NCBI GenBank assembly: GCA_017623655.1 | Contig: JAGAON010000008.1 | Coordinates: 1 to 64,000, forward strand | Direction: 5' to 3' | Origin: Prevotella sp. | GTDB lineage: Bacteria > Bacteroidota > Bacteroidia > Bacteroidales > Bacteroidaceae | DNA length: 64,000 nucleotides | Shown: one piece after another, positions 1 through 64,000 of the stretch | Numbering within the stretch: position 1 is the first letter of the stretch | Layout of the letters: every line of letters starts with the position of its first letter | Notes under the pieces: generated by a model | Told to the model about the DNA's origin: nothing | Database searches by the model: none | Seen by the model: only the letters and a program-made list of their open reading frames with translations | Program-made: the position numbers and the translations under genes

Positions 1-200
1 GGAATGCGCTTCTGTTCATTCTTGTCCACAATGGTGTTCCTGCGATACCTTAGCGCATTGCCGTCCCAATACTTGTCGACCACATGCAACCCGGAAGCGA
101 CCTTGATGTCGATTTCCTTGTCGCGCACACGGAAACAGATGCAGGAAACACCTTGTTTCCCGTTCCCCTTTGCCTCTTTGAGATATACGCTTGCCTTCAT
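1..200 (-). CDS. Tyrosine recombinase (integrase) N-terminus, cut by window edge
   Basis: The minus strand reads from an ATG at 200-198 into an uninterrupted frame (MKASVYLKEAKGNGKQG at its start) that runs off the left edge after 66 residues. Its layout (a basic beta-rich stretch, CFRVRDKEIDIKVASG, then VVDKYWDG and charged residues) resembles the arm-type DNA-binding domain that opens Bacteroidetes phage/conjugative-element integrases. The catalytic domain lies outside the window, so the R-H-R-Y residues cannot be checked. A good Bacteroidetes promoter lies directly upstream. If correct, a mobile element probably borders this region. Confidence 0.6.
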   Translation of the reverse strand, partial: MKASVYLKEAKGNGKQGVSCICFRVRDKEIDIKVASGLHVVDKYWDGNALRYRRNTIVDKNEQKRI

Positions 201-229
201 GTTCTTGTCGGTTTTATGTTTTCTGGGTG

Positions 230-262
230 CAAAGTTAATATATTTCCCGTAAATGTTCCCAA
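230..262 (-). promoter_or_regulatory. Bacteroidetes promoter for the integrase-like gene
   Basis: On the minus strand TAACTTTG (237-230) matches the TAnnTTTG -7 box, and a TTG at 262-260 lies 22 bases upstream as a -33 element. The box ends 29 bases before the ATG at 200. Confidence 0.6.
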
Positions 263-529
263 TAATCCCAAAGAAACTTGCAGGCGATTAAAAAGATTTA
301 AGATATTGTTCCCATAAGAAAGTCAACTAAAACACTTGTAAATCAACCGTTTTATTTGCAGTTGTTATGCTTTTGTTTTCATTTGATAGTCAAAACTTAG
401 TAATAAATTTCATTGATTTAAGTTCCACGCTTTTATTGTATATCCCCAACATCATTTATTCCAAATCAGAAACCAAGTTTAACAGGAAATCATAGGAGCC
501 GTGGTTTTCACAAAAAGAGATTAACAACT
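263..529. other. AT-rich intergenic gap
   Basis: This divergent gap is AT-rich and holds no convincing ORF, terminator or canonical TAnnTTTG box for the gene at 530. An attachment site of the neighbouring integrase could lie here, but with only one end of the element visible no direct repeat can be identified. Confidence 0.4.
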
Positions 530-1894
530 ATGAAGACTCTTTCCAAGAAAATCATGCTCATGATGTCTTTATTTTTGGCATCAGTGGCATTTACCGCCTG
601 CTCAAGCAGCGATGACGATGGCGGCAGTAATGGTGACAACATCGGAAGCAATAACACGCAGGAGGCTACGACACTGTTGTGGCCGGCTTACAGTGCGCCA
701 TTCGACAGTTGGGGGTACATCAACGAAAACGGCGAGATGGTAATAGCTCCACAATTCAAGAAGGCATCGTCTTTCTATTTCATAGATGATATTGCCACTT
801 TTGTAAGCCTAGATACAGTCGAAGAATTAGTATGGAGTTCTCTTGACAAAAATGGCATTGCTGCAGTAGTGGAAACGGCAGACGGCAAGATATGTCTGAT
901 TGACACTAACGGTAATATAAAGAAAACCTCCACATCCGTTACAGACATAGCCCCACCTACTGATTTGTCTTATTTATGGCAATCTGAGTTCCAAAATCTT
1001 CCTATTGTCCGCAAAGACGGGCTGGCAGGTTTGGTAGATAGCAATTTGGAATACATATTACAGCCGATATACGATGCAATCTCTATGCCTACCGAAGAAG
1101 GATATATAATATGTGTCAAAGATGGTATGATAGGTTGTATAAATACAAAAGGCGAAACCGTCTTGGATTTCAAATATAGGCATTGGCAACCTAGTTTGGG
1201 GAATTGTTTTTACATACCAATAGAAGGACTCATAGACGTTATAGGAAACAATGGAAAATACGGTTACATAAATACGAAGGGCGAAGTCGTCATAGACTTC
1301 AAATTTGATTATGCAGAATCTTTTGAAAGTGGTGTTGCTCCTGTCCGCATCAATAATAAATGGGGACTTATAGACAAAAATGGAGAATTTGTAGTTGAAC
1401 CACAATACGAAGAAATTAAACACATTAATGGCACAAACAGACTCTGTTTTAGAGTTAGCGAAACACTTTGGTATCCACCTTATCAAACATATTATTATGG
1501 TGTAATAGACAACACAGGTAAAGAAATTCTACCGGCTATATATTCTTACATTCCTTGTTACAGGAACTATAATAGTGAACTGGTTGTAGTAGAAAAAGGA
1601 GATAAGTATGGATGCGTTGACCTCAATGGAAATACCGTTATTGATTTCAAATACCAGAGTATAAATGCTTATGAGGATTACTTTGAAGTTTACAGTGGAA
1701 ACGGTACTCATCAATGTATAGACAGAGCGGGGAATGTCATAACACCCCAAACAACACTTGAAGAAAATGAATTTATCGTTTTCAAGAATGAAGACAGAGA
1801 CTTCTATTTATATTACAAAGATGATAACAACGGAAAAACATTTAGATATGTAAAATCAGGAAAAACAGTTTACAGTTGGACAGAAAAAGACTAA
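530..1894 (+). CDS. WG-repeat lipoprotein
   Basis: This 454-residue protein starts with a lipoprotein signal peptide ending in AFTAC followed by SSSDDD, an acidic +2 region common in surface-exposed Bacteroidetes lipoproteins. The rest is about eight WG/KWG beta repeats of the type WGYINENGEMVIAPQF, NGKYGYINTKGEVVIDFKF and NNKWGLIDKNGEFVVEPQY, spaced by 45-60 residues. The family has no assigned enzymatic role and is thought to form a solenoid or propeller-like binding surface. The gene is visibly richer in A and T than downstream housekeeping genes, which fits recent acquisition together with the nearby integrase. The next gene begins 12 bases downstream. Confidence 0.85.
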   Translation: MKTLSKKIMLMMSLFLASVAFTACSSSDDDGGSNGDNIGSNNTQEATTLLWPAYSAPFDSWGYINENGEMVIAPQFKKASSFYFIDDIATFVSLDTVEELVWSSLDKNGIAAVVETADGKICLIDTNGNIKKTSTSVTDIAPPTDLSYLWQSEFQNLPIVRKDGLAGLVDSNLEYILQPIYDAISMPTEEGYIICVKDGMIGCINTKGETVLDFKYRHWQPSLGNCFYIPIEGLIDVIGNNGKYGYINTKGEVVIDFKFDYAESFESGVAPVRINNKWGLIDKNGEFVVEPQYEEIKHINGTNRLCFRVSETLWYPPYQTYYYGVIDNTGKEILPAIYSYIPCYRNYNSELVVVEKGDKYGCVDLNGNTVIDFKYQSINAYEDYFEVYSGNGTHQCIDRAGNVITPQTTLEENEFIVFKNEDRDFYLYYKDDNNGKTFRYVKSGKTVYSWTEKD

Positions 1895-1905
1895 GAAAAC
1901 CAAAC

Positions 1906-2922
1906 ATGAAAAAAGTATTACTGACAGCTGTCGCATTGATAGCCGCGGCAGCTACCATTGAAGCCAAGCCCCGCTTTGACTGGTCTCTGACATTTGTGCC
2001 GGAAGAAGGTGGCGTAAATTTCGAGAAAATAACAGAAGACGCTGATCGCGTAGCCGACTACGATGGAGCTTTGGTGCGTCACCTCACACGGTTTTTCGGC
2101 AATAGTGGCAAACTAACCCTTGACTGGTGGGTGATACCACAGATAGGAATTTCACCTGACGGCAAGAAACTCGGCTACATAAACGAAAAGAACGGTGTAA
2201 CCAACGTCATGGTAAAAGACGCGAAGAAAGGCGGCGCGAGCATACAGCGCACATTCCGCTCCAACGTGGAGGGGTTCTCATGGAGTCCCGATGGCAAGAC
2301 GCTGTGCTTCACAGAAGTACGCGGCGGACACCACGGTGTATATCTGATACCGGCAGACCAAGGTTCAGTAGTAAGGCAAATATCAAGCAGCAATGACAAT
2401 GATTATTGCGGTGTGATGCCCAAAGACGGTAATACGATATACTTCCACCGCGGAGAGGGATATGCCAACTACTCACTGTGGAGCTACGACCGCAAGACAA
2501 ACCTGTTCTCCAACTATTCCCGCGGCATGACACCATGCCCCATACCCGGTGACCGCAACTCCGTATATTGCGCACGTTTCACCGACCGTGGCGAAAGCGA
2601 GATATGGAGAGTGAACTTCCAGACGGGCGTGGAGGAGTGCATCCTGTCACAAATCGGAAAGAGTTTCTCCACTCCACAGCTTTCACCCGACGGAAAATGG
2701 CTGCTCGTTACAGGTTCCAGCCGTGCGGAAAAGGAGAAGATAGACAACACGGACATCTTCGTCATAAGAACAGACGGCACACAATTCACGCAACTAACCT
2801 ATCATCCCGGTGACGACCTTTCACCGATATGGAGTCCTGACGGACACAGCATCTTCTTCCTCTCACAGCGTGGCAGCGCAAAGAGGGTGTTCAACGTATG
2901 GCGCATGGACTTCAATATGTAA
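1906..2922 (+). CDS. Secreted TolB-like PD40 beta-propeller protein
   Basis: The start at 1906 is preferred over an in-frame ATG at 1876 because it opens directly with a signal peptide (MKKVLLTAVALIAAAATIEA) and avoids overlap with the previous gene. The 338-residue product carries four clear PD40/WD-like blades with the SPDGK signature (ISPDGKKLGYI, WSPDGKTLCF, LSPDGKWLLV, WSPDGHSIFF), so it is a six- or seven-bladed periplasmic propeller of the TolB type. No catalytic domain is attached. Its role is unknown; a protein- or glycan-binding partner of the adjacent envelope proteins is an inference. Confidence 0.8.
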   Translation: MKKVLLTAVALIAAAATIEAKPRFDWSLTFVPEEGGVNFEKITEDADRVADYDGALVRHLTRFFGNSGKLTLDWWVIPQIGISPDGKKLGYINEKNGVTNVMVKDAKKGGASIQRTFRSNVEGFSWSPDGKTLCFTEVRGGHHGVYLIPADQGSVVRQISSSNDNDYCGVMPKDGNTIYFHRGEGYANYSLWSYDRKTNLFSNYSRGMTPCPIPGDRNSVYCARFTDRGESEIWRVNFQTGVEECILSQIGKSFSTPQLSPDGKWLLVTGSSRAEKEKIDNTDIFVIRTDGTQFTQLTYHPGDDLSPIWSPDGHSIFFLSQRGSAKRVFNVWRMDFNM

Positions 2923-2968
2923 CAACATTTCAATCTTTTTCTATTTTCAAACTTAAAAACAAACAACA

Positions 2969-3664
2969 ATGAAAAAAGTATTTCTTACACTTATGTGTGC
3001 TGTATGCGCACTCACAGTTTCAGCTCAAAGAGCAAGCAGTTCCCGGTTCTTTTCTACTAATCAGGCAGAAAAACCGGTAACCATCGGCATACGTACCGGT
3101 GGCAACCTGTCAACATTCACCGGCGACGGCACTGACAATTTGAAGTCAAGGTTCGGTTTCAATGTTGGTGTCAACGTTGACTACTCCATCATAGAAAGTT
3201 TCGGCATACAAACAGGTTTGTATTTTACCACCAAAGGTGCGAAGAATGAATACGTAGAAGATTATAGTTACGGATACATTTCCGGTAAAGAAACGGCCAA
3301 CCCGATGTATCTTCAAATTCCGGTACTCGCTTCTTACCGCTACAACATCAACGACAATCTGCGTTGGGAATTTAACGCCGGCCCATATTTCGCTTTCGGC
3401 GTTGGCGGAAAGTTAAAGGATGAGTGGACTGTCACAACTATCGACAGACACAACTCTACCATCGAGGCATACGAAGACGAAGAAGATTTCTTTGACGATG
3501 GAATAAACTCGTTTGACATGGGCATAGCCCTTGGCACCGGTTTGACAGTCAACAAGTTCTACTTCGGCATCCAGTATGAAATCGGCATGACCAACATCTA
3601 TGACAGCAGTGACTACAGCATGAAGAACAGCAACTTCACCTTCAACATCGGTTACAATTTTTAA
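2969..3664 (+). CDS. Outer-membrane beta-barrel protein (PorT-like family)
   Basis: A signal peptide (MKKVFLTLMCAVCALTVSAQ) precedes about 210 residues of alternating amphipathic strands with Gly and aromatic residues, ending FTFNIGYNF with a terminal Phe as expected for an outer-membrane barrel. The pattern VTIGIRTGGNLSTF near the mature N-terminus is typical of the OMP_b-brl_2 group. It lies 46 bases after the propeller gene and is followed by a strong terminator, so the two may form one transcript with the WG-repeat gene. The ligand is unknown. Confidence 0.8.
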   Translation: MKKVFLTLMCAVCALTVSAQRASSSRFFSTNQAEKPVTIGIRTGGNLSTFTGDGTDNLKSRFGFNVGVNVDYSIIESFGIQTGLYFTTKGAKNEYVEDYSYGYISGKETANPMYLQIPVLASYRYNINDNLRWEFNAGPYFAFGVGGKLKDEWTVTTIDRHNSTIEAYEDEEDFFDDGINSFDMGIALGTGLTVNKFYFGIQYEIGMTNIYDSSDYSMKNSNFTFNIGYNF

Positions 3665-3687
3665 TCTTATATCTTAGACATTAATCA

Positions 3688-3727
3688 GGGCAGGCTGCGT
3701 CGTGAGACACGGCCTGCCCGCTTTTTT
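3688..3727 (+). terminator. Intrinsic terminator after the barrel gene
   Basis: GGGCAGGC (3688-3695) pairs with GCCTGCCC (3712-3719), with further pairing inside the loop, and is followed by a run of six T. Confidence 0.85.
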
Positions 3728-3810
3728 GTAAGTAAGTATCATTGTTTACATACAATAAGAGCCTATCGGCAAGTATTTTAAGGCAAAGCATAACTTTTTC
3801 GGGATTTTGC

Positions 3811-3841
3811 TTGCATTTCTTCAAGAAAATGTGTACCTTTG
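3811..3841 (+). promoter_or_regulatory. Promoter of rpsP
   Basis: TACCTTTG at 3834-3841 matches the -7 box, and TTG at 3811-3813 sits exactly 20 bases upstream. The leader to the rpsP ATG is about 55 nt. Confidence 0.8.
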
Positions 3842-3902
3842 CAGCGCCGTTACGAGTTAGCGGCATAATTCACTTCTATAACAATAACAACAAAACAACA
3901 AA

Positions 3903-4427
3903 ATGGCAACAAAGATTCGTTTGCAGCGCGGCGGCCGTAAGGGCTATGCCTTTTACCGCATCGTCATCGCTGACGTAAGAGCACCACGTGATGGTAAGTT
4001 TACTGAAAAGATTGGTACGTACAACCCTAACACCAATCCTGCCACAGTAGATCTGAATTTCGAGCGCGCACTGTATTGGCTCGAATGCGGCGCACAGCCG
4101 ACAGACACAGTACGCAACATCCTCTCAAGAGAAGGTGTGCTCCTCATGAAGCACCTCAAAGGCGGTGTAAAGAAGGGCGCTTTTGACGAAGCTGCCGCAC
4201 AGGCAAAGTTTGAGGCTTGGAAGCAGGCCAAGACCGCAGGTTTCGATGCAGTAAAGGCCAACGACGCCAAGGCTAAGGCCAAGGCTAAGGCGGACGCTAT
4301 CGAGGCTGAGAAGAAAAAGGCTGAGGAAATAGCCAAGAAGGTAGCAGAGAAGAAAGCTGCCGCTGAGGCTGCCGCTGCCGAGGCAGAGGCTCCACAAACC
4401 GAAGAAGCTCCGGCAGAAGAGGCATAA
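3903..4427 (+). CDS. rpsP: 30S ribosomal protein S16
   Basis: The first 90 residues are a canonical S16 ([19 protein letters not shown] at the start; [35 protein letters not shown]). The remaining 80 residues are a low-complexity Lys/Ala/Glu helix ([20 protein letters not shown]) ending in an acidic tail. Long S16 tails of this kind are usual in Bacteroidetes, whereas the Escherichia coli protein has 82 residues. The gene has its own promoter and terminator. Confidence 0.97.
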
Positions 4428-4462
4428 AGCCTGTCAAGAGAAAACAATTTTCCTAACGAGAC

Positions 4463-4508
4463 AAAGGGGATGTGCATAGGCGCTAAGCCAAAAGCGCATC
4501 CCCTTTTT
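4463..4508 (+). terminator. Intrinsic terminator after rpsP
   Basis: AAAGGGGATG (4463-4472) pairs with CATCCCCTTT (4498-4507) around a GC-containing loop and ends in a T run. It covers the ATG at 4507, which argues against that ATG as a start for the next gene. Confidence 0.85.
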
Positions 4509-4548
4509 GAATAATACATATACAGCCGACGACTGTCACTCTAAACAA

Positions 4549-5130
4549 ATGTCAAGGATTCCGCTGAAAATACAAGGCGTGACGGATATATCCGCTACAC
4601 ACAACATCTCGCTGCTCATAATAACAGACAAGGAAGAGCAACGACAACTGACCGTTGTGTGTGACGAGATAATGCGCCACGAGTTTGGCATCAGACGCGG
4701 AAAGTACATTGGCGACAAAGAGGAAAGGGCGAAAGTGGCGGAGGTTCTGAAAAACACGTTGCCGGAAACGGTCACGGCCATCATAAAATACATGACGGAC
4801 CTGCAACTGGCGGTTGTAATAGTGAGTGTGTTTGACGGGCAGTACCGTGCGGTGATAGAGGACGCAAACACCGGTACAGCGTTCCCTATACATGTAAGTG
4901 ACGGGGCTTTGCTGTGCTATGCCGACCCGCATATACCTTTATATATAGAAGAGTCGCTATGGATAAGACAAAGTGTACCGTACCTCGGCCCGAATGCGAG
5001 CGGAGTAGCCATGCCGCTGAACACGCTAAGCATGGAGATGCTGGAACAGGCATTGCAAAAAAGCATTAAGGAGGAAAAATACGAATTGGCAAAACAGTTA
5101 AAGGAAGAGATAGACAGAAGAGGAGGCTGA
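4549..5130 (+). CDS. Bifunctional nuclease family protein with UVR motif
   Basis: The 193-residue protein has an N-terminal BFN/DUF151 domain (residues 1-125; note LLIITDKEEQRQLTVV and LAVVIVSVFDGQYRAVI) and a C-terminal UvrB/UvrC motif (EEKYELAKQLKEEIDRR). BFN proteins have been reported as DNases or RNases in plants and are conserved in Bacteroidetes; the substrate here is unknown. The start at 4549 is chosen because an in-frame ATG at 4507 lies inside the rpsP terminator and adds unconserved residues. It heads a compact run of seven genes, with rsmE six bases downstream. Confidence 0.85.
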   Translation: MSRIPLKIQGVTDISATHNISLLIITDKEEQRQLTVVCDEIMRHEFGIRRGKYIGDKEERAKVAEVLKNTLPETVTAIIKYMTDLQLAVVIVSVFDGQYRAVIEDANTGTAFPIHVSDGALLCYADPHIPLYIEESLWIRQSVPYLGPNASGVAMPLNTLSMEMLEQALQKSIKEEKYELAKQLKEEIDRRGG

Positions 5131-5136
5131 ATTATC

Positions 5137-5865
5137 ATGAAGGAGGAACGTTTCTTTTTTGTACCGGATGCGGCAGACAACGACTCATTGCCGCAGGAGG
5201 AGGCTATACATGCTACAAGAGTGCTGCGACTGCATGAGGGGGACGACATTTTCCTTATGGACGGGTGCGGAAGCTTTTACAAGGCGGAAGTGACAATGGC
5301 CGCAAGCAAGAAGTGTTCCTACGCCATAAAGGAGGAAATGCCGCAACAACGGCAGTGGCACAGGAAGATACACATAGCCATGGCGCCCACTAAAATGATG
5401 GAAAGAGTGGAATGGATGGCGGAAAAAGCTACGGAGATAGGGGTGGACAGCCTTTCTTTTCTTGAATGCAAGTTTTCCGAACGCAGGCAGATTAGAAAGG
5501 ACAGAGTGGAGAAAATAGTCATCGCCGCAATGAAACAGAGCAGGAAGGCATGGCTGCCCGAAGTGAGGGAGATTTGTCATTTCCAAGATTTTATCAATGA
5601 AGACCGCAGCGGGCAGAAGTTCATCTGCCACTGCTATGACGAGATAGAGAGAACAGATTTGTTTTCACTGCTGAACGGCAAACAGCAGGACCTCAACGAG
5701 GACATAACAATCCTCATAGGGCCGGAGGGTGACTTCTCCATTGACGAGGTGAGGTATGCCCTTTCACACGGGTACATATCGGTTTCGCTTGGCACATCGA
5801 GGCTACGCACCGAGACGGCCGCGCTGAGTGCGGTAATGATGGCACAGCTGGGACAAAAACACTGA
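5137..5865 (+). CDS. rsmE: 16S rRNA (uracil-1498-N3)-methyltransferase
   Basis: The 242-residue protein has the RsmE PUA-like N-terminus (EEAIHATRVLRLHEGDDI) and the SPOUT knot. The hallmark C-terminal motifs are ILIGPEGDFSIDEV and SLGTSRLRTETAALSA, which form the SAM-binding trefoil. It methylates N3 of U1498 in helix 44 of 16S rRNA on the assembled 30S subunit. It lies 6 bases after the BFN gene and 5 bases before the lipoprotein gene. Confidence 0.96.
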   Translation: MKEERFFFVPDAADNDSLPQEEAIHATRVLRLHEGDDIFLMDGCGSFYKAEVTMAASKKCSYAIKEEMPQQRQWHRKIHIAMAPTKMMERVEWMAEKATEIGVDSLSFLECKFSERRQIRKDRVEKIVIAAMKQSRKAWLPEVREICHFQDFINEDRSGQKFICHCYDEIERTDLFSLLNGKQQDLNEDITILIGPEGDFSIDEVRYALSHGYISVSLGTSRLRTETAALSAVMMAQLGQKH

Positions 5866-5870
5866 TCTAT

Positions 5871-7007
5871 ATGAGACAGATTATATATACCTTATTTATT
5901 ATAATGGCCTTGGGGCTGACATCTTGCTCCAAGTCGGAATACACTGACGCCATACCGGCGAACAGCACAGCCCTGATAGCCATAAACGCCGCGGATTTTG
6001 TCGGGGAGAAGTCTCCTTTCGCCTCCATACTGATGCCTTTTGTCAGCGATGACGAGAAACGGATGAAGGGTATAGACCTGACAAGGGACATCTATCTTTT
6101 CGCGTCCGGTGACGGTAATCTCGGAATATGTGCACCGGTAAGTGATGATTATGAACTGGACGACTTCATCAAACGCCTTGCGAACCTCAACGTGGTGAAG
6201 AACCACCAAGAAGAGGACGGAAAAGATTTTTATACAATCAACGACCAATGGGTTATCGGCTACAATGACTGCGCACTGCTCATAATGGGGCCTGTGACAG
6301 GAGCCGAGGCGGAAACAAAGCTGATAAGACGAATGGCAAGGCAGATGGACAGCGACAGCGAACGGAGTATCAAGAACTCTACCTTGTGGGAACATCTGCA
6401 AGAACGCCAAAGCCACATACGCATGGTGGCACAGGCTTGCGCACTGCCGGAACAGATAGCGGCGGTAGTAACATTGGGCGCACCGAAAGGAACCGATCCT
6501 GCCGATGTGTTGCTGGAAGCAGAATTGTCATACAATGACGGCACGCTGTTGCTGACCGGCAATACCTGTTCTTACAATCCGAGTGTAAGGCAGGCACTGC
6601 GAAAGTCACAGAGCATATACCGCCCTATAACCGTTGACTGGCAAAAAGTGATGGGCGACACGACATTGATAGGTGTATTCATGAACGTGGAAGGCGAGAC
6701 ACTGACGCCGCATCTGCAAAACAACAGGACCATAGGAACGATGCTTATGGGAACAAACGCGTATGACCAAATAAGAACTGCCAAAGGAGATGTCGCCATA
6801 CTGTTATCCCACAACGAGAAAGCCGATACTACCGACGGTATGTTCTCAGCAAAGGTAATGAATCTTCCGACCGGAAGCAACAAGAACGGAGACAGGCTTG
6901 TCGTAGCCGTGAACATGGAAGCATTGACAAGCTCTATGGCATTGAGCGGCATTCCGCTCCTCGGGAAAGTCAAAAGGATTATATACAACATGAACACAAA
7001 GCAATGA
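5871..7007 (+). CDS. DUF4836-like lipoprotein
   Basis: A lipoprotein signal ends in LGLTSC at residues 15-20, and the mature part begins SKSEYTDAIPANSTALIAIN. That opening and the later pattern (MKGIDLTRDIYLFASGDGNLGI) resemble the Bacteroidetes DUF4836 family of about 500 residues, although this protein has only 378. No enzyme motif is visible. Its 3' end overlaps the start of an ABC ATPase gene by 4 bases, so it is probably the lipoprotein partner of that transporter. The DUF assignment is from memory and tentative; the lipoprotein nature is clear. Confidence 0.75.
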   Translation: MRQIIYTLFIIMALGLTSCSKSEYTDAIPANSTALIAINAADFVGEKSPFASILMPFVSDDEKRMKGIDLTRDIYLFASGDGNLGICAPVSDDYELDDFIKRLANLNVVKNHQEEDGKDFYTINDQWVIGYNDCALLIMGPVTGAEAETKLIRRMARQMDSDSERSIKNSTLWEHLQERQSHIRMVAQACALPEQIAAVVTLGAPKGTDPADVLLEAELSYNDGTLLLTGNTCSYNPSVRQALRKSQSIYRPITVDWQKVMGDTTLIGVFMNVEGETLTPHLQNNRTIGTMLMGTNAYDQIRTAKGDVAILLSHNEKADTTDGMFSAKVMNLPTGSNKNGDRLVVAVNMEALTSSMALSGIPLLGKVKRIIYNMNTKQ

Positions 7008-7648
7008 CAACGATAACATTTGAAAACGTAACGCCGAGAGTTTTCCAAAATGCCGAATGCCCGGAATCTGACATCTGGCAGTCACTGGCGACGTTCGAGC
7101 GAGGCAAGCTGTACCTTGTTGAAGCGGAATCGGGAAAGGGCAAAAGTACCTTTTGCAGTTACATCCTCGGTTACAGGAATGACTACACCGGCAAAGTAAT
7201 GTTTGACGGAGAAGACATAAAGGCATACTCCACCAGCCGATGGACGGAAATAAGGCAACGCCATGTAAGCCATCTGTTTCAAGAACTAAGGCTGTTTCCC
7301 GAACTGACGGCTATGGAGAACGTACAAATAAAGAACCAACTAACGGGACATAAGGACATGAAGACGATATGCTCATGGTTCGAACGTCTCGGCATTGAAA
7401 ACAAAATCGACACGAAGGTAAGGCTTATGTCTTTCGGCCAACAACAGCGTGTGGCCATGATGAGAGCATTGGCGCAACCGTTTGACGTCCTGCTTGCGGA
7501 CGAACCCATAAGCCATCTTGACGACCGCAACTCTTCCATCATGGGCGAAATCATGATGGAGGAAGCGAAAAGACAAGATGCCTGCGTGATTATAACCAGC
7601 ATAGGCAAACACATGAGTCTTGACTATGACAAGGTGTATAAACTGTAA
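7004..7648 (+). CDS. ABC transporter ATP-binding protein with degenerate motifs
   Basis: This 214-residue LolD/MacB-type ATPase has a Walker A AESGKGKST (41-49; the usual first Gly is Ala), a Q-loop Gln in HLFQELRLFPELTAMENV, a signature MSFGQQQR in place of LSGGQ (142-149), and Walker B DVLLADEP with the catalytic Glu (161-168). The H-loop position reads TSI (198-200), lacking the switch His. ATP binding is likely, but hydrolysis may be slow or atypical. The gene is translationally coupled to the lipoprotein upstream and sits 4 bases before the permease. It probably drives a mechanotransmission or lipoprotein-handling system rather than solute import. Confidence 0.88.
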   Translation: MTTITFENVTPRVFQNAECPESDIWQSLATFERGKLYLVEAESGKGKSTFCSYILGYRNDYTGKVMFDGEDIKAYSTSRWTEIRQRHVSHLFQELRLFPELTAMENVQIKNQLTGHKDMKTICSWFERLGIENKIDTKVRLMSFGQQQRVAMMRALAQPFDVLLADEPISHLDDRNSSIMGEIMMEEAKRQDACVIITSIGKHMSLDYDKVYKL

Positions 7649-7652
7649 GACT

Positions 7653-8837
7653 ATGAAACTTCTTTGGAAATTACTCCGGCAACATATCAGCATAGGCCAG
7701 TTCTGCGGCTTTGCCTTTGCCAATCTCTTCGGAATGATAATCGTATTGGCCGGATTTCAGTTTTATAATGACGTGCTGCCGGTATTCACTTCGGAAGACT
7801 CGTTCATGAAGGCGGACTACCTGATGGTGTCAAAGCGGATTGGCACCACCGCTACATTGTCCGGACGGTCAAGCACGTTCTCCACAAACGACATAGAACA
7901 ACTTAAAGAACAGTCTTTCATAAAGAAAATCGGGCAGTTCACCTCAACGAACTACAAAATCGACGCACGTCTGGGAGTAGGCGGGCAGCAGATACTCAAC
8001 ACCGAGATATACTTCGAAAGTGTGCCTGACGAGTTTGTTGACATCAACCTCCGCGACTGGCACTACACACCGGGCGACAAGGTTATACCGATAATACTCC
8101 CGCGTACATATATCAATATGTATAACTTCGGCTTTGCACAAACACACTCACTTCCGCAAATCTCCGAGGGACTGACGGGAATGATTGACGTGCACATGAT
8201 GGCCCACGGAAATGGCAGGCAACAGGAATTCATCGGCAAAGTCGTGGCACTCTCCGGCTCTCTGTCCTCCGTTTTAGTACCGCAGTCATTCATGGAATGG
8301 AGCAACAAAGAGTTTGCCCCGGAAGATGACACCATGCCAACACGGCTGCTGATAGAGGTTACCAATCCTGCCGACGAGAAGATAACGAGCTATCTCGACG
8401 ACCAAGGACTGGAAATCGAAAGCGACAAGCTCAACGCCGAGAAGACCACCTATTTCCTGCGGATGGTGGTAACCCTTGTCATGGTAGTGGGACTGATTAT
8501 CAGCATACTGAGTTTCTACATCCTCATGCTCAGCATCTATCTGCTGGTGCAGAAGAACACGAGGAAGTTGCAGAACCTTATCCTTATCGGCTACTCCACA
8601 AACAAGGTAGCGATGCCATACCAGCTTCTCACAGCGGGACTCAACATCGCGGTGCTGCTAATATCCATTGCCGTCGTGGCAATGCTCAGAAGTTATTATA
8701 TGGGTATAGTACAAAGCCTGTTCCCGGAAATCAACAGCGGCACAATCCTTTACTCAATGATACTCGGCGTAATACTGCTGCTGATTGTGACAGTCATAAA
8801 CGTTACCGCCATAAGAAACAAGATAAGACACTTATAA
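7653..8837 (+). CDS. FtsX/MacB-like ABC permease
   Basis: The chosen start (MKLLWKLLRQH) puts the first membrane helix at about residues 17-38. A large extracytoplasmic domain of about 220 residues follows, then three closely spaced helices near residues 270-300, 325-345 and 365-385. This one-plus-three arrangement is the type VII (MacB/LolCE/FtsX) permease fold. Only one permease gene is present, so it would act as a homodimer with the preceding ATPase. A frame extension from 7620 exists but overlaps the ATPase and adds no recognisable sequence. Confidence 0.85.
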   Translation: MKLLWKLLRQHISIGQFCGFAFANLFGMIIVLAGFQFYNDVLPVFTSEDSFMKADYLMVSKRIGTTATLSGRSSTFSTNDIEQLKEQSFIKKIGQFTSTNYKIDARLGVGGQQILNTEIYFESVPDEFVDINLRDWHYTPGDKVIPIILPRTYINMYNFGFAQTHSLPQISEGLTGMIDVHMMAHGNGRQQEFIGKVVALSGSLSSVLVPQSFMEWSNKEFAPEDDTMPTRLLIEVTNPADEKITSYLDDQGLEIESDKLNAEKTTYFLRMVVTLVMVVGLIISILSFYILMLSIYLLVQKNTRKLQNLILIGYSTNKVAMPYQLLTAGLNIAVLLISIAVVAMLRSYYMGIVQSLFPEINSGTILYSMILGVILLLIVTVINVTAIRNKIRHL

Positions 8838-8848
8838 CCCGAAGCACA

Positions 8849-10723
8849 ATGACAAGTCTCGAACTTCTATCGCCCGCCCGCAATCTGGAATGCGGCATCT
8901 GCGCCATAGACCATGGGGCAGACGCCGTATATATAGGTGCCAGCAAGTTTGGCGCACGGGCTGCCGCAGGCAACAGCATAGAGGACATCACCACATTGTG
9001 CCGATACGCCCATCAGTTCGGGGCGAAGGTGTATGTAACGGTAAACACCGTCATCTATGACAACGAGATGCACGAGACGGTGGAACTTGTCAGGCAGATA
9101 GAGAAAGCCGGAGCGGATGCCATACTGTTGCAAGATATGGGACTGCTGGAAGAACTGAGGCACAACGGCATTGGCATCACCATACACGCCTCAACCCAGA
9201 CAGACAACCGCACGGCGGACAAGGTACGGTGGCTGGCGAGTTTGGGAATGAGAAGAGTAGTCTTGGCACGGGAACTGAGCGTTGAAGAAATTGCGGAGAT
9301 ACACCGTGCCGTGCCTGAGGTAGAGCTGGAAGTCTTCGTACACGGAGCACTGTGCGTAAGCTACAGCGGACAATGCTACGCCTCCCAGCTATGCTTCAAC
9401 CGTTCCGCCAACAGAGGAGAATGCGCACAATTCTGCCGAATGACATTCGACCTTATCGATGCCGACGGCAAGGAGATAGAACGTTCACGCCACCTACTGT
9501 CGTTGCGGGACATGGCACAGATAGACAACATGGAGCGTCTTGCCGATGCGGGAGCCGTGTCGTTCAAGATAGAAGGCCGCCTGAAAAACACGGACTACGT
9601 AAAGAATGTCACGGCGGCATACAGCGAACGCCTTAACGACATCTGCAAGAGGAATCCGCAGAAGTTCCGCCGCGCCTCAATGGGGCGGTGCACATACACT
9701 TTCACACCAAACATCCAAAAGAGTTTCAACAGAGGCTTCACCACATACTTCGCCGACGGCAGGCAAGCCCCCCTTGCATCCATAGATACCCCGAAGGCAT
9801 TGGGTGAGCACGTCGGCAGGGTGAAGGAGATACGCGGTAACTCATTCAACGTTTCCTCTACCACGGCATTCAGCAACGGCGACGGCCTTTGCTTCTTCGA
9901 CAAAAGCAGGCAACTCATAGGCTTGCGTGTCAACAAGGCCGAAGGCAACAGGCTCTATCCGCTGTCCATGCCCAAGGGACTGCTGCCCGGAACCACGCTC
10001 TACCGCAACCACGACCATGCTTTTGAGACACTGCTTTCAAAGCCTTCATCATCCCGCAGGGTAAGCATAGACATGACGCTGCACATCACCGACGGCTCAT
10101 TGATATTGGACATCACCGATGAGCACGGACATACACGCACCGCCACGATGCCCTACGAACCGCAGACGGCAATGAAGCCGCAAGAGGAAAACATAAGGAA
10201 ACAACTTGCAAAGCTGGGAGCCACGATATACACTCCACGCAACATCAGCATCATCAGCGACGTGGAGCGCCCCTTCATCTCCAACAGTCTCCTGTCGGAA
10301 CTAAGGAGAAAGGCCGTAGAAACATCCCCACTCACAAGCCAAAGCGTAAACACCCGCATTGCCGAAACGAAAGCAAACAGTGGCATACACATAGACAACG
10401 CTCCCCTGCCCTACCTCTACAATGCCGCCAACCAAAAAGCGCAGGCTTTCTACGACGGCATGGGCATAAAGGCAACAGCTTTTGAAACATCAGGCAAATC
10501 ATCAACATCAGGCAACGGGCGCACACTGATCATGCAGTGCCGGTACTGCATCAAGGCAGAACTCGGACTTTGCGCCAAACGTGACAATAACACATCAGAC
10601 AAGCCATCCCGCCCCGCCACCTTACGATGGAAAGAACCACTGACCCTGCGGCTCGTCCCGGGAGGCCGGACATTCACATTACGGTTCAACTGTAACAAAT
10701 GCGAAATGGAGATACTTACATGA
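8849..10723 (+). CDS. U32 family peptidase / RNA-hydroxylation-type protein
   Basis: The 624-residue protein opens with the U32 barrel (ELLSPARNLECGICAIDHGADAVYIGA) and carries the family signature EVFVHGALCVSYSGQCYASQ followed by CFNRSANRGECAQFCR, with the conserved Cys residues that bind an iron-sulfur cluster in RlhA/TrhP-type relatives. The second half is the extended C-terminal region, with late Cys clusters CRYCIKAELGLC and CNKC. Family members are annotated as collagenases, but several bacterial ones are tRNA or 23S rRNA hydroxylation factors; the latter fits better beside rsmE. It starts 11 bases after the permease. Confidence 0.9.
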   Translation: MTSLELLSPARNLECGICAIDHGADAVYIGASKFGARAAAGNSIEDITTLCRYAHQFGAKVYVTVNTVIYDNEMHETVELVRQIEKAGADAILLQDMGLLEELRHNGIGITIHASTQTDNRTADKVRWLASLGMRRVVLARELSVEEIAEIHRAVPEVELEVFVHGALCVSYSGQCYASQLCFNRSANRGECAQFCRMTFDLIDADGKEIERSRHLLSLRDMAQIDNMERLADAGAVSFKIEGRLKNTDYVKNVTAAYSERLNDICKRNPQKFRRASMGRCTYTFTPNIQKSFNRGFTTYFADGRQAPLASIDTPKALGEHVGRVKEIRGNSFNVSSTTAFSNGDGLCFFDKSRQLIGLRVNKAEGNRLYPLSMPKGLLPGTTLYRNHDHAFETLLSKPSSSRRVSIDMTLHITDGSLILDITDEHGHTRTATMPYEPQTAMKPQEENIRKQLAKLGATIYTPRNISIISDVERPFISNSLLSELRRKAVETSPLTSQSVNTRIAETKANSGIHIDNAPLPYLYNAANQKAQAFYDGMGIKATAFETSGKSSTSGNGRTLIMQCRYCIKAELGLCAKRDNNTSDKPSRPATLRWKEPLTLRLVPGGRTFTLRFNCNKCEMEILT

Positions 10724-11718
10724 GAAAACTGATCTACATACTCACGGCGGCACTCCTGTCAACAACGCTTGCCGCCTGCTACAACGGCAACAAGTCCGAC
10801 GACAGTGACTCATGCACCATACATGACAGTCTGGCCGTCTGCGACACCATGCAGTCCTACCCCCCACGCCATTACGGCATAGGGTACAACTTCATCGTAC
10901 ACAGTGACTCCATAATGCTGATAGAACAACAGCCGGAAGAACACATATCACTACTCGTCACCGACACCTTCCATATAAGGCATGACACACACATAGCCGT
11001 CACCGACATACGCGTCCTGCCGCAAGACAGCATCGACTCCGTATGGGTACAGATAGTATCAGAGACAGGACAGACCGGGTGGACACAGGAGTCGGGACTG
11101 CTGCCCAACGTCGTGCCCACCGACCCCATCTCACAGTTCATAATGATGTTCAGCGACACCCACGTCCTGCTGGCACTGATCATCGCCTGCCTCATAACAG
11201 TGGCATACATCATCAGGCTGGTGCAACGCCGCCAGGCACCGTTGGTACACTTCCGCGACATCCCCAGCTTCTACCCCACCCTGCTCTGCATCACCGTAGC
11301 GGCATCCGCCACCTTCTACGCCTCACTGCAAATGTTCGGGGCAGACATCTGGCAGCACTTCTACTATCACCCCTCACTCAACCCCTTCGCCATGCCACCC
11401 ATACTCAGCATCTTCATCTCCAGCGTATGGGCAATGCTCATCATAGGCATAGCAGCCGTAGAAGACACCCGCCACCACCTCAACTTCGAAGATGCCGTGC
11501 TGTACCTCTCCGGACTTACAGGATTCTGTGCGGTGATATACATCATATTCTCCATAAGCACACTTTATTACATAGGCTACCCGCTGTTAGTGGCGTACTG
11601 CTGGTTCGCCGTAACACGCTACCTGCGCCATTTCAGCCGACGCTACATCTGCGGCAACTGCGGCAGACGCATAAGGCGCAAAGGCATCTGCCCACATTGC
11701 GGGGCAGAGAACGAATAA
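10720..11718 (+). CDS. Membrane protein with SH3-like region and C-terminal zinc ribbon
   Basis: The ATG at 10720 overlaps the U32 stop codon (ATGA), implying translational coupling. The 332-residue product has a signal or anchor ending LAACYN (possible lipobox) and an SH3-like periplasmic stretch (VWVQIVSETGQTGWTQESG). Four or five hydrophobic helices (about 145-310) follow, and the C-terminus is a zinc ribbon, CGNCGRRIRRKGICPHCG. The first two Cys pairs are intact. The function is unknown. Codon third positions are unusually rich in C on this strand, a trend that continues into the next gene. Confidence 0.78.
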   Translation: MRKLIYILTAALLSTTLAACYNGNKSDDSDSCTIHDSLAVCDTMQSYPPRHYGIGYNFIVHSDSIMLIEQQPEEHISLLVTDTFHIRHDTHIAVTDIRVLPQDSIDSVWVQIVSETGQTGWTQESGLLPNVVPTDPISQFIMMFSDTHVLLALIIACLITVAYIIRLVQRRQAPLVHFRDIPSFYPTLLCITVAASATFYASLQMFGADIWQHFYYHPSLNPFAMPPILSIFISSVWAMLIIGIAAVEDTRHHLNFEDAVLYLSGLTGFCAVIYIIFSISTLYYIGYPLLVAYCWFAVTRYLRHFSRRYICGNCGRRIRRKGICPHCGAENE

Positions 11719-11726
11719 GAATGAGA

Positions 11727-11912
11727 GTGCGTCAAAATGAAGTAAACAGGAGTTATCGCTCCGCTTAGGAGTTACAGGAAGTTAGCGGACAAATGTCCGG
11801 CTGATATTGGTGAGACGCTGTAATACATCTTCTATACTGTTGTCCGCTAACTTCATACGGCACAAGCCGCATAACTTCCGTTAACTCCCGCTAACTTCCA
11901 CATTTTGACACA
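11727..11912. repeat. Family F composite inverted repeat, copy 1
   Basis: The unit is bounded by GTGCGTCAAAATG (11727-11739) and its near inverse CATTTTGACACAC (11900-11912). Inside it, GAAGTTAGCGGACAA (11778-11792) is inverted at TTGTCCGCTAACTTC (11840-11854). Further GTTA/CTTCC words recur between the arms. A second copy lies at 27209-27428. No ORF is present, so this is a MITE-like or structural element. Confidence 0.7.
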
Positions 11913-11917
11913 CCCCC

Positions 11918-11933
11918 ATAAATTATAAATTGT
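11918..11933 (+). repeat. Left AT-rich inverted repeat flanking the C11 gene
   Basis: ATAAATTATAAATTGT is the exact inverse complement of the 16 bases at 13221-13236, so the clostripain-like gene sits between perfect inverted repeats. The words are low complexity, which weakens the case for a mobile cassette. Confidence 0.5.
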
Positions 11934-11952
11934 AAATTATACATTATACATC

Positions 11953-13209
11953 ATGCCCAAATACCTCATCCTGCTCCTCACCCTCGTCCTGTGCTGCCAC
12001 TCCTGCACATCCGGCGAAGACTTCCCCCAAGACAACGGAGAAGAACAACACCTCACACCCGGACGCAGAACCATCATAGCCTACATCAGCGGCGACAACA
12101 ACCTCAGCCCATCCCTCTCGTCAGACATCAGCGAGATGACAGAAGGCTCCACGCAAATGCCCGACGACTGCCGCCTGCTCGTCTTCGCCGACCTCAACAA
12201 CCAGCCCCCCTACATCGCACACATCCTGGGCGGCAAGATGACAAAAGTAAAGGAATACCCCCGTGACTTCTATGCCACCTCCCCCGACAGCATGCTGAGC
12301 GCCTACCAGTGGATAATAGACCATTACCCCTCAACCGAATACGCCACCATAATAGAAGGCCACGGCAGCGGACCCATCATAGAGAAAGACACCGTCGCAA
12401 CCAGCCTCCTCACCCTCCACGCCTACGGCACCGACGCCACAGGCGAAGACCCCGCCACATCCACCCCGAAATGGATGAACCTCCCCTCCATGTCCGCCGT
12501 ATTCGGCAACCTCAAAGACCACAACGGCAACAAGCTACGCTTCTCATACATCTTCTTCGACTGCTGCTGCTGCCAGTCCGTGGAAACAGCCTACGAACTA
12601 CGCCACGCCACCCGGTACATCATAGCCCCCGTATCAGAAACACCCGGCAACGGAGCCGACTACAAGACCATGCTGCCCGCCCTGTGCGCCGACACCGAAA
12701 GCGCAGCCAAGAACATCGTCAGCGCCTACGCCTCGCAAAGCAGGCTCTGCATATCCGCCATAAGGACAGACGGGCTGGAAGCCCTCTGCCAAGCCACAAG
12801 AAAAGCCCTACTGACCATCCCCCGCACTGACCGTCCGCTCACACTGGAAAGAAAACACTGCATATACTACTACCGCACAAAATCCACACCCGTGCTGCAC
12901 GACATGAAACACATCATGAAACTCAACCTCAGCCCGGAAGAATACACCCGGTGGCTGCCATACCTTGAAAACGTCGTGGTCAGCAGACACCTCCCCCCAC
13001 CTGACGGTACAGCCGACCCGTGGGTCACCGCCCTCAACATCAACTTCCCCCTCTTCCGTGACAACCTCACCCCCGACAACTACGGCGGAATAAGCATGAT
13101 AGCCCCAAGCGACGCCTACGACTACGCCGGCAGCGACATCAACACAACCCTCTTCCAACTCCGGTGGAGCAACGCCGCAGGATGGAACGCCTTAGGATGG
13201 ACAGAATAA
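11953..13209 (+). CDS. Clostripain-family (C11) cysteine peptidase lipoprotein
   Basis: The protein (418 residues) starts with a lipoprotein signal ending CCHSC, then TIIAYISGDNNLSPSLSSDI, the typical first strand of C11 peptidases. The catalytic dyad is visible: His137 in IEGHGSG and Cys205 in the FFDCCCCQSVETAYEL segment, aligned with the FDAC motif of clostripain. The run of four Cys is unusual. C11 enzymes cleave after Arg or Lys, often after self-processing, and commensal Bacteroidales use secreted ones on host or competitor proteins. The gene has extreme C-ending codon use and is isolated between repeats. Confidence 0.9.
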   Translation: MPKYLILLLTLVLCCHSCTSGEDFPQDNGEEQHLTPGRRTIIAYISGDNNLSPSLSSDISEMTEGSTQMPDDCRLLVFADLNNQPPYIAHILGGKMTKVKEYPRDFYATSPDSMLSAYQWIIDHYPSTEYATIIEGHGSGPIIEKDTVATSLLTLHAYGTDATGEDPATSTPKWMNLPSMSAVFGNLKDHNGNKLRFSYIFFDCCCCQSVETAYELRHATRYIIAPVSETPGNGADYKTMLPALCADTESAAKNIVSAYASQSRLCISAIRTDGLEALCQATRKALLTIPRTDRPLTLERKHCIYYYRTKSTPVLHDMKHIMKLNLSPEEYTRWLPYLENVVVSRHLPPPDGTADPWVTALNINFPLFRDNLTPDNYGGISMIAPSDAYDYAGSDINTTLFQLRWSNAAGWNALGWTE

Positions 13210-13220
13210 ACGCATTATGC

Positions 13221-13236
13221 ACAATTTATAATTTAT
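13221..13236 (-). repeat. Right AT-rich inverted repeat flanking the C11 gene
   Basis: ACAATTTATAATTTAT is the exact inverse complement of 11918-11933. Confidence 0.5.
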
Positions 13237-13263
13237 AATTATTAATTGTTAATTACAACCGAC

Positions 13264-13494
13264 ATGAACAGAAACGAACAATGGGACGCAAGATATAAGG
13301 AAGCGTGGCAATTCGTGGAAACCAACCGCCGCGGTCCCTCACGACACCACATCGAGGAGCACCAGCTCCTCAACTGGATGAAGTTCAACAGAAAATCAGT
13401 CAACAAGGGCACCATGCCCGCGGAAAGAAAAGAGAAGTTCCAAAAACTCACGGACTTCATACACTCCTTCCATAAGATAAACCAATACATCTGA
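13264..13494 (+). CDS. Small helicase-associated-domain protein
   Basis: This 76-residue protein has the spacing of a single helicase-associated (HA) repeat: WDARYKEAWQFVETN, then LLNWMKFNRKSVNKG, then ERKEKFQKLTDFI. HA repeats are small helical nucleic-acid-binding modules, often tandem at the ends of superfamily-2 helicases in Bacteroidetes mobile regions. A free-standing copy suggests either a small DNA-binding protein or a leftover of a larger gene. The start at 13264 is chosen over the upstream in-frame start at 13246 because conservation begins there. Confidence 0.65.
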   Translation: MNRNEQWDARYKEAWQFVETNRRGPSRHHIEEHQLLNWMKFNRKSVNKGTMPAERKEKFQKLTDFIHSFHKINQYI

Positions 13495-13569
13495 TTATTG
13501 CGCTTCGCATAATGCCAAGGCAGAGGAATACGCAAGCGGAACAAAAAGGACGGTATTAAAGTAAAAAGT

Positions 13570-13628
13570 AAAAGCATGCCGATTACACTGTGAAAGCAAC
13601 CTTTTCACAGTGTAATCGGCATGCTTTT
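13570..13628. repeat. Family A palindrome, variant copy with perfect stem
   Basis: A 26-bp perfect stem beginning AAAAGCATGCCGATTACA closes on a 7-base loop. Compared with the other family A copies (AAAAGGGTGCTGATTACA), the differences on the left arm are matched by complementary differences on the right arm. It lies 75 bases after the HA-domain gene. Confidence 0.85.
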
Positions 13629-13669
13629 GTTATGCAATCAGCCCTCTTTTACCATTCTGATACACAGCA

Positions 13670-13948
13670 GTGTTTCCTCTAATGACCGATTTGGATAAGT
13701 GTGACAAATTCTCTGTTCGATATGGTGTTATTGCCAAGCATTTTGGGAAAGATAAAGAACACACTTTCCCACAAGAGATACGGGAACGTTTGCCGGAAGC
13801 ATTGCTCAATCCCTTTGCTATCACAAAATATTATGAAGATACTAAAAAGCAAACTCCTGCAAATCCTTACACTCTGCACAATGAGCATAGCCTTGTTCCT
13901 GTTCTTTCTCTACATCAAAAGGTAGAATGTGGGCATATTGTCTTGTAG
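13670..13948 (+). pseudogene. Probable remnant of a phage-type nuclease/toxin domain protein
   Basis: The readable stretch (VRYGVIAKHFGKDKEHTFPQ, then ERLPEALLNPFAITKYYED) resembles the MuF/barnase-EndoU-like nuclease domains at the ends of phage and polyvalent proteins, where lines such as lpeaLanPiaI are typical. There is no normal start, upstream domain or intact C-terminus, so it looks like a decayed fragment in an AT-rich region. The family assignment is tentative. Confidence 0.4.
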
Positions 13949-14698
13949 TTTATAATATCCTTATATGAATTACATAGTATTTCTATTAATTACGATAATA
14001 GTACAACATTCTCCGAACATGAATATAAATGAAATATTTTGTTTCAACGATCTCTTTTTTCCCAAACAAGAATAAAGACAAATTTAGAATTTTACAAGTA
14101 GATGACCATAATAAATTGTAATTGCAACATTTATCGTTTTCTTTTATGTCAGAAACAATAAATCTTTTTCCTTGGCATTTTCTTATTTCTAAATGCTTTA
14201 TACGTACCTTAATTTTCATACCTTATAATTTATGCGTATTCCGGCGATATACGTTCACCGAATCCGATAACATCATTCGCTCGGTTGGTAATCTTCTTTA
14301 TCGGCGGTAAATTTAGTACTTTTTGGGGAGACTATCGATAGCAAGCAAGAATCTTTTCGTTTTATTCACAAATCTGTCGAGAAAGTCATGAATATTTAAC
14401 ATAGTAGCGATACTACAAAATAAAACAACATCGCTAACCACTAAATAATCATTGTGATAGACTAATGCTAAATATACAATTCGTAATATATCTTTATTGT
14501 ATTCCATGCTTCGAAACAGAGAGAGACTTGGAAGGTCTATCTGGCTAGGCTTTGGCGGAAACAGTAGTCTTGCCTGTCTGACACCATGAAAGACAAATTA
14601 CAAGTTGACTCTATCTTTTTCGTGAACAAGCCCAATCGTGCGCATAAACCATAAAACAAATCGTTTTTCTCTGTTTTCAACAAAAAAACGGCAAAAAA
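13949..14698. other. AT-rich gap with no secure gene
   Basis: Several short frames exist on both strands (for example minus 14507-14313 and plus 14122-14310), but none has recognisable domains, signal peptides or a promoter-leader layout. A GC-richer island at about 14515-14610 stands out and could be a small RNA or a gene remnant. The rest is probably decayed foreign DNA. Confidence 0.45.
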
Positions 14699-14700
14699 TT

Positions 14701-14730
14701 TTGTGGTTCAAAAACTAATCCTTACCTTTG
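14701..14730 (+). promoter_or_regulatory. Promoter of the glycogen operon
   Basis: TACCTTTG at 14723-14730 is preceded by TTG at 14701-14703 with 19 bases between, a near-ideal Bacteroidetes promoter. The leader before the GDE start is about 140 nt. Confidence 0.85.
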
Positions 14731-14876
14731 CAAAACAGACAAACAAATTGACTTTAATCAAAAAAGTCATACCTGAATCTAAAAAAAAGTCCCGGCTTCC
14801 GCAAAGGGAAAGGCAAAAGGCGCAGATGAAACGGCGAAGGGACGGAATGCAATAAAAAACCTTAAACGAAATATCT

Positions 14877-16817
14877 ATGAGTTATCTGAAATTTGAAAGG
14901 GCTCTTATGACCAACTTGCAGGAATCTCTGAGGAAGGAGGTGCTGCGCACCAGCAGGTCGGGGGCTTACAGTTCAAGTACCGTGGTGGATTGCAACACGC
15001 GCAAATACCACGGTTTGCTCGTTGTGCCGGTTCCGGGCATTGACGGTGAGAATCATGTGCTGTTGTCGTCGCTGGACGTTTCCGTGGTGCAGCACGGGGC
15101 GGAGTTCAACCTCGGGCTGCACTTGTACCAAGGTGGCGTGTGCAGCCCCAACGGGCACAAGTACATCCGCGAGTTCAGCTGCGACAAGGTTCCCACGACG
15201 ATATACAGGGTTGGAGGGGTGTTGCTGCGCAAGGAGACGATTTTCCAAACGTACAACGACCGGGTGATGATACGTTACACCATTGAGGACGCGCACTCGC
15301 CGGTCACGCTGCGCCTGAAGCCGTTCCTCGCGTTCAGGCGTGCGGACAGCATGACGCACGAGAACTTTCAGGCCATGCGGGATTACAAGAAGGTGAGCGG
15401 GGGTATCAGCACGACGATGTACTCCAACTACCCGAGGCTGTATATGCAGCTTTCCAAGAAGAACGAGTTTGTGTTCCGCCCCGACTGGTACAAGGGGCTG
15501 GAATACTACAAGGAGGCTGACCGCGGATATGAAAGCATTGAGGACCTGTATGTCCCGGGATATTTCGAGGTGCAGTGCAAGAAGGGTGACGAGATTGTCT
15601 TCGCCGCGTCTTTGGAGGAGACGAAGCCGAGCACGCTGAAAAAGACGTTCGAGCAGGAGGTGGAGGTGCGCAAGCCGCGCGACAACTTCTACAACGCGCT
15701 TGTGGCGGCGGCTCACCAGTTCCACTTCAAGAAAGACGGGGAGCGGTATCTGCTGGCGGGTTATCCTTGGTTCAAGGTGCGTGCGCGTGACACGTTTATT
15801 TCCCTGCCGGGACTGACACTCGCCATTGACGAGATGGAGTATTTCCACACGGTGATGCAGACGGCGCTGAAGGGGCTTTATGAGTTCATGGACGGCAAGC
15901 CGCTCACGGTGGATATTCACGAGATAGAGCAGCCGGACGTTGTGCTGTGGGCTGTGTGGGCCATACAGCAGTATGCCAAGAAAGCAGGTATGGAACAGGC
16001 ACGGAAGGAGTACGGGAAGGTTGTCGCTGACATTATGAGATACATCCTGAGCGGCAGGCATATCAACCTCACGCTGAGGGAGAACGGACTGTTGCACACC
16101 GAGGGGCGTGACCGGCCGATGACGTGGATGAACAGCATGGCGGGTGGAAAGCCCGTCGTTCCGCGTACTGGATATGTGGTGGAGATTAACGCATTGTGGT
16201 ACAACGCGCTCAGATTCTGCGCAGAACTGGCGGGCGTGGCGAAGGACACGGACACCATGACCGACATGGAAGAGCGTGCCGCATTGGCAAAGGTGTCTTT
16301 CCAAAAGGTGTTCGTGACGGAAGCGGGGTATCTGCTGGACTATGTGGAAGAGGGCATTGTGGATCTGAACGTAAGGCCCAACATGATTTTCGCCGTGGCA
16401 TTGGACTACTCTCCTCTGGACACCCCGCAGCAGAAGAGTGTGCTTGACTTCTGCACCCGCGAGTTGCTGACGCCCAAGGGGCTGCGCACGCTGTCGCCGA
16501 AGAGCGGCGGTTACAACCCGATGTACGTCGGTCCGCAGACGAAACGCGATTACGCTTACCACAACGGCACGGCATGGCCATGGCTGGGCGGATTCTATAT
16601 GGAGGCCAGCCTGAAAGTGTTCAAGCGTTCAAGGCTGAGCTTCGTACAGCGGCAGATGGTGGGTTACGAGGACGAGATGATGTATCATGCCACCGGCACC
16701 ATATCGGAACTGTTCGACGGTAATCCTCCGTTCCACGGCCGTGGAGCCATGGCGTTCGCGATGAATGTGGCGGAAGTGTTACGTTCCATGAAAATCATTG
16801 ACCAATACAAGGAGTAG
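14877..16817 (+). CDS. Glycogen debranching enzyme (GDE family)
   Basis: The 646-residue protein has the GDE_N all-beta domain (about 15-250; TSRSGAYSSSTVVDCNTRKY, HGLLVVPVP) and an (alpha/alpha)6 catalytic barrel (about 280-640; YPWFKVRARDTFISLPGL, HNGTAWPWLGGFYMEA). The family provides amylo-alpha-1,6-glucosidase activity that removes branch stubs from glycogen. It has its own promoter and heads a three-gene cluster with a GT4 enzyme and a GH57 enzyme, an arrangement common in Bacteroidales. Its codons end in G much more often than those of neighbouring genes. Confidence 0.93.
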   Translation: MSYLKFERALMTNLQESLRKEVLRTSRSGAYSSSTVVDCNTRKYHGLLVVPVPGIDGENHVLLSSLDVSVVQHGAEFNLGLHLYQGGVCSPNGHKYIREFSCDKVPTTIYRVGGVLLRKETIFQTYNDRVMIRYTIEDAHSPVTLRLKPFLAFRRADSMTHENFQAMRDYKKVSGGISTTMYSNYPRLYMQLSKKNEFVFRPDWYKGLEYYKEADRGYESIEDLYVPGYFEVQCKKGDEIVFAASLEETKPSTLKKTFEQEVEVRKPRDNFYNALVAAAHQFHFKKDGERYLLAGYPWFKVRARDTFISLPGLTLAIDEMEYFHTVMQTALKGLYEFMDGKPLTVDIHEIEQPDVVLWAVWAIQQYAKKAGMEQARKEYGKVVADIMRYILSGRHINLTLRENGLLHTEGRDRPMTWMNSMAGGKPVVPRTGYVVEINALWYNALRFCAELAGVAKDTDTMTDMEERAALAKVSFQKVFVTEAGYLLDYVEEGIVDLNVRPNMIFAVALDYSPLDTPQQKSVLDFCTRELLTPKGLRTLSPKSGGYNPMYVGPQTKRDYAYHNGTAWPWLGGFYMEASLKVFKRSRLSFVQRQMVGYEDEMMYHATGTISELFDGNPPFHGRGAMAFAMNVAEVLRSMKIIDQYKE

Positions 16818-16876
16818 GAATCGTTGGAAAACACGTACTACAACAAAAACCATCAAACAATAAAAAGAGCCTAATA

Positions 16877-18178
16877 ATGAAAGTATTAATGTTCGGATGG
16901 GAATTCCCTCCTAAAATATACGGCGGCCTCGCCGTCGCTTCATACGGCATAACGAAAGGTTTGTCCATACAGGGTGACGTGGAGACGACATTCTGTATGC
17001 CTCGCCCTGTGGGACAAGAGGAGCAATTCCTGAAAATAATAAACATGAGTCAAGTGCCCATTGCATGGCGCGACGTTAACTATGATAATATAAAAGACCG
17101 GTTTGTCGGCCACACGGCGGAGGACTATTACCGTTTCCGTGACCATATCTATGCCGACTTCAACTATTTGCAGGGGCTGGACGACCTTGGCTGCATGGGC
17201 TTTGCGGGCGGTTATCCAGGCAACCTGCACGACGAGATAAACAATTTCTCCATCATCGCCGGCGTGCTGGCACGCTCCGAGCAGTTTGACATCATACACG
17301 CCCACGACTGGCTCACCTATCCTGCCGGGGTACACGCCAAGATGGTCAGCGGCAAACCGCTCTGCATACACGTTCATGCGACGGACTTTGACCGCTCGCG
17401 CGGCAAGGTGAACCCGACGGTATATTCCATAGAGAAGAACGGCATGGACTATGCGGACTGCATCATGTGCGTATCGGAATTGACAAGACATACGGTGATA
17501 AACCAGTATCATCAGGATCCGCGCAAGTGCGTGGCCATGCACAATGCGGTGTATCCGTTGTCGGAAGAGTACCGCAACATCCAGCCGCACAAGATTCCCA
17601 ACGAGAAAGTGGTCACCTATCTCGGACGCATCACCATGCAGAAAGGTCCCGAGTACTTCATAGAAGCGGCGAAACTGGTACTCCAACGCACACAGAACAT
17701 CAGGTTCTGCTTTGCAGGCTCCGGCGACATGATGGCCGCCATGATAGAGTTGGCGGCGGCATACGGTATAGCCGACAAGTGCCACTTCCCCGGTTTCCAG
17801 CGCGGCAGGCAGGTGTATGAGTGCTACAAGAACTCCGACGTCTTCGTCATGCCGTCCGTATCAGAGCCTTTCGGCATAGCTCCTTTGGAGGCGATGCAAT
17901 GCGGATGCCCGTCCATCATATCCAAGCAGTCAGGCTGCGGAGAGATTCTCACCAATGTGCTGAAAGTGGATTACTGGGACATTCACGCCATGGCGGACGC
18001 CATTTACTCTATATGCACTAACCAGGCGCTCCATGACTACCTTGCTGAAGAAGGCATGAAGGAGGTTGACGGCATCACTTGGGAGAAGGTCGGGCTGCGC
18101 ATACGCCAGTGTTATGACCAGTTGCTCGGCCAAGGGTATTTCAACAACGAGGAGTATCTGGCCCACTATATCAAGTAA
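16877..18178 (+). CDS. GT4 glycosyltransferase, probable glycogen synthase
   Basis: The 433-residue GT-B protein opens with MKVLMFGWEFPPKIYGGLA, the nucleotide-sugar loop typical of glycogen synthase-like GT4 enzymes. It also has IIHAHDWLTYPAG and the C-terminal donor-binding region PSVSEPFGIAPLEAMQCG containing the E-x7-E pair. Placement between a debranching enzyme and a GH57 enzyme supports alpha-glucan synthesis rather than capsule or LPS work. It starts 59 bases after the GDE gene and probably shares its transcript. Confidence 0.9.
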   Translation: MKVLMFGWEFPPKIYGGLAVASYGITKGLSIQGDVETTFCMPRPVGQEEQFLKIINMSQVPIAWRDVNYDNIKDRFVGHTAEDYYRFRDHIYADFNYLQGLDDLGCMGFAGGYPGNLHDEINNFSIIAGVLARSEQFDIIHAHDWLTYPAGVHAKMVSGKPLCIHVHATDFDRSRGKVNPTVYSIEKNGMDYADCIMCVSELTRHTVINQYHQDPRKCVAMHNAVYPLSEEYRNIQPHKIPNEKVVTYLGRITMQKGPEYFIEAAKLVLQRTQNIRFCFAGSGDMMAAMIELAAAYGIADKCHFPGFQRGRQVYECYKNSDVFVMPSVSEPFGIAPLEAMQCGCPSIISKQSGCGEILTNVLKVDYWDIHAMADAIYSICTNQALHDYLAEEGMKEVDGITWEKVGLRIRQCYDQLLGQGYFNNEEYLAHYIK

Positions 18179-18260
18179 AAAGCCACGGACCGACAAGCTG
18201 CGCATGATGCGGCGTAACCCAAACAAACTAACGTCTAAACGACAAAATACCAAAACAACT

Positions 18261-19601
18261 ATGAAGACAATATGCTTATATTTTGAGATTCACCAGATAA
18301 TCCACCTCAAGCGTTACCGTTTCTTTGACATCGGCACAGACCATTATTATTACGATGACTACGAGAACGAGCGCAGCATCAACTACATAACCGAGCATTC
18401 CTATATGCCTGCGCTCAACACTCTGCAAGAGATGATACAGCAGCACGGGGACTATTTCCGCGTGGCGTTCTCCCTTTCCGGTGTCGGCATGGAGCAGCTG
18501 GAGCTGCACGCCCCGCAGGTAATAGAGAAGTTGCAGGAACTCAACGAGACGGGATGCGTGGAATTTCTCACAGAACCGTACTCACACGGCCTTGCGGGCC
18601 TGGCCAACGAGGAGAGCTTCAAGCGCGACATAGAGAAGATGTCAGACAAGATAGAGCAGTATTTCGGCAAGCGTCCTACCGTGATGCGCAACTCCTCGCT
18701 GATATACACCGACGAAATCGGCGCACAGGTTGCCGCCTTAGGCTACAAGGGCATGCTGACAGAAGGCGCGAAACAGGTATTGGGTTGGAAGTCGCCGCAC
18801 TTCGTTTACAACTGCAATATGGCTCCGGGGCTGAAACTGTTGCTGCGTGACGTGAGCGCTTCCGACGACATATCACTGCGCTTCAGCGACTCTTCATGGT
18901 CCGGATACCCACTGTTTGCCGACACCTACATCAACAACATTGCCTCATGCCCCGAAAGCGAACAGGTGGTAAACATATTCATGGAGCTGTCAGCCCTCGG
19001 CATAGCGCAACCGCTGTCAAGCAACATTCTTGAATTCATAAAGGCACTTCCTGTCTGCGCCAAGGCTGCGGGACTGGAGTTCCTGACACCGGGCGAGGTT
19101 GTGGACAAGTACCCGAGCGTAGGCGCGATAGACGTGCCCGACACCTTGTCATGGGTGGATGAGGAGCGCGACTGCTCCGTATGGCTCGGCAACCAGATGC
19201 AGCGCGAGGCGTTCAACAAACTGTACAGCGTTGCCGACAGGCTGCTGATAGCGAAAGACCCGCGCCTCCTCCAAGACTGGGACTACTTGCAGGCGTCAAA
19301 CAATTTCAGGTTTATGACAACCAAGCCGAGCAACAACGGCATAGACCGCGGCATCTACGACGGGCCGTTTGACGCTTTCACCAACTACATGAACATCCTC
19401 GGCGACTTCATTAGCCGCGTGCGCTCAATCTACGGAGGCATAGAGAATGAGGAGCTGGAGAACATGCTTACCACCATTACCAACCAAGGTAAGGAGATAG
19501 AGGCGAAGAACAAGGAGATACAACGCCTGCAAACAAGACTCTCCAAGCTGGAAGCAAAACCGGCAAAGAAGACAGCCACGAAGAAAGAGGCAAAGGCGTA
19601 A
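18261..19601 (+). CDS. GH57 family alpha-amylase-like enzyme
   Basis: The start at 18261 (MKTICLYFEIHQ) is chosen because the longer frame from 18066 lies inside the GT4 gene. The 446-residue protein has the GH57 opening (YFEIHQIIHLKRYRFFDIG) and later motifs VEFLTEPYSHGLAGL and KRPTVMRNSSLIYTDEIG. It would hydrolyse or transfer alpha-1,4-glucans in the cytoplasm. The C-terminal 55 residues form a predicted coiled coil (GKEIEAKNKEIQRLQTRL) with a Lys/Ala-rich tail, which may mediate complex formation with the other glycogen enzymes. Confidence 0.92.
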   Translation: MKTICLYFEIHQIIHLKRYRFFDIGTDHYYYDDYENERSINYITEHSYMPALNTLQEMIQQHGDYFRVAFSLSGVGMEQLELHAPQVIEKLQELNETGCVEFLTEPYSHGLAGLANEESFKRDIEKMSDKIEQYFGKRPTVMRNSSLIYTDEIGAQVAALGYKGMLTEGAKQVLGWKSPHFVYNCNMAPGLKLLLRDVSASDDISLRFSDSSWSGYPLFADTYINNIASCPESEQVVNIFMELSALGIAQPLSSNILEFIKALPVCAKAAGLEFLTPGEVVDKYPSVGAIDVPDTLSWVDEERDCSVWLGNQMQREAFNKLYSVADRLLIAKDPRLLQDWDYLQASNNFRFMTTKPSNNGIDRGIYDGPFDAFTNYMNILGDFISRVRSIYGGIENEELENMLTTITNQGKEIEAKNKEIQRLQTRLSKLEAKPAKKTATKKEAKA

Positions 19602-19700
19602 GTCATGTGGCACGCAACAATTAGCGCGGGTTCGGGAAGTGTCTGCAAGCCTGTTTATAACTCTTTGGCTATCAACGGCAAAGGATAGCGAATGTAATTT

Positions 19701-19800
19701 GCGCCTGATTACCTTGTAAACAGCACCTGATTACCTTGTAAACAGCACCTGATTACAGCGTGATTTGCACCTGATTACAAGGTGAACAGCACCCTTTTGC
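19701..19800. repeat. Family A array, rearranged copy
   Basis: Four or five partial units built on CACCTGATTAC and GTAAACAGCACC stand in direct and inverted order and end in CAGCACCCTTTTGC. Unlike other copies it is mostly direct repeats rather than one clean palindrome. It follows the GH57 gene. Confidence 0.75.
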
Positions 19801-19883
19801 CAGAGATGCAGCATCACCGGCTTCGCCAAGCTCACGTTAACCGCGAACCTACATAGACAGAACACCTATTGTAAGAACATCAG

Positions 19884-19946
19884 AATCTCACAGCCATCAG
19901 TATCAGACTCAAGCTTGTTCACACTGACGGTTGTGAGATTTTTCTA
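19884..19946 (+). terminator. Terminator-like hairpin after the glycogen cluster
   Basis: AATCTCACAGCCATCAGT (19884-19901) pairs with ACTGACGGTTGTGAGATT (19923-19940), with one mismatch region, and is followed by a T run. It is 283 bases after the GH57 stop and 33 before the next ATG, so it could also act as an attenuator of the peptidase gene. Confidence 0.7.
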
Positions 19947-19979
19947 TTTTCCACACACAAAACCATCAACTTTCCAAAT

Positions 19980-22091
19980 ATGCAGCGTCTATTATCAACT
20001 TTCATTCTGATATTGATTACATCAACCACGGCACTGCACGCGCAAGGCACGGCGGACGACTATAACCGCGCTTACGCATTGCAGAAGAAGTACAGCGGCA
20101 GAAACTGCTACTACACCAACGCCAATCCACGGTGGCAACAGGACTCGCACACCTTCTGGTATATAAGAAACACCGCTGACGGCGACGTGCTTGTCACGGT
20201 TGACGCGGACAGACTGCAAGAAACGGTGGAGACGGACAAGGGCAAGATAGACGCCAGACTGAAAGAGGAAAGAGACAGGCAGCCGCGTCCGGGCACGCGC
20301 CACTGGATGGAGGTGGATGACGAGAAAGGCAACGCCCCCGTACCTTCTCCAGACGGCAAGTGGCTCGCTTTCATCAAAAACGACAACATATACATACGCG
20401 ACAAGGAGGGGAAAGAGGAGCGGCAGCTGTCCGTTGACGGGACACAGGGAAACTATTACAGCAGCTATATACAATGGTCGCCGGACGGACGGTATGTCGC
20501 TTCATGCCGCATACGCCCTGCTGAAAAGCGTTATGTATATTATGTGGAGTCGTCACCGGCTGACCAACTGCAACCGAAGCTCCACAAACAGGAATACGCA
20601 AAGCCCGGCGACGAGCTGCGCTTCAAAGTGCCTTGCATATACAGTGCGGACGGGAAGAAGAAGATTATACCCGACATCTCGTTGTTTAACCGTCAGTATG
20701 ACATCTACGGTCCCCGCTGGGAGGAGGACGGAAAGCGGATAACCTTTGAATACAACCAGCGCGGACATCAGGTGTATCGCCTGCTTGAAATGAGTGCTGA
20801 GGACGGGACGGTGCGCTGCATTGCAGAAGAAAAAAGCGACAAGTACGTGTGCTACAACCGCATCTTCCGCCATTTCCTGAAAGGCGGGGAGCAGATTATA
20901 TGGAGCAGCGAACGTGACAACTACAACCACCTTTACCTGTTGAACCGCAAGGACGGCCGTGTGGCAAGACAGATAACAAAAGGTGAGTGGTACGTAAGGG
21001 AGATACTGAAAGTTGACGAGCAGTCACAACAGATATACTTCTCTGCCAACGGTGTCAACAAGACGGAAGACCCGTACCTTATACACTATTACCGCATCGG
21101 CTTTGACGGCAAGGGAATGACGTGTCTCACACCGGAAGAGGGCACCCATAAGGCGTGGTTCTCGAATGACATGAAGTATCTTGTTGACCAATACTCGTCC
21201 ATTGACAAAGCCCCCGTCACCGTGTTACGCAGCGCAGACGACGGAAAAGTGCTCATGACACTTGACAAGGCGGACATAAGCAGGCTCACGGCGGAGGGAT
21301 GGAAAGCGCCGGAAGCCTTTGCGGCACCGGGGCGTGACGGCAAGACCATGATGTACGGACTGATACAACGACCGTCAAACTTTGACCCGACAAGGAAATA
21401 TCCCGTCATAGAGTACATCTACCAAGGGCCGGGAGACCAGTATGTTCCCAAGCGTTTCACGCCTTACAACTGGTGGATGACATCGCTCTCAGAACTTGGC
21501 TTCATCGTTGTCATGGTCGATGGACTCGGCACTTCATTCCGCAGCCGCAGCTTCGAGAACTTCTGTTACAAGAACCTCGGAGACGCAGGCATACCCGATC
21601 ACATAGCGTGGATAAAGGCCGCAGGCGAGAAATACCCGTATATGGACATGGACAGGGTGGGAATCTACGGCTGTTCGGCAGGCGGACAGGAAAGCCTCTC
21701 CGCCCTACTCCACTACCCGGAGTTCTACAAATGCGCTTACAGTGCCTGCGGATGCCACGACAACCGCATGGACAAGATATGGTGGAACGAGCAATGGATG
21801 GGCTATCCCGTTGACGAACACTATGCCGAGAGCTCCAATGTGGAGAACGCACACCTGCTGCGCCGACCGCTGATGCTTGTCGTCGGGGAGATGGACGACA
21901 ACGTTGACCCCGCCTCCACCATGCAGGTTGCCAACGCACTGATAAAGGCTGACAAGGATTTTGAGCTGGTTGTCATACCCGGAGCGCGGCATACCATGGG
22001 GGAAAGCTACGGAGAACACAAGCGGTATGACTTCTTCGTGAAGCACCTCTTGGGCGTAACCCCTCCCAAATGGGAAGACATAAGAAAGTGA
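19980..22091 (+). CDS. S9 family dipeptidyl-peptidase (DPP IV type)
   Basis: A signal peptide (TSTTALHAQ end) precedes a DPP IV beta-propeller (about 60-430; blades with SPDGKWLAF, SPDGRYVAS) and an alpha/beta-hydrolase domain. The triad is complete: Ser566 in YGCSAGGQES, Asp639 in EMDDNVDP and His671 in GARHTMGE. Length (703) matches bacterial DPP IV/PTP enzymes. It should release dipeptides or tripeptides, typically after Pro or Ala, in the periplasm as part of peptide nutrition. Confidence 0.93.
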   Translation: MQRLLSTFILILITSTTALHAQGTADDYNRAYALQKKYSGRNCYYTNANPRWQQDSHTFWYIRNTADGDVLVTVDADRLQETVETDKGKIDARLKEERDRQPRPGTRHWMEVDDEKGNAPVPSPDGKWLAFIKNDNIYIRDKEGKEERQLSVDGTQGNYYSSYIQWSPDGRYVASCRIRPAEKRYVYYVESSPADQLQPKLHKQEYAKPGDELRFKVPCIYSADGKKKIIPDISLFNRQYDIYGPRWEEDGKRITFEYNQRGHQVYRLLEMSAEDGTVRCIAEEKSDKYVCYNRIFRHFLKGGEQIIWSSERDNYNHLYLLNRKDGRVARQITKGEWYVREILKVDEQSQQIYFSANGVNKTEDPYLIHYYRIGFDGKGMTCLTPEEGTHKAWFSNDMKYLVDQYSSIDKAPVTVLRSADDGKVLMTLDKADISRLTAEGWKAPEAFAAPGRDGKTMMYGLIQRPSNFDPTRKYPVIEYIYQGPGDQYVPKRFTPYNWWMTSLSELGFIVVMVDGLGTSFRSRSFENFCYKNLGDAGIPDHIAWIKAAGEKYPYMDMDRVGIYGCSAGGQESLSALLHYPEFYKCAYSACGCHDNRMDKIWWNEQWMGYPVDEHYAESSNVENAHLLRRPLMLVVGEMDDNVDPASTMQVANALIKADKDFELVVIPGARHTMGESYGEHKRYDFFVKHLLGVTPPKWEDIRK

Positions 22092-22107
22092 AAATAGCAT
22101 AATTTAT

Positions 22108-22138
22108 TTGCCCGAACGAAGTATTTGATGTAACTTTG
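22108..22138 (+). promoter_or_regulatory. Promoter of the GH28-COG0523 pair
   Basis: TAACTTTG at 22131-22138 follows TTG at 22108-22110 with 20 bases between. The leader to the GH28 start is about 30 nt. Confidence 0.8.
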
Positions 22139-22173
22139 CATCACAACAAGCAACATACTGACTGACAAAACTC

Positions 22174-23553
22174 ATGAGAAAAGCGTTATCAACAATCATT
22201 CTCTGCGCAATAATCATGGCCGTACAGGCCGCTGATTACGCCGGTTATTACCAAGGACTGCCCATAGAACTCAAACAGCCCGAGACACCGGTCATAAATG
22301 ACAGGCGAGTATCAATAGCAGATTTCGGCGCAACCGGTGACGGACAGACGTTGTGCACGGACGCAATACAGAAGGCGATAGACACACTTGCCGGGCAAGG
22401 CGGCGGACACGTGGATGTGCCGGCAGGCATCTGGCTCACGGCTCCGTTCAAACTCAAGTCCGGCATAGACCTTCATCTTGCGCAAAACGCCGTCATCCAG
22501 CTTACGGAAGACCGCAGCCTGCACACGAAACCGGGAGAGAAGAAAGCCGTGTTCGCCATCACCGCCTCCAAAGCCCACGACATATCGATAACCGGAAAGG
22601 GCATAATCGACGGCAACGGAGAGTTCTGGCGCGCGGTGAAAAGAGGCAAACAGAGCGATGTCGAGTGGAGAGAATACCTCGAACTCGGCGGTACCGTGAC
22701 GGAAAAGGGCGACCTTTGGTACCCTTTCAACCTCAAACATCAGGGCAACATAGCCCCCACCATGGAACAACAGGAAAAGATGCGCGTCAACATGATACGC
22801 TTCACCGACTGCCAACGGGTAATGGTACAAGGCGTAACACTGCAAAATTCGCCCAAGTTCCACCTCACTCCAAACGACTGTCAGGACGTAATCATTGACG
22901 GAGTGACAGTACGCTGCCCATGGAACGCACAGAACGGCGACGCTATCGACATCGGAACCTGCCAGCGTGTGCTAATCATCAACAACACCATCGACTGCGG
23001 CGACGACGGCATCTGCATGAAAGGCGCGACAGGTGACGAGTCACTCAGGCACAAACCATGCGAGGACATCCTCATAACCAACAACACCGTGTTCCACGGA
23101 CACGGCGGCTTCGTCATCGGCTCAGAGTTCAGCGCGGGTATGTACAAAATCGTAGTGTGCGACAATACCTTCTCCGGCACAGACACAGGACTGCGTTTCA
23201 AAAGCGCAACCGGCCGCGGAGGCAAGACGGGAGACATATACTGCTACAACATAAACATGACTGACATCAAGGGAGAAGCCATCATATTCGAGACTTCATA
23301 CGCCGACAAGGCGGTGTCAGGCACAACAGGTCCGGCCGCAGGAACCAAGTGGATGCCGGAGTTCAAGGACATACATATATACAACATAACGTGCAACGGA
23401 GCCAAGACCGGCATCAAGGCGAAAGGTGCGGAAGGCATGATACACGACATAGACATAAGCAACTCCACCATATTCTACACCCGCACCGCGACTGATATAG
23501 ACAGCACGTGCGACGTAAAACTAAGAGACGTAAAACTAATAACATACAAATGA
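22174..23553 (+). CDS. GH28 polygalacturonase-like glycosidase
   Basis: The 459-residue secreted protein (signal MRKALSTIILCAIIMAVQA) is a right-handed beta-helix of the GH28 family. The Asp cluster lies in DCGDDGICMKG (residues 274-284), followed by HGHGGFVIGSE with the catalytic-site His and the conserved R-x-K in LRFKSATG. GH28 enzymes hydrolyse galacturonan or rhamnogalacturonan of pectin. No SusC/D pair is nearby, so it would act as an orphan periplasmic or surface exo-enzyme. Its last bases overlap the next gene (ATGA). Confidence 0.93.
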   Translation: MRKALSTIILCAIIMAVQAADYAGYYQGLPIELKQPETPVINDRRVSIADFGATGDGQTLCTDAIQKAIDTLAGQGGGHVDVPAGIWLTAPFKLKSGIDLHLAQNAVIQLTEDRSLHTKPGEKKAVFAITASKAHDISITGKGIIDGNGEFWRAVKRGKQSDVEWREYLELGGTVTEKGDLWYPFNLKHQGNIAPTMEQQEKMRVNMIRFTDCQRVMVQGVTLQNSPKFHLTPNDCQDVIIDGVTVRCPWNAQNGDAIDIGTCQRVLIINNTIDCGDDGICMKGATGDESLRHKPCEDILITNNTVFHGHGGFVIGSEFSAGMYKIVVCDNTFSGTDTGLRFKSATGRGGKTGDIYCYNINMTDIKGEAIIFETSYADKAVSGTTGPAAGTKWMPEFKDIHIYNITCNGAKTGIKAKGAEGMIHDIDISNSTIFYTRTATDIDSTCDVKLRDVKLITYK

Positions 23554-24845
23554 ATACACAACCCAATACCTGTCAACGGCAGGAAATCCCCGTCCTGCTG
23601 CTCACCGGCTACCTCGGCAGCGGCAAGACAACACTTCTCAACCGCATTCTCACCAACGAGAAAGGCATCAAGTTCGCAGTCATCGTCAACGACATAGGCG
23701 AGGTTAACATCGACGCCGACCTCATACAGCAAGGCGGAATAGTGGGACAAAAGGACGATTCTCTCGTCGCTTTGCAGAACGGCTGCATCTGCTGCACGCT
23801 GAAAATGGACCTCATCGAGCAGATTAACGACATCACAAAGCTGCAACGTTTCGACTACATCGTCATCGAGGCAAGCGGTATATGCGAACCGGCACCCATC
23901 GCCCAGACCATCTGTTCCATCCCCTCAATGGGCGAACAGTACTGCACAGGAACGACACCGAAGCTCGACTGCATCGTAACCGTGGTTGACGCCCTCCGCA
24001 TGAAAGACGAGTTCGCCTGCGGCAAGAGCCTCATCGGCAGCAAGATAGAAGAGGAAGACATAGAGAACCTTGTCATACAGCAGATAGAGTTCTGCAACAT
24101 CGTGCTGCTCAACAAGGCCTCCGAGGTAACGCCGGAGGAGCTGCAATACGTCCGTGAGGTGGTACATACGCTGCAACCAAAGGCTGAAATCATAGAATGT
24201 GACTACGGTAACGTGGAGTTCGACAAGATACTCGGCACCGGAATGTTCGACTTCGACTCTGTGGCGACATCCGCCGCATGGATAAAGGAGATTGAACAGC
24301 ATCACGGGGACGAGGAAGAGGAGCACGGACACCATCACCATCACGACGAGGAACACCATCACCACCACCATGACGAGGAGGAGCATGAGGAGCACTGCCA
24401 CCACCATCACGGCGGAGAATGCACCTGCGGACACCATCACCACCACCATCATGGCGAGGGAGAAGCCGAGGAATACGGCATAGGCACCTTCGTTTACTAT
24501 GCCCGCAAGCCGTTTGACATAACCCTTTTCGATGATTTCCTCGCCCGCCGGTGGCCGAAAAACATCATCCGCGCCAAAGGATTGTGCTGGTTTGTGGATC
24601 AGCCGCAGCTATGCTATATATTCGAACAGGCCGGCCGTCAGGTGAAGTTGCAGAACGCCGGACAGTGGTATGCCACCATGCCGGAAGAAGAACTGCGGCA
24701 GTTCCGTATCGACAACCCCGGCGTTAACCGTGACTGGGACGACCAATACGGCGACCGTATGCAGAAACTCGTCTTCATCGGGCAGAAACTTGACAAGGAA
24801 GCCATCACCAAAGAGCTGGACTCCTGTCTGGTTGACCTTGCGTAA
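23550..24845 (+). CDS. COG0523 (CobW-type) GTPase with long His-rich metal-binding insert
   Basis: The protein (431 residues) has Walker A GYLGSGKTTL, the metal-site motif GCICCTL, a Walker B/switch region (YIVIEASGICEPAPI) and the CobW C-terminal domain. Between the domains (about residues 250-312) lies a run dominated by His, Asp and Glu with over 25 His and a CTCGHHHH segment. COG0523 proteins are zinc or cobalt metallochaperones induced by metal shortage. The start at 23550 overlaps the GH28 stop by 4 bases, so an in-frame start at 23508 is less likely. No Zur-type operator was recognised. Confidence 0.93.
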   Translation: MNTQPNTCQRQEIPVLLLTGYLGSGKTTLLNRILTNEKGIKFAVIVNDIGEVNIDADLIQQGGIVGQKDDSLVALQNGCICCTLKMDLIEQINDITKLQRFDYIVIEASGICEPAPIAQTICSIPSMGEQYCTGTTPKLDCIVTVVDALRMKDEFACGKSLIGSKIEEEDIENLVIQQIEFCNIVLLNKASEVTPEELQYVREVVHTLQPKAEIIECDYGNVEFDKILGTGMFDFDSVATSAAWIKEIEQHHGDEEEEHGHHHHHDEEHHHHHHDEEEHEEHCHHHHGGECTCGHHHHHHHGEGEAEEYGIGTFVYYARKPFDITLFDDFLARRWPKNIIRAKGLCWFVDQPQLCYIFEQAGRQVKLQNAGQWYATMPEEELRQFRIDNPGVNRDWDDQYGDRMQKLVFIGQKLDKEAITKELDSCLVDLA

Positions 24846-24962
24846 GGACGGCGGGATGCAGCGGTAAGAACGGCAACAAGGCATATCACACAACAGGCTT
24901 TAATACACTAAGGCACAAAATGTTACATTCATCACTCGCTTATCCGCAAACAAGCGAGAAGT

Positions 24963-25044
24963 AAAAGGGTGCTGATTACATTGCAAAAGAGGCCCTTTTA
25001 CAATGTAATCAGCACCCTTTCACCGTATAAACAGCACCCTTTTG
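24963..25044. repeat. Family A palindrome
   Basis: AAAGGGTGCTGATTACATTG (24964-24983) is inverted at 25001-25020 with a nearly self-complementary centre. A truncated extra unit (AACAGCACCCTTTTGC) follows. It lies about 120 bases after the COG0523 gene. Confidence 0.85.
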
Positions 25045-25085
25045 CGAGGGAATAAGGTAAGCATCATAATACTGCGGCCTGACGA

Positions 25086-25397
25086 TGAACCCCGAAGGGG
25101 TGAAATAACACAGCACAGGGCGTGAGCCCTGTGTTACGATGGGTACGCGAAAACAGTATTGGCACCCCGTAGCCGGCAGGCGAGGAATGCGAAGCATGAC
25201 GAGGGGTGTAAATTAAAACGAAAATGAGAGTATAAGAACGGTTACATAATAAAAAGCGAAAAGGGTGTCAACACCCCTCGTCGCCCTCCGGGCTTCTCGC
25301 CTACCGGCTTCGGGGTGCCAATAGTTTTGTTCGCCCAATGACACAATACCCAGCGCTTACGCACTGGGCTGTGTTATGTCACCCCTTCGGGGTTCGC
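25086..25397. repeat. Family D large palindrome, copy 1
   Basis: The outer arms GAACCCCGAAGGGGTG (25087-25102) and CACCCCTTCGGGGTTCG (25380-25396) are inverted. Inside them are inverted ACAGGGCGTGAGCCCTGTG and CCCAGCGCTTACGCACTGGG blocks, then GCACCCCGTAGCCGG opposite CCGGCTTCGGGGTGC, around an AT-rich centre near 25240. The whole unit is an imperfect palindrome of about 310 bases without a long ORF. A shorter relative lies at 61042-61203. Confidence 0.8.
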
Positions 25398-25469
25398 CGC
25401 ACTAACACGCCCTATCCTATAATATAAAGCCCACATTTCAGGGTCTAATCTCCACATCATGCCACACAC

Positions 25470-26702
25470 ATGACAAACGAACAATACATACTCCGTAACC
25501 GCGAGGCGGACATACGCACTCTGGCATTGAAGAAAACGCCGGAAGGCGTTGACCCGCTGTGGTGCCTGCGCCAGATAGAGGGCTACCAACTGGCAAAGAA
25601 GAAACTGCCGGAATGGGCCGCCACCGACGGTCTTTGGTTTCCTCCCCGCCTCTCCATGGAGCAGTGCTCAAGCGAGTCCACCGCACGATACAAGCAGGAG
25701 ACGGTACAACGTTTGATGCAGGGACAAAAGCCCGGAGTGTTCGTTGACCTCACAGGCGGCTTCGGAGTGGATTTCAGCTATATGGCACGTGGTTTCCAAA
25801 CAGCCGTCTATGTGGAGAGACAGGAAGAACTTTGCCGCACGGCCGGCCACAATATGCGCCTCCTCGGACTGGACAACGTGACGACGGTAAACGCCGACAG
25901 CACCGCATACATAGACTGCCTTGACCGTGCGGACATAATATATGCCGACCCGGCACGCCGTAACACCGCCGGCAGGAAGACCGTGGCGATAGAAGACTGC
26001 ACACCCGACATCGGCGCCTTGCAACACAAAATACTCGCAAAGTCACGCTATGCCATAATCAAACTGTCACCCATGCTCGACATAACGCAGGCTCTGCGCA
26101 CACTGACCAACGTCCGTGAGATACACGTTGTCAGCGTGAAAGGCGAATGCAAGGAACTGCTCTGCGTCTTGTCGGCATCAAACGACACTGCCGCCACAAC
26201 CTGCCACTGCGTAAATCTCGGAACAACCGACAAGCCTTTCTCCTGTGTTTACGGCAGCAACACGGCGGTAAGCATACTCCCTCCCGACACGCCGCTTGCG
26301 GGAAAACTGCTGTTTGAGCCTAACGCCAGCATACTGAAAGCGGGTGTGCAGGACGCTTTCGCCGCCGAATACAGGCTCAGCAAGCTGCACCCCATGAGCA
26401 ACCTCTACGTCAGTGACACCGAACCGCAGGCGGAGGACTTATCCGTCAGGCCACCGGCACGGATATTCCGCATCATGGAGACCGGCGACTTCTCCAAGAG
26501 TTCGCTGAAAACACTGCTGCACGGTTGCGGCAAGGGCAACATCACCATACGCAACTTCCCCTCCACTGTGGCGGAACTCCGCAAACGGCTGCGGCTGAAA
26601 GAGGGCGGGGACGACTATTTCTTCGCCACCACCATGCAGTCAGGCAGGCACGTGTTGATAAAATGCAAAACTTTCATAAACGGCAAAAACATAAACGCCT
26701 GA
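25470..26702 (+). CDS. PG_1098-type class I SAM methyltransferase (THUMP-like)
   Basis: The 410-residue protein has an N-terminal helical part, a Rossmann methyltransferase core with motif I FVDLTGGFGVDFSYMA and the active-site-like DIIYADPARRN, then a ferredoxin-like/THUMP-like C-terminus (HPMSNLYVSD, RIFRIMETGDFSKSSLK). This domain order matches the Bacteroidetes family typified by PG_1098. The DPARR motif suggests an RNA- or base-directed enzyme. The substrate is unknown. It stands alone between a family D repeat and the cupin gene. Confidence 0.85.
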   Translation: MTNEQYILRNREADIRTLALKKTPEGVDPLWCLRQIEGYQLAKKKLPEWAATDGLWFPPRLSMEQCSSESTARYKQETVQRLMQGQKPGVFVDLTGGFGVDFSYMARGFQTAVYVERQEELCRTAGHNMRLLGLDNVTTVNADSTAYIDCLDRADIIYADPARRNTAGRKTVAIEDCTPDIGALQHKILAKSRYAIIKLSPMLDITQALRTLTNVREIHVVSVKGECKELLCVLSASNDTAATTCHCVNLGTTDKPFSCVYGSNTAVSILPPDTPLAGKLLFEPNASILKAGVQDAFAAEYRLSKLHPMSNLYVSDTEPQAEDLSVRPPARIFRIMETGDFSKSSLKTLLHGCGKGNITIRNFPSTVAELRKRLRLKEGGDDYFFATTMQSGRHVLIKCKTFINGKNINA

Positions 26703-26752
26703 TTGCCAGCAATGGTTACCAACGGGTAACTTGCCGACCGGAAGGTACGTTC

Positions 26753-26783
26753 TTGCACAATACACTGATTCATAGTACCTTTG
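26753..26783 (+). promoter_or_regulatory. Promoter of the cupin gene
   Basis: TACCTTTG at 26776-26783 follows TTG at 26753-26755 with 20 bases between. Confidence 0.8.
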
Positions 26784-26815
26784 CACTCGGATTAATAACA
26801 TAAAAGACAAGAACT

Positions 26816-27205
26816 ATGAATCAAATCGAATTGAAAAGGAACGGTAACGGTTACAGCGTTGCCACGGTAGGTAATCCAGCCGCTTTTGAAGGCAAGGCGT
26901 TTGTAAAGGAAGTAATGGGCACAACGTCAATGGAGGTGTCTTTCGGCTCGCTGGCGGAGGGACAGGCCGTGCCATTCTTCCACAAACACAAGCAGAACGA
27001 GGAGCTTTACATCGTGATAAGCGGCCAAGGCGTATTCACGCTGGACGGGGAAGACGTGGAAGTGGAAGCCGGCAGCATCGTGCGCGTTGCGCCATCAGTA
27101 AGCCGCTGCAACCGCAACACGGGCAAAGAGCCTCTCGTCTATATCTGCATACAGGCCAAAGACGGCTCACTGAAGCAGTCGGTGGCAGAGGATGCTGTCA
27201 TCTGA
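26816..27205 (+). CDS. Small cupin-domain protein
   Basis: A single cupin fold of 129 residues. Motif 1 is recognisable in FHKHKQNEELYIVISGQG (H-x-H...E) and motif 2 in VEAGSIVRVAPSVSR, where the usual His is replaced by Ser/Arg. It could bind a metal through the first motif only. Such proteins act as sugar isomerase-like or sensory proteins; no substrate can be inferred. It precedes an HxlR regulator, which may control it, although a repeat of 220 bases separates them. Confidence 0.8.
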   Translation: MNQIELKRNGNGYSVATVGNPAAFEGKAFVKEVMGTTSMEVSFGSLAEGQAVPFFHKHKQNEELYIVISGQGVFTLDGEDVEVEAGSIVRVAPSVSRCNRNTGKEPLVYICIQAKDGSLKQSVAEDAVI

Positions 27206-27208
27206 ATA

Positions 27209-27428
27209 TGGAAGTTATCGGAAGTTAAGGGAATTTATGCGGCTGATGCGCATGAAGTTAACGGACAAATGTAGGGACGCACCTTGGTGCGTCCGCTACG
27301 TTGTGCGATGCTGCGGACGCACCAAGGTGCGTCCCTACAAACGTCACTAAACTCCTATGTCTTGTCCGTTAACTCCCGATAACGCCACGACATAGCCATA
27401 ACTCCCGTATAACCCCTTCTTGACGCAC
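27209..27428. repeat. Family F composite repeat, copy 2, with inserted family B
   Basis: The arms GAAGTTAACGGACAA (27253-27267) and TTGTCCGTTAACT (27363-27375) correspond to those of the copy at 11727-11912. The right boundary again ends in TTGACGCAC. The centre differs completely and contains a complete family B palindrome, so one repeat appears to have entered the other. Confidence 0.7.
27271..27339. repeat. Family B palindrome, copy 1
   Basis: GTAGGGACGCACCTTGGTG (27271-27289) is inverted at the right end (CACCAAGGTGCGTCCCTAC, to 27338). Each arm is itself palindromic around CACCTTGGTG. Other copies are at 37555-37643 and 45767-45841. Confidence 0.85.
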
Positions 27429-27460
27429 ATTCATCTCATAAAACAATAATTACAAACCGT

Positions 27461-27832
27461 ATGCCCAACCCAGTCATGACTCAGGACATAATGTTTCCCA
27501 ACTGCCCGATACGCAATGTGTTGGCGAGAATCGGCGACAAGTGGTCACTGCTCGTGATGCACACACTTACGCAGAATAATACCGCCGTGCGGTTCTCCAC
27601 ATTGCAGAAAGCGATACCCGACATATCGCAGAAAGTGCTGACCAAGACGCTGCGGACGCTTGAGACAGACGGCTTTATTGTCCGCACCATCTACCCGGAA
27701 GTGCCGCCACGCGTGGAATACAGCATGACGGAAAGGGGCATATCGTTCATGAATGCCTGCAAGCCCGTGCTGCAATGGGCTTTGGAAAATCTGGCACCGA
27801 TAATAAAAGACCGTGAGGCAAAAAGCCGGTGA
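27461..27832 (+). CDS. HxlR-family winged-helix regulator
   Basis: The 123-residue protein has the HxlR signature: NCPIRNVLARIGDKWSLLVM (a Cys just before the first helix), then RFSTLQKAIPDISQKVLTKT (recognition helix) and the wing YPEVPPRVEYSMTERG. The N-terminal Cys (residue 15) is the position used by thiol-sensing members. It likely responds to electrophiles or redox stress and regulates a nearby or distant oxidoreductase. No target is adjacent apart from the upstream cupin. Confidence 0.92.
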   Translation: MPNPVMTQDIMFPNCPIRNVLARIGDKWSLLVMHTLTQNNTAVRFSTLQKAIPDISQKVLTKTLRTLETDGFIVRTIYPEVPPRVEYSMTERGISFMNACKPVLQWALENLAPIIKDREAKSR

Positions 27833-27858
27833 CAGAAGGACTGAGTTTTGAGACACTC

Positions 27859-27944
27859 GCAAAAGGGTGCTGATTACATGGTAAAAGGGTGCTGATTACA
27901 CTGCAATTAGCACCTGATTGCAGTGTAATCAGCACCCTTTTGCA
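27859..27944. repeat. Family A palindrome between convergent genes
   Basis: A perfect-arm hairpin (27883-27941) with a start unit AAAAGGGTGCTGATTACA is preceded by one extra direct unit (27861-27878). It fills the gap between the ends of the HxlR and Tam genes and may serve as a bidirectional terminator. Confidence 0.85.
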
Positions 27945-27978
27945 ACGGCCATGTTTCCGTATGCCCAAAAGCCAAGCG

Positions 27979-30264
27979 TCAGAACGGCAGCCCGACCGCA
28001 AAATGCAGCGTGCAGTCACGGCCGAAATCGGGATGTGTTATGGGGAAGTGGCTGCGGGAATCAGTATAGTTGGGATTGACAGCCTTCATGCCTAAATCAA
28101 GGCGGAGGATGAAGTAATTGAAGTTAAGGCGTACCCCCAGACCGTATGCCACGGCCATCTCGTCATAAATACTGCGCAACGTGAAGACACCTCCGGGCTG
28201 GTCGGCATAGTCGCGCAGCGTCCATACGTTGCCGGCATCAATGAATATGGCACCCTGAAACTTCCAGAACAGGTTGGTACGCAGTTCCGCATTGAGGTCG
28301 ATGCGCATATCACCCGTCTGGTTTATGAAGTCTATGCGCCCGTCAGTGCCACGGTAGCGTCCCGGACCAAGTTCCCTCACGCTCCATCCCCTCACGCTGT
28401 TGGCACCGCCGGAAAAGTAACGTTTCTCGAACGGCAGTATGCTGCTGTTGCCATAAGGCACGGCTACGCCGACACGGGCGTGCAGGGCAAGGGCGTTGCG
28501 GTGGTCCAGCTTGAACAGGCGTGTGTAGTCAGCATCAACTTTAACATACTGCGCAAAGGCCACAAGGGCAAACTTGTACTGCCCCTCGTCGTTCTTGCTG
28601 AACCTGAAAAGACGTGCCGCACCGGCAAGAGCGTTACCCGCTGTCTCCACGTTCAGTTTCAGGAAGTGACGGCCATCGTTATAGGTGAAGCCGAATCCCA
28701 TCTTCATTATGAGAAGATCCTCATAATTATACCGCAGAATGGCGTTGCGGTTGGTGGAAGAGTCAAGGTAATCACGCTTGAAGGTTTCCGATATCCATGG
28801 CATGGAAACATAGTTAAGGTCAAGGAAGTCATACTGGTATCCTGTCCTGCCGGACGTGGCCTGCCAACGGTATCTCCATGTTCCGGTAAAGACACGGCGG
28901 TGAAATTCGGGACGGTTCTGCTTGTTATAACTGAGAAGCAGCTCTGTACGCGCACTATGACGGCGCTGAAAATCACGGCTTATTCCCGGAATGACGAACT
29001 CCGGGAAGGTCAGTTTGCCTTCAAAACTGTACTCTGTATAATTGTCGTTCTGATAACCTTCCAGACCGGTTATGGCCTCAAATGCTCCGCGTGCCTGCAA
29101 GGAAAAGGTCTCACTGCCACCGAACACGTTACGGTTCTCATACGTCACGGACAGTGCCGCGCCCAGGTCTCCAGCCGTATTAGTGCCCTCCGGCTGCAAC
29201 TGTATGCTGTGTCTCTTGCGCGAAGAGAGCGTTATGTCCGCATAAAGCGGACGAAGTTCTCCGGCCGCCGGCGGCACGGTGTCCGGCATGGAAGAGCCGC
29301 CAAGAGAGCGGGAAGCGGCCGTAAGCGGCGGAGTTTCTGACAGTCTGACGTTTGTTGCGCGTATCGCGCCAAGGCGGGAGAACTTGCTGTACGTCTTCTG
29401 CACGTCGCTTTCCTTATATATGCTGCCGGGACGGAGAAGAGTGTTTATATCAAGAGTTCTTGCCCGCAGAGGCACTTTGCCGGAAGGAGAGCGGTGGGTA
29501 ACGCTGCGAATGTAATAACGCGGATGGTCGGCAAGCGGCTCACTGGAACTGCGGCGGTAAAGCCCGATAGTCATAATGACATCCGCAAGGCGTTCATGCC
29601 GCGAGCTGTCAACGTGGAAAGTTATCGCCTCCTTGTTAAAATAAAGATAACCTTGCTCGCCAAGCCAAGCCGTAATATTGTTGCGTTCCTCATGCAACGC
29701 GTTGACGGAGAATGGCTTTCCCTCACGCAAACCGCTATGGGGAAGATATGCCGAACGCAGCAATGAGTCGATAGTGGCATCCGCTATATTGTAGATAATA
29801 TGCCGGAGAGTGTATCGCGAGCCGGGTGTCACGATATAGTCTGCCTTCACTTTTTTCCCCTTCACAGTGTTACGCGCGGCCACTTCCGCATCAAGATAAC
29901 CGGAATTTTGCATTGCCTGCCGAAGACTTGCCACACTCTGCTGTTGCAGAACGGTGTCAAGCACCACCGGAGCCTCACCCCATCTGCGCAGAAGACGGTT
30001 GACAGTTTTGGCCGTGTCAGTGCCGGAAAGGGAGTATATGGCCAACGGCACTTTCAGGGAAGAGAACCATTTGGTGTTAGGAGACTGCCGGATATACTGC
30101 GCAAGCGAAGCTACCGGAACGGCAGGATCTGACGAAGTGACGCTGTTATGCGTAAGCAACAGTTCGCCATCACCCACAAACTTCGTACTGCTACATGAAC
30201 AAAACGACAACAACACATACAATATGGTTATATTATATAAAATATGTAAGGAGATTTTATTCAT
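27979..30264 (-). CDS. BamA/TamA-superfamily lipoprotein (TamL-like), first paralogue
   Basis: The 761-residue protein starts with a lipoprotein signal ending LSFCSC, has POTRA-like repeats in about residues 70-260 (VTPGSRYTLRHIIYNI) and ends in a 16-strand barrel. The barrel carries the family motif NSVRGWSVRELGPG and a terminal GLPF. Lipidated BamA relatives working with TamB have been called TamL in Bacteroidetes. It is divergent from tamB, and a different paralogue follows tamB. The mRNA leader appears almost absent: the -7 box ends 8 bases before the ATG. Confidence 0.9.
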   Translation of the reverse strand: MNKISLHILYNITILYVLLSFCSCSSTKFVGDGELLLTHNSVTSSDPAVPVASLAQYIRQSPNTKWFSSLKVPLAIYSLSGTDTAKTVNRLLRRWGEAPVVLDTVLQQQSVASLRQAMQNSGYLDAEVAARNTVKGKKVKADYIVTPGSRYTLRHIIYNIADATIDSLLRSAYLPHSGLREGKPFSVNALHEERNNITAWLGEQGYLYFNKEAITFHVDSSRHERLADVIMTIGLYRRSSSEPLADHPRYYIRSVTHRSPSGKVPLRARTLDINTLLRPGSIYKESDVQKTYSKFSRLGAIRATNVRLSETPPLTAASRSLGGSSMPDTVPPAAGELRPLYADITLSSRKRHSIQLQPEGTNTAGDLGAALSVTYENRNVFGGSETFSLQARGAFEAITGLEGYQNDNYTEYSFEGKLTFPEFVIPGISRDFQRRHSARTELLLSYNKQNRPEFHRRVFTGTWRYRWQATSGRTGYQYDFLDLNYVSMPWISETFKRDYLDSSTNRNAILRYNYEDLLIMKMGFGFTYNDGRHFLKLNVETAGNALAGAARLFRFSKNDEGQYKFALVAFAQYVKVDADYTRLFKLDHRNALALHARVGVAVPYGNSSILPFEKRYFSGGANSVRGWSVRELGPGRYRGTDGRIDFINQTGDMRIDLNAELRTNLFWKFQGAIFIDAGNVWTLRDYADQPGGVFTLRSIYDEMAVAYGLGVRLNFNYFILRLDLGMKAVNPNYTDSRSHFPITHPDFGRDCTLHFAVGLPF

Positions 30265-30271
30265 CGGGGGA

Positions 30272-30279
30272 CAAAGGTA
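30272..30279 (-). promoter_or_regulatory. Promoter box of the first tamL-like gene
   Basis: TACCTTTG on the minus strand (30279-30272) is a perfect -7 box, and its spacing to the ATG at 30264 predicts a leaderless or nearly leaderless mRNA. Confidence 0.65.
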
Positions 30280-30311
30280 ATAAAAAATTTTCTAATCCGG
30301 AAATTATTTCG

Positions 30312-30319
30312 TAATTTTG
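30312..30319 (+). promoter_or_regulatory. Promoter box of tamB
   Basis: TAATTTTG lies 61 bases before the tamB start. No clear -33 TTG was found at the expected distance. Confidence 0.5.
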
Positions 30320-30380
30320 CAGTTAGTTGTCAGCATAACAACCAAGCCACACAAAACATAACCGAAACACAAACAAACCC

Positions 30381-33300
30381 ATGGCAAAGAGAAAGTTCAT
30401 AAAATGGGGAATTGTCGCTGTTACAAGTCCGATTATAATCATTATACTGCTTACCGCAAGCCTATACCTGCCGTGGGTGCAGAACTGGGCCGTGCGCATC
30501 GCAAGCGAAAGTGCCTCGGAGTCATTGGGAATGGAGATTTCCATAGAACGTGTCAGGCTCGCTTTCCCTCTCGATTTATGTGTGGAAGAGGTGAAAGCCG
30601 TCAAGCAAAATGATTCTTTGCCGCAGAGAAAGGATGTCATTGCCCACGTAAAACGCGCCGTGCTGGACGTGCAGCTGTTGCCGTTACTGCATTCAAACGT
30701 GTGTGTGGATGCCGTTGAAATAATCGGGATGCGCCTCAACACCATGGATTTCATACCGCAGGCACGGATAAAAGGTGAAGTGGGAAGACTGGCATTGGGA
30801 GACGGTACGCCGGTGGCGACGGTGAGCCTTGCACGATATGAGGTGCTGCTGAAAAAGGCTTTGCTGGACAATGCGCACCTTGACATAGCATTAACGGATT
30901 CCGTACCGGAAGACACTGCATCAACAGAGAATCTCTGGAAGATACAGGTGGGAGAGCTGTCTGTCACCAATTCCGACCTGTTGCTGCACATGCCGGGCGA
31001 CACTCTGCAAGTGGGAATGTCGCTGGGCAGGCTCACAGCGCAGGGAGGCGACTTTGACTTGCATAAGGGACAATACAACCTTACACAATGCAGGATAGCC
31101 AACAGCAGTGTGAGATATGACAACAAATATATGCACTATATACCGGACGGAATGCTGGACGCCAACCATATAGCTCTGCATGACGTGAATATGCGGATAG
31201 ACTCGCTTCACTTTCTTGCACCGGATATGACCATGAAAATCGCGTCCATGTCGATGAAGGAGAAGAGCGGACTGGCAATCAGTTCGATGACAGCCGACAT
31301 TGCCCTTGACTCCACGCAGATAAGGTTCAACGGAATGCTGAAAACCCCGTCCAGTTTCATCGGCGCCCGCGTGGCAATGGACATGAATGCCTTTGACACT
31401 ATACCGGCAAAGGGCAAGGTAAAAGCAAGCATAGACGCCTCCATAAGCAGGCAAGACCTGATGCTGTCAGCCGCCGGTGCCTTGCCCGCAAGCCTTAGAA
31501 AGTCGTGGCCGGAACGCCCCCTTATAATAAAAGGAGAAGCCATCGGAAACATGGAAGACGTGTTAATCCCAAGTCTCAGCATAGAGATGCCGACAGTGTT
31601 TGCCGTAGATGCAAGCGGAAAGGCAAAGGGATTCATGGAGCTTGCGGACAATCCGTATTCCAAAGACTTCTCCGCCACACTGCACGCAGACATGAAGACG
31701 CAAGACATATCGGCTTTCTCGTCTTTCATTCCGTCACCTGTCAACATCCCGGCCACACACGCCACCTTGGATATTGACGCCAAAGGGGCGGATTACAACA
31801 TGACACTTGACGCGACAGAGGGCAAGGGTCATCTGGCGGCAAAGGCCAAGGCAAACATCGCGGCAATGGCTTATACGGCCGACATAAAGGCAAAGAACCT
31901 GCATCTGGGGCACTTCGTAAAGGGTATGCAGCTTGGAATGTTCACGGGAAATGCGGCTTTCTCCGGGCAGGGAACGGACATTCTCTCAAACAAGACATGG
32001 GTAAAGGCGACGGGAAACATAGAGCGTTTTGATTATGCCAAGTACAATCTGGACAATATCAAGGCTGACATCCTGCTGAAAAACGGTAGGGCCAACGCCA
32101 ATATCGACGCACACAACGCACTGATTGACGGCAAAATATGCTTCGATGCGCTGATGAGTGCAAAAAAACTGGACGCTACCCTCATGACGGAACTGTACAA
32201 TGCGGATTTGTATAACCTGCACATCGTGGATCAACCGTTAAAGGTTGCTGCATGCACTCATGTGGATATACGTTCCGACTTCAAGGAGAACAATCTGGTT
32301 TTGGGAACATTAAGCGACATTGCCATTACCGACAGCGCAAACACTTACCGGCCGGATGACATTGCATTGGACATAAAAACCACCCGCGACACCACCATTG
32401 CCAACGTTGACTGCGGCGACTTCACGCTGCGGCTAAACGCTCAGGGAGGATACAAAAGGTTGGGGAAAAGTGCCGGAAAGTTGCCGGACATAATGAAACA
32501 GCAGTTTGAAAACAGGACAATAGACCAGACTGAGCTGCGCCGGGCGCTGCCAAACATGAGCCTGACACTGCACAGTTCCAAAGAAAACCCGATATACCGT
32601 TTCATAAAATACTACGACGTAGATTATGATGAGGTGGACGCCATGGTGAAAACATCCTTCGAGGAAGGCGTCACCGCCGACATTCTGATGAAAGGACTGT
32701 CAACGCAGGGGTATCAGTTAGACACCATTTCCTTGAAAGTTAACAGCAGCAACGACCCTTATAAGATAGCGTACAAAGGGTATGTACGCAACGTTAAGCC
32801 CAACGATTATGTGTTTACGGTGGAGTATGACGGTGAGGTAATGGAGCATGGCATATCATTAAACACGATATTCCGCGACGCAAACGACGAGACAGGACTG
32901 AGATTCGGAGTGGAGGCGACAATGGTTGAAGAGGGACTTAACTTCCACTTCCTGCGCAACCAGCCAATCATCGCCTACGAAAAATTCAGGTTCAAGAAGG
33001 ACAACTATATCCTTCTTGACCGCCGTAACCGTGTGTTTGCCGACATAGACCTGCAAGCTGACAACGGTACCGGCATACAACTATACAGCACAAGCAGTGA
33101 GGAAAATGCGGAATACCAACAAGACATCACCCTGTCCGTGACCAATCTGAACATCGGCAGGCTGCTCTCTACCATACCATACGCCCCAAAGACCGAGGGA
33201 ACACTTGACGGAGACTTACACTTTGTGCAAGAGGCTGACCAGTCTTTCTCCATCTCTTCCAGCATAAACACACGCAACCTTGTGTATGAAAACTGCCCTA

Positions 33301-35039
33301 TCGGCAACCTCGGGACGGAACTTGTGTATATGCCTAACACCGACGGGGCGCACTATATCGACGGAACGATGTCACTTGACGGCAACGAAATAGGCACGAT
33401 AAAGGGCTCTTACAACTTCGATACCTCCGACATCAACGCCGACATGGCTTTCTATAAGTTCCCGATGCAGATAGCCAACGGCTTCATTCCCGACCAGATT
33501 ATCGGCCTTGAAGGTTACGCTGAGGGTTTGCTTGCCATCCACGGCACCACCCAGTCGCCGCAAGTCAACGGGGAACTGTTCCTTGAATCGGCCAGTCTGA
33601 TAAGCGTACCTTACGGCACAAAGATGCGTTTTGACGATGACCCGATACGCATTGTGGATTCAAAACTGTTGTTCGAGAACTTCCAGATGTACGCCAACAA
33701 CAACCAGCCGCTTACTTCTTACGGCTCGCTTGACTTCTCCGACCCGTCCCACATGAAGCTGGATCTGCTTATGAAGGCGGAAAACTTCCTGCTCATCGAC
33801 TCAAAGGAGACGAAGCGTTCAGAGGCATACGGAAAGGCATACGTCAACTTCCTCGCCTCAATGAAGGGCGAATTGGACAAGCTGAAGGTGCGCGGCAAGA
33901 TTGATGTGCTGCCTACCACCAACATATTCTACATCCTTCGCGACTCTCCCCTGTCCAATGACAACCGCATGAAGGAGCTTGTCAAGTTCACAGACCTGCA
34001 TTCCGGAGAAGCAACTGAGACTATACGGCCTTCCGTTGACGGACTGGACATCAGCATGAACATCAACGTCAAGAACGGTTCCCACGTCAAATGCTGGCTG
34101 AATGACGCACGGACCAACTACCTCGACATCATCGGCGAGGGAGACCTCAGGTGGAGATACCTCAACGATGAAATGTCAATGACGGGACGCTACACCATAT
34201 CCGAGGGTGAGATAAAGTACTCCCTGCCGGTCATTCCGCTTAAGACTTTCGTCATATCAAACGGCAGTTACATAGAGTTTGCCGGCGACATCATGAACCC
34301 AAAGCTGAACATTACGGCCAAGGAGACAAAGAAGGCCTCGGCCAATGTCAACGGAACAAACAGGATGGTGACATTCAACACCGGCGTGGTACTCACCAAA
34401 ACGCTCAACGACATGGGCTTGGAGTTCATCATAGAAGCCCCGGAAGACAATGCCGTCACCGACGAACTGAACATGAAATCGAAGGAAGAGCGCGGCAAAC
34501 TTGCCGTCACCATGCTTACCACCGGTATGTACCTGTCCGACGGAAACACCTCATCCTTCTCCATGAACTCCGCCCTCAACTCGTTCCTGCAATCTGAAAT
34601 AAGCAGCATAGCAGGCTCGGCGTTGAAGACACTCGACCTCTCTTTCGGCATGGACAACTCCACCGAAGAAGACGGAACCATACATACCGATTACAGTTTC
34701 AAGTTTGCAAAGCGGTTCTGGAACAACCGTCTGTCCATCTCCGTGGGCGGAAAAATCTCAACAGGGCCTGACGTTTCCGGGCAGAACAAGTCTTTCTTTG
34801 ACAACGTTGAGATGCAATACCGCCTGTCAGACGTGTCAAACAAGTACATGAACCTGTTTTACAACCGTTCCGTCTATGACTTCCTTGAAGGCTATGTAGG
34901 CCAGTATGGCGGAGGTTTCCTGTGGAAGAAAAAGATACAAAACCTAAGGGAAATCTTCAAATCCACGCCACAAACGCCGCCAGCACAGCGTATGTCCGTT
35001 CCAAAAGAAAAGGCAGACTCCGTTAAGAACACACATTGA
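30381..35039 (+). CDS. tamB: Translocation/assembly module protein TamB
   Basis: The 1552-residue protein has one N-terminal membrane anchor (about 9-31; IVAVTSPIIIIILLTASLYL) and a very long beta-rich groove of AsmA-like repeats. The C-terminal TamB domain (about 1200-1500) includes YIEFAGDIMNPKLNITAKE and TMLTTGMYLSDGNTSSFSMN. TamB-class proteins bridge inner and outer membranes and move phospholipid or assist barrel assembly with a BamA-family partner. The partner gene follows 18 bases downstream, and a second one is divergent upstream. Confidence 0.93.
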   Translation: MAKRKFIKWGIVAVTSPIIIIILLTASLYLPWVQNWAVRIASESASESLGMEISIERVRLAFPLDLCVEEVKAVKQNDSLPQRKDVIAHVKRAVLDVQLLPLLHSNVCVDAVEIIGMRLNTMDFIPQARIKGEVGRLALGDGTPVATVSLARYEVLLKKALLDNAHLDIALTDSVPEDTASTENLWKIQVGELSVTNSDLLLHMPGDTLQVGMSLGRLTAQGGDFDLHKGQYNLTQCRIANSSVRYDNKYMHYIPDGMLDANHIALHDVNMRIDSLHFLAPDMTMKIASMSMKEKSGLAISSMTADIALDSTQIRFNGMLKTPSSFIGARVAMDMNAFDTIPAKGKVKASIDASISRQDLMLSAAGALPASLRKSWPERPLIIKGEAIGNMEDVLIPSLSIEMPTVFAVDASGKAKGFMELADNPYSKDFSATLHADMKTQDISAFSSFIPSPVNIPATHATLDIDAKGADYNMTLDATEGKGHLAAKAKANIAAMAYTADIKAKNLHLGHFVKGMQLGMFTGNAAFSGQGTDILSNKTWVKATGNIERFDYAKYNLDNIKADILLKNGRANANIDAHNALIDGKICFDALMSAKKLDATLMTELYNADLYNLHIVDQPLKVAACTHVDIRSDFKENNLVLGTLSDIAITDSANTYRPDDIALDIKTTRDTTIANVDCGDFTLRLNAQGGYKRLGKSAGKLPDIMKQQFENRTIDQTELRRALPNMSLTLHSSKENPIYRFIKYYDVDYDEVDAMVKTSFEEGVTADILMKGLSTQGYQLDTISLKVNSSNDPYKIAYKGYVRNVKPNDYVFTVEYDGEVMEHGISLNTIFRDANDETGLRFGVEATMVEEGLNFHFLRNQPIIAYEKFRFKKDNYILLDRRNRVFADIDLQADNGTGIQLYSTSSEENAEYQQDITLSVTNLNIGRLLSTIPYAPKTEGTLDGDLHFVQEADQSFSISSSINTRNLVYENCPIGNLGTELVYMPNTDGAHYIDGTMSLDGNEIGTIKGSYNFDTSDINADMAFYKFPMQIANGFIPDQIIGLEGYAEGLLAIHGTTQSPQVNGELFLESASLISVPYGTKMRFDDDPIRIVDSKLLFENFQMYANNNQPLTSYGSLDFSDPSHMKLDLLMKAENFLLIDSKETKRSEAYGKAYVNFLASMKGELDKLKVRGKIDVLPTTNIFYILRDSPLSNDNRMKELVKFTDLHSGEATETIRPSVDGLDISMNINVKNGSHVKCWLNDARTNYLDIIGEGDLRWRYLNDEMSMTGRYTISEGEIKYSLPVIPLKTFVISNGSYIEFAGDIMNPKLNITAKETKKASANVNGTNRMVTFNTGVVLTKTLNDMGLEFIIEAPEDNAVTDELNMKSKEERGKLAVTMLTTGMYLSDGNTSSFSMNSALNSFLQSEISSIAGSALKTLDLSFGMDNSTEEDGTIHTDYSFKFAKRFWNNRLSISVGGKISTGPDVSGQNKSFFDNVEMQYRLSDVSNKYMNLFYNRSVYDFLEGYVGQYGGGFLWKKKIQNLREIFKSTPQTPPAQRMSVPKEKADSVKNTH

Positions 35040-35057
35040 CCATACCGCAACACGACA

Positions 35058-37526
35058 ATGAACACATCATCAACACGTACAACGCGCCCCGCTGTCGGGC
35101 ATAAGATTTGCCTTGTCACGCTTCTTATATTAGCGGTTACAGCCCTCAACAGCTGTTCCACCACGTCCTCACTTGAAGACGGTGAACAACTATACACGGG
35201 GCTGTTGCCTACCCAATACACCAACTACGAGCCGTCCTCACACCAGAGCATGACGCAGGAAGAGGTGGAGGCGGCGCTCGCCACCGCCCCTAACGGTGCG
35301 CTTTTCGGCTCCAGCTACCACCGCACGCCGTTTCCTTACGGGCTGTGGATATGGAATGCGTGCGCCAACAGCAGCGGAGTCATAAAGAAATGGCTCAAAA
35401 GCACATTCGGCAAAGCACCGGTATTGATGAGCAATGTCAACCCAACCCTGCGCTCTTCCATTGCCAAGAGCGTCCTGCAAAACAACGGTTACTTCAACGG
35501 CAACGTGACATTCGACACTACCGAGGGGAAGCCGAAGACCACAAAAACGGACACAGTGCCGCGTCCGCACACGGCAAAGATACAATACCACGTGGATTTC
35601 GGAAGGCTATACACCCTCGACACCATCAGTTACACCAACTATCCGGAGCACATCGACTCCGTAATCAGCTCCCGCAAGTCGGACATACTCTTCACAAACG
35701 CGCCATTCTCCATATCAAACCTCGACGCGGAACGCACAAGGATATACGAATTGCTGCGCAACAACGGCTACTACTTCTATCAAAAGCCATACACAACGTT
35801 CCTTGCCGACACCATCGCCGTGCCGGGAAAGGTGCAGTTGCAGGTACACATGCACGACTCACTGCCAAGCATCGCCACGCACAAATGGATCATTGGCAAC
35901 ACGGAGATGCAGATAAAAAGGTCGGTAATGGAATCACTTACCGACAGCATCAGGCGGCGTTTCCTCACAATCCGCTTCTCCGGCAAGAAGCCGCCGTTGC
36001 GTCCTCGCGTCATCTTCGCCGCCACCAAGATACGCCCGGGAGCACTGTTCTCGGAAGACCAGTATGAAGAATCCGTTAACAACCTAAGTTCTTTGGGCAT
36101 ATTCTCCAACGTTGACATCACCTTTACGCCCCGCTACAATACCGACGGGACAGTAAAGGAAGTGGCTGACAGCATCGTGCAGAAATACGGTGCACAGCGG
36201 GCGGGAGCGGGAATACTGGACATGAGCATCAACACCGTGCTCGACAAACCATACGATGTCAGCCTGACGGCAATGGGAAAGGGCAAGACAAACGGCAGGA
36301 TAGGCCCCGGACTGACCCTCGGCTTGTCCAAGCGCAACGCCTTCCGCGGCGGCGAATTGCTGTCGGCGGAACTTGGAGCCAGCTATGAATTTCAAACCGG
36401 AGGCAGCAGTACCGCCGGCAGCAGCTATGACTTCACGGCCTCCGTGTCACTGTCACTGCCCCGCCTGCTCGCCCCGAACTTCATGCTTCCCAAGCGGAGA
36501 AGATGGTACACCACGCCGTCAACAACCATAAATCTCGCGGGAGAAAGCATCAGGCGCGCCGGTTTCTTCAACAGAAACATCCTGTCTTTCGACTACACCT
36601 ATACCTTCCAGCCTTCCGTTACGTCGCTGCATCAGTTCACTCCCTTCTCGCTAATATACGGCAAGACAACGGGACAGACGCTGGAATACCTCGACAAACT
36701 GGCGGAGTCCATCACCTCACTCGTGGCCACAAAGGACGAGCTGACACCCAGAATGCGGTACAAATATACCTACACATCGCCGCAAACCACGCCGAACCCC
36801 ATATATTGGGAGACATCCGTCACCGAGGCAGGCAACATTATCAACTTTGCCAACATAGTATTGGGCAAGAAATGGAATGAGAAAGACAAAAAACTGCTGT
36901 ACACGCCGTACTCGCAGTTCTTCAAAATAGAGACGGAACTGCGCAAGACATGGAACCTGCAAGGCAAAAACAGTTTCGTGGCGCACTTCTTCGGAGGCAT
37001 CATTTTCAGCTACGGCAACTCGTCCAACCTGCCCTACGCCGAGCAGTTCTTCGTGGGAGGAGCCAACGACCTGCGCGGATTCAGCATGCACAGCATAGGT
37101 CCCGGCAACGTGCATTTTGACGACAAGGACCTTGGCTATATGTACCACAACGGCGACATGAAACTTGTCCTCAACCTTGAATACCGCCCCCACCTGTTCG
37201 GCTCGCTCTACGGCGCACTGTTCCTTGATGCCGGAAACGTGTGGTACACCAGCAGGCAACGCCGGGACGCCATAAACTCCATGCGCGACATAATGGCAAG
37301 TGCCGGCGACACCACCATCCCCGCCGACTTCGGCTCCACGCACAAAGCCGACTTGGGAATAGACATAGGCTGCGGACTGCGCTACGACCTCGACTTCTTC
37401 GTGCTGCGCCTTGACTGGGGACTTGCCATACACGCGCCATACAACACCGGCAAATCGGGATTCTTCAACATAAAGAAGTTCAAGGACGCGCAATGTCTCA
37501 ACTTCGCAATCGGCTACCCCTTCTGA
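35058..37526 (+). CDS. BamA/TamA-superfamily lipoprotein (TamL), second paralogue
   Basis: The 822-residue product has a signal ending LNSCST, POTRA-like N-terminal repeats (LRSSIAKSVLQNNGYFNGNV; YELLRNNGYYFYQKPY) and a C-terminal barrel. The barrel carries NDLRGFSMHSIGPG and ends IGYPF. It lies 18 bases behind tamB and should be co-transcribed with it, making it the prime TamB partner. It differs from the divergent paralogue at 27979-30264 in POTRA region and length, so the two are old duplicates rather than a recent copy. Confidence 0.92.
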   Translation: MNTSSTRTTRPAVGHKICLVTLLILAVTALNSCSTTSSLEDGEQLYTGLLPTQYTNYEPSSHQSMTQEEVEAALATAPNGALFGSSYHRTPFPYGLWIWNACANSSGVIKKWLKSTFGKAPVLMSNVNPTLRSSIAKSVLQNNGYFNGNVTFDTTEGKPKTTKTDTVPRPHTAKIQYHVDFGRLYTLDTISYTNYPEHIDSVISSRKSDILFTNAPFSISNLDAERTRIYELLRNNGYYFYQKPYTTFLADTIAVPGKVQLQVHMHDSLPSIATHKWIIGNTEMQIKRSVMESLTDSIRRRFLTIRFSGKKPPLRPRVIFAATKIRPGALFSEDQYEESVNNLSSLGIFSNVDITFTPRYNTDGTVKEVADSIVQKYGAQRAGAGILDMSINTVLDKPYDVSLTAMGKGKTNGRIGPGLTLGLSKRNAFRGGELLSAELGASYEFQTGGSSTAGSSYDFTASVSLSLPRLLAPNFMLPKRRRWYTTPSTTINLAGESIRRAGFFNRNILSFDYTYTFQPSVTSLHQFTPFSLIYGKTTGQTLEYLDKLAESITSLVATKDELTPRMRYKYTYTSPQTTPNPIYWETSVTEAGNIINFANIVLGKKWNEKDKKLLYTPYSQFFKIETELRKTWNLQGKNSFVAHFFGGIIFSYGNSSNLPYAEQFFVGGANDLRGFSMHSIGPGNVHFDDKDLGYMYHNGDMKLVLNLEYRPHLFGSLYGALFLDAGNVWYTSRQRRDAINSMRDIMASAGDTTIPADFGSTHKADLGIDIGCGLRYDLDFFVLRLDWGLAIHAPYNTGKSGFFNIKKFKDAQCLNFAIGYPF

Positions 37527-37554
37527 CGCGTGGACGTAAACACCAATGCGCAAC

Positions 37555-37643
37555 CGGACGCACCAAGGTGCGTCCCTACTAAGGAAAGTGTCCGACTGCC
37601 GGAACATACAAACGCGGTGTAGGGACGTACCTTGGTGCGTCCG
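37555..37643. repeat. Family B palindrome, copy 2 (arms swapped)
   Basis: CCGGACGCACCAAGGTGCG (37555-37573) opens the unit, which runs through TCCCTAC at 37578. The inverse, beginning GTAGGGACGTACCTTGGTG, runs to CCGG at 37643. Compared with copies 1 and 3 the arms face the opposite way. Confidence 0.8.
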
Positions 37644-37666
37644 GCAAAAGAAATACCCTATAAATG

Positions 37667-37705
37667 AAAAGCCGTTTGGAGGCCATCAGCTTCCAAACGG
37701 CTTTT
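37667..37705. terminator. Bidirectional terminator
   Basis: AAAAGCCGTTTGGA (37667-37680) and TCCAAACGGCTTTT (37692-37705) form a perfect 14-bp stem with A and T runs at the ends. It serves both the tam genes and the convergent gene at 37732. Confidence 0.9.
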
Positions 37706-37731
37706 CTGTATATGGTGATATTGATTCCACC

Positions 37732-38082
37732 TTATTTTTGTCCCTCACCGTTCTGCGGACGGTTCGGGCGGCGTTCCTTCCGCATTTTCTCATACTTCGC
37801 ATACTGTTCTTCCGTCAGTACCTTCTTTATCTTGGCCGTCATTTCCTCCCGGCGCTTCTGCATCTGCTCCCTTGTCGGGCGCTCACCCTGCTGTTGCGGT
37901 CTCATCTCACTGAAAATCTCTTTCATCTGCGCCACCTGCTCGTCAGAAAGACTAAGCTCCGTCTTCATCCTCTCCATCATTCCGCCACGCCGGTCTCTGC
38001 CGTCACGCTGCGGATTCTGCGCCATACAGGCAGACGAACCAAGGACAAGCACTGCCACCAAACTTAAAATCTGCTTTTTCAT
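37732..38082 (-). CDS. Small periplasmic Spy/CpxP-like (DUF4890-type) protein
   Basis: A signal peptide (MKKQILSLVAVLVLGSSACMAQ) leads a 116-residue product rich in Arg, Gln and Glu. It has two amphipathic repeats, ELSLSDEQVAQMKEIFSEM and VLTEEQYAKYEKMRKERR, which match the LTxxQ/LTEEQ pattern of CpxP/Spy chaperones. It may buffer misfolded envelope proteins, fitting its place beside the Tam genes. An ATG two codons earlier (38088) is also possible. The C-terminus ends in a Pro/Asn/Gln tail. Confidence 0.75.
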   Translation of the reverse strand: MKKQILSLVAVLVLGSSACMAQNPQRDGRDRRGGMMERMKTELSLSDEQVAQMKEIFSEMRPQQQGERPTREQMQKRREEMTAKIKKVLTEEQYAKYEKMRKERRPNRPQNGEGQK

Positions 38083-38247
38083 AATCATTGTTTTTTATTG
38101 GGTTATATAATGTTTGATGCAGAAAAGGGCGAAAAGTTTATCCCGACATCATTTTTATTCTGCCGGCAACATATATTTAACAAGGACGACGTATTTGTTT
38201 AACCGCACGCAATCATGCGACAATTTAGCGTTCCTTTCATTACAAAC

Positions 38248-38369
38248 ACGATTGCCGTCCGCATTGTAGAGACGATGTACCACATCGTCTCCATTACCGC
38301 ATCATAACGCTTTCTTTTTTGAGACGATGTAATACATCGTCTCTACGACCGCAGATAATAATATGTAAG
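38248..38369. repeat. Family C palindrome, first tandem copy
   Basis: The core arms GTAGAGACGATGTACCACAT and the inverse ending CATCGTCTCTAC (to 38346) lie in a longer unit from ACGATTGCC to ATGTAAG. The unit is duplicated 199 bases further on. A small GC-rich hairpin (CCCGGTGCGTAAGCGCCGGG, 38421-38440) separates the copies. Confidence 0.85.
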
Positions 38370-38446
38370 GATACACTTTACACATGGCGGTAGAACCCTG
38401 TTAAGGGCGACATATTACAGCCCGGTGCGTAAGCGCCGGGTAGAAT

Positions 38447-38567
38447 ACGATTGCCGGCCGCATTGTAGAGACGATGTACCACATCGTCTCCATAACCGCA
38501 CATGCCGCTTTATTTTTTGAGACGATGTAATACATCGTCTCTACGACCGCGGATAATAATATGTAAG
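38447..38567. repeat. Family C palindrome, second tandem copy
   Basis: The unit repeats 38248-38369 with a few substitutions (GGCCG for GTCCG; CATGCCGC for CATAACGC). It is followed at 38580-38599 by a short hairpin AGCCC-loop-GGGCT with a T run, which is terminator-like, but no upstream gene on that strand is near. Confidence 0.85.
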
Positions 38568-38666
38568 ATATGCCGGTAGAGCCCTTAACAGGGCTTTTTA
38601 TTTGGAACATGACAGTACTATTACCCCGGCTTATTATCCATATAAATAACGCCAAGAAACACAGGC

Positions 38667-38758
38667 TTTTGCAATCAGCACCTAATTACCGCGTAATCAG
38701 CACCACTTTACCATGCAATCAGGTGCTGATCACACAGTAATCAGCACCTGATTGCAAA
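38667..38758. repeat. Family A array
   Basis: Four units of the AATCAGCACC type in both orientations (38672-38755) lie in a gap of nearly 1.2 kb between the CpxP-like gene and the T9SS cargo gene. Two units are diverged (CACCTAATTACC, CACCACTTTACC). Confidence 0.75.
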
Positions 38759-38839
38759 ACGAAGAAACCTATACTTAACCGGAATTCCCTTCTTAACATG
38801 TTTTAACTGCCATTGTTACAGTAATAAAAATGTTTTTCG

Positions 38840-38847
38840 TAATTTTG
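38840..38847 (+). promoter_or_regulatory. Possible promoter upstream of the structured RNA
   Basis: TAATTTTG matches the -7 box; a TTG at 38813-38815 is 24 bases upstream, slightly too far. It is followed by an A/C-rich leader typical of Bacteroidales mRNAs. Confidence 0.5.
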
Positions 38848-38947
38848 TACAGCGTAACATTTGCCTGCAAACATCAGCAAGCAAACCGCACAATCAACGA
38901 ATGTACAACCCTTAACAACAGACAACAAGAAACAGACAGACAACTAA

Positions 38948-39019
38948 ATGGAACGCCACAATGAGCAAGCCCTTTCAAGGAAAGGTAGCTCCGAAGAATT
39001 AGGATTCAAACAAAACTAA
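38948..39019 (+). CDS. Candidate short ORF in the leader
   Basis: ATG at 38948 opens 23 codons (MERHNEQALSRKGSSEELG at its start) ending in TAA. It follows an A/C-rich leader (AACAACAGACAACAAGAAAC) of the kind that precedes real genes here. It could be a regulatory leader peptide for the downstream RNA switch, or the 5' stub of a deleted gene. No homologue is recognised. Confidence 0.3.
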   Translation: MERHNEQALSRKGSSEELGFKQN

Positions 39020-39147
39020 TCATCAACACAAAAGCGTCTCCATTCTTTTATAACTGAAAAAATATGATATATTGAGCTTTTAGCTCTTGTTCTCTCTATC
39101 GGAATACCGCCAATATTCAACCAACGAGGACAAGATGTATGAAAGTT

Positions 39148-39248
39148 CATGCCTATAAGGCGTGGACTGTTCTGCACTTGTTGTTGGAAAGGTCACTTGG
39201 CGGTAACCACGATAGAAACAAGTAAAAGAATGGTTGCACGCCTTTTTT
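39148..39248 (+). ncRNA. Structured RNA with intrinsic terminator and alternative stem
   Basis: Three nested helices can be drawn: AAGGCGTG (39157-39164) with CACGCCTT (39237-39244), GACTGTTCT (39165-39173) with AGAATGGTT (39227-39235, using G-U pairs), and ACTTGTT (39176-39182) with AACAAGT (39217-39223). A run of T follows, so the outer helix is a terminator. CATGCC (39148-39153) can instead pair with GGCGTG (39159-39164) and break that terminator. This is the layout of a riboswitch or attenuator for the gene at 39266, or of a self-terminated small RNA. I do not recognise its class. Confidence 0.6.
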
Positions 39249-39265
39249 ATTTCCAACAATTTATT

Positions 39266-40600
39266 ATGAACAAAAAAATCATTACCTCCGTTGCCATACT
39301 CGCAATGGGCATCACTGCACAAGCCCAAGTGGTATGGGATATGCCATCTAACTACGCTGGTATGAACTTCGTACCGGCAATCTTTACCTCAAACAATAAG
39401 GCCACCCTACAATTGTTTGACGATGGAGCAGGGAGTGGTAAAGCACACTTCTACATTTATGACGAAAACTGTCAGCTTTCAAAACATTTCCCAAAAGCTA
39501 CACAAACACAGAAAGTGGAGACTTACACAGAAGAGGCCTTTGTTACACCGACAGCAGCGAAATATCAGCATCCCCCGTACTTCTCACCTGTTTATGATAG
39601 CAATGGCCAAAAGATGACAGCCGCATCACAGGCAGAAATGATAGAAAAGTTACAAAACAAAGACCGTTACTCTTGCAATGCTTTTACTGATTTGGACGGC
39701 AATCCCGGTTGCTACTACACAAACCATCCTTACTACAAGGATTTTTACTTAGAAGATGTGTTTGGACAAGCATATCCTAAAAATTTCTACCGTATCAATG
39801 AAGACGGATATGTGTATAACGCAAGTTCTGTTTCCTACGCACCCGTATTTGATGAGCTTTCCGCCGAATGGCAGAAGGTAGAAGGTTCTTCTGAGTGGCA
39901 CGAACTGAGCCTCGGAAGGCCTTTCCACCCAGACTATATAGACGCAGATCAACTTCTTAACGTTAACGGTATCGTTTGCACCCAAACATTATTCAACGAT
40001 GATGATAAATGGGAATACTGCGTTCCACACATCGGAAGCGTCTCCACTGTATATAATAATAACGAAACTTATTCCATGACAAGCGACAACAAAGTCAAAA
40101 TAAGCAGAAGGGTTAACAACGTACCTTATTATGATGGTGTCGCCATATATAATGAAGACGGCCAGCTTGTGCAGACAATCAATTTAGGAAGCGAAACGAC
40201 AGAGGTTAATTGTAACGAAATTTTCTTCGAGAAAATGTTTAAGCTCAACGGCAAATTGTATTTGGATTTTTCATACAGATTAGGCGTCGGCGATTATTAC
40301 AAAGTGCTTTACCTCTATGACAAGAGTACAACTTCCGTAAAAGAGGTTGCACGTGCAAAAAGTGTTGCACCGTTTATAACGGCAAATGGCAACGCCATTA
40401 ATGTGAATATAACGGAGAGTGACGGAGACTCCAACGCTGTATTAGTGAATACAAGCGGACAGACAATGGCGACATCACACATTGTGTCCGGCAGTACATC
40501 CACCACTATCAACACTGCATCAGTGCCGAAAGGTATATATAATGTGGCCGTTGTAAAAGGAGGAAACGTTACGCGCGCACAGAAGATTGTGTTAAAGTAA
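39266..40600 (+). CDS. Secreted protein with type IX sorting domain
   Basis: The start at 39266 opens a signal peptide (MNKKIITSVAILAMGITAQAQ); a longer frame to 39149 lies in the structured RNA. The 444-residue protein has a beta-rich body with no recognised enzyme motif and ends in about 75 residues of type A T9SS sorting domain (VLVNTSGQTMATSHIVSG, then ASVPKGIYNVAVVKGG, then RAQKIVLK). It should be exported by T9SS and processed at the cell surface; PorQ and a PorE-like protein are encoded in this window. It is AT-richer than its neighbours. Confidence 0.85.
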   Translation: MNKKIITSVAILAMGITAQAQVVWDMPSNYAGMNFVPAIFTSNNKATLQLFDDGAGSGKAHFYIYDENCQLSKHFPKATQTQKVETYTEEAFVTPTAAKYQHPPYFSPVYDSNGQKMTAASQAEMIEKLQNKDRYSCNAFTDLDGNPGCYYTNHPYYKDFYLEDVFGQAYPKNFYRINEDGYVYNASSVSYAPVFDELSAEWQKVEGSSEWHELSLGRPFHPDYIDADQLLNVNGIVCTQTLFNDDDKWEYCVPHIGSVSTVYNNNETYSMTSDNKVKISRRVNNVPYYDGVAIYNEDGQLVQTINLGSETTEVNCNEIFFEKMFKLNGKLYLDFSYRLGVGDYYKVLYLYDKSTTSVKEVARAKSVAPFITANGNAINVNITESDGDSNAVLVNTSGQTMATSHIVSGSTSTTINTASVPKGIYNVAVVKGGNVTRAQKIVLK

Positions 40601-40621
40601 CGACATACTATATAAATAATG

Positions 40622-40662
40622 AAGATGCTGTGCAGTTCTGAATGCACAGCATCTTTCTTTTT
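40622..40662 (+). terminator. Intrinsic terminator after the T9SS cargo gene
   Basis: AAGATGCTGTGCA (40622-40634) pairs perfectly with TGCACAGCATCTT (40643-40655), followed by T runs. Confidence 0.92.
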
Positions 40663-40778
40663 GCCAAAGAACCACAAACGGACGGGAAAACGTTTCATTA
40701 TCATTCGCCACCATATCCTACACGGCAAAAGCCGCGCAAATGATACATACGAACAAGTTTATGGCATAAAAACGATAC

Positions 40779-40807
40779 TTGGATGCAAGAAAAAATGGTT
40801 AATTTTG
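40779..40807 (+). promoter_or_regulatory. Promoter of the GH43-GH30 pair
   Basis: TAATTTTG at 40800-40807 follows TTG at 40779-40781 with 18 bases between. Confidence 0.7.
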
Positions 40808-40874
40808 CAGGGGATTACCTGCGTAACCCATATTTCGCGTCATGCGACAAGTCAAACCTAAACTAAATAAACGA

Positions 40875-42953
40875 ATGAAACGAAGAAAAAACTTGGTATC
40901 GTGCGTCATCGCACTGAGCGCAACGCTCACCGCTTTCACACCGCAGCAGGCATCGGCAGCCATAGAGGTAGGCAGCCGCTCAACCACCATAGGCACGGGC
41001 AACCCGTACCTCCCGCTTTGGGAACACCTGCCCGACGGCGAGCCGCGCGTGTTTGAGGACCCCGACAACCCCGGCAAATACCGCGCCTACATCATCGGCT
41101 CCCACGACGTACGCTTCAAGAGTTACTGCGGCGCCGACATACGTATGTGGTCCGCTCCGGTAGAGGACTTGACAGACTGGCGTGATGACGGCCCCATCTT
41201 CACTTACAACATACAGGGACAGTGGGATGTGATGTACGCTCCGGACTTGGTGGAAATCAAGGGCAAGGACGGCAAGAAGGTATATTATCTCTTCCCCCAC
41301 AGCCGCGGACACCGCCGCGAAGCCATGGTGTGCAAGGGCAACCGCCCTGACGGCCCGTTCACTCCCGTGAACCTTAACGAGGACGGAACGCAGACGCTGC
41401 CGGGCAGCATACTGGGCTTTGACCCGTCAATCTTCGTGGAGGAGATAACCGATCCTAAGGATGCCGACTACGAAACCGGTTTCAGGGCATACGGATTCTG
41501 GGGTTTCCAGCGCTCGTCAGCCGCACAGTTGGACCAGAACACTATGTGGTCGGTAAGACCCGGCACGGACATCATACCCTATTTCGTGCCCGCAAGCACT
41601 CGCGAGGGACAGATAAAAGACCCCGAGGGTACCACCTACCCTGCCCTGTACAAGGAGCAGAACCCGCTTGACTTCAACTTCTTCGAGGCTTCATCCATCC
41701 GTAAGGTGGGCAATAAGTACATCATGATATTCTCCGGCTACTCCGGACCGGAATACGGTTTGGGCAACACCAACTCCACTCTGCGCTACGCATACGGCGA
41801 TTCTCCGCTGGGACCGTGGCGCAGCGGAGGCGTGCTTGTGGATTCACGCGGCGTCGTTCCCAACCATGACGGCACAAAACTGCAAGGCACCAACGCCGCC
41901 CACAACACCCACGGCTCGCTGCAAGAGATTAACGGACAGTGGTATGTGTTCTATCACCGCCCGCCGAGAGGCTTCGGCTACGCCCGGCAGGCTATGGTGG
42001 CGCCGGTCACCATCAAGTGGGACAAGAAGCCGGTGGCCAACGGCGGCAAGGTAACCATCAACGGTTACGACCCGTACAGCAAGGGTAACGTGTGGACGGC
42101 AAAGGCCGGCAACGGCGACGAATACACCGGAGCGGAGGTCACATCCGAAGGATTCCAGATATACGGAATGGACCCTTACAAGTATTATTCCGCCGGTTAC
42201 GCCTGCTATCTGTCAAACATCGGCAGCCAACAGGACTCTTGGGACATCTGGCAGAACAGCATGCCGATAAACGTACAGGGCGGAGACGTGATAGGATACA
42301 AGTACTTCGGCTTCGGAGGACTGGCCAAAGCGGAAAAGGGACTGAAACCGTTTGCGGGAACAAAGGCCGGCAACCAAACCGCCTTTAACCTCTTCCTCAT
42401 CCCCGAGACATCAGCATCGTTCAAGGTAAGCGTATGGCTTGACGGGCCGTATGACAACAAGACATGGAACGGAAAGAAGATAGGCGAGATAACAGTGCCG
42501 GCAAATTCCGCAAGGAAAGTGACCAAATTCACCGTGGATGTGGCCAAGGCAGTTGACAAACTCGACCGTAAGCACGCCATATTCCTTGTTGCCGAGGGCG
42601 GAAACGGCCAGAGACTGTGCACGCTTCAGGGTCTCGGGTTCAGCTCAAAGGACGTTACCATAGAATATCCGGCCGTTCCCGAGATAGCCATCACGGTCAA
42701 CGGACAGAACGTTTCACTGCCCGACGTGCCTGTAAGGTCAAGCAACGCCAACGGAATCACAGGCTACGACCAGTACGAGGCGTCCTTCACCATGCCGGCA
42801 GACATGGCCGGTACCCCGACCGTTGCAGCCACATCAAGCGACCCAAGCGTGAAGATTGACATCATTCAGCCTACAAAAGAAAGCCGAAAAGGCATTGTAC
42901 AGTTCACATACAAAGGCGTTGCCAAGACCTATACCGTGCAACTCACGAGATAA
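40875..42953 (+). CDS. GH43-family five-bladed propeller glycosidase
   Basis: The start at 40875 (MKRRKNLVSCVIALSATL) gives a better signal peptide than the in-frame ATG at 40842. The 692-residue protein has GH43 features: GNPYLPLWEHLPDGEPRVFE near the N-terminus with the base Asp region, MYAPDLVEI, GSILGFDPSIFVE, and FFEASSIRKVGNKYIMIFSGY with the probable acid Glu. The C-terminal 250 residues look like a carbohydrate-binding jelly roll plus an Ig-like strand set. GH43 enzymes act on arabinose- or xylose-containing glycans. The GH30 gene follows 67 bases on. Confidence 0.9.
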   Translation: MKRRKNLVSCVIALSATLTAFTPQQASAAIEVGSRSTTIGTGNPYLPLWEHLPDGEPRVFEDPDNPGKYRAYIIGSHDVRFKSYCGADIRMWSAPVEDLTDWRDDGPIFTYNIQGQWDVMYAPDLVEIKGKDGKKVYYLFPHSRGHRREAMVCKGNRPDGPFTPVNLNEDGTQTLPGSILGFDPSIFVEEITDPKDADYETGFRAYGFWGFQRSSAAQLDQNTMWSVRPGTDIIPYFVPASTREGQIKDPEGTTYPALYKEQNPLDFNFFEASSIRKVGNKYIMIFSGYSGPEYGLGNTNSTLRYAYGDSPLGPWRSGGVLVDSRGVVPNHDGTKLQGTNAAHNTHGSLQEINGQWYVFYHRPPRGFGYARQAMVAPVTIKWDKKPVANGGKVTINGYDPYSKGNVWTAKAGNGDEYTGAEVTSEGFQIYGMDPYKYYSAGYACYLSNIGSQQDSWDIWQNSMPINVQGGDVIGYKYFGFGGLAKAEKGLKPFAGTKAGNQTAFNLFLIPETSASFKVSVWLDGPYDNKTWNGKKIGEITVPANSARKVTKFTVDVAKAVDKLDRKHAIFLVAEGGNGQRLCTLQGLGFSSKDVTIEYPAVPEIAITVNGQNVSLPDVPVRSSNANGITGYDQYEASFTMPADMAGTPTVAATSSDPSVKIDIIQPTKESRKGIVQFTYKGVAKTYTVQLTR

Positions 42954-42965
42954 GATGTAAACCGA

Positions 42966-43001
42966 TTGTCAGGAAGAAACAATGAAGAAACTTCCTGACA
43001 A
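42966..43001 (+). promoter_or_regulatory. Intercistronic hairpin between GH43 and GH30
   Basis: TTGTCAGGAAG (42966-42976) and CTTCCTGACAA (42991-43001) form a perfect 11-bp stem with a 14-base loop and no T run. The loop contains an in-frame ATG (42982). It could tune the ratio of the two enzymes by mRNA processing or translation control. Confidence 0.6.
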
Positions 43002-43020
43002 CAAACTACTACTTACAACA

Positions 43021-45582
43021 ATGAGACAACTACTGATTACATTCGCCCTGATATTGGCCGCAAACATGAACGCCGCCGGCGAGACAATCATGCGTATCAA
43101 CGCTGCGGAACGCCACCAGCGCATCACCGGATTCGGCGGTTTCGTCTGCAGTCCGCAATTCGGTTACAACCACATGAGTACCGAAGAAATAAACAAAGTG
43201 TGGGGAAAGAACAGCGTTCTGGGCTGCAACATCGCACGGCTTTACCTCCCCGTCGGCAAGAACTCATGGAGTTCGTCCCTGCCTACGGCCCGACAGCTCA
43301 AGCAGATGGGGCTTACCGTCTTCGCAAGTCCATGGGGACAGCCGGCAGAATGGAAGACTAACAATTCCAGTAACGCCGTGGAAGGCGACGAAGTTGGTTA
43401 CCTTAAAGAGGAGAACTACGCCGACTACGCTCAGTATCTGAACGACTATGTGGATTATCTGGCCGACAACGGAGTGGCCTTGGATGCCATCTCCATGCAG
43501 AATGAGCCGGATATGCGCTGCACCTACGCCGGCTGCATCTGGACACCGGCACAGGTCGCCGCTTTCGTCAAGGCATACGGAGCCGGCATACACTGCCCGT
43601 TCATCGCGGCGGAGTCCGTCGGTTTCTCCGACAGTTACGCCAATGCGCTGGCCGCCAACGATGTAATAGGCAATTTCAGCATATACGGCGCACACCAATA
43701 CGGAGGCATCCAGAGCGCGTTCAAGAAGCTGGCGGAGAAGGGAAAGGAGATATGGATGACCGAATACCTTATCAACTGGAACGAGAACAGCGACGCAAGC
43801 CCGCGCAACTTCAACTGGGACACCGACGGCTTTGACTTCGCCGAGGCCGTAAACCGCTGTATGCTCAACGATGTCAACGCATGGGTTCACTACGCAACCA
43901 AACGCTTCTACGGCATGATAGGCGACGGTCAGTACGGAACCACAAACGGTTCCATCACCAAACGGGGGTATGTGCTGGGACAGTTCGCCAAGTTCGTCAC
44001 GGGATATACACGCATCGGCCACACATTCACAGGCGGAAACTCCATGACGGGCTCCGCTTACCTGTCACAGTCGGGCGACACCGTGGCGGCGGTAATAATC
44101 AACAGCGGCAGCACCGCGTGCCAACTCAAGCTCGACCTGCCCTTCTACACACAGAAAGGAAGGCTTGTCACCACCGGCAGGACGCAGAACATGAGGCAGA
44201 CAGCCATTACCGTTGACGCGGAAACATTCCGCCCCACCACCACAATCCCCGCCAAGAGCGTGTGCACGGTGCTGTTCTTCAAGAGTGCGGAGCGGCCGGT
44301 TTCCGACATGACAGGGCAAACCGTACACTACGACATGATAGAAAACCAGAAACGCTCGTCAGCCTCCTTCGGCACGGCCTACCGCCTGAGCGGAGCCACT
44401 GTCACCTTTGACCACAGCCACCCGATAATCAGCGGCAACACAACCGCAAGCAACGGGCAGCTCAACCTCAACGGGGACTACGACAGACTGGTAATGCACG
44501 TGAACAGCGTATCATCCACCATGAACCTCAACACCTCGAACACAACACTATATTATGTCAACGGCAGCGGCAAGGTGTCGTCCCACAACTACGGCACGGT
44601 GGATTTCTCCGCGGCGCAAGACTTTGACATTGTGTTTGACATCTCAAGGAAAACGCTGACAGACGGATGCCGTGCGCTGTTGGGAATAACCAACAACAAC
44701 TGGAGTTCCGTACTGACAATAAACTTCGGCGACGTGTATCTGCAAAGCGGCAACGGCCACGGTTTCAGGTTCAGCGGCACTTTCTCGCGGCACGACAGCA
44801 ACTTCATGGACTGTCTGGAGGATGCCGACTGCGCTTGGATGGACCTGACAGCCGTCAAGGAACTGACCTCCGACGGCTTGGCAATGGACGCCTGCAAGAA
44901 CGCCAACTGCCTGCTGTTGGCTGACGCCGACGCCGGTCTCACAACCGCCAACACAGTGCTTGGCGACCAATGCCGTCTCCTGCAACTCACCGCCGAGGGC
45001 GGAACGTTCCACTCTCCGAAAGAGTTTACGGCCACGGAAGCACAATTCTCCGTCAGCGTCAACGGCGCGCGGATGGTTGTCGTGCCCTTTGAGGCAGACA
45101 TCCCGCAGGGAGCGGCAGTCTATACGCTGCAATCTTCCGGCGCAAGCGTAACGCCATCGCCCGTCACGACAGGCACCATCGCCGCCGGACAACCGGTATT
45201 GGTAATGGCGCAGGGAACGGTAACGTTCCACGGTAGCGGCACTGTCAGCACACCGGCCAAGGTGGGTAACGACGAGTTCGCCGGCACATACGAGTCTGTA
45301 ATGTCATGCGCCGGCGACTACCTGCTGGCAAACCACAACGGCCAGTGGGGCTTTGAACGCCGTGAGACGGACGGGACACTGCCGGCATTTGACGCACGTT
45401 ACGTGCCCGCAGCGTCTGTAACGGACACCTTTATCCCCATTACAGGCGTAACAGCGGTGCAGACGGTAGAGACGGATGGCGCTAACGGGCAAGGCAACAC
45501 CACCTTCACCCCGGACGGCCGCAGAGCCATGAAGGGCGAGAAAGGCCTGATGATAAGAGGAGGAAAAGCGTTCCTGAAATAG
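43021..45582 (+). CDS. GH30-family glycosidase (xylanase/glucosylceramidase clan)
   Basis: The start at 43021 gives a signal peptide (MRQLLITFALILAANMNAAG); the ATG at 42982 is in a hairpin loop. The GH30 barrel (about 20-420) shows ITGFGGFVCS, acid/base Glu162 in MQNEPDM and nucleophile Glu248 in IWMTEYLINW. Two or three beta domains follow up to residue 853, and the tail DGRRAMKGEKGLMIRGGKAF resembles a short C-terminal signature common in Prevotella secreted proteins. Pairing with GH43 suggests xylan or arabinoxylan breakdown. Confidence 0.93.
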   Translation: MRQLLITFALILAANMNAAGETIMRINAAERHQRITGFGGFVCSPQFGYNHMSTEEINKVWGKNSVLGCNIARLYLPVGKNSWSSSLPTARQLKQMGLTVFASPWGQPAEWKTNNSSNAVEGDEVGYLKEENYADYAQYLNDYVDYLADNGVALDAISMQNEPDMRCTYAGCIWTPAQVAAFVKAYGAGIHCPFIAAESVGFSDSYANALAANDVIGNFSIYGAHQYGGIQSAFKKLAEKGKEIWMTEYLINWNENSDASPRNFNWDTDGFDFAEAVNRCMLNDVNAWVHYATKRFYGMIGDGQYGTTNGSITKRGYVLGQFAKFVTGYTRIGHTFTGGNSMTGSAYLSQSGDTVAAVIINSGSTACQLKLDLPFYTQKGRLVTTGRTQNMRQTAITVDAETFRPTTTIPAKSVCTVLFFKSAERPVSDMTGQTVHYDMIENQKRSSASFGTAYRLSGATVTFDHSHPIISGNTTASNGQLNLNGDYDRLVMHVNSVSSTMNLNTSNTTLYYVNGSGKVSSHNYGTVDFSAAQDFDIVFDISRKTLTDGCRALLGITNNNWSSVLTINFGDVYLQSGNGHGFRFSGTFSRHDSNFMDCLEDADCAWMDLTAVKELTSDGLAMDACKNANCLLLADADAGLTTANTVLGDQCRLLQLTAEGGTFHSPKEFTATEAQFSVSVNGARMVVVPFEADIPQGAAVYTLQSSGASVTPSPVTTGTIAAGQPVLVMAQGTVTFHGSGTVSTPAKVGNDEFAGTYESVMSCAGDYLLANHNGQWGFERRETDGTLPAFDARYVPAASVTDTFIPITGVTAVQTVETDGANGQGNTTFTPDGRRAMKGEKGLMIRGGKAFLK

Positions 45583-45648
45583 AAGCGCACAACGGTTCCG
45601 CGGTCTCCCGGAACCATACGATTCAGCTTCTGACATGAAGCGGAAAAC

Positions 45649-45731
45649 AAAAGGGTGCTGATTACACTGCAATCAGGTGCTGATTGCAGTGTAATCAGCA
45701 CCCTTTTACCATGTAATCAGCACCCTTTTGC
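45649..45731. repeat. Family A palindrome
   Basis: AAAAGGGTGCTGATTACACT (from 45650) is inverted at the right, ending AGCACCCTTTT (45697-45707). The centre has a short inverted GCAATCAGGTGCTGATTGC, and one extra unit follows to 45731. It lies about 65 bases after the GH30 gene. Confidence 0.88.
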
Positions 45732-45766
45732 GACGCCTTCGGTAACGCATTGAACCGCAAAGCCTT

Positions 45767-45841
45767 GTAGGGACGCACCTTGGTGCGTCCGAATCGCCGC
45801 ATATCCCCAAATTAGCGGACACACCAAGGTGTGTCCCTACA
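45767..45841. repeat. Family B palindrome, copy 3
   Basis: GTAGGGACGCACCTTGGTG opens the unit and CACCAAGGTGTGTCCCTAC closes it. The right arm has a C-to-T change (GTGTCC) that is not compensated in the left. Confidence 0.82.
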
Positions 45842-45874
45842 ACGATGAAAAGTAACACAAAATGAGTTAAAAAG

Positions 45875-45905
45875 TTGGCCGTTACAAAGTAAATGATTAA
45901 TTTTG
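45875..45905 (+). promoter_or_regulatory. Promoter of the ExbB/ExbD cluster
   Basis: TAATTTTG at 45898-45905 follows TTG at 45875-45877 with 20 bases between. Confidence 0.8.
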
Positions 45906-46009
45906 CATTCTATTAAAGTGTTCATACGCGGAGGAATGCCGCAAGAACAGTCACGGAGGCGCGGACATATAGTATATGGAGAAGCGTCCAAAAAAGAACC
46001 ATAACACAA

Positions 46010-46912
46010 ATGACAACAAAGGACATACACCGTTATCTTGCAGTGCTCGGCTTGTTTCTCATACTGAGCACCAACACTTTCGCACAACCAACAGCCGCCA
46101 ACGCCAACACGGAAACGCCTGTAACGACGAATGCCGCCGCGGCGAAACCGACGGAGAAAGCCACGCCTGACACGGCCGTTGCGGCACCGGTATCTTCCGC
46201 CGACAGCCTGCTTGACGACGCGATGCTTGAACTTAGTGACACCACCGCAATCGACGAGATGGCCGAGGGAGGGGTTTATACCCGGCTGAAAAGCAAGTTC
46301 ATGGACGGCGGCGTGCTGTTTATGTCTCTCATCTCGCTGACACTGATATTGGGACTTGCGTGCTGCATCGAGCGCATCGTGTATCTCAGTATGTCGGAAA
46401 TAGACGCCAAGAAGCTGATGCGACAGCTGGAAGCCAAGCTGAAAAACGAGGGTGTGGAGAGTGCAAAGGCATTGTGCAGAGACACACGCGGCCCTGTCGC
46501 AAGCATCTGTTATCAGGGATTGCTGCGCATAGACGAGGGCATGGAGGAAATAGAACGCTCTGTCGGCTCATACGCCTCAGTGCAGTTGGGCAACATGGAG
46601 AAAGGCTGTTCGTGGATAACGCTGTTCATTGCCATGGCACCGTCATTGGGTTTCCTCGGTACGGTGATAGGCATGGTGATGTCATTTGACCAGATAGAGG
46701 TGGCCGGCGACATCAGCCCGACCATCGTGGCGGCAGGAATGAAGGTGGCATTGATAACCACCATCTTCGGTATCATCACCGCCTTGATTCTGCAACTGTT
46801 CTACAACTATCTGCAATCGAAAATCGACCACCTCACGGCGCAGATGGAAGAAAGCGCCATTACGCTGACGGACATAATAAAAGAGGTAAAGGCCGATTCC
46901 GCCAACCACTAA
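46010..46912 (+). CDS. exbB: MotA/TolQ/ExbB proton channel protein
   Basis: The 300-residue protein starts with a signal-like segment and a low-complexity Ala/Thr/Pro stretch. It then has a membrane helix at about 103-125 and the ExbB/TolQ domain with helices at about 200-225 and 240-265. GCSWITLFIAMAPSLGFLG and TVIGMVMSFDQIEVAGDIS are diagnostic. It forms the proton channel that energises outer-membrane TonB-dependent transport together with the ExbD proteins downstream. TonB itself is not in this window. Confidence 0.93.
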   Translation: MTTKDIHRYLAVLGLFLILSTNTFAQPTAANANTETPVTTNAAAAKPTEKATPDTAVAAPVSSADSLLDDAMLELSDTTAIDEMAEGGVYTRLKSKFMDGGVLFMSLISLTLILGLACCIERIVYLSMSEIDAKKLMRQLEAKLKNEGVESAKALCRDTRGPVASICYQGLLRIDEGMEEIERSVGSYASVQLGNMEKGCSWITLFIAMAPSLGFLGTVIGMVMSFDQIEVAGDISPTIVAAGMKVALITTIFGIITALILQLFYNYLQSKIDHLTAQMEESAITLTDIIKEVKADSANH

Positions 46913-46931
46913 CCCTAATCGTGCGAACAAT

Positions 46932-47246
46932 ATGGACAGCATCATCGCCAACATCATAATCTCACTGGCGGCACTTGCCGTAATCGCCGCCGCCGGAGTG
47001 ACGGCGTACTCCATCACGCACTCGCTGCGCACGAACAAACGCCCCGACGCGGAGAACGGAGTGCCCACACGCAAAATCACCTTGGCAACCATAGGGTTGC
47101 TCGCCGCTGTCTGTGTCCCCTCCATACTGATAGGTTCGCTGACGGATATGTGCATCATTACCGTGCTGACGCTGCTTGTTGTGGCTTCGGGACTGGTGAT
47201 TTACGGAAGGATACAGACGCTGAAACGGACGAGGAAGAGACTGTAA
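46932..47246 (+). CDS. Small membrane protein in the exbB-exbD operon
   Basis: This 104-residue protein has three hydrophobic helices (about 5-26, 49-69 and 73-92) joined by short basic loops and ends RIQTLKRTRKRL. It lies 19 bases after exbB and 58 before the first exbD. I recognise no family. Its constant-looking location suggests an accessory subunit of the ExbBD motor. Confidence 0.65.
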   Translation: MDSIIANIIISLAALAVIAAAGVTAYSITHSLRTNKRPDAENGVPTRKITLATIGLLAAVCVPSILIGSLTDMCIITVLTLLVVASGLVIYGRIQTLKRTRKRL

Positions 47247-47304
47247 GCAGCAAGGAGAGGACGCGAGGGTATCACGGACACGCACATATTACATACCATA
47301 AACA

Positions 47305-47847
47305 ATGATAAAACGCCGCAAACGACACACTACGCTCAGGCTGAACACCACTTCCACCTCCGACATATCGTTCATGCTCCTGATTTTTTTCCTTGTCACC
47401 ACATCCATGGACAGTGACAAGGGACTGGGCAGGCAGCTGCCTCCACTGGAGCCCGACAGGCAGGAAGAGGTGACGGACGTGGACAGGAAGCTGATAATGA
47501 CCCTGCACCTGATGGCGGGGGGACGGCTGACGGCGAACGAAAAGCCGGCGGAATGCGACGCCACGCTGCGCAAGGAACTGCGCCACTTCATCATAGAAAA
47601 AGGACGGCGGCACATAATAGAGCTGCAAGTAGATCGTGATGCGGACTACGACTCTTACTTCCGCTTGCAAAATCAGATAGTGAGAGCCTACACGGAACTG
47701 CGCAACGGTGCCGCAAAGAAGAAGTACGGCGTGGCATACGGCGACTGCAACGAAGAACAGAGACAGACGATAGTAGAGGCTTATCCGCAGAGAATACAAG
47801 AGACAACCAACGTCGGGACACCCGAAAAGACCACGCGACAGCAATGA
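47305..47847 (+). CDS. exbD: ExbD/TolR family protein, first copy
   Basis: The 180-residue protein has a basic N-terminus and one membrane helix with the essential Asp, TSDISFMLLIFFLVTTSM (about 19-36). A periplasmic ExbD domain follows. It is longer than typical ExbD (about 140) because of a Gln/Thr-rich tail. It overlaps the second exbD by 4 bases. Confidence 0.9.
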   Translation: MIKRRKRHTTLRLNTTSTSDISFMLLIFFLVTTSMDSDKGLGRQLPPLEPDRQEEVTDVDRKLIMTLHLMAGGRLTANEKPAECDATLRKELRHFIIEKGRRHIIELQVDRDADYDSYFRLQNQIVRAYTELRNGAAKKKYGVAYGDCNEEQRQTIVEAYPQRIQETTNVGTPEKTTRQQ

Positions 47848-48290
47848 AGATACGCAGAAAAAGACGACACGATATGCCGACATTGAACATGGCCTCAATG
47901 CCGGACCTTATTTTCACGGTGCTGTTCTTCTTCATGATAGTGACACACATGAGGACGGAGACGGCCAAAGTGCGTCTGGAAGTGCCGCAGGGGACGGAAC
48001 TGACGAAGGCCACGAAGAAGCGTACCATAACAAACCTGTACATCGGCAGGGACGACAAGGGAGAGACACGCATACAGATAGGAGAACGCATAGTGCCGCT
48101 GGAGATGCTGGGCAGCGTGGTGACGGCTGTAAGAAACAAGATGAACGACGAGGACATAGAACTGCATACCATAAACATAAGAGCCGACCGTGACACGCCG
48201 ATGGGGGTGATAACGGATGTAAAGCAGGAACTTCGCAAGGCCGGCGCACTGAACATAAGGTACAGTGCGGTAGAGGAGAAAGAGGAATGA
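47844..48290 (+). CDS. exbD: ExbD/TolR family protein, second copy
   Basis: The 148-residue protein has a basic start and the proton-channel helix with its Asp in MASMPDLIFTVLFFFMIV (about 17-34), then the usual ExbD periplasmic fold (VRLEVPQGTEL; NIRADRDTPMGVITDVKQ). Two ExbD paralogues side by side are common in Bacteroidetes and may form a heterodimer inside the ExbB pentamer. Start and stop overlap (ATGA) with the first exbD. Confidence 0.93.
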   Translation: MKIRRKRRHDMPTLNMASMPDLIFTVLFFFMIVTHMRTETAKVRLEVPQGTELTKATKKRTITNLYIGRDDKGETRIQIGERIVPLEMLGSVVTAVRNKMNDEDIELHTINIRADRDTPMGVITDVKQELRKAGALNIRYSAVEEKEE

Positions 48291-48317
48291 GGTATGAAGA
48301 AAAACACGACAGATTTC

Positions 48318-48348
48318 TTGCCGCTTTGTGAGAAATTGACTATCTTTG
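48318..48348 (+). promoter_or_regulatory. Promoter of the lrp-thyA-folA-porQ run
   Basis: TATCTTTG at 48341-48348 follows TTG at 48318-48320 with 20 bases between; leader of about 30 nt. Confidence 0.8.
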
Positions 48349-48382
48349 CAAAATAATCGTCATCAACCCACAAAATCAGCTC

Positions 48383-48874
48383 ATGTCACATTATAAACTT
48401 GACTCACTTGACAAGAAGATTATAGAACTTGTGCTCAAAGACGCACGCATCCCCTTTCTGGAAGTGGCGCGGGAGTGCAAGGTAAGCGGCGCCGCCATAC
48501 ACCAGCGCATACAGAAACTGACGAACCTCGGCATACTGAAAGGCTCACAATATATCGTTGACCCGGAGAAGATTGGTTACGAAACGTGCGCCTACATAGG
48601 GCTTTACCTGAAAGACCCGGAACGCTTCGACGAGGTGGTGGAGGCTCTGCGGGACATACCGGAGGTAGTGGAATGCCACTATACGACAGGCGGCTTCGAT
48701 ATGTTCATAAAGATCTACGCCTACAACAACCACCACCTGCTTAACGTCATACATGACAAACTGCAACCGCTGGGGCTGTCACGCTCCGAGACCATCATAT
48801 CCTTCAACGAGGCCATAAGCCGCCCCATAGCGATTATGGACGCCCCGGAAGAGGAGGAAGAGGATGCGGAATAA
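48383..48874 (+). CDS. Lrp/AsnC family transcriptional regulator
   Basis: The N-terminal winged helix is typical (LDSLDKKIIELVLKDARIPF; EVARECKVSGAAIHQRIQKL), followed by the RAM ligand-binding domain (about 70-150; VECHYTTGGFDMFIKIYAYN). The acidic tail EEEEEDAE is unusual. Lrp/AsnC proteins respond to amino acids. Coupling with thyA and folA directly downstream suggests a role in one-carbon or amino-acid linked control, but that is inference. Confidence 0.92.
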   Translation: MSHYKLDSLDKKIIELVLKDARIPFLEVARECKVSGAAIHQRIQKLTNLGILKGSQYIVDPEKIGYETCAYIGLYLKDPERFDEVVEALRDIPEVVECHYTTGGFDMFIKIYAYNNHHLLNVIHDKLQPLGLSRSETIISFNEAISRPIAIMDAPEEEEEDAE

Positions 48875-48904
48875 GTAGTGACAGCGGCAAATAACAACCG
48901 ATTT

Positions 48905-49699
48905 ATGAAACAGTACTTAGACCTTTTGAACAGAATAATGACCGAAGGGACGGTGAAGACCGACCGGACAGGGACGGGAACAAAGAGCGTGTTCGGCCAC
49001 CAGATGCGCTTCAACATGGCTGACGGCTTTCCGCTGCTGACCACAAAGAAACTGCACTTGAAGTCCATCATTTATGAACTGCTGTGGTTTCTGAACGGAG
49101 ACACCAACGTGAAATACCTTCAGGAGCACGGGGTCAGGATATGGAACGAATGGGCTGACGAGAACGGAGACCTCGGTCCGGTATATGGACACCAGTGGCG
49201 CTCATGGCCGGACTATAAGGGTGGCACGATAGACCAGATACAACAGGTGGTGGATATGATAAGACAGCATCCCGATTCGCGGCGGATGATGGTGAGCGCA
49301 TGGAATCCCGCCGAGGTGGAAGAGATGGCATTGCCGCCCTGTCACTGCCTGTTCCAGTTCTATGTGGCCGACGGAAAACTGTCGTTACAGTTGTACCAGC
49401 GTTCCGCAGACACGTTCCTCGGGGTGCCGTTCAACATCGCTTCCTACGCGCTTCTGCTGCAAATGATGGCGCAAGTGACGGGATTGGAGTGCGGAGACTT
49501 CGTGCATACCACGGGAGACACCCACCTTTACCTCAACCATCTGGAACAGGCGGAACTTCAACTGACACGGACACCGCGGCGATTGCCACGCATGAACATC
49601 AATCCTGACGTGAAAGACCTGTTCTCTTTCCGCTATGAAGACTTTGAACTGACGGACTATGACCCGTGGCCGCACATCAAGGCGGACGTGAGTGTGTAG
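48905..49699 (+). CDS. thyA: Thymidylate synthase
   Basis: The start at 48905 gives 264 residues, identical in length to the Escherichia coli enzyme. The catalytic Cys146 lies in [12 protein letters not shown], and dUMP/folate motifs are present ([43 protein letters not shown]). It makes dTMP from dUMP and methylenetetrahydrofolate, producing dihydrofolate recycled by the folA product just downstream. Confidence 0.98.
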
Positions 49700-49700
49700 G

Positions 49701-49812
49701 TTTGTCGTTTGGCTGTTTGTTGATTTTGTTGTTTGGTTATCACTGAAAAGCCAATGAATAAAGCCCACAAACAAATAAACCACCAAACCACTAAAATACT
49801 AAACAACAAAAC
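49701..49812. repeat. Imperfect inverted repeat in the folA leader
   Basis: A G/T-rich stretch (49701-49740, TTTGTCGTTTGGCTGTTTG) faces an A/C-rich one (49770-49812, CACCAAACCACTAAAATAC) that is about 70 per cent inverse complementary. The predicted hairpin would cover the folA leader. It may be low-complexity drift or a translational control structure. Confidence 0.45.
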
Positions 49813-49813
49813 A

Positions 49814-50290
49814 ATGATTAGCATTATAGCCGCAATAGCACAGAACGGAGCGATAGGCAACGGCAACAAACTGCTGTACTGGCTGCCTAATGACCTCAAA
49901 CGTTTCAAGGCATTGACCACCGGACACACCATCATAATGGGCAGAAAGACGTTTGACTCGCTGCCGAAAGGAGCGTTACCGAACCGCCGCAATGTGGTAT
50001 TGTCACGTTCCGTAACGGAAATAGCGGACTGCGAGGTGTATAAATCACTTGAAGAAGCGCTGGAAAACAGTTCCGCCGACGAGGACATATACATCATAGG
50101 CGGAGCGTCAGTGTATGCACAGGCACTGACGGTGGCTGACCGTCTGTGCCTTACCGAGGTGCATGACACCCCGAAAGAGGCCGATGCCTTTTTCCCGGAG
50201 TTTACAGATTGGCGCGAGGTATGGCGCGAAGACCACGACAAAGACGAGAAACACGCACAACGGTATTCTTTCGTTGATTATGTGAAGTGA
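49814..50290 (+). CDS. folA: Dihydrofolate reductase
   Basis: The start at 49814 (MISIIAAIAQNGAIGNGNKL) is the canonical DHFR opening. The Trp21-region loop reads LLYWLPNDLKRFKAL, with the conserved LP-x-D, and the NADPH site follows as GHTIIMGRKTFDSLPKG and IYIIGGASVYAQAL. The product has 158 residues, as usual for bacterial DHFR. Resistance-associated changes cannot be judged from sequence alone. Confidence 0.97.
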   Translation: MISIIAAIAQNGAIGNGNKLLYWLPNDLKRFKALTTGHTIIMGRKTFDSLPKGALPNRRNVVLSRSVTEIADCEVYKSLEEALENSSADEDIYIIGGASVYAQALTVADRLCLTEVHDTPKEADAFFPEFTDWREVWREDHDKDEKHAQRYSFVDYVK

Positions 50291-50332
50291 CGGCGAAATA
50301 AATCCGCTTCGCCTGCGTTATATAAACAGTCA

Positions 50333-51283
50333 ATGAAGAATATAGCATCCATAACGGCTCTTTTACTGCTCTCTCTGCCGCTGGCGGCACAGGAGAGCCA
50401 GACAGTTTATAACTTTCTCCGCATCCCCGTCAGCGCTCATGCGGCCGCATTGGGCGGCGAAAATGTGTCACTTATAGAGGATGACGCCTCGCTTGCCTTG
50501 TCAAATCCGGCCTTGTTAAGTTCCGTATCACACCAAACCGTGTCATTCGGGTACATGAACTACATGAGCGGGACAAGTATGTACACCGCCAACTACACTC
50601 ATGTGCTGAACGACAAGGCCACGATTGGCGGGGCGGTGCATTACCTTAACTACGGTTCCATGGCCGAAACGGACTATAACGGGCAGGAAACGGGAACGTT
50701 CTCCCCGTCTGACCTGACCATAGAAGGGCTGTTCTCATACACCCTTGCCAACAATATCGTGGGCGGAATAGGCGCGAAATTTATCTATTCCAAGATTGGA
50801 GACTACACCAGTACGGCCGCCGCGATAGACCTCGGAATAAACTATTACAACCCGGAAGCGGACTTCTCCGCCAGCTTTGCCGTTAAAAATCTCGGCGGAC
50901 AGCTGTCCGCTTACGATGAGGAGTTTGAGGATTTACCCATTGACATCATGCTGGGCGTGTCGCAAAGAATACATAACACGCCTTTCAGGGTACACGCGAC
51001 ATTCTGCGACCTGAACCACTGGGACTACGCTTTCCTGCGGCATCTCAACATCGGAACGGACGTAATACTGGCGCCGCAGTTCTATCTTGCGGTGGGATAT
51101 AACCTTAAACGTGCCCACGACATGAAGATATTGACCGCAGACGGAGACGATGACAGCAGCCACGGAGCAGGACTTACACTGGGTGGAGGCCTGCTTATCG
51201 ACCGGTTCAAGCTCAATATAGCATACGGAAAATATCATGTGGCATCGTCAAGCCTTATGTTCAACGCCTCATTTAACTTTTAA
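50333..51283 (+). CDS. porQ: Type IX secretion system protein PorQ
   Basis: A signal peptide (ending LPLAAQ) leads a 316-residue barrel protein that starts FLRIPVSAHAAALGGENVSL, the characteristic opening of PorQ. It is followed by DDASLALSNPALLSS and amphipathic strands, and ends SLMFNASFNF with a terminal Phe. PorQ is an outer-membrane partner of PorZ/PorU/PorV in the T9SS attachment complex. It stands in an operon with polyprenyl synthase, tatD and a PorE-like gene. Confidence 0.85.
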   Translation: MKNIASITALLLLSLPLAAQESQTVYNFLRIPVSAHAAALGGENVSLIEDDASLALSNPALLSSVSHQTVSFGYMNYMSGTSMYTANYTHVLNDKATIGGAVHYLNYGSMAETDYNGQETGTFSPSDLTIEGLFSYTLANNIVGGIGAKFIYSKIGDYTSTAAAIDLGINYYNPEADFSASFAVKNLGGQLSAYDEEFEDLPIDIMLGVSQRIHNTPFRVHATFCDLNHWDYAFLRHLNIGTDVILAPQFYLAVGYNLKRAHDMKILTADGDDDSSHGAGLTLGGGLLIDRFKLNIAYGKYHVASSSLMFNASFNF

Positions 51284-51288
51284 CCATC

Positions 51289-52245
51289 ATGTTAGAGAAA
51301 ATCAACGATTACATAAAGAACCTCCCCCTCGACCGTGAACCGCACGGCCTGTATGAACCAATAGAGTACGTCCTCTCACTCGGAGGCAAGAGAATACGCC
51401 CAATGCTCATGCTGATGGCATACGAACTATGGAAAGATGACAGCGAGAAGATACTGCCGCAGGCGATTGCCTTGGAGACTTTCCACAACTTCACGCTGCT
51501 GCATGACGACGTGATGGATAACGCCGACGTGCGCCGTGGCAAGCCGACTGTACACAAGAAATGGAACGAGAATACCGCTATCCTGTCCGGAGACAATATG
51601 CTTGTGCTTGCATTCAAATGGATGCAGCAATGTCCTTCCGACAAGATGCCGGCCGTATTGGGCACCTTTACAGACACCGCCATAGAGATAGACGAAGGAC
51701 AACAGCTTGACATTGACTTCGAGGAACGTGACGATGTGCGTGAGGAGGAGTACATAGAGATGATTCGTCTCAAGACGAGTGTGCTGCTTGCCTGCGCCGT
51801 AAAGATTGGAGCCATCATGGCGGATGCGCCAAAAGAGGACGCGGAGAACATATACAAGTTCGGTGAGGCGATAGGCCTTTCGTTCCAGTTGCAGGATGAT
51901 TATCTCGACGTTTACGGCAATCCGGAGGTGTTCGGCAAGGCTATCGGGGGCGACATCACCAGCAACAAGAAGACATATATGCTCATCAACGCCCTCAACA
52001 AGGCCGAAGGCGCAGAGAAAAAGGAACTGGAACAATGGATCGGCGCAAAGGACTTTGACCGTGATGAGAAAGTGAAGGCGGTGACAAGAATCTACAACAG
52101 TCTGGGAATCGACAAGATGGCAAAGGCGAAGATGGAGCAATACTACAATGACGCAATAGCCTTTCTTGACAAAATCAACGTGCCGGAGAGCAGGAAGCAA
52201 GCCCTGCGTGACTACGCCGACAGTATGATGAAGAGGGAGAAATAA
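51289..52245 (+). CDS. Trans-polyprenyl diphosphate synthase
   Basis: The 318-residue protein carries the first aspartate-rich motif LLHDDVMDNADVRRGKPTVH and the second LQDDYLDVYGN, with GGKRIRPMLM upstream. It condenses isopentenyl diphosphate onto allylic diphosphates to make a polyprenyl chain for menaquinone or undecaprenyl carriers. Residues around the first motif do not allow chain length to be fixed. Its start is 6 bases after porQ. Confidence 0.95.
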   Translation: MLEKINDYIKNLPLDREPHGLYEPIEYVLSLGGKRIRPMLMLMAYELWKDDSEKILPQAIALETFHNFTLLHDDVMDNADVRRGKPTVHKKWNENTAILSGDNMLVLAFKWMQQCPSDKMPAVLGTFTDTAIEIDEGQQLDIDFEERDDVREEEYIEMIRLKTSVLLACAVKIGAIMADAPKEDAENIYKFGEAIGLSFQLQDDYLDVYGNPEVFGKAIGGDITSNKKTYMLINALNKAEGAEKKELEQWIGAKDFDRDEKVKAVTRIYNSLGIDKMAKAKMEQYYNDAIAFLDKINVPESRKQALRDYADSMMKREK

Positions 52246-52297
52246 GCGTTTTTGCACAACAATCACATAAACGAAAACCCACAACCGGAAACCATCT

Positions 52298-53068
52298 ATG
52301 TTATTCATAGACACACATACCCACATAGACGGAGAGGAGTTTAAGGATGACCTTGACCTCGTTGTTCAGCGCGCCAGGACTGCCGGTGCGCTGAAACTGT
52401 TTGTACCGGGCATCAATCTCGGTTCTATTTCCACCGTAAAGGATGTCTGCCGGCAGTTCCCCGGATTCTGTTACGGCATGATCGGCCTGCACCCGGAGGA
52501 CGTAAAGGCCGACTTCAACGAGGTGCTCGACGCCATGGAGGCGCAACTGCAAGGCGACTGGATAGCGATTGGCGAGGTAGGACTGGACTATTATTGGTCA
52601 CGCGAGTTTGAGAAGGAGCAGCTTCTGGCGTTTGAGAGGCAGGTACAATGGTCTGTTGACACCTCTTTGCCGCTGATGATACACTGCCGCAAGGCGCAGA
52701 ACGAAATGGTAAAGGTGCTCAGGAAGTATGAGGACAGACTGCCGGGAGGCGTCTTCCACTGCTTCACCGGCAACGAGACGGAAGCCAAGGAACTGCTTTC
52801 CTTTGAGAGATTCAGCCTCGGCATAGGCGGAGTGCTTACCTTCAAGAAAAGCAAACTGCCCGAAACACTCGCCAATACGGTGCCGCTGGAACGCATAGTG
52901 CTTGAAACTGACGCTCCGTATATGGCTCCCGTGCCACACAGGGGGGAACGCAACGAAAGCGCGTTTATAGCCAATATAATAGAGAAAATGGCCGAATGCT
53001 ACGGCATTACAGCCGAAGAAGTGGCACAGACAACCACCAACAACGCCAAAAGAATATTCAAAGTGTAA
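52298..53068 (+). CDS. tatD: TatD family metal-dependent hydrolase (DNase)
   Basis: The amidohydrolase fold starts LFIDTHTHIDGEEF (metal-binding H-x-H), has IGLHPED, the metal Glu in AIGEVGLDYYW, MIHCRKAQNE, GGVFHCFTGNE and LETDAPYMAP. These are the full TatD signatures in 256 residues. TatD proteins are 3'-5' exonucleases involved in DNA repair or quality control. The stop codon overlaps the start of the next gene by one base. Confidence 0.96.
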   Translation: MLFIDTHTHIDGEEFKDDLDLVVQRARTAGALKLFVPGINLGSISTVKDVCRQFPGFCYGMIGLHPEDVKADFNEVLDAMEAQLQGDWIAIGEVGLDYYWSREFEKEQLLAFERQVQWSVDTSLPLMIHCRKAQNEMVKVLRKYEDRLPGGVFHCFTGNETEAKELLSFERFSLGIGGVLTFKKSKLPETLANTVPLERIVLETDAPYMAPVPHRGERNESAFIANIIEKMAECYGITAEEVAQTTTNNAKRIFKV

Positions 53069-55140
53069 TGCGTAACATATCTTTCCTCACCATAATCCTC
53101 TGCCTGTCGGCACTGCATCTGCTTGTCTCATGCGGTGCAGACACCTATATCCGCAAGGGAGACAAAGCCCTCGCCTTGGGTGAATACTACCTTGCGGCGG
53201 AAAATTATCGCAAGGCTTATTCCAAGACCCCGGCCTCAGAACGTGCCCTGCGAGGCGAAAGGGCACTGAAAATGGGACAGAGTTACGAGCGGTTCAACAG
53301 CAACTTAAAGGCTCTTGCAGGCTATCGCAATGCGGCAAGATACGGTAAAGCCACAGCGGAAGACAGCCTGCACTTGGGGCGTCTGCTGCTGAAAAACGGG
53401 GAATACAAGGCTGCCGAGGCGATATTTGCCGACTTGCAACGCTCTCTGCCGGACAACATTCTGGTGAAGAACGGTCTGGAATCTGCACAGAAAGCGCCTC
53501 TCTGGAAGCAGGAAGGCTCACGATATACGGTGAAAAGGGCGGACATCTTCAACAGCCGCAGAGACGACTATTCTCCCGTTTTGGGCGGAGAAGACTACGA
53601 CAGGCTGTACTTTACCTCCACAAGGAATGACGCCTTGGGCGATGAACTCAACGGCATCACGGGCATGAAGAGTGCCGACATCTTCTTTTCCGAGAAGGAC
53701 GACAAGGGCAAATGGGGCAAACCCGAGGCGATAGGCACAGGCCTTAACACGGAATATGACGAGGGGGCGTGCTGCCTTACACCCGACAACAGCCAGATGT
53801 TCCTGACACAATGCACTTTCGACGCCTCTTCCCCACGCTACGCAAAGATAGTAGTATCAAACCGTTCCGATGCTCTTTGGGGTGCTCCGGCGGACTTCCA
53901 ACTGTCCAATGACACCCTTTCATCGTTCGCACATCCGGCCATTTCTCCCGACGGTGAGTGGCTTTACTTCGTCAGTGACATGCCGGGCGGAAAGGGAGGC
54001 CTTGACATCTGGCGCACAAGGATAACCTCTTCGGGCGCCATGGGTGTGGAAAACCTCGGAGAACCGGTAAACACTCCCGGCAACGAAATGTTCCCGACGT
54101 TCCGTCCCAACGGCGACCTATACTTCTCTTCCGACGGCCATCCCGGCATGGGAGGGCTGGATATATTCATCGCCAAGATAGGAGACGACAACCGATACCA
54201 CATACATCACCCCGGCTATCCGCTCAATTCGCAGGGTGATGACTTCGGCATGACCTTCGAGGGGCAGTTCAACCGCGGTTTCTTCTCGTCCAGCCGGGGT
54301 GACGGAAGAGGCAATGACCACATCTATTCGTTTGACAATCCGGAGATAATACAGTTGATAAAAGGCTGGGTATATGAGCAGGACGGGTACGAACTCAACA
54401 ACGCCGACGTGCGCATCGTGGGCGATGACGGCACCAACGAACGTGTGACCGTGAAGAGCGACGGCTCTTTCGAGTATGTAGCTGAACCCGGCGTGGAGTA
54501 CATTATCCTTGCTACCTGCCCCGGATTCCTGAACCATAAGGAGGAGATAAAGATACCGCAGGCGAAGGAGTCGGAGACATATACGCTGCAATTCGCACTG
54601 CCCAGCATCTCCGCACCGGTGCTTGTGGATAACATTTTCTTCGAGTTTGACAAGGCCACGCTGCTGCCTGCCAGCACAAAGGCGCTCGACTCGCTCGTCA
54701 CCCTGCTCAACGACAACCCGAACATCACCATAGAACTCGCCGCACACACGGACTACAAAGGCTCTGACAGCTATAACAAACAACTGTCACAACGCCGTGC
54801 GGAACAGGTGGTGAAGTATCTTATAAGCAAAGGCATAGCCCCTGACAGGCTGACACCGGTAGGCTATGGCGAAGAGAAACCGAAGAAGATACGCCGCAAA
54901 GTGGCCGAGAGCTACGTATGGTTGAAGGAAAACGACGTGCTGACGGAGGCTTTCATAAAGAAACTAAAGCCCGCGGAACAAGAAACGGCCAACGCACTCA
55001 ACCGGCGAACAGAGTTCTCCGTGCTGCGCACCACGTACAATATGTTCGATAAGGACGGCAATATCAAGCAACTACCCGTCAACAAAAAGAAGACTGTTAT
55101 CAGCGATGATGACAGCAATGAGTTTATATTTGACTTCTAA
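53068..55140 (+). CDS. porE: PorE-like T9SS protein: TPR, PD40 propeller, CRD, OmpA domain
   Basis: The protein (690 residues) is a lipoprotein (LLVSCGAD). Domains in order: TPR-like helices about 25-150 (GEYYLAAENYRKAYSK), a PD40 propeller about 150-430 (AISPDGEWLYFVSDMPGG; FPTFRPNGDLYFSSDGHPGM), a carboxypeptidase regulatory-like domain about 430-520, and an OmpA C-terminal peptidoglycan-binding domain about 530-640 (NIFFEFDKATLLPAST; QRRAEQVVKYLISKGI). That order matches Porphyromonas PorE, which anchors T9SS to peptidoglycan. Paralogues with this layout exist, so orthology is likely, not proven. Confidence 0.85.
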   Translation: MRNISFLTIILCLSALHLLVSCGADTYIRKGDKALALGEYYLAAENYRKAYSKTPASERALRGERALKMGQSYERFNSNLKALAGYRNAARYGKATAEDSLHLGRLLLKNGEYKAAEAIFADLQRSLPDNILVKNGLESAQKAPLWKQEGSRYTVKRADIFNSRRDDYSPVLGGEDYDRLYFTSTRNDALGDELNGITGMKSADIFFSEKDDKGKWGKPEAIGTGLNTEYDEGACCLTPDNSQMFLTQCTFDASSPRYAKIVVSNRSDALWGAPADFQLSNDTLSSFAHPAISPDGEWLYFVSDMPGGKGGLDIWRTRITSSGAMGVENLGEPVNTPGNEMFPTFRPNGDLYFSSDGHPGMGGLDIFIAKIGDDNRYHIHHPGYPLNSQGDDFGMTFEGQFNRGFFSSSRGDGRGNDHIYSFDNPEIIQLIKGWVYEQDGYELNNADVRIVGDDGTNERVTVKSDGSFEYVAEPGVEYIILATCPGFLNHKEEIKIPQAKESETYTLQFALPSISAPVLVDNIFFEFDKATLLPASTKALDSLVTLLNDNPNITIELAAHTDYKGSDSYNKQLSQRRAEQVVKYLISKGIAPDRLTPVGYGEEKPKKIRRKVAESYVWLKENDVLTEAFIKKLKPAEQETANALNRRTEFSVLRTTYNMFDKDGNIKQLPVNKKKTVISDDDSNEFIFDF

Positions 55141-55149
55141 AACCAAGCC

Positions 55150-56397
55150 ATGCTACCGGCAGATTTCACCTCATACACAAAAGACTTGTTTGGTAACAAG
55201 CGTTGGCAACATTATCTTGAGGCTTTCAACAGCCCTGTTCCCGTCAGCATACGCGTCAATCCCTTCAAGCGATGCGACCTCTCACACCTGCCAGTCTCCG
55301 CACCAGTGCCATGGTGCAGGGACGCATTCTACCTTACGGAACGCCCGGATTTCACCCTCGACCCGCTGCTTCACGCCGGAGCATACTATGTGCAGGAAGC
55401 GTCATCGATGTTTCTTGACAAGGTGATAAGGCAACACTGCCCCGACGGTTTCTTCCATAACGGCGCGGCAGCACTTGACCTTTGCGCCGCACCCGGCGGC
55501 AAAAGCACACTGCTAAGGGCCGCCCTGCCAGAACAGGTGCTGCTGATGAGCAACGAGCCTGACCGCAGAAGGGCCAACATACTGATGGAGAATATGCAGA
55601 AACAAGGGCATCCCGGCGTAATAGTGACCAACAACTTCCCGAAGGATTACAACAAGGTGGGAATGCTGTTTGACCTTATCCTGACCGATGTGCCGTGCTC
55701 CGGCGAGGGGATGTTCCGCAAAGACGAGGGCGCAATAGGCGAATGGAGCCTGCAAAACGTAATGAAATGCGCCGCGCTGCAACGCAGTATAATAGAGGAT
55801 ATATGGCCGTGTCTGAAACCGGGCGGCATACTTATATACAGCACCTGCACCTTCAACGTGCACGAGGACGAGGAGAACGTAAGATGGATAGCGGAGAATT
55901 TCGGCGCGGAAACGCTCTCCGTTGACACAGAAAGCGACTGGAACATAACCGGTTCGCTGCTTCCCGGTTGGCAAAAGCCAGCCTACCGTTTCATCCCCGG
56001 CATCACCTGCGGTGAGGGTCTCTTCATGGCCGTACTGCGGAAAAGCGCATCAGACAACGGCACCGGAAAAGGAACAGACCGCCGGAAAGCACTCTCACGG
56101 CTACGGATATTAAGCGACGGCAATCCTGTCGGGACACAAAAGGGCAAGGACATCATACCCGCTCATGCGGAAGCATTGCTCACCACCATGCCGAAAGACA
56201 AGTACCCGCAAGCGGAACTGTCTCTCGACGAGGCGTTGCGATACCTGCGCCACGAAGCGATAGTGCTGCCTCCCGACACTCCACGGGGCTTTGTTGTCGT
56301 GACATACCGCTCAATCCCGTTAGGATTCGTAAAGAACATAGGCAACAGAGCCAACAACCTTTACCCGCAGGAGTGGAAAATAAGAAAGATGATATGA
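55150..56397 (+). CDS. rRNA cytosine-C5 methyltransferase (RsmB/RsmF family)
   Basis: The 415-residue protein has the NOL1/NOP2/Sun core with SAM motif LDLCAAPGGKSTLLRAALP. Both catalytic Cys motifs are present: DVPCSGEGMF (motif IV) and YSTCTFNVHEDEENV (motif VI). A PUA-like C-terminus follows (LRHEAIVLPPDTPRGFVV). It most likely makes m5C in 16S rRNA or tRNA. It lies 9 bases after the PorE-like gene. Confidence 0.93.
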   Translation: MLPADFTSYTKDLFGNKRWQHYLEAFNSPVPVSIRVNPFKRCDLSHLPVSAPVPWCRDAFYLTERPDFTLDPLLHAGAYYVQEASSMFLDKVIRQHCPDGFFHNGAAALDLCAAPGGKSTLLRAALPEQVLLMSNEPDRRRANILMENMQKQGHPGVIVTNNFPKDYNKVGMLFDLILTDVPCSGEGMFRKDEGAIGEWSLQNVMKCAALQRSIIEDIWPCLKPGGILIYSTCTFNVHEDEENVRWIAENFGAETLSVDTESDWNITGSLLPGWQKPAYRFIPGITCGEGLFMAVLRKSASDNGTGKGTDRRKALSRLRILSDGNPVGTQKGKDIIPAHAEALLTTMPKDKYPQAELSLDEALRYLRHEAIVLPPDTPRGFVVVTYRSIPLGFVKNIGNRANNLYPQEWKIRKMI

Positions 56398-56434
56398 ACC
56401 CGCATAATATGGCGTCCGCCGCAGGATGCAAAAC

Positions 56435-56518
56435 AAAAGGGTGCTGATTACATTGCAATCAGGTGCTAATTGCAGTGTAATCAGCACCCTTTTACTATGT
56501 AATCAGCACCCTTTTGCA
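56435..56518. repeat. Family A palindrome between convergent genes
   Basis: AAAAGGGTGCTGATTACATT (from 56436) is inverted around a short GCAATCAGGTGCTAATTGC centre, with one more unit to 56518. It occupies the gap between the methyltransferase and trmB ends, so it may terminate both. Confidence 0.88.
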
Positions 56519-56588
56519 ACGGGGGTATATATACATCCTTTATATGATAATAATGCCCTATACCCCTGACGGGCTTTGCCGCATTACT

Positions 56589-57359
56589 CTACTTCGCCTT
56601 TTCCAACCCCGAACGCTTGTCCCTGTGATAGGAACGGTAATCGTCCAGCTCTATCTCCACATCAGGTTCTGCCAACGGACAGGTGCGCGGCAGACGGAAT
56701 TTCTGATACTTTATGTTCAGTCCGCGGGCTATCCACATCGACTCGTAATAGGTCTGTATGGAGAGAATACGTTTCGTTTCCCCGTCAAGCCCTTCCTGAT
56801 GATACAGGTCTGTGGTGCGGAACAACAGCGGCAGGCGGTTTCCGTCCACCATGTATGAGGTGTAGGTGAAGAGGAAATTGGAGTCTGTCTTCAGGTGAAC
56901 GATGCCCCCATCCACAAGGAAACGGCGGTAACGCTCCATGAAATACGTGGAGGTCAGACGCTTGCGCGGGTTCTTCATCTGCGGATCAGAGAACGTAAGC
57001 CATATCTCCTGCACCTCGTCCTCGGCGAAGAAACGGTCTATTATCTCTATGCTTGTGCGCAGGAACGCCACGTTTTTCAGCCCCGCTTTAAGGGCTTCCG
57101 TGGCTCCCGTCCACATCCTTGCGCCCTTAATGTCAACGCCTATGAAGTTGACGTCGGGATAGAGACGCGCCAGTTCCACAGTGTATTCACCCTTTCCGCA
57201 GCCCAATTCCAAGACTATCGGGTTGTCATTGTTGAAATATTGCTCCCGCCAATGCCCCTTCATATCGAACGGAACATCATCGACAACGCTGTACGGATAT
57301 TGAAACACATTCTCGTAACGCTCCATATCCGCGAATTTCGCAAGTTTTCCTTTTCCCAT
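56589..57359 (-). CDS. trmB: tRNA (guanine-N7)-methyltransferase
   Basis: The start at 57359 ([12 protein letters not shown]) is chosen because the seven upstream residues are not family-like. The 256-residue protein has SAM motif [25 protein letters not shown] and the TrmB signature [18 protein letters not shown], with the tRNA-binding late segment [10 protein letters not shown]. It forms m7G46 in tRNA variable loops. Length and motifs are normal for Bacteroidetes. Confidence 0.96.
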
Positions 57360-57383
57360 AAAGAGTCTGTTTGTGCACAAATA

Positions 57384-57438
57384 AAGCCCTCCCCATCATT
57401 GCTTTGGCAAGCGTCAAAAGTAAGAATGGAGGGGGCTT
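57384..57438 (-). terminator. Terminator-like hairpin after the DUF975 gene
   Basis: AAGCCCTCCCCATCATT (57384-57400) pairs with AATGGAGGGGGCTT (57425-57438). On the minus strand it follows the DUF975 stop by 25 bases and ends in CTTTATTT. Confidence 0.6.
57415..57422 (-). promoter_or_regulatory. Possible trmB promoter box inside the hairpin loop
   Basis: TACTTTTG on the minus strand lies in the hairpin loop, 56 bases upstream of the trmB start. No -33 TTG is obvious, so confidence is limited. Confidence 0.4.
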
Positions 57439-57463
57439 AACTTGTTATTTCACGTTAGTTTGT

Positions 57464-58060
57464 TTATTCTTCACCGGCCTTTAAGTCCTCATAGAAATGT
57501 GCGTGCGCCGCATTCACATAAGAATACAGGAACAATAAGCCTATACCCAAAGTCAGAATGCAAAGCAGGAACCAGCCGATAAAGCTCAAATCAAGCAAAA
57601 ACAGCTTCATCTTGTTCCCCTGCATCATCCTCATGCTCTCATTGATGGCGGCATCATACTTCATGTCCGGATTATCTTTGAGGATATAACTCGTCATGCT
57701 GTAAGAGTAACACTTCACTATACCGGGCACAATAAACAGCAACATCCACAGGAAAGTGTATATACCCGTAAGCAGAAGAGTAAGGAAAATGCGCAGATAG
57801 TCTTTGAAACCATCGAACAAACTGCCGTAATTCACTTCATTCTTGCGCACCACGTCAAGCCACATCACAACGTAACCCCACGTTAATGGCAACATGGCAA
57901 TTCCCCACAACTGCCCTATCTGCACATCTGATTGGTAATTCAACACTGTCGCAGGCGTACCCACTATAATCCAGCAGATAATCAATGCTATCGCACCGAA
58001 TCCCCATTTGCCGGACAATGACTCACAGGCCATGTCACGATATTCCTTGCTTGTCCTCAT
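57464..58060 (-). CDS. DUF975 family integral membrane protein
   Basis: The 198-residue protein shows the family order: SLSGKWGFGAIALIICWIIV (first helix), WLDVVRKNEVNYGSLFDGF (loop signature), a helix pair around FLTLLLTGIYTFLWMLLFIV, PGIVKCYSYSMTSYIL, DAAINESMRMMQGNKMKLF and a final helix pair. Function unknown. It begins 24 bases after ilvE and is probably in its transcript. Confidence 0.9.
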   Translation of the reverse strand: MRTSKEYRDMACESLSGKWGFGAIALIICWIIVGTPATVLNYQSDVQIGQLWGIAMLPLTWGYVVMWLDVVRKNEVNYGSLFDGFKDYLRIFLTLLLTGIYTFLWMLLFIVPGIVKCYSYSMTSYILKDNPDMKYDAAINESMRMMQGNKMKLFLLDLSFIGWFLLCILTLGIGLLFLYSYVNAAHAHFYEDLKAGEE

Positions 58061-58084
58061 TTCTATAAGTCTTTAAGAATCCTA

Positions 58085-59101
58085 TTAATCTATAACGACC
58101 CTCGTCCAGCCATGCACGTCCTCTTCAATGCCGTACTGGATATTGCGCAGTTTGTTGAAGAGTTTTTCGCTTATCGGGCCCGGTTTCTCGCCAAAGACAT
58201 ACGATTTGCCGGTCTCAACGTCGTCAATCCTTGATATAGGGGATATTACGGCGGCGGTACCACAGGCTCCCGCCTCCTCAAACGTCTCCAGTTCCTCTTC
58301 CGGTATCTGCCTGCGCTCCACCTTTATGCCCATGTCCTCAGCCAGTTGCATGAGTGACTTGTTGGTGATTGACGGCAGAATGGATGTTGACAGCGGCGTG
58401 ATGTACGTGTTGTTCTTTATTCCGAAGAAGTTGGCAGCACCCGCTTCGTCGATGTATTTCTTCTCTTTTGCGTCGAGATAGAACTCGCAGGCGTAGCCAA
58501 GTTCGTGCGCTTTCTTGTTGGCAAGCAGCGAAGCGGCATAGTTGCCACCCACCTTATATATACCTGTTCCGAGCGGAGCGGAACGGTCATGGTCGCGGAT
58601 TATGACGTAAGGATTGGCGAAGAATCCTCCCTTGAAGTACGGTCCTACCGGCGTTACGAAGATGAGGAAGAGGTATTCGTCAGCCGGATGCACGCCCACC
58701 TGTGCGCTTGTGCCTATGAGAAGCGGGCGGATATAGAGCGTGGCACCGCTCTCGTATGGCGGGATAAACTCCTGATTAAGGCGTACCACCTTGTCAACCA
58801 TCTCGTTAAAGCGTTCTGTCGGCAACTCGGGCATGAGTATTCCGCGGCATGTTGACTGCAGTCTTGCTGCGTTTTCGTCTGTCCTGAACACGCGCACTTT
58901 ACCGTCCGGACAGCGATAAGCCTTCAATCCCTCGAACGCTTCCTGCCCATAGTGCAGGCATGTGGCGGCCATGTGCAGCGGAATAGTCTCCTCAGAGCAT
59001 ACCTCTATCTCCCCCCACTTGCCGTTACGGTAGTAACAACGTACATTGTAATTTGTCTTACGGTAACCAAAACCTATGTTACCCCAATCTAAATTCTCCA
59101 T
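58085..59101 (-). CDS. ilvE: Branched-chain amino acid aminotransferase
   Basis: The 338-residue class IV PLP enzyme starts NLDWGNIGFGYRKTNYNVRC. It has LHYGQEAFEGLKAYR, the PLP region GNYAASLLANKKAHELGYAC and EAGACGTAAVISPI. The pyridoxal Lys is in KVGGNYAAS (KVGGNY). It converts Leu, Ile and Val to or from their oxo acids. A good promoter lies 65 bases upstream. Confidence 0.97.
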   Translation of the reverse strand: MENLDWGNIGFGYRKTNYNVRCYYRNGKWGEIEVCSEETIPLHMAATCLHYGQEAFEGLKAYRCPDGKVRVFRTDENAARLQSTCRGILMPELPTERFNEMVDKVVRLNQEFIPPYESGATLYIRPLLIGTSAQVGVHPADEYLFLIFVTPVGPYFKGGFFANPYVIIRDHDRSAPLGTGIYKVGGNYAASLLANKKAHELGYACEFYLDAKEKKYIDEAGAANFFGIKNNTYITPLSTSILPSITNKSLMQLAEDMGIKVERRQIPEEELETFEEAGACGTAAVISPISRIDDVETGKSYVFGEKPGPISEKLFNKLRNIQYGIEEDVHGWTRVVID

Positions 59102-59165
59102 GTCTATATACAGTTTATAGTTTGTTATATCGGTCAGTTAGTACGTTAACAACGGCTAATCAGAT

Positions 59166-59197
59166 GCAAAAGTAACAAGAATCTCGCACATACGCAA
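59166..59197 (-). promoter_or_regulatory. Promoter of ilvE
   Basis: TACTTTTG on the minus strand (59173-59166), with TTG at 59197-59195 and 21 bases between. Confidence 0.75.
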
Positions 59198-59227
59198 GAA
59201 AAAAGCCTAAAATATCGCGCAGAAAAC

Positions 59228-59260
59228 AAAAAGCCCGCAAGCGCTAAGGCTTGCGGGCTT
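59228..59260 (-). terminator. Intrinsic terminator after the porin gene
   Basis: AAGCCCGCAAGC (59231-59242) and GCTTGCGGGCTT (59249-59260) form a perfect 12-bp stem. On the minus strand it is followed by a T run. Confidence 0.9.
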
Positions 59261-59295
59261 GTATTGTTTGTTAACCTATTATAACCTATAAAGGA

Positions 59296-59874
59296 TTAGA
59301 GATTAACGTATGCACCAAAGCTGATAGCGTTGGTAAGGTTGATACCGAACTTGTTGTTAGTAATGTCACCTACACCTGCGTCAAACCAAGTGTGGTCGTA
59401 ACCAATCTTGCCTACGTGTGCAACGAGTGATACTTTCGGGCTGATAGCGTAAGCTATGCCGGGAGTTACAGCCACACCGAAAGAGTTAAGGTTGTTCTCC
59501 ACACCGTTTACATGAGTGGTAGAGTAATCCAAAACACCGTCACAGAAAGCAGAGAAGTTACCTGCCTGTACGAAGGTATAGCGCACGTATGGCTTGATGC
59601 TGAATGTGTTTATTATACCGGAAACTTCCTTTCCTGCGAATGTAACAGTGCCGGCATCATAGTGACCATAGCCAAGTGCAATTGCCACTGCCCACTTCTC
59701 GTTGAGGTTATAACCTACCTCCGGAGCGATTTCAAAGCTTGTGCCTGATGAAAGTTCTGTGTCTTCGAACTTTGTTTTCTCGGTGTTGAAGCCAAGGCTA
59801 CCACCAACCCACATCTGTGCGTTTGCAGATATGGCTGCTACAGCCATCACTGCGATCATCATAATCTTCTTCAT
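59296..59874 (-). CDS. Small outer-membrane porin-like barrel protein
   Basis: The 192-residue product has a signal peptide (MKKIMMIAVMAVAAISANAQ) and eight or so strands ending AISFGAYVNL. It is typical of abundant Bacteroidetes OmpX/porin-like barrels. The leader of about 90 nt carries a motif shared with the next porin gene upstream (59904-59930). Own promoter and terminator suggest a strongly expressed monocistronic gene. Confidence 0.85.
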   Translation of the reverse strand: MKKIMMIAVMAVAAISANAQMWVGGSLGFNTEKTKFEDTELSSGTSFEIAPEVGYNLNEKWAVAIALGYGHYDAGTVTFAGKEVSGIINTFSIKPYVRYTFVQAGNFSAFCDGVLDYSTTHVNGVENNLNSFGVAVTPGIAYAISPKVSLVAHVGKIGYDHTWFDAGVGDITNNKFGINLTNAISFGAYVNL

Positions 59875-59903
59875 AATCTTATATCTTTACATTAATTTAT
59901 TGT

Positions 59904-59930
59904 CCCCTACTCTGTTAAAGGTTTTCGGGG
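59904..59930 (-). promoter_or_regulatory. Conserved 5'-UTR motif, first copy
   Basis: On the plus strand this reads CCCCTACTCTGTTAAAGG continuing TTTTCGGGG. On the mRNA it is CCCCGAAAACC...GAGTAGGGG, so CCCC and GGGG close a stem. It is almost identical to 60766-60790 in the neighbouring porin leader. Confidence 0.65.
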
Positions 59931-59962
59931 TTGTCCTGTTCTGTTTCTGTTCTAAACTGGGA

Positions 59963-59993
59963 CAAAGGTATAAAGTTTTGCGATACCGGCCAA
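59963..59993 (-). promoter_or_regulatory. Promoter of the first porin gene
   Basis: TACCTTTG on the minus strand (59970-59963), with TTG at 59993-59991 and 20 bases between. Confidence 0.8.
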
Positions 59994-60120
59994 ATATTTT
60001 TGCAAAAAAGTGTATATTCTTGTTTATTTTTTATACATTTTCATGACTATCGTCAATTTCCGCACTTACATTAGGCCATAAATAACAATAAAACACGCCT
60101 GCCGTCAGTAAGGGTATATC

Positions 60121-60154
60121 CTGCAAACGCATCACGCCGGTGACGCGTTTGCAG
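60121..60154. terminator. Hairpin after the second porin gene
   Basis: CTGCAAACGC (60121-60130) and GCGTTTGCAG (60145-60154) form a 10-bp stem. It lies 27 bases beyond the stop of the porin gene at 60181 but lacks a clear T run. Confidence 0.5.
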
Positions 60155-60180
60155 GGAAAACTCTTTATATATACATATCT

Positions 60181-60738
60181 TTACAGAGCGAACTTGTAAC
60201 CAAGTGTAACGACAAACGCACTCGGCTTGGCGTCATCCCACTTGAAAGCCTTGGTCACGCCGATGTTATAGCGTGCGTCAAGCACTACGTTCTTGTACTC
60301 GTATGACGCGCCAACGGGGATTGTCATTATCACGCTCTTGACACCGTCTATGTCCGCTTTGTTATCGCCGTACTTATACTCCGCGCTTGACTTGAAGCCA
60401 ACCTCCACGCCGGTCTTCACCGCAAGTCCCTCTATCAGATAGTAGTTTGCGAGCACAGGCACCGTGATATATGCAAGATTCATTTTGGCATCTGTAACCT
60501 CTTCCTTGGCTCCATATTGTGAGCATCCCAGACCAAGGCTGACAGCGAAAGCGTCCGTAATCTGATAAGCACCCTCAACACGTCCTTGGAAACCTACTTT
60601 CGCCTTGGTTCCGTCACCGCTAAGGGTAGCAACTGCAATACCGGCACTTGGTTGGATGGTGAACGTTCCAGCCTCAGGCTGTGCGAACATGGACGTTGCA
60701 GTGAGAAGAGACACTGCCATTGCAAATAATTTCTTCAT
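60181..60738 (-). CDS. Small outer-membrane porin-like barrel protein, second
   Basis: The 185-residue product has a signal peptide (MKKLFAMAVSLLTATSMFAQ), a strand pattern with PVLANYYLIEGLAVKTGVEV, and ends VVTLGYKFAL. It belongs to the PorT-like barrel group but is clearly different in sequence from the other porin (59296-59874). Despite this, the two genes share a leader motif, so their expression may be co-controlled. Confidence 0.85.
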   Translation of the reverse strand: MKKLFAMAVSLLTATSMFAQPEAGTFTIQPSAGIAVATLSGDGTKAKVGFQGRVEGAYQITDAFAVSLGLGCSQYGAKEEVTDAKMNLAYITVPVLANYYLIEGLAVKTGVEVGFKSSAEYKYGDNKADIDGVKSVIMTIPVGASYEYKNVVLDARYNIGVTKAFKWDDAKPSAFVVTLGYKFAL

Positions 60739-60765
60739 AGTCTTACGAGATTTAATGCTGTTGCT

Positions 60766-60790
60766 CCCTACTCTGTCAAAGGTTTTCGGG
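60766..60790 (-). promoter_or_regulatory. Conserved 5'-UTR motif, second copy
   Basis: CCCTACTCTGTCAAAGG followed by TTTTCGGG matches the 59904-59930 element with one internal change (T to C). It lies 28 bases upstream of the start codon, in the same relative place as the first copy. Confidence 0.65.
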
Positions 60791-60810
60791 ATTTCCCTTT
60801 ATTTCTGTTG

Positions 60811-60841
60811 CAAATATAGACAGTAGCACCGACATATCCAA
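60811..60841 (-). promoter_or_regulatory. Promoter of the second porin gene
   Basis: TATATTTG on the minus strand (60818-60811), with TTG at 60841-60839 and 20 bases between. Confidence 0.78.
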
Positions 60842-60960
60842 ACAGTTTCTATACAAAATACAAGGGCATACAGTTTTTTAACATTCACACGGCCATTTAT
60901 TGCATTCTACGCGCATTATACATATAGCGATATGGGCGAAAGTCTCTCGTTTTGCCCACA

Positions 60961-60986
60961 GTAGAGACGATGTATCACATCGTCTT
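60961..60986. repeat. Family C single arm
   Basis: GTAGAGACGATGTATCACAT followed by CGTCTT is one arm of the palindrome seen twice at 38248-38567, without its partner. Confidence 0.7.
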
Positions 60987-61041
60987 GCCACATAGAGAAT
61001 AGCAGAAACTACATGACACAGGTAGTTATCGGATTGGCGTA

Positions 61042-61203
61042 GAACCCCGAAGGGGTGGCAGAAGCAAGCACAGGGTGCTAACCCTGTGTATATGTAGCAT
61101 GAACGCCTATCGGCTTCGGGGTTCCCAATACTGTTTGTTATCTACCACATTGATACACAGGGTTAGCACCCTGTGCTATATTATATCACCCTTTCAGGGT
61201 TCA
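61042..61203. repeat. Family D palindrome, copy 2
   Basis: GAACCCCGAAGGGGTG opens the unit and CACCCTTTCAGGGTTC closes it. In between, CACAGGGTGCTAACCCTGTG is inverted as CACAGGGTTAGCACCCTGTG. The centre is TATCGGCTTCGGGGTTCCC. It is half the length of the copy at 25086-25397. Confidence 0.8.
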
Positions 61204-61277
61204 GTGTTGCGAGTAAATAGAGCCGACCATGCCATACCTACATATCCCCATCTCCGCAAGGCGTTACAAAGGCCTCC

Positions 61278-61369
61278 GCAAAAGGGTGCTGATTACAACG
61301 CAATCAGGTGCTGATTGCAATGCAATATGGTGCTGATTACACTGTAAACAGGTGCTGATTACATTGCAC
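61278..61369. repeat. Family A array
   Basis: Four units of GGTGCTGATTAC and its inverse stand in a row (61284-61363), more in direct than inverted order. It lies in the gap between the porin promoter and the topB terminator. Confidence 0.8.
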
Positions 61370-61410
61370 CCAACAAACGCACCGGAGACGACAGACGCAC
61401 CGGGGCACAG

Positions 61411-61452
61411 AAAAAGCCTGCAAACGAGCCGGTTAAGGCTTGCTTGCAGGCT
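61411..61452 (-). terminator. Intrinsic terminator of topB
   Basis: AGCCTGCAA (61415-61423) pairs with TTGCAGGCT (61444-61452), with further inner pairing AGCC/GGCT. On the minus strand the stem is followed by TTTTTC. Confidence 0.88.
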
Positions 61453-61541
61453 GCTCTGTCATGTTTCATCAGCATTCATATAGTGTTTTCCGCCTCACTA
61501 TATATAATAAGGTGAAGCCACGCTTGCACCGCTATCGCGTC

Positions 61542-63428
61542 TCAATCCTCGGTCAGTTCCAGCTTACGGGTGGAGTTGTCGGCAAGCACTTGGTTGACTA
61601 TCGCCGTTATCTGCTCCTTCAATTCGCTGATGAACTGCCCCGCGTCATACTGCTTATGCTCTATGTCACGCAGCTTTTTCTCCCATATTCCCGTCAGTTC
61701 GGGGCTTTTCAGCAGTTCCTCGTGTATGATGTCGATGAGTGCCTTGCCCGTGGCCGTCGCCACGATACGCTTTTTCTCCCTGCGGATATAGTGCCGGCGG
61801 AACAGTGTCTCGATTATTGCGGCGCGGCTGGAGGGACGTCCTATGCCGTTCTCTTTCATGGCCGCGCGCAGCTCTTCGTTATCAACGAACTTGCCGGCCG
61901 TCTCCATCGCCCGCAGCAGTGTGGCCTCGGTGTAATACGGCGGCGGCGTGGTGTGCTTCTCGGTGAGTGTCGGTTTGTGCGGTCCTGTCTCTCCTTTCAC
62001 GAACGTTGGCAGCAGTCCCTCGGCGGGTTCCGCCGTGTCTGCCGGCGTCTGCGGGCTGTCTGCGGCAGACGGCTGGTCGTCAGGCTCGTCCTTCTTCTGT
62101 TTCTCGAACACCACACGGAAGCCCGGATCAAGTATCTCCTTGCCCGTGACCTTGAAGCTAACGTCGCCTGCCTTGCCCTCAACGGTGGTGGTGGAGAACT
62201 TGCAGTCGGGGTAGAACACGGCGATAAAGCGGCGTGCCACAAGGTCATAGACATTGCGTTCGGCGTCGGTCAGGCCTGCGGGAATAACGCCTGTCGGTAT
62301 GATGGCGTGGTGATCCGTCACCTTTGAGTTGTCAAACACCTTCTTGCTCTTTATCAAAGGCTTGCCGCCGATGGGGCGTATGAGGTCGGCATACGGCGCA
62401 ACGCCGCCAACTTTCACTTGGAACACGCCGTTAAGCGTCTGCGGACATTTGGCGTATATGTCGTCGGTAAGGTACTGTGTATCCACACGCGGATAGGTGG
62501 TCACCTTCTTCTCATACAGCGTCTGTATCAGCGAGAGCGTCATCTCGGCCGTATAGGCGAACTTCTTGTTGCACTCAACCTGCAATGTCGTGAGGTCAAA
62601 GAGCTGCGGCGGCCTCTCCGTACCGTTCTTCTTGCTCACGGAAGTCACCTCAAACTGCTTGTCCCTTATCTCCGCAAAGGCCGCCTCTCCCTCCTCTTTC
62701 GACGTGAACTTACCCTTCGTGGCGGTGAAAAGGGTGTCACGATATACGGTAGATAGCACCCAATACGGCTCCGGCTTGAAGTTGTCAATCTCCTTCTGGC
62801 GGTTGACGACAATGGCAAGCGTGGGTGTCTGCACCCTGCCGATGGACAGAACAGAGCCTGCTCCGGACTGCCTGTTGCTCTGGTTACGGTACTTCAGCGT
62901 GTAAAGGCGCGTGGCATTCATGCCGAGAAGCCAGTCGCCGATGGCACGGGACAGTCCCGCCATGTATAGCGGTTCATAGTCTTTCTGGTCTTTCAGGTTC
63001 TGGAATCCCTCGCGTATGGCCTCCTCCGTCAGTGAGGAAATCCACAGACGCTTCACCGGACACTTGGCTCCCGCCTTCTGCATGACCCACCTTTGTATCA
63101 GTTCTCCCTCCTGTCCGGCATCGCCGCAGTTTATTATCTCGTCGGCATCATGCATCAGTTTCTCTATGACGGCAAACTGATTCTTTATGTGCTCCTGGTC
63201 AATCAGCTTTATACCGAACCTCTGCGGTATCATGGGCAGCGCCCCGAGCCCCCACCGTTTCCACATCTCGGTGTAGTCGTGAGGCTCTTTCAGCGTACAC
63301 AGGTGGCCGTATGTCCATGTCACCTGATAGCCGTTGCCCTCCATATATCCTTGTCTTGACGATGTGGCGCCTATGACACCGGCGATGTCACGGGCCACAC
63401 TCGGTTTCTCAGCTATGCAGACTATCAT
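61542..63428 (-). CDS. topB: DNA topoisomerase III
   Basis: The 628-residue type IA topoisomerase has the Toprim domain (MIVCIAEKPSVARDIAGVIG; INCGDAGQEGELIQRW with the acidic triad) and the catalytic Tyr312 in TTYPRVDTQYL. The later domains include VTDHHAIIPTG and GIGRPSSRAAIIETLFRRHY. No C-terminal zinc fingers follow, giving a compact form. Topo III decatenates replication and recombination intermediates. Chromosomal rather than element-borne context is suggested by the cmk neighbour. Confidence 0.96.
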   Translation of the reverse strand: MIVCIAEKPSVARDIAGVIGATSSRQGYMEGNGYQVTWTYGHLCTLKEPHDYTEMWKRWGLGALPMIPQRFGIKLIDQEHIKNQFAVIEKLMHDADEIINCGDAGQEGELIQRWVMQKAGAKCPVKRLWISSLTEEAIREGFQNLKDQKDYEPLYMAGLSRAIGDWLLGMNATRLYTLKYRNQSNRQSGAGSVLSIGRVQTPTLAIVVNRQKEIDNFKPEPYWVLSTVYRDTLFTATKGKFTSKEEGEAAFAEIRDKQFEVTSVSKKNGTERPPQLFDLTTLQVECNKKFAYTAEMTLSLIQTLYEKKVTTYPRVDTQYLTDDIYAKCPQTLNGVFQVKVGGVAPYADLIRPIGGKPLIKSKKVFDNSKVTDHHAIIPTGVIPAGLTDAERNVYDLVARRFIAVFYPDCKFSTTTVEGKAGDVSFKVTGKEILDPGFRVVFEKQKKDEPDDQPSAADSPQTPADTAEPAEGLLPTFVKGETGPHKPTLTEKHTTPPPYYTEATLLRAMETAGKFVDNEELRAAMKENGIGRPSSRAAIIETLFRRHYIRREKKRIVATATGKALIDIIHEELLKSPELTGIWEKKLRDIEHKQYDAGQFISELKEQITAIVNQVLADNSTRKLELTED

Positions 63429-63447
63429 TGTCTATCACCAATTATAA

Positions 63448-63520
63448 GCCCCTCTCTAACTCCCCCGAGGGAGATGACTGCGACGCAAACACCTCCCCCA
63501 CGGGGAGGCTTGGAGGGGGC
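63448..63520. repeat. Family E G/C-rich inverted repeat
   Basis: GCCCCTCTCTAACTCCCCCG (from 63448) faces GGGGAGGCTTGGAGGGGGC (63502-63520), separated by a short AT-containing loop. This kind of element recurs in Bacteroidales intergenic gaps. It lies between the convergent-free ends of topB and cmk. Confidence 0.75.
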
Positions 63521-63531
63521 GTTTGTTACCT

Positions 63532-64000
63532 TTAAGCCTCCAAAGCCTTATTGAATTTATCCATCAGCCACGCCTTTTGCTCGGCAATCGTCATGTCGCT
63601 GTTGTCCAAAAGCAACGCGTCCTCCGCCTTGCGCAGCGGCGATACGGCGCGGTTCGAGTCCATATAGTCACGCTTCTGCACGTTTTTCAGTATGTCGTCA
63701 TAGTCCGCCGGCATGCCTTTCGCCTTCAATTCGTCATAGCGTCGCTGCGCCCTTACCTCCGGCGAGGCCGTTACAAACACTTTCAGGTCGGCGTCAGGAA
63801 ACACCGTTGTGCCTATGTCCCTGCCGTCCATCACTATGCCTTTCTCCCTGCCCATCAGCCTCTGCTGCTCCACCATGGCCTCACGCACAAAGGGAATGGC
63901 GGCCACCTTGCTCACGTTATTTGACACTTCAAGTGAGCGTATGGTGTCCTCCACCCTCTCACCGTTAAGGTATGTGTCCGGTTTTCCGGTCTCTTCGTTA
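63532..64000 (-). CDS. cmk: Cytidylate kinase, N-terminus beyond the window
   Basis: The frame reads on past the first in-frame start candidate at 63954 to the window end, with [20 protein letters not shown] continuing into [13 protein letters not shown], both typical of cytidylate kinase. Later motifs are [40 protein letters not shown] and [13 protein letters not shown]. The P-loop (about 70 residues) is missing at the edge. It phosphorylates CMP and dCMP. Confidence 0.95.

What the first reader, a model, noticed from the sequence alone, without database searches (positions are those of the whole stretch)
39148..39248. Structured RNA with mutually exclusive stems before a T9SS cargo gene
Three nested helices (8, 9 and 7 bp) end in an intrinsic terminator, and an upstream CATGCC can take the GGCGTG arm away from that terminator, as in a riboswitch or attenuator. 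It ends 18 bases before the ATG of a secreted T9SS protein. I do not recognise the class. If switchable, it would be a new way to control a T9SS cargo protein. Alternatively it is a self-terminated small RNA.
Basis: partly seen in the sequence, partly recalled or inferred. Interest (0 to 1): 0.72.

Follow-up and report, generated by a model that had tools for sequence, protein, structure and literature searches.

The report
Phylum-wide switching RNA before surface genes

Summary
Real, and larger than described. Window 39074-39248 (+) is one copy of a ~180-nt leader RNA without an Rfam 15 match at the copies scanned. A covariance model hits 177 of 299 same-genus genomes, 95 of 295 in the order and 18 of 296 in a phylum sample. 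Two mutually exclusive folds both covary: a four-way junction with kissing side hairpins (91% of cells paired, 41 of 48 pairs with two-sided changes) and an intrinsic terminator with an alternative 5' helix (92%, 12 of 23). G.U outnumbers A.C 727:69, so selection acts on this RNA strand. An ORF starts 3-46 nt downstream in 116 of 153 copies (random positions: 32). In the genus, 50 of 53 downstream genes (120 aa or more, within 60 nt) look secreted, against 40 of 180 other ORFs. Elsewhere it also precedes restriction-modification genes and a small HTH gene. Best reading: a new class of transcription attenuator, probably riboswitch-like, signal unknown, not specific to T9SS cargo. Termination, switching and ligand are untested.

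The parts
38840..38847 (+). Bacteroidota-type promoter box TAATTTTG (TAnnTTTG), likely start of a leader of about 400 nt (inferred)
   Evidence: Sequence. Of 144 copies with enough flank, 70 have such a box 120-400 nt upstream (random 16%); of 149, 30 have one 30-120 nt upstream (random 5%; none of the 63 genus copies). The consensus itself is recalled.
38927..38939 (+). AAGAAACAGACAG, recurrent 5' leader motif
   Evidence: Seen upstream of many genus copies; a strict pattern is found in 20 of 62 genus and 19 of 84 other copies, no random control, so only loosely conserved
39074..39086 (+). 5' hairpin GAGCTTTTAGCTC
   Evidence: at least 94% conserved at most positions in 89 sequences, but 69 of these were fetched with a pattern that contains it, so that figure is inflated
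39086..39101 (+). H1 5' strand (state A); 39086-39094 is also the P1 5' strand (state B)
39102..39118 (+). P2 hairpin GAATA-CCGCCAA-TATTC; loop 39107-39113 kisses P6
   Evidence: P2 89% paired, 4 of 4 pairs with two-sided changes; kissing pairs 94-95% paired, 15-20 of 88 sequences set aside for gaps
39121..39137 (+). H2 5' strand (state A); 39126-39134 is also the P1 3' strand (state B)
39145..39167 (+). P3 hairpin, the anti-terminator (GTTCATGCC/GGCGTGGAC)
   Evidence: 97.7% of cells paired, 9 of 9 pairs with two-sided changes
39159..39172 (+). Terminator stem, 5' strand; overlaps the P3 3' strand
   Evidence: 88% of cells paired
39175..39187 (+). H2 3' strand (state A)
39191..39208 (+). P6 hairpin GGTCAC-TTGGCG-GTAACC; 39197-39203 pairs with the P2 loop
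   Evidence: P6 94.5% paired, 4 of 4 pairs with two-sided changes; swap test of P2 loop x P6, mean WC run 7.99 vs 4.90 swapped
39210..39222 (+). H1 3' strand (state A)
   Evidence: swap test of the variable part, mean WC run 6.80 vs 2.70
39228..39242 (+). Terminator stem, 3' strand GAATGGTTGCACGCC
39243..39248 (+). U-tract of the intrinsic terminator
   Evidence: 144 of 153 copies have at least 5 T in a 7-nt window at the end of the element
39266..40600 (+). Downstream gene, 444 aa, signal peptide, weak T9SS C-terminal domain (Por_Secre_tail)
   Evidence: frame: 25.7 bits, cut-off 27

Best explanation
The element is a cis-acting transcription attenuator, a new class of switching leader RNA spread across Bacteroidota. 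As RNA polymerase moves along, the leader folds into state A: outer helix H1, hairpins P2 and P6 joined by a kissing-loop helix, and a long arm H2-P3. This is complete once base 39222 is made, just before the terminator's 3' strand (39228-39242) appears. In state A the GGCGTGGAC strand is held in P3, no terminator forms, and transcription runs into the gene 18 nt downstream. When state A is not held, the emerging GAATGG strand grips the free toehold after P3 (TGTTC, 39168-39172), displaces P3 and forms the terminator. The 5' strands then re-pair as P1 (CTTGTTCTC with GAGGACAAG), so the CUUGU and ACAAG segments swap partners. The most likely switch is a ligand or protein that stabilises the kissing four-way junction (ON switch). 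Shown by computation: both folds, their covariation and exclusivity, strand, U-tract, gene adjacency. Inferred: that termination really occurs, the order of folding, the direction of control, and the existence of a signal.
For: State A on 88 distinct sequences: 91.0% of cells paired, 754 cells with two-sided changes vs 246.6 +/- 16.8 in shuffles; slid versions at most 45.1% paired. The kissing helix was not in the model yet is 94-95% paired with two-sided changes at 6 of 7 pairs. State B, also not in the model: 92.0% paired, 115 two-sided cells vs 37.9. On an alignment made with a sequence-only model, state A is 79.7% and state B 92.4% paired, both above all 500 shuffles. Segment swaps: 0 of 300 reach the observed value in any of 9 tests. 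G.U:A.C 727:69. U-tract in 144 of 153. ORF start 3-46 nt downstream in 116 of 153 vs mean 32.5 at random positions and 16 outward on the other strand. Secreted-like genes in the genus 50 of 53 vs 40 of 180, Fisher p 2.6e-22. Predicted energies of the two states lie within 6 kcal/mol in 32 of 89 copies.
Against: No RNA 3'-end, TSS or binding data were available. State A is predicted the more stable in 60 of 89 copies (in the window's fold printed there the kissing pairs form a nested helix in place of P2 and P6), so default termination is an assumption. Support for P1 rests mainly on one pair (35 of 41 two-sided cells), and two of five measures for state B are reached by some shuffles (4 and 12 of 500). 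The downstream genes share no pathway, unusual for a metabolite riboswitch. Of 9 loci with the window's cargo gene or a homologue, only 3 carry the element, the window included. 37 of 153 copies lack an ORF start at 3-46 nt.
Confidence: 0.74

Rival explanations
1. The RNA is the binding site of a protein: a dedicated RNA-binding regulator, or a NusG-type antiterminator of the UpxY/LoaP kind, rather than of a small molecule. The small HTH protein often encoded right after the element could be such a factor acting on its own leader. (Overlaps the best explanation in mechanism; differs in the signal.)
For: Downstream genes are functionally diverse, as expected for a protein- or stress-controlled regulon. 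A small HTH gene follows the element in 16 clustered loci outside the genus plus L098; by eye the next ORF looks secreted in 9 of these 17, and one of the next two in 11 of 17. UpxY and LoaP act on leaders (recalled).
Against: No homologue of the HTH protein of L128 was found in the window's own (60% complete) genome, which has four copies of the element; the tool warns that such an empty answer proves little. The switch architecture itself needs no processive factor.
Confidence: 0.3
2. A self-terminated small RNA family acting in trans; genes downstream are only neighbours reached by read-through.
For: Promoter-structure-terminator unit; some copies have no gene close by (L096 none found; L089 first ORF 48 nt on).
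Against: Same-strand gene start 3-46 nt downstream in 116 of 153, strong bias for secreted products, and a conserved anti-terminator that a pure sRNA would not need.
Confidence: 0.12
3. A DNA-level palindrome (cruciform site, MITE or REP-like repeat) that is mobile; the RNA structure is incidental.
For: The core is a near-inverted repeat, several copies per genome, and the model also echoes on the reverse strand.
Against: G.T exceeds A.C 727:69 in the pairs; orientation is tied to the gene; copies within the three genomes compared are 63-86% alike, with no sign of a recent burst; two exclusive folds both covary. No exact match in viral contigs for two patterns, no phage record by blastn.
Confidence: 0.05

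Closest known systems
Riboswitches with a kissing-loop aptamer and a terminator (purine, lysine, cobalamin classes; recalled)
   Same: Junction of helices held by loop-loop pairing, next to mutually exclusive anti-terminator and terminator
   Different: No Rfam family matches at the copies scanned; a four-way junction with the kiss between the two side arms; ligand unknown; the genes are surface and R-M genes rather than one metabolic pathway
Flavo-1 RNA (RF01705), a Bacteroidetes motif
   Same: Multi-copy structured RNA motif in the phylum, sometimes in 5' regions (PMC9723704, section 19 read)
   Different: No Flavo-1 hit at the copies in 15 loci scanned at E up to 5 or 2; Flavo-1 is reported as indifferent to sense or antisense, whereas this element is oriented to its gene
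UpxY / LoaP NusG-paralogue antitermination leaders (recalled)
   Same: Leaders of accessory surface or biosynthetic operons with antitermination
   Different: No cognate NusG paralogue was looked for; here the leader itself carries a complete switch
Published candidate lists: microbiome candidates (PMC8040213, passages), 104 motifs (PMC2864571, passages), 26 and 50 genomes (PMC8632094, PMC11109978, term search of the main text only)
   Same: Bioinformatic structured RNAs, some from Bacteroidota; PMC8040213 includes palindromic, terminator-containing candidates
   Different: Supplementary tables could not be read here, so an unnamed entry there may overlap this element

Membership tests
Known Rfam 15 family | Covariance match to a curated family at the element | tested here: not met
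   Window scan at gathering scores; 15 loci with copies at E<=5 (5 loci) or E<=2 (10 loci): every listed match lies outside the elements
Switching transcription attenuator (kind) | Mutually exclusive anti-terminator and terminator helices, both conserved by compensatory change | tested here: met
Switching transcription attenuator (kind) | U-tract after the terminator stem and a gene in cis | tested here: met
   144 of 153; 116 of 153 vs 32.5 at random
Switching transcription attenuator (kind) | Measured condition-dependent termination | not testable with these tools
   No RNA-seq or in vitro transcription available
Riboswitch | Direct, specific small-molecule binding | not testable with these tools
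   No binding data; the genes do not point to one metabolite
Leader-peptide attenuator | Conserved short reading frame in the leader with regulatory codons | tested here: inconclusive
   By eye only: no conserved ORF across the core; a two-codon ATG-AAA/ACA-TAG occurs upstream in many genus copies, not counted
MITE / REP palindrome | Strand-symmetric palindrome | tested here: not met
   G.T:A.C 727:69
MITE / REP palindrome | Near-identical dispersed copies | tested here: not met
   63-86% identity within three genomes (28 pairs)
MITE / REP palindrome | Target-site duplications | not tested
   Not examined

The most novel reading that the evidence does not exclude
A phylum-wide new riboswitch (or protein-sensing) class in Bacteroidota in which one signal, read by a kissing four-way junction, sets expression of the two fronts that meet phages and hosts: variable secreted surface proteins and restriction-modification enzymes.
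Probability: 0.3. Interest if true: 0.92.

Novelty: new variant of a known kind. Interest (0 to 1): 0.78.

Why it matters
In the two Bacteroidota transcriptome papers seen here the Rfam-predicted riboswitches named are vitamin-type (TPP in PMC7366714, cobalamin and thiamine in PMC9723704). This element is recurrent (up to 9 matches per genome, the scoring cap, some of which may be reverse-strand echoes), deeply conserved (hits outside the order), without an Rfam match at the copies scanned, and has an architecture explicit enough to test base by base. If the signal is found it would show how gut Bacteroidota switch BspA-type surface proteins and DNA-modification systems.

Tried and rejected
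Rejected: (1) T9SS-specific control: 2 of 53 genus proteins scanned match the T9SS tail. (2) A known riboswitch: no Rfam match at the copies scanned. (3) Phage or plasmid element: 0 viral contigs for two exact patterns, 0 phage records by blastn, 1 plasmid record of Phocaeicola massiliensis, unannotated. (4) HTH protein as an obligatory partner: none found in the own genome, though that genome is 60% complete. (5) The 9-bp helix TGTTGGAAA/TTTCCAACA: not kept in three relatives. (6) A simple long hairpin: the minimum-energy fold of the single sequence uses the kissing pairs as a nested helix in place of P2 and P6, but P2 and P6 covary on their own, so the four-way junction is preferred; the rod remains possible as an intermediate.

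Rows dropped and biases: model R1 used 41 of 46 aligned genus copies; five with broken or truncated cores (L029, L040, L045, L048, L049) were left out. The named loci were fetched by an exact pattern of the element's 5' end (80 returned; the scan found 120 and stopped at its limit), so conservation at 39074-39094 is inflated in A4. R1 hit 77 of the 80 (none at E<=1e-5 in L107, L153, L177), and 69 were given to (six copies repeated under another locus, L152 cut by a contig end, L156 and the three without a hit left out). A5 holds three reverse-strand rows among its 92. The 153 distinct copies come from 161 hits after removing identical cores. Pfam scans took 53 of 62 genus genes and 46 of 81 outside genes; the 46 leave out most of the named copies followed by secreted genes, so R-M and HTH are over-represented in that set. 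The searches of many genomes scored at most 9 candidates per genome with stricter filters, so counts are lower bounds, and some rows are reverse-strand echoes. One search translated one base out of frame and was not used. The signal-peptide test is my own hydropathy rule, not a trained predictor. Clusters of related downstream genes (12 clusters, 70 of 137 genes) include paralogues and one out-of-frame pair, and the genes were collected because they follow the element, so this is not a test of linkage; the direct test gave 3 of 9.

Full report
What is there. The window's stretch 39130-39270 folds at -50.6 kcal/mol, z = -6.46, with 0 of 200 shuffles as stable. GTTCATGCC/GGCGTGGAC (39145-39153/39159-39167) and the competing terminator stem (39159-39172/39228-39242, then T6 to 39248) are both in the sequence. 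The downstream gene starts at 39266 and encodes a 444-aa protein with a signal peptide and a weak T9SS tail (25.7 bits, cut-off 27).

It belongs to a family. Blastn of 38840-39270 gave matches in 32 of 100 same-genus genomes. The 46 aligned copies showed a conserved core that starts at the GAGCTTTTAGCTC hairpin (39074). A covariance model R1 from 41 of them hits 177 of 299 same-genus genomes (63 of 130 of the better assemblies), 95 of 295 genomes of the order in 65 of 184 genera and 18 of 296 of a phylum sample. The own genome, 60% complete, has 4 copies; the two other rows are reverse-strand echoes of the palindromic core. Named carriers include Prevotella, Xylanibacter, Phocaeicola massiliensis, Paraprevotella, Muribaculaceae and Paludibacteraceae (a MAG labelled Clostridium and an Alistipes MAG also appear, the latter copy cut by the contig end). 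The nine divergent copies read from outside the order (L228-L236) keep complementary P2 and P6 loops by eye, and most end in a T-run.

Two folds. State A, in window numbering minus 39000: H1 86-101/210-222, P2 102-118, H2 121-137/175-187, P3 145-167, P6 191-208, and a kissing helix 107-113/197-203 between the P2 and P6 loops. State B: P1 86-94/126-134 and terminator 159-172/228-242. On A4 (89 matches, 88 distinct, fitted to nested state A) state A has 91.0% of 4022 cells paired, 41 of 48 pairs with two-sided changes, covariation score 0.505 vs 0.211 shuffled, and at most 45.1% paired when slid. The kissing helix was not part of the model; 15-20 of 88 sequences are set aside for gaps there. State B, also not part of the model, has 92.0% of 2009 cells paired, 12 of 23 pairs with two-sided changes (4 of 500 shuffles reach that) and 115 two-sided cells vs 37.9 (none reach it). 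Within it P1 rests mainly on one pair (35 of 41 two-sided cells); the terminator stem has 74 two-sided cells over 8 of 14 pairs. On A5, aligned with a sequence-only model, state A has 79.7% and state B 92.4% paired, both above all 500 shuffles for cells paired and covariation score; most of the variable strands of H1 and H2 drop to 58-64% there, I think because a sequence-only alignment misplaces them. A test that swaps 3' segments among the A4 sequences gives, as mean longest Watson-Crick run: kiss 7.99 vs 4.90, H1 variable part 6.80 vs 2.70, H2 variable part 5.79 vs 2.66, P3 5.35 vs 4.65, P1 7.17 vs 5.85, terminator lower part 4.74 vs 3.36; 0 of 300 swaps reach the observed value in any of 9 tests. 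Shuffles and swaps do not remove relatedness, so these are not probabilities.

RNA, this strand. Over the ten listed helices, G.T occurs 727 times and A.C 69 times (some bases are counted in both states). Only the kissing helix lacks this bias (2:6). A DNA palindrome or the opposite strand would not favour G.T.

Cis context. 144 of 153 copies end with at least 5 T in 7 nt. An ATG reading frame of at least 50 aa begins 3-46 nt after the element in 116 of 153, against 32.5 on average (maximum 44 in 50 draws) at random positions of the same loci and 16 outward on the other strand. In the genus, 50 of 53 downstream genes (at least 120 aa, within 60 nt) have a secretion-signal-like N-terminus, against 40 of 180 other ORFs in the same loci; outside, 28 of 45 against 99 of 350, but that group includes named Prevotella. 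Pfam: 16 of 53 genus proteins scanned have BspA-type repeats. Among 46 of 81 proteins from outside, a selected set, 5 match N6_N4_Mtase and 4 N6_Mtase, and 5 match PADLOC type III methyltransferase models. A small HTH gene follows the element in 17 loci outside the genus; by eye the next ORF looks secreted in 9 of them, one of the next two in 11. Against a fixed tie between gene and element, of 9 loci with the window's cargo gene or a homologue only 3 have it, the window included.

Mechanism. The predicted energies are -64.7 (A) and -60.2 (B) kcal/mol for the window; A is lower in 60 of 89 copies and the two lie within 6 kcal/mol in 32 of 89. In the window's fold printed there, state A uses the kissing pairs as a nested helix instead of P2 and P6, since that program does not compute pseudoknots. 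State A is complete at 39222, before the terminator's 3' strand. I infer co-transcriptional competition: state A, if held by a signal, sequesters GGCGTG in P3 and lets polymerase pass; otherwise the terminator strand invades P3 from its free 3' end. The exchange of CUUGU and ACAAG segments (H1+H2 versus P1) couples the junction to the terminator. The signal, the direction and the actual termination are not shown.

Known or new. No Rfam 15 family matches at the copies scanned. Papers: PMC9723704 (section 19 and passages) reports structured 5' regions and Flavo-1 hits in a flavobacterium; PMC7366714 (passages) names three TPP riboswitches in B. thetaiotaomicron; PMC8040213 and PMC2864571 (passages) list candidates; in PMC8632094 and PMC11109978 a term search of the main text found none of 'bacteroid', 'flavobact', 'prevotella' or 'porphyromonas'. 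Searches listed no paper whose title or shown abstract start describes this element; only the listed rows were seen, supplementary tables were not readable, and most subscription papers are not in the library, so an earlier description may exist. I file it as a new structural class within a known kind, the switching attenuator.

Noticed in passing
window 25088-25133 (-), 25349-25394 (+), 61043-61088 (-), 61156-61201 (+): Acido-Lenti-1 RNA (RF01687) matches above the gathering score, in two opposed pairs; further matches, mostly below the gathering score, in L041, L004 and L225.
   Followed up: no
window 60765-60800 (-): DUF805b RNA motif (RF02914) above its gathering score.
   Followed up: no
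L029, L040, L045, L048, L049: Copies of the element with part of the core lost, next to unrelated sequence.
   Followed up: no
upstream regions of genus copies (e.g. L016, L019, L050): A two-codon frame ATG-AAA/ACA-TAG in a recurrent GCCAATGAAATAGAAACAG-like stretch of the 5' leader (by eye).
   Followed up: no
L128, L131, L135, L138, L164, L179, L180 and others: A small HTH gene (66-98 aa) between the element and, in about half the cases, a secreted-protein gene outside the genus; three of four single scans gave no Pfam match, the fourth HTH_26.
   Followed up: partly
L012, L018, L030, L031, L034: Copies whose usual 5' leader seems replaced by the end of an upstream gene, suggesting the core can be fed by read-through (by eye).
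   Followed up: no
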